Source of the DNA: Mesostigma viride
Taxonomy: Eukaryota; Streptophyta; Mesostigmatophyceae; Mesostigmatales; Mesostigmataceae
Direction of reading: 5' to 3'
DNA length: 64,000 nucleotides
NCBI GenBank assembly: GCA_009746045.1
Contig: RPFO01000082.1
Coordinates: forward strand, 4,975,314-5,039,313
Shown here: in pieces, positions 1-64,000 of the stretch
Numbering within the stretch: the stretch's first letter is position 1
How the letters are laid out: every line of letters begins with the position of its first letter
Program-made: the position numbers and the translations under genes
Notes under the pieces: model-generated
What the model was told of the DNA's origin: nothing
The model's database searches: none
Seen by the model: the letters and a program-made list of their open reading frames with translations, nothing else

Positions 1-80
1 CCCTCAAGGTGTGCTCAGGATTATGTACAATCAAGCTCCCAGCCTGATATCCAGAGACTTAAGCACCCAGCTCTCAGCTT

Positions 81-3000
81 TTAGACAGATAGACCGACTT
101 GACAGTCAGCATTCATGAGCTTCCTCAGTACATTGTACTGGGCTGGGGCCTTGTGTGGCAGCTTTGTCAATGCATCAGCAGGGTTCTCCTCGCCAGGGAT
201 ATGCTTCAAGTCAACCAAACTGGCCAACTCCTTCAGCAACAAATAATCCAGGTCCCGGCTCCTGGCCAGCTGCTTGTGAACAAACTGGACCATACCCATG
301 CTGTCTGTTAGCAACAACGTCTCCATCTGCAAGGTCCAAGGGGTAACTGAAGCCAGCTCCAGCATTAACTCCTTTATGTACAGGCTGGACTGGATCCCCT
401 CGCATATGGCCCTGCATTCTGCCACATCTGAACTGATACAGACCCTCTTCTGCAGTCTGCTGTACCAGCTGAACAAACTTGCCCTGCTCTGATAAAAAGC
501 AAACAGAGCAGCAGATCTCCCCCTGACCTTGGTAACCTGGCGAGCATCCATGGAACTGTCAACAAAGATCTCCAAGGTGATAGGCTGGGCAAAGTCAATC
601 CCAGACAAAATCAGATCAGGGGTACTCTCCACCAACCGGGCTATGACTCGAGGCTTCTCATCCTCAAGCACCTCATCAGGCATTCTGCTATGGACCATCA
701 AAGACGGACCACAGATGCTGGCAAACCAGGCCCACATGCCTCTCAACTCAGGTCCTGCAGCCTGGGTGATCTTCTCTGGCAAGGCCTTCACAATGGTCTG
801 TTTATAATCTCCTCCAGCCTGAAGCCTGATACTCCACTCCCCGTCCCTCCTGAACAGGGTAGCCTGCATTCCACAGAACACTACAGGCTTGTTGGGCTCC
901 TGCCACAGCTCCTTGCCCAGTGAAAACTTGCCACTGATGACAGGAATAAACTTCTTCAGCCAGGTCGTGGGGGCTAGCAAATGCAGATCATCTCCATGCA
1001 AACTAGCATACACTGGCAGACCCTCCCATTGGGCCAGCAGCAAACAGGGATCAACTGAAGACACTCTCAAGCCACACTCACTGATCAGAGCTTCCTGCAG
1101 CGTGAGTCTCCAGATGATTGGGCTCGACCTGAGTCCTTCCAGGCCCTTCAGAATAACCAGGAATTGTTGATGCAGCTCCAGCTTCCAGATGGCAGGCACC
1201 TCAACACAGTAAGGCTCATCCTGCTTCCACACCCTCCTGGCCACTTCTGGATCAGATTTTAAAAATGCCCTCTTGAAGTCCAGCAGCACTGATGACATAG
1301 CTGCTCCCCTGTTCAGCAACCCCACGTAGAGACATAGCAAAATTCTCCATGTGTCGTGTAGCATCCCTGGCGTGTATAGCTCCTCTCCTGGCAGACTCCC
1401 CGTGCCGTGATACTCATTCAGGACAGGCCTGACATGGGGCACTGATACCTCATCCACAACCTTCCTCTTCAGCACAAATCTCAAAGCAAGCTTCCTTGAT
1501 GCTGGGGGACGTCTGTCTGTTGGTGCAGCACACTCAAACTGCAACCACTCCTCCAATGCCTTGGAGAAGGCGAGCTTCCAAGCCTCAAACAAAGTAGGCG
1601 AGCTCATCTCTTGGACCAGCTGGTCATATGTCAAAGGAGAGTGTGCAGCAAGGCTCCTGTGAGTTATGCCAATACTGCTGGGGTGCAACACAGCTGGAAT
1701 AACCAAACTGGCCGCTGGGGGCACCTCCCCTTCATCCCATTTTACACCCTTGACCGGCTTGGCCCTGCACCTGACTGGAAATGTTGTCCTGAAATTTTCT
1801 AGGGGAATCATCCCCCAGCCATCTCTTCTCAGAGCTGTAGCTCTGATAGAAATCCCAGGATTGCCCAGAAAATTCTGACCCAAAATCACAGGGCCATCAT
1901 AGTCCTCTAGGACAAGGAAGGTCACATCCACACCCATGACAGGGGCAGTAACCTCTCCCAACACCCTTAGATGCGTCCTACCACTGAAATCAGACACCCA
2001 GGGGCAACTTGGTTCTCCGACCAGCAGTTCTCCTGTATGCTGAGGTCCCATGACAGAAACCTGTGCATTGGTATCTATCTCCATGGCAGCTACCTCAGGT
2101 TCATCCAACTGGACAAGCTTGGACACCTTAGGCTCCTTCTTGGCTCTTTGCAAAGCCTGTACAATATCTGATAGACGCACACCCCTAGGCCTGGTGTCGG
2201 GCCGTTCCGGAGGTGCAGCCTGTCCGCCTGCTTGCCCAACCACCGTATGTGAAGGTACCCCAGGGGCCGGGCCAGGGTCACCCTGAGGGCTCGATACAGC
2301 TGTAGCACCCTGATCAGGAAGCTCCACGTCACCCCCGCCTTGTACACCAGCGGGCACCTGGAAGAGGTCTCCTTGATTACCTCCCCGGGGACGGATCTTT
2401 GACCAGGACAGACGGTGCACTGCTTGGGAGCCATCAATGGCCACCCAGCACTTATGGCCAGCGGCTTCTACTCGGGTCACCACCCCATCATGCCAGCTGC
2501 CACGTTTCCCTGGAAAGCTTGGTTCCTTCCACACAACAACCTGTTGTCCAACGTTAGGTTCTAGGACACTCCAGCCCTTGTCTTTCTGCCTCAGCTTGAG
2601 GAACTTGGCCTCTAGCTTCTCCTTCCATGCCTGCTCAGCATCAGCTGGCAGCATCCTGGTATGCAGCATAAGAGGATTGATGGCAATGTCACCAAAGAAC
2701 ATGGGAGTCCTCAGGTTCAGCCTGTCCTCCACAGAACGTAGCCATGCAGATGTCACAATGGCAGATGACGTCCTTGGAATCCTCTCCACCAGCAGCACAG
2801 TCTTGATCTCTTGGATGGCTCTCTCCACCACCCCTTGCTGGCCGTGGCTCTCCCTGGGTGTAATCAGCAACTCTGGAAACTCTGGCAGGTTCTCACAGCA
2901 CTCAAACTGAATGTCACACTGCAACAACTCCAACCCAGGGTACCTGCTCCTTGTCAACTTCAGAGCAGCAATCAATGTAGGCTTCTCCATGTCAGGCAGG

Positions 3001-3287
3001 ATCTCTAGGGTCTTGTACTTGGTATATCTGTCCACTGCCACCAGCAGCTTCAAACCCCTGATTCTCTGAATATCTACCTGCACATGGCCTGGCTGCAAAA
3101 TAGGAGTCCTGGCATGAGACTGCTTGGGCTTTCTAGCAACTAGCCTGCACTTGCAAGCTTGAGCAACCTGTTGGCAGATGGAGTACAACTCACTTCCTCC
3201 CAGCCGTCTAGCAACTTGCAAAGACTGAGCTGCATGGCCAAACATGGTATGCAACCTTGAGGCAATGTCATACAAGAGAGAAAACTT
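81..3287 (-). CDS. Retrotransposon pol: integrase, protease, copia-type RT, RNase H
   Basis: The open frame follows a TAA and has no clear ATG; positions count from a TTG at 3275, giving 1064 residues. Residues 8-45 look like the HHCC pre-integrase zinc site (H9, H14, C34, C41/C43). The integrase core has a plausible triad D68, D121, E151, followed by a basic C-terminal domain to about 295. Residues 395-480 resemble a retropepsin: EIDTNAQVSV (D401) then VILGQNFLG. Copia-type RT spans about 600-800 with DFKRAFL and the catalytic LHGDD. RNase H spans about 900-1045 with FVDSS, SSDVAECRAI and LLTDS. Protease downstream of integrase is not the standard copia order (PR-IN-RT-RH). The active-site DTN in place of DTG may mean the protease is weakened. 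Confidence 0.82.
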   Translation of the reverse strand, partial: KFSLLYDIASRLHTMFGHAAQSLQVARRLGGSELYSICQQVAQACKCRLVARKPKQSHARTPILQPGHVQVDIQRIRGLKLLVAVDRYTKYKTLEILPDMEKPTLIAALKLTRSRYPGLELLQCDIQFECCENLPEFPELLITPRESHGQQGVVERAIQEIKTVLLVERIPRTSSAIVTSAWLRSVEDRLNLRTPMFFGDIAINPLMLHTRMLPADAEQAWKEKLEAKFLKLRQKDKGWSVLEPNVGQQVVVWKEPSFPGKRGSWHDGVVTRVEAAGHKCWVAIDGSQAVHRLSWSKIRPRGGNQGDLFQVPAGVQGGGDVELPDQGATAVSSPQGDPGPAPGVPSHTVVGQAGGQAAPPERPDTRPRGVRLSDIVQALQRAKKEPKVSKLVQLDEPEVAAMEIDTNAQVSVMGPQHTGELLVGEPSCPWVSDFSGRTHLRVLGEVTAPVMGVDVTFLVLEDYDGPVILGQNFLGNPGISIRATALRRDGWGMIPLENFRTTFPVRCRAKPVKGVKWDEGEVPPAASLVIPAVLHPSSIGITHRSLAAHSPLTYDQLVQEMSSPTLFEAWKLAFSKALEEWLQFECAAPTDRRPPASRKLALRFVLKRKVVDEVSVPHVRPVLNEYHGTGSLPGEELYTPGMLHDTWRILLCLYVGLLNRGAAMSSVLLDFKRAFLKSDPEVARRVWKQDEPYCVEVPAIWKLELHQQFLVILKGLEGLRSSPIIWRLTLQEALISECGLRVSSVDPCLLLAQWEGLPVYASLHGDDLHLLAPTTWLKKFIPVISGKFSLGKELWQEPNKPVVFCGMQATLFRRDGEWSIRLQAGGDYKQTIVKALPEKITQAAGPELRGMWAWFASICGPSLMVHSRMPDEVLEDEKPRVIARLVESTPDLILSGIDFAQPITLEIFVDSSMDARQVTKVRGRSAALFAFYQSRASLFSWYSRLQKRVCISSDVAECRAICEGIQSSLYIKELMLELASVTPWTLQMETLLLTDSMGMVQFVHKQLARSRDLDYLLLKELASLVDLKHIPGEENPADALTKLPHKAPAQYNVLRKLMNADCQVGLSV

Positions 3288-3673
3288 TTATTGTCATTAT
3301 TAGCACTCAAGGTATGTACAGATCCCTTATGTACAGGAGGCACCAGGGTCGTGCCTGTCAGACTGTCTCCAGCCCTATCCTCATCCTGACCATCCTGTGC
3401 CAGTCCTGCACGGTCAGAATGCTTCTGAGATCCACCTGGGTCCACATCACCAGGTCCTACCTCAGGCTCAGCACCGCCATGGCGGGCACGTTGGCGAGTA
3501 ACCACTGCAGCTACAGCTGGCATACTCTCTGTGGTAACCAAGCTTGCCCCATCGTGTCCAATAGGCTCTTTCACTAGAGCATGGGGCTGCCCCTCACTGC
3601 TGTCACTAGCAGCTTCATTACACACCCCTGGGGGCACCCTCCAGGGTTCAGGGATGTGTGCAGGCTCAATCAA
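3140..3673 (-). CDS. Linker ORF between zinc knuckle and pol
   Basis: The open frame overlaps the end of the zinc-knuckle ORF and the start of the pol frame. It is acidic and rich in Ala, Gly, Asp and Glu, with no recognised domain and in particular no protease motif. It may be a gag-pol linker read through by frameshifting, or simply noncoding sequence in a decayed element. No ATG opens it; the first possible start is a TTG at 3673. Confidence 0.4.
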   Translation of the reverse strand: MIEPAHIPEPWRVPPGVCNEAASDSSEGQPHALVKEPIGHDGASLVTTESMPAVAAVVTRQRARHGGAEPEVGPGDVDPGGSQKHSDRAGLAQDGQDEDRAGDSLTGTTLVPPVHKGSVHTLSANNDNKSFLSCMTLPQGCIPCLAMQLSLCKLLDGWEEVSCTPSANRLLKLASAG

Positions 3674-4116
3674 TGATCAGCAGCCTTGCCCTTGCCCTTG
3701 TCCTGGGATGGACCAGCCTTGTCCTTGCTGCCACCCTGAGCTGGCTTGCTCTGACCTTCCTGCCTCAGGTACGAGGGACACTCATTCCTGAAGTGACCCT
3801 TCCCCTGGCAGAAATAACATTCCACCTGACTGATGTCCCGTGAGGTCCCACTGCTGGGCCCAGCCTTGGGAGGACCACCCACCCTCTTGAAGTCAAACTG
3901 GGACTGTGGATGTCCCGACTTCGGCGGGGTCCCCCGTCCAGCCCTTCTGTCACGCCCCCTCCTGGACCTTCCTCGACCCCTTGAAGAGGTCTCAGGCCCT
4001 CTCGAGGACGCTGGGCCCCCGTGGCCCGATCCCCTCATGGACTTAACCGTGGGTTCAGTGGCCTCCTCATCATTCTGACGAGGGCGCTTACCCCCACGTA
4101 CTTGCCGCTGAAACAC
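3670..4116 (-). CDS. Gag nucleocapsid region with CCHC zinc knuckle
   Basis: This frame carries an Arg/Gly-rich stretch, then CYFCQGKGHFRNEC, a CX2CX4HX4C zinc knuckle typical of retroelement nucleocapsid, then a Lys/Gly/Ser-rich tail. It continues the upstream gag ORF after a -1 shift at a run of five G near 4090-4095, where both frames encode the same region. The role by family is packaging of element RNA in virus-like particles. The frame change may be programmed or a mutation. Confidence 0.75.
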   Translation of the reverse strand: MFQRQVRGGKRPRQNDEEATEPTVKSMRGSGHGGPASSRGPETSSRGRGRSRRGRDRRAGRGTPPKSGHPQSQFDFKRVGGPPKAGPSSGTSRDISQVECYFCQGKGHFRNECPSYLRQEGQSKPAQGGSKDKAGPSQDKGKGKAADH

Positions 4117-4855
4117 TCATACAACTGATCCGTCATGGCTGCCCAGCCATGGACCTGTCGCATGTGGATGGTCACATTATCCATGGTGACCGGATCCAGC
4201 TGCAGCGACTTGAGAAAGTCGCCCATGGCCATCCGATCTGCGACGAAGAAGCCCTTGGCCATGGCGTCCTCCCTCAGCTTGACGAAGTCTTCAAAGGCGT
4301 GGACCACTAGTTGCCCCTTGATGGGCTTGTAGTCCAGGTATTCTTGCTTCAGGTGGGACCCATCTATGGTCCTCTTGTCACTCAGGAACACCCTGAGTCG
4401 CGTCATAAACGCCGCCCAGGTGTCCCCCGCCGCGTGTCGCTCCCGAACAAACTTGAACAGCCGCCTCGCCGACTGCCGTATGTAGGCACTAGACGCCAGG
4501 ATGCGAAGCTTGTCACCGTTGTATATCTCCGTGTACAAGTTCATGTCCTCTAACATCCTCTCAGCATCCCGGGGCTGCCAATTGTCCTTGATGGACTGAA
4601 ACTGGCCTAGCACCGCGTACCCCTCAGCAACGGTTGGTCGCTTAGGCGCCGCTTGATCTGCGGCTGGCGCGTGCTGCCCGCCCTGCGATCCTTGGCTCTG
4701 ATTATCTGGCACCTCAGCCTGGTCTCCCAGCGCCTGGCCGTCCCCGCGTCCATCGCGTCCACCGCGTCCATCGCGTCCATCTCGTCCATCCAGCCCAGCG
4801 CCGCGCCGCCGAAGCCCATAAAGCCCGCTTGTTGGTTGATAGCTCCATCCTCCAT
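4035..4855 (-). CDS. Copia-type Gag capsid protein
   Basis: The ORF is open from 4931. Its middle and C-terminal part look like a UBN2/gag-type helical capsid: segments such as LFKFVRERHAAGDTWAAF, HAFEDFVKLREDAMAKGFF and TDQLYECFSGKY resemble copia Gag spacing. The N-terminal part is low complexity, with repeated Asp/Gly/Arg (4735-4800) encoded by a 9-bp microsatellite. The true start is uncertain: an ATG at 4855 lies in a different frame, and the gag frame may begin further up. The ORF ends where the zinc-knuckle frame takes over. Confidence 0.65.
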
Positions 4856-4957
4856 GATGGCCTCTGTTCAGATCTGCTACAGCCAGCCAAGTGGCCAAGC
4901 AGCAATTAAAGCAATATAAGCTACTGAACAAGAAAGGAAAGTGCCAAGTGTTACCAC

Positions 4958-5878
4958 TCAGGCAAGACCACCACGGCTGGCCCCAGGCGCGTCCTGGTTC
5001 TCCTTGTCGCTGTCGTCGTCGCTGTCGCTCACCACAATCAGCTCTGGTACCCTGCTACCTGCTGCGCCGTCGTCGACCCGCTGTCGGCCCGCGATGACTG
5101 AATCGTCACCGTTGGTAAAGTAGACAGGTGACAACCCGTCGTTGGCACCTCGCGGATTGTACGTTGGCACCTCGTGGTCGCCGAGTGCCTCGTCGCCTAG
5201 CCCAGCGACACCCCCTGCTCCTACCTCAAGGTCACTCTCGTACCTAAGAGGTGCAAACTCCTCCCAACGCGTCACACGAACGCGAAGGGGCGGGGGCAGT
5301 TCCTGAAAAGGAACTCTTACTCGCTCTGGAAACCTGCCGACTCTTGTTGCGCGCGGTCCTCCGGCGATGGCTTCCGCTGTCGCCCCGACCTCTGCAAGCC
5401 GCCTGTGATGCTCCGCTCCGCGTCGTTCACGCCTAACTGGACCCGCTGCAACACCCTCGTCGCCGATGCCGCCTGCGAAAGCACGTGGTACTCCCGCGCC
5501 CGCTACTGTCGGCACAAACTCGTGTCGCCCTGCGCCAGCTGCCTCCGCAACCTCGCCTCGCCTTGCTGCCAACTCCGTCCGCACTCGCTCTGCTACTGCA
5601 GTAATCACCGTCTGGATGCCGACCAACCCGTGAAGCTCCTGCTCAAGGTCGTCGATGCTCCGGTGCTCCGGAATGACGATGGTTTGTACGTGTCGCAGAA
5701 TTCGCTCCCAATCTTCGACCTGGTCGTCGACGAATTGCACGAAGCTGCGATTTACAGGCGGACGATCTGCAAGCAATAAAGATAGATCCCGAACGACACG
5801 GCGTAATTCAGGAGAAATCGAACCCCCAGCAGACTGCCGAAACCGGAAATCCTGCTGCCGTTGTTCCTCCTGCACCAT
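4958..5878 (-). CDS. 5' ORF of the copia-type element, unknown function
   Basis: A 306-residue ORF whose stop lies only about 27 bases before the gag frame opens, same strand, so it is probably part of the element. The N-terminal 130 residues are helical and Arg/Glu-rich (LRRVVRDLSLLLADRP, DQVEDWERILRHV). The middle is Ala/Gly/Arg-rich. The C-terminus is very acidic and serine-rich (VVSDSDDDSDKENQ), like a CK2-type phosphorylation tract. No enzyme motif is visible. It could be an extra gag-like or chaperone ORF. The start ATG at 5878 was chosen because it is the first in frame. Confidence 0.5.
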   Translation of the reverse strand: MVQEEQRQQDFRFRQSAGGSISPELRRVVRDLSLLLADRPPVNRSFVQFVDDQVEDWERILRHVQTIVIPEHRSIDDLEQELHGLVGIQTVITAVAERVRTELAARRGEVAEAAGAGRHEFVPTVAGAGVPRAFAGGIGDEGVAAGPVRRERRGAEHHRRLAEVGATAEAIAGGPRATRVGRFPERVRVPFQELPPPLRVRVTRWEEFAPLRYESDLEVGAGGVAGLGDEALGDHEVPTYNPRGANDGLSPVYFTNGDDSVIAGRQRVDDGAAGSRVPELIVVSDSDDDSDKENQDAPGASRGGLA

Positions 5879-5899
5879 TCACCACCGGACGAGCTCCTC

Positions 5900-6360
5900 T
5901 CGTCGTCAAAGCTGCACACCGCAACCGGCAACGACCCTCCTGGCCGTTCCGCTGAGACTGGTTGTAATTTGAGTTAAGCTTTCTTCGCACACGCAATGTG
6001 AAGGATATTGTTGCAATGCAGCAATGTGTGAATATGGTTGGAAACGGAGCTTTGTTAAATCGGATAATGTTTACAGCGCTCAACACTTGAGACTTGCACA
6101 CGAGCTTGCCAAGTCAAGGCACAACACGTGAGGCGGGCTCGCAAGAGATGCCCATTTGGCACTGGCCTATTGTTTATATACTTGTGCACTGTGCTTGCTA
6201 GTCCTGAGCAGCCTAGGAGGCCTGCTCAGTAATAACACCCCGGTACAGTATTCACTACCTGTACAGCGCCCAGTTCCTATACAGTAGGTCTGCCATACAG
6301 GCACAGTGACCACAGAGCACAGTCCACAGTGACTATTGCATCTGCACCTAGAAGTCCAGG
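5900..6360 (-). promoter_or_regulatory. Putative 5' LTR / promoter region of the copia-type element
   Basis: Noncoding sequence lies between the Ty3-type element's last stop (6665) and the first ORF of the copia-type element. On the minus strand it has TATATAAA at 6180-6173, about 300 bases before the first ORF. I see no second copy in the window to prove it is an LTR, nor a convincing TG...CA boundary. Confidence 0.3.
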
Positions 6361-6664
6361 ACTAAGCCTGCGGTACCAACAGACCACAGGTTAAGGTTCC
6401 TATTTCCTGCGTACGACGTATCAATCCAATACCGTCGTAGGTACAGCACCTAATTCCTGTCAGCCCAGGAATTACTGTCGACCCCATATGTCGTCGGCAA
6501 ATATTCACGTCCGACTTAGAAGAACAGCCGGCTCGCGCTCGCGCGCGACCGGGAAGTCGGAACGCCATAACTTTCTTGATACTTGTCGGAATGAACTCGT
6601 TCCGGTGCCGCTGGAATCGCAGAGATATGCCGAATCAGGATCACGCCAATGCGCTTGGCGTTAA

Positions 6665-7700
6665 CTACCATGCCTCCTCCTCATCGTCGGCCGCATACCC
6701 AGCAGCGTTCACAAAGACCACAGAACCAGACGAGCCCTCGGCACCCATGGCCCGGGCTCCAGTGTGGTCAACAGTGGTAGGCATGGCGTATCGGGATAGC
6801 ACATCGGCGTTGACATGGTCCTTGCCGGCCCGATGCACAATGGTCATGTGGTACTCCTGGATAATCATGGCCCATCGGGCGAGCTTACCCGTCAGGTTGG
6901 TGTTGGTCATTAGCCACTGAAGCGGCTGGTGATCTGTCACCAGAGTAAACACGCGCCCAAATAAATACGGGCGAAAGTGCTTGATGGCCCACACCACAGC
7001 CAGTGCCTCCCCCTCATAGGAAGAATACCGGCTCTCCGCTGGGTTGTTGCTGCGACTAGCATAAGCAATAACGTGCTCGCGCCCATCACCATCCTTTTGC
7101 GCCAAGACCGCACCCAGTCCTACCTTGGACCAGTCGGTATATAACACAAATGGCAAAGCATAGTCAGGGGCGCGCAGAATCGGTGCCGACGTGAGCTCCT
7201 GCTTGATTGTCTCGATGGCGCGTTGCTGTGCGGGACCCCACGCCCACACGCACCCCTTCTTGAGTAACTCGGTCAAGGGCTTCACCTTGCTGCTGAAGTT
7301 CTCAATGTAACCTCGGTAATAGCCAGCCAAACCCAAATACGCCCGCACCCCTGAGACATCCGTGGGTACGGCGGCCTGCGCAATGGATTCGACCTTGGCG
7401 GCATCAGGCGTCCGGCCACCCGGCACAATCTGATGACCAAGGAATGAGAGGGTCCGCTGGGCGAACTTGCACTTCTCAGGGTGCAGCCGCATATTATGCT
7501 CCTCGAGAGCCAAGCGAACCTGCTCCAAGTGCGCCAGGTGCTCCTCAAATGTCGCGCTAAAGACGATTACATCATCAATGTAACAAGCGGCGAAAGGAAG
7601 ACCTGCAAGCACTTTGTCCATAGCTCGTTGGAAAACAGCACTAGCGTTGCGGTGCCCAAAGGGCATGCGCACCCACTCATACAAATTGCCGCCCCCCAGA
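6665..7700 (-). CDS. Ty3-type reverse transcriptase C-terminal half and RNase H
   Basis: Continues the RT of the preceding frame after a one-base disruption at a C6 run (7692-7697 plus strand; G6 on the coding strand). Residues near the start read YEWVRMPFGHRNASAVFQ, then CYIDDVIVF (catalytic DD), then the thumb motifs FLGHQIV and YLGLAGYYRGYI. The Ty3-type RNase H follows: VLYTDWSKVGLGAVLAQ, SSYEGEALAVVWAIKHFRPY and VTDHQPLQWL, ending near HVNADVLSRY. The frame then stops after an acidic tail with no HHCC zinc finger and no DDE integrase. Confidence 0.88.
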
Positions 7701-8958
7701 ATGCAAGCTTCCGCTGATCCTCCGGCGCAACTGCGATCTGATGAAAGCCGCTACGCAGGTCCAGCGAGGACACAAACTTCACATGAGGAGATATCTTATC
7801 CAGGACATCATCCACACGTGGCATGGGGTAACGGTCCACGGGTGTGTGTGCATTCAGCAACCGCAGATCGGTGGCCATGCGCATACCCGTCCATGCCCCG
7901 GTGATAGCGTCCTTCTTGGGCGCAACGACAACGGCAGCAGCATAGCTGGAGGAAGATTGCCTGATGATACCGGCATCCTCTAACTCCTTGCATTGCTCGG
8001 CTACAAAATCCAACTCGGCCTGACTCAGGCGATGCTGGCGTCGGAACAAAGGAGTGTCAGTGTCCAATGGAACACGCATGGTCCCACCATTGAAACACCC
8101 CAGTTCATCACTTGTGAAAGCGAAGGCCCCCCTTGCAGTGCCTAGCCACTTTAGCATGGCTGAGCGCTGCGCATCAGAAAGGTGTTCGCCAATAGCCCAG
8201 GGGTGCGTATCCGCGGGATCACCCACAGCTACCGCATGTGCCTCAAGATGCGGCGCCCTAGCCGCATCGTCGTGGAACAAGGAAAAGGCTGCCACACCTG
8301 GTGTGACACCCACCGCCGGAGCCTCGCGTGCCGCACGGTGTATTACCCGATGCAGCGTGGGCTCGCCGGCCAGCACGGTGCTGGTCAGCAGGGCGGTCAT
8401 GAGAATGATAGTCCACACCTGTCGCAGACGCCACCCCCATGCTGATGAAGTCCCCGTCGCTGCAGGGCGCTTCAGTTTGGCTGCACGCGCCTCAACCTGC
8501 TGAGGCGGATTGGCTGGGGACGCCCCCCCAGACTGGCGCACGGCAACCGATGCAAGCAGCACATACCCGACCTGCAACACCGACATAGCCTGGCCTATCA
8601 AAGACCAGCGCTCACTCTCGAGCACGCCCGGCAGCGCCGAGGCCCCGACATGAAAACCCATGCTGGCCTCACGAAATTCTGCGGGTGGCTGCACCAACAG
8701 ACCGGTGGTAGTGTCCCAAACGAGACCCTTACCCCGATCACGGTATGCTGTCGACCCTTGGTAACTGACCAGGGTCGGCAGTGCACACATGGGGCTCCCG
8801 ACCCGGTTGACGCGTGCATACGGTGGGCGATCCTCGCTATCCACCTTCTGCGTGACTAGGTGGGAAGGCAATGCTACCTCCGCAGACACACTCGGATGCT
8901 GCCTTGCTACGGCCCCAAGACCGCCTGCACACCGGTCGCACACGCCACGTTGGTCCAA
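7690..8958 (-). CDS. Linker and Ty3-type reverse transcriptase N-terminal half
   Basis: This frame overlaps the 3' end of the gag-protease-methyltransferase ORF by about 50 bases and is -1 to it. The first 260 residues are a linker of unknown role with two hydrophobic stretches (around VGYVLLASVAV and WTIILMTALLTSTVLAG). Then comes a typical Ty3 RT start: RRQHRLSQAELDFV, LEDAGIIRQSSSSYAAAVVV, APKKD, MATDLRLLNAHT, YPMPRVDDVLD, SSLDLRSGFHQI, ending at KLAFWG. The expected continuation is in another frame downstream of a G6 run, so this copy carries a +/-1 indel or a sequencing error there. Confidence 0.82.
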
Positions 8959-11900
8959 TAGGCACGCAAACGATGCGTGAGCCCACCCAGCCCTGCGTTG
9001 TCACACACGATGGGCTCCCCCAGGAGTGCCACGATTGTAGCCCAGTCCTCCCGCACCGCCTGATGTGGGCTGTCACCCGCCACAACGTTCTCAAACAGAT
9101 ACGCAGGCGGATGGGGCTGACGCGACTGCAACAGTCCCACCACACGCAACAGTTCCCAGAACAGCGCGCTACGCGGATCGGCTAGCCCCCGCCCTTGCCC
9201 TGCCTGGCTCAGGCCCTGGCACTCCCAACCCGCGATTACCAAGTCGATGGCATGATGCCTGCGCAACAACTGCTGCACCTGCACCTCACCGATGGCTCGG
9301 ATATCTTGAGGACATTCCCCAAACGGGTCACGCCATGCTGATGGCGGAAACTGCGCGGGATACTCTCGCGACAACACGCCACAGTGACTGAAGTACACCT
9401 GACGCGCCTTGTGCGATGGCTCTACCGCGATGAGTTTACGGCACACGCCGCCTGCGGCCAAAAAGCCTGCAATGCCCCCTCCGATCCCCGCAAACAGTTC
9501 CAACACTACCGCACCCTTGGCAAAATCAGGGGCCTGCGGTAAGATTGCAGCAGAAAAATTACCTTGGGCCTCCGAGACACCCGGTTGCACCAAAGTGAGG
9601 CCATGGCTGGCCATCTGAGGAACGGTGACGACGGCTTCAGTCACCCGCTTGCGCATAGCCAGCTGCCGCGTGGACGTCACAGCATCCAGCGACCACTGCG
9701 TGCGCATCTTGGCAATGCTCGCCGTTGGCTGAGGCAGCACCGTCCGATGCTTGTCCCACGCCGATGAGCCCGCCGCCCGTACCTCCACCATGCTGACCTC
9801 CACCACGCCCGCAGCCGCGGAAGGGTTGAGGCGTGCAGCCCCGGCTGAAGAACTGAAGCATGAGACCGGCACACTGGCCCGCTTCAGGCCAGCCCCATCC
9901 CAATCAGGGATGTAAGATGCCTCCTCCGCCCTATAGTCCACCTGAACCATGGCGCGAGCAAGGACATCCACCCCGAGTAGTGCGGAATATCCACACTTGT
10001 TGACCACCAGCGCATACGCGGACACGGTGGTCATGCTAGAGGCGCGCAACGGATTGAAAATCACGTTGACTTTAACCGCCGTCATAGCGTACGGCTTACT
10101 AGCCGGACCCTGCCAACCTGACACAGACACGGGGCTTTCTACTAAGCCACCGTTCTCGTAGGTCAGGTTCAGCATGGTGGCCAAGTCTGTGCTGATGACT
10201 AGCGGCTGAGCACCGCTATCAAGCTTGACTGCGCCAACCAACGGACATGTCACCATGTCGCTCCATACATCTCCACAGGCTCCAACTGCTTGGAACGCTA
10301 TGGACGGCTCACCATTGGGGTATGGAACCACCGTGGGAACCTGGGGAACTGCACTAGTGCGCTGCTGGCTACTTGTGCTGACCACTCCCGCTTGCACCAC
10401 GGGCACTGCGGCTTCTACCGGCTGACGCCCGTAGGTGACGGACTCAGAATTGCGCAAGGTGCGCACATCATGCCCATCTGCGAACAACTGGATCTCGGAC
10501 ACAACCGACCCCAGCCACTCAACCCCCTTCTGCCCGAAGGTGTCGACCACCTGCCGTGCTGAAAACATGGGTACGTCCACAATGAACGGCATTGGGTACA
10601 CAGGCGCCAATCGCCTACGCTGCTCCAGCCCAGCAGGGTTCGCATGCTCAAAAGCAGATTGCACCCCAGCCAGCGGCATGGAAAAGGACGCGGGCAACTG
10701 CCCGGCAGGCAACATGGGTGCCTGCTGAAAAGAAAGCGGGCTGCGTGCCTGCTTGCCTTTGGTAGCCTCCGCAGCGTTGATCTCGACGTCACCCGGCATG
10801 GGCGCCCAGAATGGGTCCTCCCGGTACACCGTCGCGAATTGGTTGGGGGGCGCCGTCGCCTCCTCACCATGCTTGATGGCAGCCACCTGGGCTTCCATCG
10901 AGTCGGTCTTGCCCGCCATCTCGGCGAAGTGGACCGTCTTGATGCCCGCGGCTGGACACTTGTTCATCAGGTGCCACTTCGTGTCTGCCCCATGCGGCTT
11001 CGTGCAGCGGCTTGGACACTCGCGACTAAGGTGCCCATCCTTGTCGCAAAGGTAACATTTACCGCGTGACGGGGTGGGTGCGCCCAGCGCGCCTTGCACG
11101 CCCTGCGCCTCCTGAGTCCCATCCGATGACGGCGGACGACCGCCTCCGCCTCGACCACCACCGCGACCCCGACCACCGTAGCCACTGCCGCCGCCACCAC
11201 GACTGACACCGCCGCTGCCACCCTGACCGCCACCGCCGCTGCCACCCTGACCGCCACCGCCGCTGCCCCCGTGACCGGCGTTGCCACCACCCTGAGTGCC
11301 GACATATTCACCGCGCCCCGCACCAGGCAGCCGCTGGCCACCCTTGACCGCGATGGCCTTCTCCATCTCAGCCATCTTCTTGCGCATCTCAGCCAGCTCA
11401 GACGAGATACCCTTCTCGCCTTCCGCACGCTTCCTGAGCAGCCGCTTGAATGCTGCACAGAGAGTCACCAAAGTCCACTCCCCACCGGGCGGCTCCGGAA
11501 GATCGATGGCCAGCAGGGGCACTGCACTCCGCCATAACCGGCAAGCCTTGGTCTGCGTATAATCAGGCACTTTGCCCGCAAACGCGAGAAGCCGGTCAAG
11601 GGAGAAAGCCGGATCCTCACCCTCGGCGACGGTGAACGCTCCATTCCATTCCGCGATGGCCTTGACGTGCTCAACTGGGTACTCCAGCCGCAGTTGCTGC
11701 CACAGCTGCTCTGCCGGGTCGACATCGAAGATGATCGAGTCGAGATCCGGTGTGCCCATGTCCGTGAGCGCAAACCATATGTCCGTGCGATGACATCGGT
11801 CCACGAGCGCTCGGTAATGCTGGACCAAAACCTGGACCTTCTTCTTGGTCAGGTCATGGAAAAAAAGGTGAATAAAATCCATCACCATCTCATGGCGAAG

Positions 11901-12983
11901 AGGATACCCCGAGGCATAACGATAAGTGTTACAATGAGCTCGGAAGAGCTCATAGGCTTCCTCTAAAGTCGCACCCGTGCCTGCTGAGGTGAACTTCTCG
12001 CGAAGCTCCACCTTGGGCAGCGATGGCACACGAGTGGATTCGCCATGCACGCCGTACGGCATGCGGTGGGGTCGCTGGACGTCGTCGCCCTCACCCCATG
12101 GTATGCTGGCTACCTCCCGATCGACTTGGCCCCAGCCGAAGTCTGACCGAGTGCCGCCAAGCCTGGGCCGCCCTGCGGTGCCACCCAACGGCGTTGCTGC
12201 CGCCGTCATGGGTGGCCGACCTGTGCTAAACAAGCCACCTGATGCTCCCCCCCTGGGGGCTGCACCATACCCGCCGCGCCACGATAACGTGCCTTGGTTG
12301 GGTGCCCGTAGGTTCCCCCCCAGCGTATAAGATGCGTCGGCAGTCGACCGGGTGCCTACCCGACCGACGTTCGGCTGCAGCTCGTCATCCTGCGCCATTT
12401 CCCCGTCGCCCCGCCGTTGACCGCTTGGTCCGACGCGTGGCTGACTGGGCTCAACGTTGCGTAGTGGACCTGTCCCACTGCGCTCTTCGTCGAAGTGTCC
12501 GCGTTGGTCGCGCAGCGCCTCATGTCGCCGCGCTTCCTCGGCAGCGGCCTCCTCGTCGGCAGCCTGCCTGGCCTCGGCGTCGCGTTGGGCCGCAGCTTGG
12601 CAGGCGCGTGCAGCTTCCGTGGTTGCCTCCGCCTGCCGCCGTTGCTCAGCGCGCTCCGTAGCACGCCTCGCTTCAGCCGTAGATTCCGCGCGCTCCAAAG
12701 CAAGTCGCACAGTTTCTTCAACAAGCGTCGCCTGTTGCGATAACTGCGTCGCTTGCTGAGCTCGGAGTGCCGCCAGCTCTGCCGCTTGCTCTTGCAGCAG
12801 GCGCAGCACTTGGGTAAGAGCACCACCGTCCCCTGCCGAAGAAAGGGAAGGCGCTCCATTACCTAACAAAGCGGTGTCCGCACTAGTGCCGAGACGACCG
12901 CTGGGCGGGTCAGTTGCTTGACCGCCCGTAGCTGCCGGCGCTGACCCACCACTGCCTGATGCTGTGGGGTCAGTTCCTGACAT
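8907..12983 (-). CDS. Gag-protease-C5 cytosine methyltransferase polyprotein
   Basis: The start is taken at the ATG 12983 (MSGTDPTASG); the frame is open to 13109. Counting from 13109: residues 105-205 are an Ala/Glu/Arg coiled coil; 340-600 a helical gag; about 690 a CCHC knuckle (CYLCDKDGHLSREC); 955-1070 an aspartic protease with VKLDSGAQPLV and ALLGVDVL. Residues 1195-1395 match a C5-cytosine methyltransferase: motif I VVLELFAGIGGG, motif IV DLVIAGWECQGLSQAG with the catalytic Cys, motif VI YLFENVV, and a motif VIII-like THRLRAYWTN. The short VI-VIII spacing and LFENVV are DNMT3-like. The Pro of the usual PCQ is Glu here, which may impair catalysis. A target-recognition domain and motifs IX-X are not seen before the stop. 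Confidence 0.85.
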   Translation of the reverse strand: MSGTDPTASGSGGSAPAATGGQATDPPSGRLGTSADTALLGNGAPSLSSAGDGGALTQVLRLLQEQAAELAALRAQQATQLSQQATLVEETVRLALERAESTAEARRATERAEQRRQAEATTEAARACQAAAQRDAEARQAADEEAAAEEARRHEALRDQRGHFDEERSGTGPLRNVEPSQPRVGPSGQRRGDGEMAQDDELQPNVGRVGTRSTADASYTLGGNLRAPNQGTLSWRGGYGAAPRGGASGGLFSTGRPPMTAAATPLGGTAGRPRLGGTRSDFGWGQVDREVASIPWGEGDDVQRPHRMPYGVHGESTRVPSLPKVELREKFTSAGTGATLEEAYELFRAHCNTYRYASGYPLRHEMVMDFIHLFFHDLTKKKVQVLVQHYRALVDRCHRTDIWFALTDMGTPDLDSIIFDVDPAEQLWQQLRLEYPVEHVKAIAEWNGAFTVAEGEDPAFSLDRLLAFAGKVPDYTQTKACRLWRSAVPLLAIDLPEPPGGEWTLVTLCAAFKRLLRKRAEGEKGISSELAEMRKKMAEMEKAIAVKGGQRLPGAGRGEYVGTQGGGNAGHGGSGGGGQGGSGGGGQGGSGGVSRGGGGSGYGGRGRGGGRGGGGRPPSSDGTQEAQGVQGALGAPTPSRGKCYLCDKDGHLSRECPSRCTKPHGADTKWHLMNKCPAAGIKTVHFAEMAGKTDSMEAQVAAIKHGEEATAPPNQFATVYREDPFWAPMPGDVEINAAEATKGKQARSPLSFQQAPMLPAGQLPASFSMPLAGVQSAFEHANPAGLEQRRRLAPVYPMPFIVDVPMFSARQVVDTFGQKGVEWLGSVVSEIQLFADGHDVRTLRNSESVTYGRQPVEAAVPVVQAGVVSTSSQQRTSAVPQVPTVVPYPNGEPSIAFQAVGACGDVWSDMVTCPLVGAVKLDSGAQPLVISTDLATMLNLTYENGGLVESPVSVSGWQGPASKPYAMTAVKVNVIFNPLRASSMTTVSAYALVVNKCGYSALLGVDVLARAMVQVDYRAEEASYIPDWDGAGLKRASVPVSCFSSSAGAARLNPSAAAGVVEVSMVEVRAAGSSAWDKHRTVLPQPTASIAKMRTQWSLDAVTSTRQLAMRKRVTEAVVTVPQMASHGLTLVQPGVSEAQGNFSAAILPQAPDFAKGAVVLELFAGIGGGIAGFLAAGGVCRKLIAVEPSHKARQVYFSHCGVLSREYPAQFPPSAWRDPFGECPQDIRAIGEVQVQQLLRRHHAIDLVIAGWECQGLSQAGQGRGLADPRSALFWELLRVVGLLQSRQPHPPAYLFENVVAGDSPHQAVREDWATIVALLGEPIVCDNAGLGGLTHRLRAYWTNVACATGVQAVLGP
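11080..11330 (-). repeat. Gly-rich tandem repeat inside gag
   Basis: About 250 bases encode repeated Gly-Gly-Ser-Gly and Arg-Gly-Gly units just before the CCHC knuckle. At 11215-11280 there are near-identical 24-base copies. Such RGG-like tracts commonly bind RNA. Confidence 0.6.
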
Positions 12984-13109
12984 GTTGATGGTGGTATCGA
13001 CCCTGGAGAGCTCCTGCCCGTCGGTGTCGACGCCCGTGTTGGCACAGCCTGCGTGGCTTGCCAAAAACGCTGTGACCGACCTAGTGTGATATGACATAAA
13101 CTGCCACAA

Positions 13110-14395
13110 CCACTACCAAGTAGCAACGGTCTAATCTGAAAGACTTAATGGTTGATCAGGCCACTATGTGTGCTAGTCTTCCCCAGAAAACTGCACACCG
13201 TCTCTCTTTGCTGAAATGAAAATGTTCCTTTGCAGATGGAGCTAGTCTCTTCGAGTAATGAAAAGAGGGCTCTCAGCCGAGGACAAGGAACTGTCCCTCG
13301 TGCCTGATGACCACCTTCTTGATCCCCTTGTGTACCGTCGCGTGCCGCGTTTGAATATCCTTGCTGGGGCGTTAGCTAGACGCTCCAACTACTCTAATTG
13401 CGACAATATGATGGTGCAAGAGGGTGCTTTTGCCTCCCCTGCTATAGAACAATGCTTTCACAACACACACTTTGCACAGTCTGATGATGAAGCCGCACAT
13501 GCGGAATTTATTGAGAAAGTTAATACAATTACAACACGTTGATAGTCTCAATATCGATGCACTCCATGCTCACGAGCCCGCAGTTAGGCAGCGCTCCATG
13601 ACATGCTACCGGCCTTGCTCCCAAGGAAAGGGAGAAACACGAAGGCCACTAACGAGAGACTCGAAGAGACTACACGCTGCGTGAGAGTCCTCTTCGACTA
13701 TGAACCAAACCATTCGTCATGCCACACGCATGACACACGCCACACTTGTCAGTCCAGCCAGGAATGCCAAAACTATCTTGCTGCCTGAACCATGCAAATA
13801 GAAACCGCATTCCAGTTGCCGTCCTGGCTTTCTACCACACATGCCAACAAAAGCAGGAAGGCATCCCGACAAATCTAAATTGCTACCCTGTTGCCGATCT
13901 CATCTCCTAGAGGCTCCGGCATTTCTGTCCCTGGGAATGTCCGGCATTGAGTCACGTCCACCAAGGTCGAAGCATAATATCCTTCAGACAATCTGCACGC
14001 TCACACCTTGCGTGTGAGTGGCCCAGCAAACATTGCGTCTAATCGTTCCTTTCTAGAAGAAATCCCTTTGTAGGGCTGCCAACGATTTCGCATTCATTCC
14101 AGCGATCTGGCTCCGCACTGCATATTGTCCTTTTCCATTTTCTGTCCAGTCCTCATAACGTTGACCCGCTATTCTACACCACAAAGACACCTGGCCTGTC
14201 AATAGCCTCGGCGCTGTTGAAGTCCAGCAGTCCACTAACACGCGTATGATCCTCTCGACGCTGCGCACTTGTGCTGCCGTCCGCTCAAGTCAGTGCTGCG
14301 CGCCCAGCTGTGCCTGGCCCGGCGCGCGTGCACGTACACTTTCGTCCACTCTTATGCTGCAAGTGCTAGTGTCCCCCCCCGGTCACTAGCCTTTG
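13110..14395. other. Intergenic, no gene recognised
   Basis: I see no convincing ORF, RNA gene or tandem array here. The part next to 13110 may contain the 5' LTR of the Ty3-type element, but no second copy was found for comparison. Confidence 0.4.
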
Positions 14396-15560
14396 TCGAA
14401 AATGCGTAGAAAACAAGTTCCTTGCGCACGTCACCGGTCTTGTGCATAGTGGGCGCCCGGATGACATAGCTCGCGTCCGTGACATGCAGACATATGGCTT
14501 GACTGCCTGGCTATCGAGGCCCGTGCAGTGGGGCTTGAGGTCAGCAAGAAGACAGAGGCCCTGGCGGTTGGGCTCACCCACCCCCCGCCACCCCTCTATC
14601 TCCTCGACGGCTCTCGAGTCCTGTATCGGGACCGCGTCAAGCTGCTGGGCAGCCTGCTCCCCAGCTGCGAGGTTGATGTGGACCATCGCATCTCCCTCGC
14701 CTGGCACGCTTTACGCCAGTACCGGGCCCTGTGGCGCAAGCCCCTGGGCAAGATCGAGAAACAGGACCTGTTCAAGGTCCTCGTCCTTCCTGCTCTCACG
14801 TATGGGGCCGAGACGTGGACCCTCACCGCCGACCTGGCCCGCAAGCTGGACGGCGCGGTCACCAACATGCTGCGTTCCATTTTCAGAGTAGGATACGCTG
14901 CTCATGTCCGCAACGAGGACCTGTATCAGGGCATGCCATATATCAAGGAGACAACCAGCGCAGGCCAGAAATCGGGAGAATCCGGACCATGGTAGCTCGA
15001 GCCTGCCGTTATCTTGTCCGCGTGTTCGAGTCGTTCAGGATGATGAAGATGAATGGTGATGGAAATGTGTATCCTTGTGCATTGAAATTATGGCTGGCTT
15101 ACGTGTAGAGCGACTAGATGACCTAGACGGTGGGGCCGGCATATATCACCAGCACCATTAAGCAGCGGCGCCTGCAGCTAGTAGGGCACTTAGCTCGCAC
15201 CAACCAGGTAGACACCTCACGTGGCCCCCCCGCAGGTCTGCGACCAGCTCAGCCTGGCCGGCACCTCCTGACACGTGGGCCGGGCCCAGTGATGTTAGAC
15301 GCCGCAAGGCCCGCACCTTCAAACAACAGCTAGTAGAGGACATGGGGGGCCTAGGCCTCTCCGTGATTTGGACGAAGATGATGGACAAGACCAAGTGGGC
15401 CCAGGTCATAGAGGACAACGAGCCCCCCCCTGTGGGGAAGCGCCCGCGTGTGCAAACCCGTGGGAGGCACGCCAGACAGGTCCCCTAGGGCAGCGTGAGG
15501 CTGTCTACATAGATGTAGTAGTTAGAATGCTGTTAGATAGATGTCGTAGGTAGCGGATGT
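14396..15560 (+). mobile_element. LINE (non-LTR retrotransposon) 3' fragment
   Basis: The plus frame from 14528 (about 155 residues) resembles the end of a LINE reverse transcriptase: VKLLGSLLP, then ALRQYRALWRKPL, KVLVLPALTYGAETWTL and NMLRSIFRVG. A later frame at about 15140 reads IKQRRLQLVGHLAR, the usual C-terminal tail of such elements, and about 15340 reads GGLGLSVIWTKMMDKTKW. Frames are broken and the N-terminal part, including the YADD region, is missing, so this is a dead 5'-truncated copy. Related pieces recur at 33360-33640, 33900-34440 and 36570-36870. Confidence 0.75.
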
Positions 15561-15594
15561 AGATAGCTTAGACCGGTAGGACTGTTTGCACCCA

Positions 15595-15815
15595 TCCATC
15601 CATCCATCGGGGTTAATGCTCCGTGACTCCCCAACGGGAGCACGAGACTAATTATTTAATTAATGCCAAATATATACGCCACCAATATATAACGGCAGGC
15701 TCTAGCTACCATTGTCCGGATTCTCCCGATTTCTGGCCTGCGCTGGTTGTCTCCTTGATATAAATACCACCAGATTTCTGGCCTGCGCTGGTTGTCTCTT
15801 TGATATACGCGACCA
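15595..15815. repeat. LINE-family 3' terminal repeat with hairpin and TTAA-rich tail
   Basis: Contains CATC repeats, then an inverted repeat (GCTCC at 15618, GGGAGC at 15636) followed by an A/T-rich TTAA tail. From about 15698 comes a reverse-strand copy of the segment at 14940-15010 (key part GGCCTGCGCTGGTTGTCTC), present twice in a row. The same arrangement occurs at 36700-36870. Confidence 0.65.
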
Positions 15816-15887
15816 AGCTTAAGACGCAACACTTGAGGTGCATAAACACATTGTCACGTTTCTAGCATTCACCCATGGCTGTGCCCA

Positions 15888-18429
15888 CTATGCTTCAACA
15901 TATTTGGTGGATGAGATATGTTCAGTCTCCAATGCCGCCTCAGCATCTTTGATGCTGGCATAGGTAACCTGGAATTTCTTCTCCAGGCCCAACAAAAGGA
16001 CATCCAGGAATGCCACCCGTGATGGGAAGTAGCTTGATAACTTGCACAGGAAATCACCATGTTCGCGCCCCTGCATCGTTTTAAAAACATGGGACATAGA
16101 CAGGATGGACAAACGAAAATGGCGTCAATGACCCAAACACCGGCAGCAGAAGCATAACTGGTCAATCAATTACCAGGGAATCACATGGCGGGACTTTGAT
16201 TTGCGGTGCTTGATAAGGAACCCATGCATGCACAGCTCTGCCTTTCTCAAGGTATGTTCGGGACAATATACTGGGAAGATCTCCCTTTACCTAGTGTGAC
16301 ACTTTCTAAGAAATACTAGTTGAGTGGGCAAGGTGCAAACACATGGCTATGTTGAGTAAGCCAGCGGCATGCAACAAGCTTAAGTACCCTTACACACGGG
16401 CGCAAAGGACAGGTGGCGCGCATGCACAGAAGCCATCGCCACACACACCTTGCGGTAATCGGGACATTTCGGGGGCATCTTTAGGAGGTCCATGCTGTGG
16501 GGGCTGTAGTCCCACAGAAAGGATGTGTGCTGCAGCCAACGCCGCCGTGTGATGGCCTGCGCGTTGCCCCCACACTTGAGCTCGCCAAGGACAAAGTCTG
16601 CAACGCATGCCGACCGTGTGCCCACAATAAGAAATAAACAGTGAAAAAGGTAAGCACATAATCTGTCGCACATGACGAAAGTGTGCCGACATATTGATGT
16701 AACAGCGACAAGATAATCACATAGATAATCAGAGGCATGCAATACAAACCGATGTGTGCCCATGTGTCCATGAAATGAATAAGGCAAGCACATAGAATGT
16801 GATACATGTCATAGAAGGATAGAGTGGCCGCACACAGTGCTTCAGCTAACGTGACGTTTTAGTCAAATGTTGACGCAAACACCGAAAATTCTTCAAAGAA
16901 TTCAACATTTTAGGGTAAGAAGTCAACACGCTGACACAATTTTTTTGACAAAAAGTCAACATTTTGACGCGCATGAACTGGTCAAAAGTCAACTTGTTGA
17001 CAAGCACAATCGAGGGGGGCAGGGCCAACCCTTACCTTGTACTCAGGGTAAGAGCACGGCGTCAATCATGGGACAGTATTAGTAACATGCAATAGATTCT
17101 GTTTGTCCAGACCTACCTGATGTGGACACTTACAGCACAAGCAACATGAAATATTCTTTGAGCGGGTGGCCCATCGATATAATAAGGACAAAACGCTGCA
17201 TGGAGGGAAAGTCAAATCGTTGACGCGACGCCGGGGCAAAAGTAAATATTTTTACGGAAGAATCGGGCTGAAAAGTCAACATTTTGACGTTTGCCAAAAA
17301 CCCTTAGCAGACGCACTGACCGCACATCAATTAGACGACAGAATACACATTATGAAGCGAAACACGTGCGCATGGTTGGCATGCCTATCTCACAAGCAAT
17401 TTACGTTTGGTTGACAATCTTATCGATGGCTGAGCAACTGACTGACTAGCCCGCCTGTTGGTTTGTTGATTGGGTTAGGTGGGCAGTGGGCAAGTTAGCG
17501 GATCAGTGGGTGGGTGGGTGGGTGGGTGGGTGGGTGGGATAGGCAGCTGCCTGCCTACTGGGTGTTTCCACCACACAAGGCATTGCGAGCTCTCTGTGTC
17601 GCTGCTAGTTGTCGCCGGCCAAGTGCTTGGCTAGCAAGATCATGGGCTCATGGCAGCTCAGCCATGTCGTCAAATTTTCTTCTAGTAAAACATGTGACTG
17701 ACATACTGGCAAGTCTTTTAACTTCACAAGCCCATCAGTTACTCTGCGAACGAGCAGACATGGTAGTGCAACAAAATAGGGAAAATGCACAAACAAGGAC
17801 TGAAAGGAGGTGGCCATGGGCAGGGCTGACGTGGCCCATGCATATCTAGCAGGGCGTTAAGGAACGGTATACTCTTACCATTCTCGCGTTGCAAAAACGA
17901 AGGGCACTTCGCAAATGCCGGCCTGTAGAGGTCCTCCGCCCATTGCATGATCGGCCTCGGGAACTGAGGAATATCTCCAAAATCTTCTGCGCTGCATACG
18001 ACGGTAGTAAAGACGGTGTCTTTGTCCACAACGACGGTCCCGCCGCCAGAGAACCGCTTGATGATTGGGATTTTCCTCTCCCGTACAAGATCCACGTTCA
18101 ACAGCACGTCCGTTTTTCTGAAAAACAACAGAGCGACAATGTCAGGGCAGCAAGTTGAGCTTCGTGCAGAGATCCCAAGACACTTTACACAAGGACGACG
18201 TCACGTCAGGGGGGGGGGGAGGGACAACAAAGAAGCTCGGTGACCACATGCGTGGGTAACCTTACCCAGAAATTCCCATCACTACTGCGGCATTGGCCGC
18301 CCCATCGTTGACGATAAACCAATTCCCTGCGGAGTTGCGAAGTAAAGCTTCCTCCACCTTCAACTGTCGAAATATGCACATGCCTTGAACAACTATCAAT
18401 TTCAGCTTAGGCAGCTGCTTTGACGCCAT
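15888..18429 (-). CDS. LPLA: Lipoate-protein ligase A-like protein, four exons
   Basis: The exons, minus strand in order, are 18429-18266, 18117-17879, 16597-16449 and 16070-15888. They splice at GT-AG sites into 244 codons with all phases agreeing. The family attaches lipoate to E2 and H subunits of oxo-acid dehydrogenases and the glycine cleavage system. Visible motifs: FRQLKVEEALLR; VMGISG; the lipoyl-AMP-binding KRFSGGGTVVVDKDTVF; and LKCGGNAQ with the likely catalytic Lys, followed by HTSFLWDY. Plant relatives start near MNLPKMN, favouring ATG 18429. An in-frame ATG at 18498 would add 23 residues, rich in Arg, Ser and hydrophobics, that could act as an organelle presequence. The gene is divergent from the SLC35F gene. 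Intron 2 holds unusual palindromic repeats. Confidence 0.88.
16855..17300. repeat. Cluster of GTCAAC / TTGAC palindromes in intron 2 of the lipoate ligase gene
   Basis: At least six imperfect palindromes of the type AAGTCAACATTTTGACG lie within 450 bases, near 16865, 16921, 16957, 16984, 17212 and 17275. The rest of the sequence is not repeated, so this is not a simple tandem array. Confidence 0.6.
17505..17540 (+). repeat. GGGT microsatellite
   Basis: About eight GGGT units in intron 2 of the lipoate ligase gene; the G-rich strand is the plus strand. Confidence 0.9.
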
Positions 18430-18965
18430 GATGGTCACGAGAATTATTGTGTTGGCATAGGCACGTCTCCTTTCAGCGCATCGCGAATATGACGTCAATT
18501 AGTGGCACCCATCTCCATTTCCGGTCACATCAAAGACGCGTGTCCTTCTCAGCCCCCATTCCCATGCCGAATTCTTCTGCTTTAAGAAATCAAGAGTCTA
18601 GGCCGTGAGAAGACCAGTAATGGGTACTTATAGAAGCTTTGAAGATTCGTTAAGCTAACCAACCCAGGTTAAGGTCAACTCAATGCATTTTTCAAATCGT
18701 GGGGGTTGTCCAGGGTTCCTCCAATAAAGAGGCCAGTTGGCATTCTTGCAAAAATGCAGCGGCCTGTGAACATGAGTTTACAGCTTGTGCGTCTTTTGTC
18801 CCCCATGAAAACTGTAGCTGTTGGACTGCCGGGGTGTCGCCTGTCGGTGGACGCCTGGAGTGCTTATAGTCCCGTTAAATTTCGCATTATTTTTGCGACG
18901 ATGATGGAGTGCTGAGATCGAGAATTTGTTGTAGTCGCTGCAAGACATTAGGAACTTGTGCAGTG
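18430..18965. promoter_or_regulatory. Divergent intergenic region between lipoate ligase and SLC35F genes
   Basis: The lipoate ligase starts at 18429 on the minus strand and the first recognised SLC35F exon is at 19775 on the plus strand. The unrecognised first exon(s) and both promoters must lie between. I see no definite TATA box. A bidirectional promoter is an inference from layout only. Confidence 0.35.
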
Positions 18966-18969
18966 CTAC

Positions 18970-18975
18970 TTATAG

Positions 18976-19009
<34 letters not shown>

Positions 19010-19265
19010 GTCCCACGCCGCCCGAGGGCAGCAGAGAATCTTTAGTGGCCTCCACACGTGTGTGTGCCCACCTTTAATTAGGATTCGCTGATACTCATTT
19101 TCCCTCTCACCTCTTTGGTCCATAATTGGCTAATAAAATATACCCATTTCCCCGAAATCTTTAGTGGCCGAGCTATGTACTTAGAGTACTACTGTACACT
19201 CTACGGCACTCTGCTGCCCTTGGGCGGCGTGGGACACAACAACAACAACAACAACAACAACAACT
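18970..19265. repeat. Head-to-head pair of short elements with (AAC)n tails
   Basis: The sequence GTCCCACGCCGCCC with a (GTT)n run at 18975-19050 has its reverse complement, with an (AAC)n run, at 19200-19264. Both share GGGCAGCAGAG or its complement. The (AAC)n at the same end of each copy suggests two retroposed copies in opposite orientation, able to form a hairpin. Confidence 0.65.
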
Positions 19266-19774
19266 GTACACTCTATTGTACGGCATAGGGAGATATTAAA
19301 AAAACCTTGGGACCCTTGAAATGTACTAAAATCTGGACAGCCCTGTCGTCGGCGTGCCTTGTTGTTGTCTTCTGCCCGGCGATGCCCCTGGACCCCGATT
19401 CCCCGAAACTTTGGTTATCCGCACGCTGACAGCGTGCAAGTGTACGTCCATACGTCCTGCGTCCACTGCGTATTGGTGAATGCAGCGAAAACCTGAGGCA
19501 TGGCATGTGGCATTTAATGGAGCCAGAGTGTAATGCCAGTGCTTAGAGGCGCCCGCAGAATGCAGATGGCCGCCTGGACCATAAAGAAGACCAGGGGCAC
19601 AGGAATCCTTTTCTAGATATTGCGAAGGGGCAAGTTTGACTGGACAGTAGCAATTACAGCGAGCCCAGCGTAAGAAACGTCTCTATTCTTGTCCCTAAAT
19701 GGTTATTGTGACGATGGGGCTGCATTAGTCGTAAATGGTATCCGTTTCTAACGCAGTGTTCGGGTTTTGGCTAG

Positions 19775-21258
19775 GGCAGGTCGTTGCAGCCCTTCTTGCC
19801 GGCGCCGGAGCTTCTGCTGAAGCCCTTGCAGAACGAGGTGCTTTTTCACTCGCGAATCTTTTCTGAACTCTTGTGCCGTCTGTTTCCCAGAGTTCTCATG
19901 GCATCTTCCGGAGTGAAGGACCGTCATTTGCAAAATGGCCCTAAATATTATGCTGTTCTTTTGTCATGCCGACATCCACGTCCTTCCACGTACGCACTGC
20001 ACCTCACCTTGCAGACTTTGATGCGCCCGCGGTGCAAACCGTATTTATTTACATTTTGCTGGGGATTGTCTACACCTTTCGACATCGCAAGGAGACCCGA
20101 TCAAATGTGCGTTTGCATTCTGCTTTGTTAGGATTGCGAGCATCGTACATCTTCATCAGCCTCAGTTGCCATTATACAAGCTCCTTTTCCGAACTAGTAT
20201 TGCGACTTGCCAACCTTTAGAATAACCCGGCAATGCCATTGCCCCTAGCCTATATCGGACAAAGTCGTCATAGCTGCTTGGACGATGATAAGATCGGCCT
20301 GCTATTTCATGGTCGGCCACGTGTGCTTCACTTCCTTTGTGTATTGTGCTGACAGTGGGCCCAGCCGTGCACAATTTTTTCTTAGAAGATTAGCGAAACC
20401 ATTCGCTGTAGTTAATGCTATTACCATCACTCCCTAACCATGAGCAGTCTGGAGGAGGTTTGAAACTGCTTCCTTTGCTCTAATGTTTAGCGTTGCCATG
20501 CTATTGTATCGGAGCAGGGCATGTTCAGCGCCACATTACCAACAGTGGATCTTCCAGCTGAACCTGTATTGCATGCACGTATAACAATCAGCGCTCCATT
20601 TAGGCTTTTTCCCACAGCCGATGCCGCGCCAGCAACGAATACTACTAGCCGGTGGCTGGCGAATGCCGGCCAGTTTCTACTAGAGATTTCTTAATAAAAG
20701 AAGTTACTAAGCTAGTTTTAGTACAGTACTCGCTGCACTGTCCCTTGTAGGGCCAGCCTTCTGGCTGGATCCGCGGGGGTTGTAGCAGCCAGCGGGACAC
20801 TGGAGCAGCCAGCGGGGCATTGGAGCAGCCAGCGGGGCATTGAAGCAGCCAGCGGGGCATTGTAGCAGCCAGCGGGGCATTGTAGCAGCCAGCCGGGCAC
20901 TGTAGCAGCGAGCGGGGCATTGGAGCAGCCAGCGGGGCACTGTAGCAGCCAGCGGGGCACTGTAGCAGCCAGCCAGCGGGGCACTGTAGCAGCCAGCAGG
21001 GCACTGTAGCAGCCAGTGGGGCATTGTAGCAGCCAGCAGGGCATTGTAGCAGCCTGCGGGGCACTGTAGCAGCCAGCGGGGCACTGTTGCAGCCTGCGGG
21101 GAACTGTAGCAGCCAGCCGGATCTGCCTCACCGGCCCGGATGTCGCGCCATATCCGTCGGCACCGGCGCTAAGTGGAGCGCTGATAACAACATTGAAGTG
21201 AAAGCTGTTGAAAATTGTCGTCCTGAAGCCATCTTGTCTCGGAGTGTGTTCATGCATG

Positions 21259-21310
<52 letters not shown>

Positions 21311-24300
21311 TGTGCACTTGCTGTATTTGGAGACAAAGCACACTCAGGGTTGTTGCAGTCTGTGTGTCAAAGTCTCAAAGGGACTCTCCCAAGGGCTCTT
21401 GTAGTTCAGCGTGCCCACGCATGTACTCACCTTGAGCACCATGGCTCTTAAAACATGTGGTCACAGCTCGAGCCCCGTACCCCATGCTCGCTCCCATGCT
21501 ATGCGTCTCCCTGCACCATATCCGCGCTCTCCGTCCTCTCCATCGATGGCTGCTCCGCTGCATATCAACGGCTCTTCCTATCGGGGTGCTGGCTGGGACC
21601 ACACCAAACATGTCCGTTGCGCTCTTTGTAGCCTAATCACACCATCATTTTTCTTCGGCACCTGCTATCTCTTTCTATAGCTGGATCTCCTCGTGTTAGA
21701 TCACGCCTGGAGGGATGACCGTCTGGAGATGGCGGTGAAGCCATCGTGCAAAGCTATTGACAGACAGCCAAAACTAGGCTCTCCCGCAGGTGACCCCAAT
21801 CACGTCAGTTGTGAAGCTTGCAGCGCGTGTGCGTCACAGATAGATTGTTCTGAGAAGTATACACGAAGACTGGCAAATATCTTGTGACAATGCCCCCTGC
21901 ATGCCTATACATGCCGGCAGCGTACACCCCTTTTGAAAATTGCATTCTGACGCCCTCTCGTGCATGCACCTTGCTGGCACGTGTGTGACCATGGGAACTG
22001 AGCAGGTGCCCTGGTGGAGCTACTGCCTGCTGGGCCTCCTGGACATGGAGGCCAACAACTGTGGTGAGTAATGCTGGTGTTTGCGGTGAGAAGTTCAGGC
22101 GTTCTGCGGTGTGTGATACATGCACTTTGCGGTGTGCGACCTGGGCCCTATGCGGTGTGGGACTTGGGGGTTTTGCGGTGTGGAATGTGGTTATGCCCGG
22201 GCCAAGCTATGTGCTTGATCCGCCATACATCTCGGAATTCCACGCTTGTTTTGTTACTACTAGCCATTTCCCCAATTGTTGTCTTGGTCATTTGCGTGAA
22301 GCATTTGGCTATATATATATACCCCGTGCATGCCCCATGCTGATGCGTTTCCCCCCTTTCCCCCCCTTTCCCCCCCTTCCCCCCCCTTCCCCCCCCTTTC
22401 CCCCCTTTCCCCCCTTTCCCCCCTTTCCCCCCTTTCCCCCCCTTTCCCCCCTTTCCCCCCTTTCCCCCCCTTTCCCCCCTTTCCCCCCTTTCCCCCCCTT
22501 TCCCCCCCTTTCCCCCCTTTCCCCCCTTTCCCCCCTTTCCCCCCTTTCCCCCCTTTCCCCCCCTTTCCCCCCCTTTCCCCCCTTTCCCCCCTTTCCCCCC
22601 TTTCCCCCCCTTTCCCCCCTTTCCCCCCCTTTCCCCCCTTTCCCCCCCTTTCCCCCTTTCCCCCCCCCCCCTTTCCCCCTTTCCCCCCTTTCCCCCCCTT
22701 TCCCCCCTTTCCCCCCCTTTCCCCCCTTTCCCCCCCTTTCCCCCCCTTTCCCCCCTTTCCCCCCCTTTCCCCCCTTTCCCCCCCTTTCCCCCCTTTCCCC
22801 CCCTTTCCCCCCCTTTCCCCCCTTTCCCCCCTTTCCCCCCCTTTCCCCCTTTCCCCCCCTTTCCCCCCCTTTCCCCCCCTTTCCCCCCTTTCCCCCCTTT
22901 CCCCCCCTTTCCCCCTTTCCCCCCCTTTCCCCCCCCCCCTTTCCCCCCCTTTCCCCCTTTCCCCCCCTTTCCCCCCCTTTCCCCCCCTTTCCCCCTTTCC
23001 CCCCCTTTCCCCCCTTTCCCCCCTTTCCCCCCCTTTCCCCCCCTTTCCCCCCTTTCCCCCCTTTCCCCCCTTTCCCCTTTCCCCCCTTTCCCCCCTTCCC
23101 CCCCTTTCCCCCCTTTCCCCCCTTTCCCCCCCTTTCCCCCTTTCCCCCCCTTTCCCCCCCTTTCCCCGTTTGCCAGCGATCAAGGCGTACCAGTACACGA
23201 GCATCACGAGCGTGTTCCTGCTCGACTCGTTCTCCATCCCATGTGCACTGCTCCTCTCCTGGGCCTTCTTCAAGGCACGCTACAATCGGTACCACATCGC
23301 GGGCGTGACCATCTGCCTGGTGGGCGTCTTCTCCATGGTCTTCGCTGACATCGAGGGGTTTGACGGCGATGCAGGTACGCACTGCGGATGGCGTGCGGAG
23401 TCAACGTGTTGACCTCTTATTTTATTTTGGACATGTTGGCTACTTATCTGTTTTCTGTATAGTTGGCTCCTTGTTTGTTTTCTGTACAGTTAGCTGCTTT
23501 CTTCTCCCTGTTAACCCCTCATTGGTCCCATTTAAAGCCGAAAAATCGGCTGCAAAATGCTAAATTTGCAAACCACCCCACAGCCAACCTACCAACATCC
23601 AAGGGCTGTCCTTGGGGGTCAAGCATGTCCATGAGTTGCCCTTCGGGGTGAGCTATCACAACCTAACATATCTGCAGGGTAGGCCATAGAAAACTACCGC
23701 CAAAGTTAGGGGGGTCGAGACGCGCGTTTTCATTTTTGGTAGAATGTGCATTTTGAATTATGTTATAAGACCTAGGCACCTACCACTTCAGGGATGATAA
23801 ACAATTAGTTGCTGAACAGTTTGAGCCATTGGGGTCATCATTTGGGTGGGTATACCAGCAGTTACACCCAGTACAGCCCATAGGGGTACCGTTGGTAAAA
23901 AGCAACCAAGGGGGTAGGGGTGGGCATACTACCTACTAATACCTACTAATATGGCCCCCAACCATGCCATACAATACATTTCCCTTCCACAATGATGGGG
24001 AAACATAACTGCATCATCACACTGCCCTTACATGGCACCTATGTGCAGGTGCCACCTTGTCCATGCACGTAGGTAACGTGGTACGGATACCCTACGCAAG
24101 GCATACATTATAGGAGGCAGCCACCAACAAACTAGTGACGTTGAGCCTATTTCAGCCTGCCCTAGCAAGGATAAACTAGGCCTAAGCTGCTATAGCTTGC
24201 CAGGTGATGGCCAGCACACCTGGTGGCACATGCTGTCAATGGGAAGCTTTTACTCACCAGTTACGTGCTTGATGATGCCACAGAGACCAGCCAACTGCCT

Positions 24301-27300
24301 CACAATCATGCAATATGTGTATGGGAAATGTATAACAAACATATATGGAGGTATTCAAACCCATACAGCATCTAAAACTTATCACCATCACACTGTGGCA
24401 GGTCAACTGACTGAGGGAAGCATCTAAGAAGGGTGTTTTAGAAAGGGGCCAGGCCAGGGTCAAGAACGAGCATGAATAATGCAAAAAGAATGTGCTACAC
24501 AAGCTAGAACGTATATATAAATGTCAAACATCGATAGGAAAACGATGCTGAAGCTTTACCAGGCATGATGGCGTTACCTTGGCCCAGGCGGTGGCCGCAA
24601 AATGGCGCATTTCGGCACACCAAAGTTGTGCAGCATGGTCGCTAGATTCGGCGATTTCTTGCCACCCTTGCACGTTTATGACTACTATGTATCATAATAA
24701 GTACAAAGAAACCAATATATCCTTTAAAATACGCCGTAAAGGTATTGCTGTCAACGTTTCTATCGTCCGGCCTGATCGCAGTTTTTTCCAGCAAGAACGC
24801 TGCCGACACCTATCAAATGGCATTCCCGCGAACCAAAAATTGGCCTGTAGCATCTTTAGGACGTATAAAATCAATTTTCTAAGTTTGGCCAGAAAATTCG
24901 AACTCAAACGTAAATGCCATGCGTGGGCGCAAGCCGCCATGGCCAGGTCGTCGTTTTCCGGAATGCACGTTTTACGTGAAAAAGTACCCTGACCCCTTGT
25001 ACTTTGACCGGCCAGAACACCTCTATAACTTTGTCAGAAGTATGCGAACCCTAGTACCATGCTGTGAGGAAAATTATAAACTTTCGATCTTCTCAGCTAA
25101 ACGTTTCCTAATTCTCAATAGTTTTCGCGCAATTTGGTCCCCCGCGGAGCAGCCGATGCATCGGCTGCAAGTCGATTTTTGGCGGAAAATCGGCTGCAAG
25201 ACCAATGAGGGGTTAAGTTGGCTTCCTCGTAGGATTGGTTTTCTATGCAGTTGGACCTCCTGATGTTGTCGCCTCTGTAGAAGCTTAAGTCCTTGCTGTT
25301 CTCGCTGCCCATGCTTATGTCAATAGTCAGCCATTTCTTTTTGGAGGGAAAGGGGGACCCTACAGTTCCCATTTGATTTGATGGCGCCATGTTTTCTTCT
25401 GCTTTGGCCTGCCTGTTTTCTTGTTTGCATTCGGTCTGCAATTGCCGCTGCCGTCCTTGTCACTTAATTTCGCACTTTCGCTCATATGGGCGGGGTTATG
25501 ATGATGTGGGTGGTGATGACCAAACAGTCAAGCGGACCGGTAGTCTTTATTTTTAGCTCTTTTCAGTGTAAGTTTTGTTGGGGGGGGGGGAATCAAAGGC
25601 TTCCTTAGTTTTTACCCCCCCACACGCTCCTTCCTCCCCGCACTCTTCATTCCCCTTGCTTGGTCAGCCAACTCGTCTTCCCCTTGAACCCTCACGCATG
25701 CGCACGCTTACGCATACACACCCACAACGTTTGTAAACCGGGGTGCTCTCTGTGTGCTCCCCCCATGCCAGGTCCGCGCCCCCTGCTGGGTGACTTCTTG
25801 GCCATCCTCGCGGCCATGCTGTACGCGTGCTCCAATGTCTATGCGGTGAGTGATTGTGATGCTGTCACCACAACCGTGCGCGGTGGGTGGTGCTGGCAGC
25901 AGTGTGGTAAACGATAAAGAGCCAATGTTAGATGCAGTAAGCGAATTATTCTGCTGATTTTGAAGCGACAGGAGCAATGCCGTGAGTGGGATATATTAAG
26001 GTATACTATATTGAGGTTGCTGCTTATAAGATGAAGAGAGCCGATGTTAGGCCTGGTGAGTGATTCCAGCAGCCGCACAGTAAAGGAGTGACAGGAGACA
26101 GAATGCCCAGCTCCTTGGGAAGGATATCGATATGGATTGCGGACATCGCATTTTCTTTTAGCATTTTTTTTATTTGACAGATATGCCGGGTAGGTGGCAG
26201 GAGCAGTCAAGGATGTGAAGGAGAAGGTTGAGGAGTGGGTCACAGAAATAGCCCTACATTCCCTCACCTGGTTCCCCCGCTTTAACCCCCAAGCCCGCCA
26301 CACCAGATGACACATGTCGCCACCATTCATGTTAGCAGCAGCACGACTGTGTGCTGCTGCCGTTGGATGTGCTCGACAAGCGGAAGGTTTCATCAAGTGT
26401 GTGTGGGGGGGAGTGGCTGTGCTATAGCGATGCCATGCAACTACAGTGTTCTCCAAGGTTGTACTAAAAGTAAAGGTAGTCGCTCGAATGGGGCACCTAG
26501 AAGGTAGCTGCACCTCCAGGAGTAGCCCATGGGGTTGGCCATACACAGGCCACTCGCTCGGCCAGGTGCGCTTCTACGGGATGTGTCGACAAAGCCAGCG
26601 ATTTGGGTGGGCATTCTGACGCCATACGGCGACGTTCCAAACATGTCGGGAGTGTGGGAACGGCATTCATGTCAATGAAGGACTTATTCCCACGCGATGA
26701 CCATGTGGCAGTCCCGATGTTGACCGCGTGTTGGGTCAAAGGGCGCGGTGGAGATTGGAGTGACTGCCCTAGATGAAGCCATAGCCTTTGCACTTGTCTC
26801 TAAGCCCCATCGTCCAGAGGATGGCCTGATAATGGAGACTGTGGGAGAGGCCCACTGTTTATACACTACCAGTAGTACAACTATGTATATGGAACCCACT
26901 GCTTACACACGACTAGTAGTACAACTATGTATATGGAACCCACTGCTTATACACGATTATTGTAGTACAACTATGTATATGGAACCCACTGTTTATACAC
27001 TACTAGTAGTACAACTATGTATATGGAACTGAGAATGAGACGAAAAGTTGCCTTCTTGCCTGTCTGCCTGCCGGTACGCCTGCCCACCTGCCCGCCCACC
27101 TGTCCATCTGCCCGCCCACCTGTCCACCTACCCGACCTCCTGTCCACCGTCGGCCTCAGGAGTACTTGGTGACGTCGGGCGGGTCCTCGCACACGGAGCT
27201 GCTGGCGATGATGGGCCGATGGGGCGCACTCTGGGGCATCACCCACATGTACGCGGCGTCTCACCCCCCTTGCGTGTGCCGTGTGCAGTGGGCATGTGGG

Positions 27301-30300
27301 GCGTGGGGGTATGATACGTGAGACTTTTTTTCCCTGGCTCCCTCCCTCCCCTGTATTGGTGTCTCTCGGGGCTCGGGCTCACCATATCTTAAATTGGAAC
27401 TTTTGGAACTTTTTCCGATTCTTGAACTACTTTTCTAAAAGCTTCTAATTACTTCCTCTTCTGCGCCTCCCTTGCTCGCCTCACCCTCCGCGCATGCTTG
27501 CTTTACGCTGGACCCCCCCTGCAGTGCGTTGCTTGAGCGGAGGCAGGTGGCGGAGCTCTTTGAGTGGGGCATCGGCATCGTGAGTCATCACCACTCGTGT
27601 CGTGATCGTAGCGCTCTATTGCCTTTGGCACACTTGGAACACGAAGCTGGGTTGTATCTCACACAGTGCGCAGCTGGGGCAACGTCTGTAGAAGCTTGTT
27701 ACGATTCGAAGGCAGCCGCATCGTGGGTCGTCACCCCGTGTATAAGGTTTGAGGACGCACGGTTGTGCATGACAGCTGGCAAACGGCCGCGCCTTCCGCG
27801 CAAGCGCAGTCCCATGGGAGCTGTCGCGACGCTGATACTGATACTGTGCAATTTATAGCGGTGCACATCCGCGCTGTGTACGTGGCGCAGTCTACGTGCT
27901 TTCATGAATGTGAAGCGCCAATGGTGTGTGTGCACACTTGAAGTAATATTGTGGCATGTTGAATTCCTTTGAGCGTGATCTGTCAATCTAAGTTGCGTGG
28001 GCCGGTTCTCATCCATCCCTTTCCCCACCCCCTTTTTTTTTTGTATTTGTTCTTTTTTTCATATTTTTCGACCTCACCCAGCCAACCGGTCAACCCCCTG
28101 TACGCTCCTGTTGCTGTTCTTGATCTCCATTGGTCCATTTCCCTTGAACTCATGATCCATGCTCCCACTAACTTCCTCCCCATCGGGCATCTCTGCGTGA
28201 CCATTGTCCACTCCCAATGGTCCACTATTGCCGCTCATCCGTGTGCGTGTTCCATCTGCCTTCCGCCAGGAGATCTACGTGGTCACGTTCGTCGCATCCG
28301 CGTTCGCCTTCTACACGCTGGCGCTCGTCATGCTGCAGGTGGGGATAGCTCGAATATGTTTTGATCATCTTGGACCAGAGCTGCAGGAAGGGTACGTGGT
28401 TAATATTTCGCTGCAGGAACGGCACGCAGTTGGGAATTTCAGAGTTGTGCTCTAGGTAGGGAAACCACCACACTCGCTCGCTGTTGACAATCACTGCTGG
28501 TAGGGTACACTATCGAGAAGTTAGAATCATGGTGCATGTAGGGAACATGGCGACGACTCAAGGAGAGTTCTGCAGGCATGGATCGTGGCTAGGACTTCAC
28601 CATACCGCTGCTGCAGGTTGTGCATCGTGTACAAACCACTGCAGGCAGGTCACCTGGTTTAAGATCGGTGCAGGTTGGGCATGTGGTAATTCATTTCTGC
28701 AGGTAGGGTCAGCAGTTGGTGGGGGACAGGTGTGGGATAAGAGGAATAGGATTTCCAGGCTTTGGGACACGAAGTAGGGCATGGAGTGGGGTCAAGTCCT
28801 GCTTCAGCTGGGCACGGTCTGCGCTCCTTGTGTTGTTAAGTTTGTGTGGGTAATGACATGGCCATCGAAGGGGTAGGTGCCGAAGACTGCGTTGTCTGGA
28901 TGCTGTTGTTGACATGGTTGGCCCTGTTGCCTAGGAAGCCACGGATAGTGTGGCACACTCTGATTGGCCGATCGTCGGACGAAGTTTGCCGTTCATGAAG
29001 CGCGCTCGCTGGTAGGGGGCACAGTCGCTTGTATCTTGCTTGGTTGCCTAAAATAGAAACCTTTAAAATGAAATTGCAGCAGCTGCTTGCCGGGGTACAT
29101 ATGTGCATGGCGGCGCTATGCCAAGCGCAGCAGGGAGCAGTTCATAAGGAGCGTTTGGACGATGCCAATGGGCCTGTCATGTTTTCGTGAAGCTTTTTTC
29201 TATCTTGGGTCGAGCCGATGCATGCATAGCGTATGCCCCTGTACGTAGACGTTGGGGGGGTAGCGAAAGAGCGATGGGCCCGATTCATCCGCCCTGCTTG
29301 ATATTGACACACGCATGCGCACGCACCACCACACACTAGCACCCGCCCACGTACGCAAATGTGCCACACAACGGGTACATGCAAGCACACAATTAGTCGG
29401 CAAAACACGCACACATACATACAACATACATACAACATACATACAACATACATACATACATACATACATACATACATACATACATACATACATACATACA
29501 TACATACATACATACATACGTACGTACGTACGTACGTACGTACGTACGTACATACATACATACATACATACATACATACATACATACATACATACATACA
29601 TACATACATACATACATACATACATACATACATACATACATACATACATACATACATACATACATACATACATACATACATACATACATACATACATACA
29701 TACATACATACATACATACATACATACATACATACATACATACATACATACATACATACATACATACATACATACATACATACATACATACATACATACA
29801 TACATACATACATACATACATACATACATACATACATACATACATACATACATACATACATACATACATACATACATACATACATACATACATACATACA
29901 TACATACATACATACATACATACATACATACATACATACATACATACATACATACATACATACATACATACATACATACATACATACATACATACATACA
30001 TACATACATACATACATACATACATACATACATACATACATACATACATACATACATACATACATACATACATACATACATACATACATACATACATACA
30101 TACATACATACATACATACATACATACATACATACATACATACATACATACATACATACATACATACATACATACATACATACATACATACATACATACA
30201 TACATACATACATACATACATACATACATACATACATACATACATACATACATACATACATACATACATACATACATACATACATACATACATACATACA

Positions 30301-32665
30301 TACATACATACAAGGTAGTGCTCCCTTTTCCAGACATCAGCCCCTGCTTATTTGCTAGTTTTCTTAGCTCCTACTTATACTCCTGCGCAGCCTTCCCCTC
30401 TGAAACCAGCTTTCTTCCCCTAACGCACCTCGGGTCCCCGTGTCGATGATTCTGTTCATGCCATGCCCGAAACGTGCCACCTGTCACGCAGCGATTTGGC
30501 GCGGTCATGTACAACCTGTCACTGCTCACCTCGGACGCGTGGGCCGTGCTGGCCCGTGTGGCGCTCTTCCACAGCAAGGTGCGTCCACGCCGGCACTCAA
30601 CCGCTCACCGACTCCCCCACTTGCGCATCGCCCACCAGCCCGCCCACATGCCCGCGTGCCGGTCCGCCTGTCGATCCCATCTGCCCATCTGCCCCCAATG
30701 CGCCTGCCACCCCACCTGCCCACCTGCCTGCTTCCCTACCAAGTCATCCATCCACCACCGGCAGGATAGCCGATGTGCAGGAACATGTATATGGTGTGGA
30801 TCCCGCTCCGCCGTCCCGTGTCCGTGTTCTTTGTGATGTAATGCGTGATGATTTCCTTCTTAATCGTGAGCGGGGAATCAGCTTGACACATTGTATACGG
30901 CATTCAAATAGTATCATATACTCTCTCTATGTATACATACTCTCTCTATGTATATATAGCGTCGTGCCCCTACCAGGCGTGCCATCCATGTCGTTAGACA
31001 GGCGGCGTGCTTTTTGCATGTGCGCTTTGTGGCGGGTTGCCTCGTGCCGATTGCCGTGTGAGGCATCCGGGCGGTGGGAGGGATAGCGAGCCTCAAAGTT
31101 GCCTGCGCCACTGGGTCACTTGCCACCCACACATCTCCCATATCTCTGGGGTATTTGGGTGCCTCGTATATGTGTGGCATCCACCCCACTTAGCGCCCAC
31201 TTACTCCCCCTTCTCACCTGCTTGCTCCCCTGTCATTTCCTTGCTAACATCCGTCCCTCTGTCCTTCTGGCATCCTCCCCCTTTCTCCACACAGGTCGGC
31301 TGGGAGTACCCGGTCATCCTCGTGGTCGTCATCTTTGGTATCCTCGTCTACAACTATGGGTGCGTGCTGCCTGCAGGGGCGCCACATGGGCTCACCGCTG
31401 ATTTCTTGTGGCCGGCCCGCACCTCTCTCCCTTCCAAGCCTTCCCATCTGCTGCATGGGGGTCATCCCACCAGTGCCGCAAACCCTTCATGAGAGACCCT
31501 GTGTTGTCTCCCTCTCGGGAACCAGGGGAAGGGAGCCGCGGAAGTGGGTAGCATGGCGGGGGCTGGGGAGTGTAGGGAGCGAGGGATTCAGAGAAGATGT
31601 TGCTGACCCCCTTTGTGAATCCGATTCTGATGTGGGTGGAAAGGCACATGGTGAAGTTGGCAGGCGGCCTCCCATGTGGTGGTGTTGCTCGTGCCACTGC
31701 TCTAGATGCTAGGCGCAGGCTTGTTAGGGAATGCTCTTTCGCCGTGTAAACTTGTTCCACCTTTCAGTGGCTCTTAACAGGATCTTGTTGGCACAAGGAA
31801 GGCCAGAGTGCCTGGGCGCTGGTGATGCTTCGCGTATTTTTGTGACCTTGGCAGACCGTGTCCCAGATGGCCTTTTTTTTGCCCACCCCGGTATTGCGGA
31901 ATGGGTAAATGTACTGGCAAGTACCTGCTGCTTCCGTAACATTACGGTATAGGTTGCCAAACCATTGCCATGGTCTACGTGTCCTAGCTACCGAAGTTTA
32001 GATAGCCTCAACTCCACTGGGTGCCACGGTACCTCAGGCTCATCGACGGTTCTTGGCAGCGGCATTGCACGCACCGGCCCTCCAGCATGTTGGCTATGAA
32101 CAAAACCGCGATGTCAACAACCTTTGTACGTGGCTTTGACGCCCTTATATGCCCTGTTTCACGTTTTCTGTGCTGAATGCTGCGGCGTCGGCCGCTTGTT
32201 TTGCGCTCCTTCTCTGCCTGCCTTTGTTCTGGTATTTGCAGCGGGGAGTCCACCATGGGGGAGCCCGTGTGGGAGTCCAAGCAGGGCAAGTACATTCGGT
32301 CGCATAGCTTCTCGGGCGAGAGTGCTTCTTCCGTCAGCCTCACCGATACCTTTTCCACGTCGAGTGAGGGAAGCATCCGCGACAGCAAGGAGGTTGAGCT
32401 CCCGCGGGCCGATCAACCCAAGGCGGATGCCAGCAAAGGGCCGAGCAAGGTGGAGAGCAAGCCGGCAGCAGACAGTAAAGCAGACGGTAAAGGCAAGCCT
32501 GCGGCGGCGCCTGTCCCTGAAGCCAAGGCGGAGGTGAAGGCGGAGGTGAAGGCGGAGGTGAAAGCGGAGGTGAAGGCACAGGTGAAGGGCGCAGTAGACG
32601 GCAACGGGGCCACGGATGCCAGCAAAGAGCAGCCGCAGGCGGAGGCGGTGGCGGCCAAGGAGTGA
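19775..32665 (+). CDS. SLC35F1/F2-type (DUF914) membrane transporter
   Basis: Eleven exons: 19775-19837, 20015-20106, 22006-22063, 23177-23374, 25772-25845, 27160-27248, 27525-27579, 28270-28338, 30492-30578, 31295-31359, 32242-32665. All join in phase at GT-AG sites. The product follows human SLC35F2 from its first membrane segment: LGQVVAALLAGAG, VQTVFIYILLGIVYTF, WWSYCLLGLLDMEANN, KAYQYTSITSVFLLDSFSIP, LLGDFLAILAAMLYACSNVY, VMYNLSLLTSDAWAVL and YPVILVVVIFGILVYNYG. Ten membrane helices are expected for this drug/metabolite transporter family, whose substrates are mostly unknown. The cytosolic tail (32242 on) is Ser-, Lys- and Glu-rich and contains a 12-base repeat coding for Lys-Ala-Glu-Val near 32520-32590. 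The N-terminal exon(s) before 19775 were not found. Introns are full of satellites. Confidence 0.9.
20781..21120. repeat. 20-bp minisatellite, about 17 copies
   Basis: Imperfect 20-base units (TGTAGCAGCCAGCGGGGCAC and variants) lie in SLC35F intron 2. They are open in several frames and so give spurious Leu/Pro/Ala ORFs. Confidence 0.92.
21254..21313. repeat. TG / CGTG microsatellite
   Basis: A (TG)n run passes into (CGTG)n in SLC35F intron 2. Confidence 0.92.
22348..23167 (+). repeat. C5-7T3 polypyrimidine satellite ending at a splice acceptor
   Basis: About 820 bases of TTT followed by five to seven C (rarely more). The array ends ten bases before the SLC35F exon at 23177, so it is effectively a giant polypyrimidine tract. 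The non-coding strand is G-rich. Long Gly/Lys/Glu or Pro/Phe/Ser ORFs here are artefacts. Confidence 0.93.
23515..25212. mobile_element. Non-autonomous piggyBac-like DNA transposon
   Basis: Both ends carry the inverted repeat CCCCTCATTGGTC (23515-23527 and 25212-25200), directly flanked by TTAA at 23511-23514 and 25213-25216. TTAA target duplication with CCC-starting termini is the piggyBac pattern. A second internal motif (CGGCTGCAA with AAAATCGG) is also present near both ends. The 1.7 kb interior has no recognised transposase; a 137-codon ORF at 24579-24992 matches nothing I know. It lies in the SLC35F intron between exons 23177-23374 and 25772-25845. Confidence 0.65.
26851..27028. repeat. 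About 45-bp tandem repeat, four copies
   Basis: Units contain GTAGTACAACTATGTATATG followed by GAACCCACTG. They lie in the SLC35F intron upstream of the exon at 27160. Confidence 0.88.
29412..30311. repeat. (CATA)n satellite of about 0.9 kb with an internal (ACGT)n block
   Basis: Almost perfect tetranucleotide from 29449 to 30311. At 29518-29550 the unit changes to CGTA. It lies in the SLC35F intron before exon 30492. Tyr/Cys/Met/Val or Thr/Tyr/Ile/His ORFs here are artefacts. Confidence 0.97.
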
Positions 32666-33125
32666 AGGGTTGAAGTCATGAGCAGTTACCAGACAGCATA
32701 GCATGCACGTTGCATGGCTGGGAGCGCATGGGAAGCGTCAACTATTTGCTTTCGCATCCTCCCCTGGCCATTTTTTGCTGTGTGTCCAGAGCTGATCATA
32801 TGTTAGCGGTTCGTTCATTGGTAAGAGTGCTAATCACTAAATGCTCAAGATGTCTTACTAAGGTCAATTAAAAACTGCTAACTTTATCCATGTTCCAGCA
32901 TCTAATGTGAGGTATTAGTGAGACAACCTGTGCAGCTAGGCCTGAAGGGTCGGCCAGGCATGCAGTCCTGTTGGGACGCAGCCACAGAACAATAACCTTC
33001 GGATCAAGATGGAAAGAAGAGTTTTCTCTTCCTACTAAATAGTAGTATTAGGTTTTCTTGTTATATTTGTTAACGTTATACTTACTTTCTAGTAGTCAAA
33101 TTTTCGTATACAAGCTACTGGCTAT
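32666..33125. other. 3' flank of the SLC35F gene
   Basis: No ORF or RNA recognised. The 3' UTR and polyadenylation signal of the SLC35F gene are expected here; no clear AATAAA was singled out. Confidence 0.4.
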
Positions 33126-33129
33126 GTAC

Positions 33130-33260
33130 ACAGAGGTCCCCAGTTCGATTCCGGTCGGATTCATTTGCAGATCGCGTTTTTCCGCGTTTTCCGCGGACCG
33201 GCACTGAACGCAAATGGTTTTCACCTCTGCGGCGTGCCTGATCAGAATGTACACATTTCC
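33130..33260 (+). repeat. SINE-like element with Pol III B box, copy 1
   Basis: Contains AGGTCCCCAGTTCGATTCC, whose GTTCGATTCC (33143-33152) fits a tRNA T-loop/B box, followed by a shared body (CGCGGACCGGCACTGAACGC). A diverged reverse copy is at 34705-34885. No A box is obvious in this copy; its 5' end seems truncated. Confidence 0.6.
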
Positions 33261-33359
33261 GCCTTCATTCATTTCCATCATCCTGAACGTACATATTAAC
33301 TAATTAATTAATCCTGAAAAATTAAGCAGACTTTAACGCCCTGACCAAGCAAGCTGTTT

Positions 33360-33640
33360 CCGGTCGATCCACCGTCTAGGTCATCTAGTCGATCGCTCTA
33401 CACGTAATTAATTAGTTTTTAAGAACATAACTCCGTTGGGCTCGAGTTACCATGGTACGTCCGGATTCTCCCGATTTTAGCTGGCCTGCGCTGGTTGTCT
33501 CCTTCATTACTCCGTTGGGAGTGTATGTAACACATAGCCCTGAGAGGGGGCATATCGTTTGTAATAAATTCTGAGCTACAACCTGCAGGTGGGGGAATGT
33601 AAACCGCCACTTACTCTGGCCGTGCACAAGGTGCACCTGC
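33360..33640 (-). mobile_element. LINE fragment, reverse orientation
   Basis: On the minus strand it encodes KETTSAGQLKSGESG and shares the CTAGGTCATCTAGTCGA region with 15095-15125. Part of it (33505-33570) is the inverse of 33949-34009, giving an inverted pair. Confidence 0.6.
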
Positions 33641-33899
33641 ACCACCATGACGTATCATACCTAATTTATAAGGCCCGGCATGGGGTGGAGCTTAGAATTA
33701 GGTTAGTTCGATTACGCGGCTTCCTCCACTCCACCCATCCATCCTGGAATATGTGCTACATGATCTCCCAACGTACGGAGGCATGTTATAATTTAATTTT
33801 AATTTAATTTAATGGGGTGGAAGGAGCTCCAAGCCTTTAAGCTCTGATACATCATGGTACGTGCTGTGCACAGGTGCACTTTGTGCACCCAGAGCTTGT

Positions 33900-34600
33900 G
33901 TAGTTTACACCCTACCCAAGTGCGCAGGAAGTAGCCAGAATGTATTACAAGCCATATGCCCCTTCTCAGGGATATGTGCTACATATACTCCCAACGGAGT
34001 TATGTTCATAATAAAGAACCGATGTGGGCCCTGCCGGGGGGCTTAAGACGGGCCAACCAGGTAGACACCTCCTCCTATGGCAGGGTCCCCTTGTCCCATC
34101 GCAACCCACTGGCAAACTTGCGCGCGCCGGGCACCGGCGCGGCGCGACCCGGATCTATGTGACACAACTGCTTTCAAAGATGCAGGGCTTCTGGGACTAT
34201 CCGTACTCCGCGCCCGCATGATTGACAATGAGGAGAAATGGGCTGCCATCTGCGATGAGCACCTTCCGAGGGGTATGTTCCTGTTTTCTCCCCACGGGCC
34301 CCGCGGCCCGTTGCTAGCCAGGGTAGAAGTCCGCAGGTGGAGGTTATTGGTCCTGAGGATAGCCGCTACACTACCGCCTCGTCTGCCATTACAGTAGAGG
34401 ACAGCTCGGATGAGGATTACATCCCCATCTAGTGCTTAACGGTTGGGGGATGATGCAGACGATATTTGTTTAAACTTTTGTGTAATTATTTTTCTAATGA
34501 GATTAGCATAGTACTCCGTCGCATGCCTTTGCGCATGACACGCAAGTACTTACGTACTTACTTAATAAAGAAATTAATTAATTAATTAATTATAAAGCTA
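33900..34600 (+). mobile_element. LINE 3' fragment with TTAA tail
   Basis: Plus-strand pieces (RRANQVDTSS, then GLLGLSVLRARMIDNEEKW) match the C-terminal region of the LINE at 15180-15420. The sequence ends in TACTTACGTACTTACTTAAT and a (TTAA)n run near 34575-34595. Confidence 0.6.
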
Positions 34601-34704
34601 GGCATCATTCTGGCGTGGGGCTCATCATAGGCACACATGTACGAGTATGGGGTATTGAATCAGAATGCTAATTCATCATCTGGTATGGGGCCGGCCCATA
34701 ATAG

Positions 34705-34885
34705 GCGTACATTCTGATTTGGCACGCCGCAAAGGTGAAAACCATTTGCGTTCAGTGCCGGTCCGCGGAAAACCCGGAAAACGCGATCTGCAAATGAATC
34801 CGACCGGAATCGAACTGGGGACCTCTCGCACCAACTTTCGCTGACTATAGGACGGACGTCTCCGGATCCTAGGGCATCGCCAACT
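34705..34885 (-). repeat. SINE-like element with Pol III boxes, copy 2
   Basis: Reverse copy of the element at 33130. The B box complement is at 34806-34815. Upstream on the minus strand, TAGTCAGCGAAAGTTGG resembles an A box. The head could derive from a tRNA; the closest tRNA cannot be judged by eye. Confidence 0.58.
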
Positions 34886-35039
34886 TACACCTACAGTCAT
34901 CCGCAAAAGCTCTCCTTTCCGGGGAGTGATGCAAGCCTTTCGGATTTGGTACTAGATAAATCATTCGCGGCGTACATGTACAAGGCCACGGTGGCTAGGC
35001 CTTACTATTTTACACTACTACTGCTTAAGTCCTCTAAGC

Positions 35040-36450
35040 TGGGGCGGGCTGGAGCCCGCCGGTGCGGGGGTAGTGGGGGCACGCTTACCATGGCTTGCAT
35101 GTGGCCGATGTCTAGATGGCCGCCCCCTAGCCAGTACACCGGCTTCCCCGCAGCGGTCTGCCGGAGCTGGAGGTAGGTCGGCCATAGCTCCCGTCGCCGT
35201 TGTTGCTGCGCCAGGACCCGTCAAGTCATTGTCCAACCTGGACCAAGGTGTAGTGAGTCCTCTCGAGCCGCTTGCGCGGCGCGTCTGAGGAACGAAATCT
35301 TGTCCGCCGGGTTCTCAAAGATCTATGAGCAGCAGCGGAGGCGCCCCCGCCAGCGGAGGTGCCCCGGCCTTACGGCCCCGCGAGCGGGCAAGGCGGTGGG
35401 CGTCCAGCTCGATCGATCTCAGCAATGAGGCCCATGCGGCCGGCCAAGGATTTCTTTCTCATCAAACGCCTGTGCAAGCTTCACGGAGTTCTCACCTTCC
35501 ACTAGGTCGAAGTTCTTGACGATCGAGCGTTTAGGCTGCGCTTGTCGAGCTCGGCCGCCTCCTCGCGGCCGGAGGTCGGGCGTCTGCTGCTGTCCAGAGC
35601 TGTGCTGCGACGGCGGAGGTGGTGTGGTGCTTCAGCATGCATGTCCGCCCAGGTCTGGGTGGCGGGAGGAGCATCGCCTGCCGGGCCAGCGCCGGGGGCT
35701 GGCTTGGGGGCAAGTGTCCTTCACCGCCTGGGCGGTGAGGCCTGCGGTGTTTTGCAGGCACTCGGTGGTGATGGCGTTGGCCTTGAGGCGCTGGTCGATG
35801 TCGAGGAGCTGGGCTTTGATGTCGGCGGTGGATCGAGGTGGCGGCGGCAGTCCGGTGGAGGCGAGGAGGGTGGAGGTGGCGGTGGAGATGCGACAGTCAG
35901 TGTGCAAACCAGGGCTGCCACATCTGCAGCGAGGGGAGTCAACGTGCTGCTCGACGGCGTCCTTAATGAGGTCGCGGATGGTGTCGGTCACAGCGGTGGG
36001 GTAAAAGATCTGGGCGCCGGTAAGAGCGCCCGAGGAGGGAGCAAAGGGCGATTTGTTGCAAGTAGGGACGGGCGAGGCTGGGCAGCTTTGCAGCCACACC
36101 GGTCGTGCTGCCACCTGACGGCAGGCGCGAAGGCCGCGGCCCTCCCGGCGACTCTTGAGTTGGTAAACCAAAAGTGTGTCCCATGTCCTGGCATGAAACA
36201 GGACGTGCAGCTGGTCACTCGGACCTTTCTGCCAAAAGGGTGGCTCGTCGATGGTGAAATCTTGAAATGGTGGGGTGGCTCGGCGGAACGACTGCGCTTG
36301 GGCTCAGGAGAGGCCGACGGCGAGGCCCAAGAAGGGGCAGAGTGTACCACTAAAGCTTGGGAAGTGGTGCTGCTGCCTTCCAGGCCGGGCGGCGGAACTC
36401 TCACTAGGCGTAGCTCCTTGCGTAGCTGCAGGGCTCAGCGTTGCTGCTAA
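35040..36450 (-). other. Probable retroelement ORF remnants, unresolved
   Basis: Two overlapping minus-strand ORFs (36404-35988 and 36171-35632) have Pro/Ser-rich composition. One has a Cys/His patch (CRCGSPGLHTDC) and the stretch IFYPTAVTDTIRDLIKDAVEQHV, which could be from a LINE ORF1 or gag. A plus-strand ORF covers the same DNA. LINE-family sequence immediately downstream (36570-36870) supports a retroelement origin, but no domain is certain. Confidence 0.3.
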
Positions 36451-36569
36451 GCGCCTGCATGCACTGCGCTGCGTCGAGGTGCGTTTGCTCGTAATGATAT
36501 TGCGTACGGTGAAACTTAGTTATATGAGCTCCACCGTCAGCCATGGCTGTCTACCTCGTGGCTCGTGGC

Positions 36570-36870
36570 TCGATGGATGGCTCTACACGGAAGTCAGCCA
36601 TAATTTAAATGCACAAGGCTACACATAATTTCCATCTCCATTCATATTCATCATCCTGAAGGCTGCCCTTTCTTCCTGTTGTGCACACACAGGGATTAAA
36701 AGCACTCAGGTGCTCCGTGACTCCCCAACGGGAGCACGAGTTTAATTAATTAATAAGTCCTTCAAATTAATCCTGAAGGACTCGAACGCGTGGAAAAGAT
36801 AACGGCAGGCTCGAGCTACGATGGTCTGGATTGTCCCGATTTCTGGCCTGCGCTGGTTGTCTCCAAGGTT
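36570..36870 (-). mobile_element. LINE-family fragment and 3' terminal repeat
   Basis: Reverse complement of the LINE region around 15040-15110 (36580-36665), then the hairpin repeat (GTGCTCC at 36710, GGGAGCAC at 36730) with a TTAA tail, then a reversed copy of the 14940-15010 segment at 36804-36865. This is the same order as at 15595-15770. Confidence 0.65.
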
Positions 36871-37401
36871 GACAGGAGCAGGCGCAGCGCCCCACGTCAG
36901 GCCGGCCGGGCGCCGGCCCCAGAATGTGTCTGCAGCCTGACATTGGTGCAGACCAGGCCGCCCGGTGCCCGGCTGGCCTGCAAGTAGTCGAGCTAGCTAA
37001 GTTGCGCCTGCAAGCTTTGTGCACAGATCGATCGAATGATGATGGAATTAGAGGAATGGAATTAGATAAAGAATAAACTTGCATACATCAAATTTATCGC
37101 TGTATATCAAGGAGGATCGCTGCATATTCTGATCGCTGCATATGTTGATTTTAAGTGAGACAACTATGTTGATATTAAAAAATATATGTAGGACTTATGG
37201 AGCCACGGCTAGTGCTCCCCTAGATCATTATTAACACTACAAGCAGTAAAAAAGACCTGCTGGTCGACAACTAAAGCTCTGAATCAACTGTTATTTATTC
37301 AACAGGCACTGCAAAAAACCAAGCTCAGGGTTTCCGCGATGCCACCCGGCGCATTGCCCGGAAAATCTACACCCCTCTCCACCGGCCAGGCTCATGCCCC
37401 T

Positions 37402-40400
37402 CTACTTGAGGAAGGTGCACGTGGCAAACAGGGCCACGTAGGTGAAGAGCGCGCAGATGGTCTCGGGGGATAGAGCAGGCGGGAAGATGAATGGGATCAT
37501 GACCGGGATCAGGGTGCCCAGCAGCCAGCCGACGAGGAGCGCGACGAAGCTGCCGAGGGACAGGTGGGGAGGCACAAATGTGGCGCATTCAATGCAGGCA
37601 ATGTCAGAATGGTCAAACCATTGAGAGGCAGCCAGCGGTCAGGCCTGGACTGCAAGGCGAAATGGCCTAGTAGTGGCCAGCCCAACACCCTCTCAAGTCC
37701 AGCCGAAGCTCTGCTGAGCTAATGGACCTCCCCGAAGCTAATTAAAGCCCTTACCTCATCCAGGCAGTTGCAATCTGTTGCACGACCGAAATGCGTGTAC
37801 AAATTTATACACGCATTTCGGTCATGCAACAGATTGCAACTCAGGCCTACTTGACTAGCGCCGACGTAATGCTCCTATTACGGTGAGCGCCCGCCCCTCC
37901 CCTCATGCCCAGGCACCGATGCACCATCTAGTTCCCTCCCCTCATGCCAAATACTGCGGCACCACCTAATTCTCTCCCCGCATACCCAGCCACCGATGCA
38001 CCACCGTTTTAGTTTCTCTCCCACTGCCTTTTATTCTGAAGCATCTGCCTTTACCTCATGACCAGGTATTGTGGCACTAGCTAGTTTCCTTGCCTCATGC
38101 ACCAATACTGCAGAAATGTGCCCCCTCCCCCCCCCCCCCCCCCCGCAATTCCAGATACTGGGGCAGCGTGTCATGACCATACCTCACGCCCAGGCACTGG
38201 GGCACTACCCACATTGCTTACCTTATGCCCCAATACTGCAGCAGTGTCCCCCCCCCCCCCCCCCCCCCCTAAATCAATGCCCAGGTACTGAGGAAACATG
38301 CCATGCCCTTACCTCACGCCCAGGTACTGGGGCACGGTCTTGCCCGTGTTCTTGCTGTGGAGCAAGTAGACGCAGAGTACAAACGAGATGGCCACCTGCA
38401 CGGGTGGGGGTGGGGTGGAAAAGGGGAAAAGTGAGTGGAGGGGAAGGGGAAGAGGAAGAGGAAGAGGAAGAGGAAGAGGGAGGGGGAGAGGAAGATGGAG
38501 GGGGAGGACGGTACGGGGATGAACCATGAGAGGCAGGCGCGCCCCACAAGGCAGGTCCACGCTCCAGGGGGCATTGCTCGCGGGAACAGGACGCGGGAGG
38601 AAGCGTACGCTGCGCTGCAAGTTTCAGGTCACCGCAATTATACCTGCACACAGCAATTATACCTGTACATAAATAACAGGAAAAAAGTATGCTATATCAT
38701 CGCACCACATCACGATCACTTGGAAGGCAGCGAGCAGATTGCTTTGATCCGGAACTCCCCGCCCCAGCACCCTCCCCACTTCCCGAACGGCCCCGATGCC
38801 CCTGAATCCTGCTCCCCAAACCACCCTGACCTGTGCCAGGGTGAAATGATGGGAGGCAGATACGCCTGGGGAGCACGCTTGGCGTGCCGGTGTGAGGAAC
38901 AAGAGCTCGCATACTGCCTCCGGCTTGCACCCTCTTACCCCCCTGCCCCCACAGCATGCACCCGTTCATTCTCTTCATCCAGCTAGTCTTCCCTCTGCCC
39001 CAGAGCCCTCTTGCCTTGTTCGGGCCCCATGCCACGCCCCATGTACTGCTCATGAATGCCGCCCCCCGCCACATACCGTAGAACCCAGGCTTCACCCCTC
39101 CCCCTTCAAGCCCAGGGCCCCTCCCTAGTTCCCCACATTCACAGCCATCCCGCACGCAACCCCCCCCCTTCACCCCTCACCGTCACGACTACAACCCCAC
39201 CCACCCACGGAGCGTGTTCGGTGTCCAACCCCGATCGGAACCCTGTACCTCTGTACCCACGGGTACAATACAACACTCCAACCAGGTACTAAATATATAC
39301 TAAATATATTAAATATATACATGTGTACGAGGGCATGCCTGGAGCGCAGGATCCATCATGCCAGCCATGCAACACACGTGCTATAAATACAACGCAGCCG
39401 GGCGCCCGGTGGAACACGAAAACCCGGGCCCGACTTGTACACCCCTACACCCACGGTCCATACAAAGTATGCCACACCCCAGTTCTCAACCGTAAAAGTC
39501 ATCTCCCCTCCCATATGATCTCCCACTAAGGAAACCATCAACGTGGGCACAAGGGCGCACAATGGCGTACCCAGTAACACGGGCACAGGGGCGGGCAAGC
39601 GCATACCTGGAACGCGGGGCCTGACGCAGCAGCCTGGACGACCGACCACACGGCGAAGAATGCGTACAGGAACGCACGCTGGAGGATGAGGTTGCGGGAC
39701 GGCTTGTCGCGCATCGCGTTGAACTTCTCCACCCACGGGTTGGGCGCGACCTCGCCCTTCTTCTCCTTGCCGCGCAGGTTGATCTTGCCCTTGGCGCGCA
39801 CCTTGAGCTTCTCACTGATGATGCGGTCGTACGCGGCCTCGATCGACTCGCGGCTGGCCGCGTCCCACCCGTGCTGCGAGATGAGGTAGTTGCGGGCCTC
39901 CTGAATCTCCTCGGACGACGCGTCCGCGTTCACGCCCAGCTTGCGGTAGGGGTCGCGCTCCTTGATCAGGGGAAAGACCTCGCGAGACTCGGCGCCGCCT
40001 GTTTACAGATAGGGTGGTCAAGAGTATACATAGGGACAAGAAGGTCGAGAGTATACACAGGGACAAGGAGGTCGAGAGTATACGTAGGGACAAGAAGGTC
40101 GAGAGTATACATAGGGACAAGAAGGTCGAGAGTATACACAGGGACAAGGAGGTCGAGAGTATACATAGGGACAAGAAGGTCGAGAGTATACATGGATACG
40201 GTGGAGGGGCAAGAGGCGAGGGACGAGGGGTTCAGGGGGTGGGGAGGAAATTGATTAACCCATAGCCCGCTGGCCCATTTTTGGCACTTGCATCACATGG
40301 ATATGAATAAACGCAACTGAACCCCTATAAACAACAAGGAGGAGGGAACGGTGGAAAGGAGGGGGGAGGGAGGGGGTTGATGGTGGATGGTGGATGGTGG

Positions 40401-41551
40401 AGGGTGCAGAGTTAAGGGGGGGGTGAGGACAGGGTATCTTGGTTGCTGGGAAATGCCTGGGCCGCGTACTGACAAGATGTTGTCAAACAAGATGTTGTTG
40501 CCAAACACTTGCACGCAGTCATCCAACCCATCCAAGAGCTATATTCCCTTTGTTTGTTGTCTATGTAAAGACTGGAGTGTCTTTGGTTGTCTTTCGAAGC
40601 CATACACACAAACCACACCAGAGAAGACCAAACATGTTATACCGGCCAAAGCATCCTGTCCTTCTGTCCCCAACCCTCGCACCGCTGGCACGGGCCACAC
40701 CCTCACAGCTGACAGCGAAATGACAAAATACAATTGTGAATAAATACAATGGTGACTGATAGCCAGTGATAGCCTGGAACCCCGGGCGCCAGCTGTGAAG
40801 ATGAATTTAGGAACATAACAAGGTTTCGGGCGATAGTGCCATCGAAGGCCCTTCACGCAGGTGTATCCCTTGATTTTACAGGTCGCAAATCGGGTTCTGA
40901 TGTCGTTCATCTACGGTTCTTTGCAAAGGGAGGTATTGCGTGTGTGCATGGTCAAGGCTTTCCTGCTGACGTTTCGACTCTCCAGGCATAACCAGCAGTA
41001 AGCCTGGAAGATCTCGGCAGTGGATGGAAAACCGCCCGGTAAGCTTCCAGGGCAAAATTTTCTGTTCCATGAAATCGAGGTCGATACTAAACCGAGGAGC
41101 GCCCTAATCCTCTCTTCACATGACAATACGATAACGCCACAGGATATATTCAAGTGGAAAGATTGCTAACGAGAAAAAAGTTATGAACATACAGACCTCC
41201 CATAGAAGCATCCATAGCGTAGACTGTAAGCAATTGCCGCCGGCCGCTGATGGCATTATGGCCCATGCGCAACGGTCGCCTGTGGAACCAAGGCATGACA
41301 TCCACAACAGAATGGCATACTTCAAACGGGGCAGCGGTTTCATTCGCCTGTAATCATTTACATCGCAGGCGATCATCCCAGTCTATGCAGTGCAGTTACA
41401 CCAAGTGCAGGACGACGTACATTGCCACGCGTAGTGGTAGGGCTTTGGGTGTAACATATTTCCGCGCTGATGCCGATGGCAACGCTCGAGACAACGCAAC
41501 GGGGGATGCTGCCAACGCATAAGCCGCCGGGGTTGCTAGTGCTTGAGCCAT
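37402..41551 (-). CDS. CPP1-like / DUF3353 J-like chloroplast membrane protein
   Basis: Three exons are certain: 39998-39607, 38395-38313 and 37549-37402, joined in phase and ending at the stop 37404-37402. They encode a J-like domain without HPD (DPYRKLGVNADASSEEIQ, SRESIEAAYDRIISEKLKVR), then membrane segments through GPAFQVAISFVLCVYLL and FVALLVGWLLG to a C-terminal ATCTFLK shared with plant DUF3353 proteins. The family includes CPP1, which stabilises protochlorophyllide oxidoreductase in plastids. A likely first exon at 41551-41421 starts MAQALATPAAYALAASPVAL, a typical Ala/Ser-rich transit peptide, and ends at GTACGT. It does not join in phase to 39998, so at least one small exon between is missing. 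An upstream ATG lies at 41587. Confidence 0.85.
40014..40197. repeat. 27-bp tandem repeat beside a splice acceptor
   Basis: About 6.5 units of GGTCGAGAGTATACATAGGG plus ACAAGAA. On the minus (gene) strand the array stops about 15 bases before the DUF3353 exon at 39998. Confidence 0.9.
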
Positions 41552-41587
41552 GGCTACCGAAAAACCCTTGGTTTCCCAAAAGCTCAA

Positions 41588-42031
41588 GCGGTTGTTACAC
41601 TCCCCCTAGCTAAGGAGCCGGCCTTGCCTCAGTCTAGGCCATTAATTTGTGGATATATGTGTGTTTCCTCTCTGTCCTGGTGGTTTCTGCTGCCGGCTGA
41701 AAGCAAATGCGTGCGCCGCTCGTCGTCCCCAGGAGAAGAGAGATGCGCGACTCGAACGGAAAGATGACAGCTGCCCGCAACTATGAGACCATGTTTGATG
41801 TTACGGTCAGCAGCATAATTATTTTGTTGCTCAAGTGACAACTGACAAGTGACAACTGACAACAATAATTCCATAACGCAACGTAAATCCTAATTAAATA
41901 TTTCAGGAATTAGGCTCTCAAAATAATCTTAACGTCGATTATAAAGGGAAGATTCCGAGAGTGGTATTACGGCAATATGGCGTCCATTCCAGAGCACGAG
42001 GAAGTCTGTTAGCAACTTATTATGAGCGCAA
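41588..42031. promoter_or_regulatory. Divergent promoter region, DUF3353 gene and ODAD2-like gene
   Basis: About 440 bases separate the two divergent start codons. The sequence is less GC-rich than the genes and has A/T-rich patches near 41815-41945, but no clear TATA box. The shared promoter is an inference from position. Confidence 0.4.

Positions 42032-64000
<21,969 letters not shown>

Follow-up and report, generated by a model that had tools for sequence, protein, structure and literature searches.

A predicted cytosine methyltransferase and a PHD finger in the Pol polyprotein of a green-algal Ty3/gypsy-type retrotransposon lineage

DNA methyltransferases (DNMTs) carried by retrotransposons are established, and methylation of element cDNA has been proposed as their role (PMC5890265, in the text available to us). 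In KnitGypsy-Dnmt3 from the charophyte Klebsormidium nitens, as in the element described here, a Dnmt3-related methyltransferase (MTase) lies within the Pol ORF of a Gypsy element, is under purifying selection and occurs in an alga of the green lineage; its domain was inactive in yeast, in a test that its authors termed inconclusive (PMC5890265, available text). SymbioDIRS-Dnmt3 and SymbioLINE-Dnmt of dinoflagellates are likewise retrotransposons with a cytosine MTase, and the domain from SymbioDIRS shows de novo CG methylation in yeast (PMC5890265, available text), but they belong to other element classes (with a tyrosine recombinase and a LINE endonuclease, respectively) and to another host lineage. 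The initial annotation of our locus had pointed to such precedents correctly: the same available text describes DNMTs in Gypsy elements of a charophyte and in DIRS and LINE elements of dinoflagellates. A 2025 paper (PMC12344493, available part) cites retrotransposon-embedded DNMT3 for streptophytes and dinoflagellates, and describes a ChloroDNMT group in chlorophytes and charophytes that often has a PWWP domain. Chromatin readers are known on Gypsy elements as well, in the stramenopile chromodomain/Tudor Gypsy elements, where the Tudor domain is C-terminal; the available part of the same source also reports a ParB-MTase gene carried by a DNA transposon, and comparable ones from green and red algae (PMC12477816).

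We analysed a stretch of 64,000 nucleotides, referred to here as the window, together with other copies of the element that it contains. Unlike KnitGypsy-Dnmt3, for which the available text gives a DIRS-like repeat structure (PMC5890265), the window element and one copy of a second family have direct LTRs. The present element, whose host is most likely a chlorophyte, also has ECQ in motif IV, occupies at least 150 places and bears a C-terminal PHD finger, a term absent from the main text on KnitGypsy-Dnmt3 (PMC5890265). Compared with the stramenopile elements as described in the available part of PMC12477816, the present element has a PHD finger as its reader and combines it with a cytosine MTase in one polyprotein. 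A DNMT3-bearing Gypsy element is therefore not new, being already known from a charophyte. In titles and abstract starts, neither a gypsy MTase from a chlorophyte nor an element combining an MTase with a PHD finger came up, both weak absences given that most subscription papers lie outside this search, and the literature search likewise gave no report of Glu for Pro in the catalytic motif IV. Methylation normally silences transposons, and an element that keeps an MTase under selection reverses the usual relation. With a histone reader, at least 150 places and open frames in a green alga, self-methylation and targeted integration become testable.

Reading frames and domains of the window copy

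The features of the window copy are listed in Table 1. The proposal of a gag-protease frame that continues uninterrupted into a C5-MTase domain was borne out by the 1,400-aa minus-strand ORF 1, and the HMM search suggested for this region returned a significant C5-methyltransferase match (PF00145, E 4e-11). This match spans residues 1202-1342 of ORF 1 and exceeds the curated Pfam cut-off, while covering only profile positions 3-111 of 324. The NCBIfam dcm model matches the 216-aa MTase piece at 1.6e-12, under that model's cut-off, and the best PDB chain in a single-sequence search is 4onj (1.9e-5), titled 'DNA methyltransferase', which we take to be a plant DRM. The Pfam, NCBIfam and PDB matches, the last obtained with the single sequence and with a profile of the three families introduced below (A, B and C), rule out a chance resemblance to MTases.

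Table 1. Features of the gypsy-type element and of the nested element within the window (positions are those of the window).
Feature	Position	Strand	Evidence or remark
ORF 1: gag, CCHC knuckle, protease-like stretch, MTase motifs I-VIII	8907..13109	-	1,400 aa, ORF list
CCHC zinc knuckle CYLCDKDGHLSREC	11016..11057	-	PF00098 E 1.8e-4
Aspartic-protease-like stretch (VKLDSGA ... ALLG)	9951..10238	-	weak Pfam matches, E 0.056 and 0.068, both under cut-off
C5-cytosine MTase motifs I to VIII	8949..9506	-	PF00145 E 4e-11
MTase motif I	9474-9506	-	named by eye
MTase motif IV, WECQ catalytic	9198-9248	-	named by eye
MTase motif VI	9078-9110	-	named by eye
MTase motif VIII	8949-8981	-	named by eye
MTase C-terminal part: TRD-like stretch, motifs IX and X by eye, next frame	8557..8781	-	unmatched by Pfam
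ORF 2: MTase C-terminus, linker, RT start	7567..8958	-	PF00078 E 7.8e-4; this part by itself is under the cut-off
ORF 3: remaining RT and RNase H	6665..7684	-	PF00078 1.8e-19, PF17917 1.1e-39
5' LTR of window element (family A)	13253..14484	-	direct repeat with L031 62-1311 (C557:4969375-4970624)
LTR of younger LTR element nested in gypsy element	5972..6666	.	696-bp direct repeat, 99.7% identical
Nested element internal ORFs	81..5878	-	copia-like order, by eye only

The MTase had been placed at 8907..9520. Motifs I to VIII do lie there, but the domain is longer and includes the TRD-like stretch and motifs IX and X at 8557-8781. ORF 2, previously read as reverse transcriptase (RT) only, consequently also carries the MTase C-terminus. 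This tail is continuous with motifs I-VIII in the naturally open copies L022, L012 and L016. Altogether, C5-MTase motifs I, IV, VI, VIII, IX and X are present in order (I-VI by Pfam; VIII, IX and X by eye).

Conservation of the element across the genome

At least 150 places in the assembly carry the window's 216-aa MTase stretch, matching 215-216 of its 216 residues at 100% identity (rounded) with no internal stops; these are the 150 matches scored of 421 candidates with that stretch as query, and some sit on small contigs that may be redundant assembly. The element has thus been copied recently. We compared 19 element loci, every one selected by its MTase. A genome search for the order protease, MTase, RT had been proposed, and this order was recovered: a protease-region match precedes the MTase in all 19 loci, and the MTase C-terminus or RT follows it in 18 (L017 being the exception). 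The loci sort into family A, to which the window copy belongs, family B and family C (L016). No copy lacking the domain was met among those seen, all of which were chosen by their MTase except a second family-C element that came to light through its RT, at the edge of L015, and this one likewise has an MTase in that position, in three frames.

Two copies have a naturally open Pol frame, of 2,012 aa in L022 (family A) and 1,637 aa in L012 (family B), with MTase, RT, RNase H, integrase H2C2 and core domains and a PHD finger, each over its Pfam cut-off. Both show the RT-RNase H-integrase order of Ty3/gypsy Pol. The protease match of L022 is weak (E 0.1), and the N-terminal part of its gag is about 35% identical to that of the window copy, the rest about 99%. 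The C-terminal PHD finger (PF00628; 1e-8 in L022 and 9.1e-9 in L012) is seen in families A and B. It takes the place of a chromodomain at the integrase C-terminus, for which the two Pol ORFs gave no match at E 0.1; nor did they give one for a PWWP domain at that threshold.

One frame joins the MTase to RT and integrase in the open copies, and a host gene lying beside the element is thereby ruled out; insertion into a single copy is likewise ruled out by the 19-locus comparison and the 150 scored genome matches. The placement of a C5-MTase in a Ty3/gypsy-type element accordingly stands, as an established part of an element family. The broken state of the window copy itself might suggest a passenger domain or chance insertion in one copy, a reading that we consider scarcely credible against an identical position in three families under purifying selection and 150 near-identical matches. 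On these comparisons, we conclude that the predicted MTase belongs to the regular make-up of the Pol polyprotein in a green-algal Ty3/gypsy-type lineage.

The initial annotation had RT following in an overlapping frame. This holds for the window copy and, among 13 other copies compared, for 8 of 8 siblings with the same tail, which share with it a one-base frame difference at the MTase/RT junction. It is not the basic layout, since the frame difference is absent from the 5 other family-A copies compared (5/5). Thirty-four of the 150 scored matches, the window included, end in the frame-broken tail (a hand count inferred from where the match ends, with eight copies and the window checked at the DNA level), and a frame of 2,074 codons is open in 30 of the 150 (also counted by hand); L022, with the domains given above, is the one of these that was scanned. 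Because so many copies match the broken tail, this form has apparently spread as a sub-lineage, and with 34 such copies an intact MTase in cis would not be needed for every copy. The spread suggests that broken copies are helped in trans or that loss of the MTase is tolerated.

Relationships, catalytic residues and proposed role

Between families A, B and C, the MTases share 64-74% identity. Comparing one copy of each over 332 codons, pN is 0.18-0.27 against a pS of 0.74-0.77; dN/dS is 0.09 for the A-B pair, a rough upper guide only, because dS is saturated at such pS values. Judged by these substitution patterns, the MTase is under purifying selection in three families, between the protease region and RT. 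One copy each of the three families shows no variation in the motif IV Cys, in ENV or in the core of motifs VIII, IX and X. The motif IV Cys, ENV and the motif VIII signature HRxRAxWTN are also kept in all 28 copies inspected, which were located by motif I; the changes seen nearby are a V-to-G next to ENV in L015 and an A-to-G ahead of motif IV in L017.

A profile of the A, B and C MTases matched DNMT3A best in PDB (2.3e-7), followed by 4onj, DNMT3C and HhaI. In a tree, the three form one clade (100/98) that adjoins phage enzymes and DNMT3A (88/86), and the DNMT1 and virus-like Dcm genes of the host genome fall elsewhere. Without L034, support for the join to phage enzymes and DNMT3A is 81/82, with long branches flagged, and without both L034 and HhaI the element MTases have no settled place within the phage/DNMT3A group. 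Neither a grouping with DNMT3A (p-AU 0.09) nor one with host DNMT1 (p-AU 0.052) is rejected. The profile and tree together suggest a DNMT3-like class, the tree bearing on the class and not on the donor. Phages carry comparable DNMT3-like MTases: 40 records of the phage collection match, none over 80% of the query, and the best by E-value among the best 20 of these 40 (tblastn) is Pelagibacter phage HTVC134P (37.7% over 105 aa, E 2e-10). Unlike the element, the phage enzymes have PCQ in motif IV (5/5 in the tree alignment), and no retroelement domains were seen with them. Plasmids, prokaryote contigs and viral contigs held no close relatives of the MTase, the contig scans reaching mainly close relatives.

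The best PDB matches of the PHD finger are BAZ2B (6.9e-16), Lid/KDM5, BAZ2A and CHD4, whose PHD fingers we take to be mostly readers of H3 unmethylated at K4. DNMT3 enzymes read H3 unmethylated at K4 through their ADD domain. As for the host, the rbcL of the assembly (L055) has its best match in the Rubisco large chain 1gk8 of Chlamydomonas reinhardtii (1,053 bits), ahead of land-plant entries at about 1,009-1,031 bits, a ranking that suggests a chlorophyte. The assembly also holds a DNMT1 gene (L028) encoding 1,998 aa. Its closest PDB relatives reach 1,033 bits and the DNMT1 group that follows about 490, presumably plant MET1 and the mammalian enzymes, respectively. Among the loci inspected (L001, L002, L028 and L034-L042), in a Pfam genome search with 123 of 415 candidates scored, no gene outside the elements resembled DNMT3. 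A review found DNMT3/DRM homologues, among the algae surveyed, only in one red alga and one charophyte (PMC9861306, available text). If this alga is without a native DNMT3 or DRM, the element would be one candidate for supplying de novo methylation.

We favour, with a probability of about 0.5, a reading in which the Pol-borne MTase methylates the element's cDNA or insertion site de novo, the PHD finger tethers the integrase and host DNMT1 maintains the marks. The MTase would travel with RT and integrase and act either on newly made element cDNA or on the DNA into which it inserts. The PHD finger, being of the type that reads H3 unmethylated at K4, would keep the integrase bound to nucleosomes that are silent or CG-methylated. 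With the marks then kept by host DNMT1, new copies would land quiet and do little harm. The element may in this way mark its own DNA chemically on insertion; catalysis, its substrate and timing, the PHD ligand and the benefit to the element are what we infer here from the predicted domains. A more ambitious version would make the single polyprotein a complete reader-writer unit, its MTase being of DNMT3 class and its PHD finger recognising H3 that is unmethylated at K4, supplying de novo CG methylation in chlorophytes, where the review found no DNMT3/DRM, and leaving maintenance to host DNMT1, with ECQ as an active variant. We regard this version as rather doubtful.

The catalytic motif bears directly on these readings. 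Motif IV is WECQ in 28 of the 28 copies inspected, across three families, whereas the 13 comparison enzymes in the tree alignment all have Pro before the catalytic Cys. This Glu-for-Pro exchange could weaken catalysis. It could even mark its loss, with the fold kept as a DNMT3L-like module that binds DNA or RNA or recruits other factors, and the uniform WECQ against PC in 13/13 comparison enzymes makes this a possibility to be taken seriously, if a minority one; a role in binding only would not obviously call for the invariance of the motif IV Cys, of ENV and of the motif VIII, IX and X cores. The MTase might instead modify RNA, such as the primer tRNA or the genomic RNA of the element: Pol proteins handle RNA and a tRNA primer, and a tRNA (cytosine38) MTase is a weak match (E 0.31, single-sequence search). 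The A/B/C profile matches DNMT3A, DRM2 and HhaI, however, with no DNMT2 or tRNA MTase by name among its 49 PDB matches, and we consider an RNA substrate highly improbable.

In a further reading, which the initial annotation had raised for host genes, the MTase acts in trans on host chromatin or on competing elements and increases methylation genome-wide. At least 150 MTase places in one assembly would suit such an action, and the authors of PMC5890265 raise the possibility for Symbiodinium (available text). Against it, the observed/expected ratio of CpG stands at 0.78 and 0.84 for two elements and at 0.69 for the window, values that indicate no strong CpG loss, and we think action in trans improbable. 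The preferred reading, de novo methylation of the element's own cDNA or insertion site, might be expected to leave a footprint of CG methylation; two families together show 6 private CpG transitions, too few changes for a mutation-spectrum test.

LTRs and decay of the window copy

The 3' LTR of the window element lies outside the window, to its left (L031 62-1311). The LTR pair, of 1.25 kb, is 97.8% identical by BLAST, with 9 substitutions in 1,232 aligned sites and 18 gap columns; no obvious target-site duplication matched between the two flanks. The LTRs of a family-B copy are 99.7% identical over 725 b and match in further pieces besides, and a third copy (L024 with its flanks, about 14 kb) has a 5' LTR and no LTR pair.

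The window copy is defective, being interrupted by inserts and broken in its integrase and PHD parts, and other copies are open. The younger LTR element was inserted at 6666/6667, the gypsy homology picking up beyond it with a 4-base overlap, and has its other LTR to the left of the window (L031 4578-5273). Its only match over a Pfam cut-off is a CCHC knuckle in ORF 3670-4116. A further insert of about 1.3 kb lies in the integrase region, and the broken integrase and PHD parts, both to the left of the window, include the loss of one PHD Cys.

Gag modules of family A

The protease-MTase-RT parts of the window element and of L022, a family-A copy with a naturally open Pol frame, are about 99% identical despite two different gag modules, whose N-terminal parts share only about 35% identity. 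Such divergent gag sequence on a near-identical remainder points to exchange of gag by recombination.

Other features of the window

An ORF lies just beyond the 5' LTR of the window element; by eye it is similar to the terminal part of a LINE-type RT, and a Pfam search with it gave no match. Elsewhere, two inverted copies (about 80% identity across 4.1 kb) are flanked by a 381-b inverted pair that is 96% identical. Their ORFs also found no match in Pfam.

Locations of the features discussed
Feature	Location	Remark
Gag region compared, L022	6785-8620	
Gag region compared, window	11000-13109	
ORF beside 5' LTR	window 14531-14992	
Inverted copies	window 56702-60711	
ORFs of inverted copies	window 57170-58510 and 58764-60158	one per copy
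Flanking inverted pair	window 54807-55187 / 60806-61186	
Dcm-like MTases	C1468, C35, C47, C64, C1579, C1790, C446, C463 and other contigs	
DNMT1 gene and adjoining ORF, L028	3862-9858 and 493-1362	
C5-MTase, L034	C1562:57800-61000	103-kb contig

MTases elsewhere in the assembly

Dcm-like MTases (motifs IDLFAGLGGF and FPCQSFS), of a type other than the retrotransposon MTase, occur at L001, L002-L008 and L035-L039 and are present repeatedly, at many sites. In the genome Pfam search (123 of 415 candidates scored), a 364-aa Dcm-like frame recurred with equal score in at least 10 places, and six of the seven fetched lie on contigs shorter than 45 kb. By appearance, these genes belong to a mobile element, virus-like or of another kind. 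The host DNMT1 gene, which we take to be MET1-like, is a single long open frame beside a presumably coproporphyrinogen-oxidase-like ORF. A second, divergent C5-MTase, at L034, has a long, charged N-terminal region.
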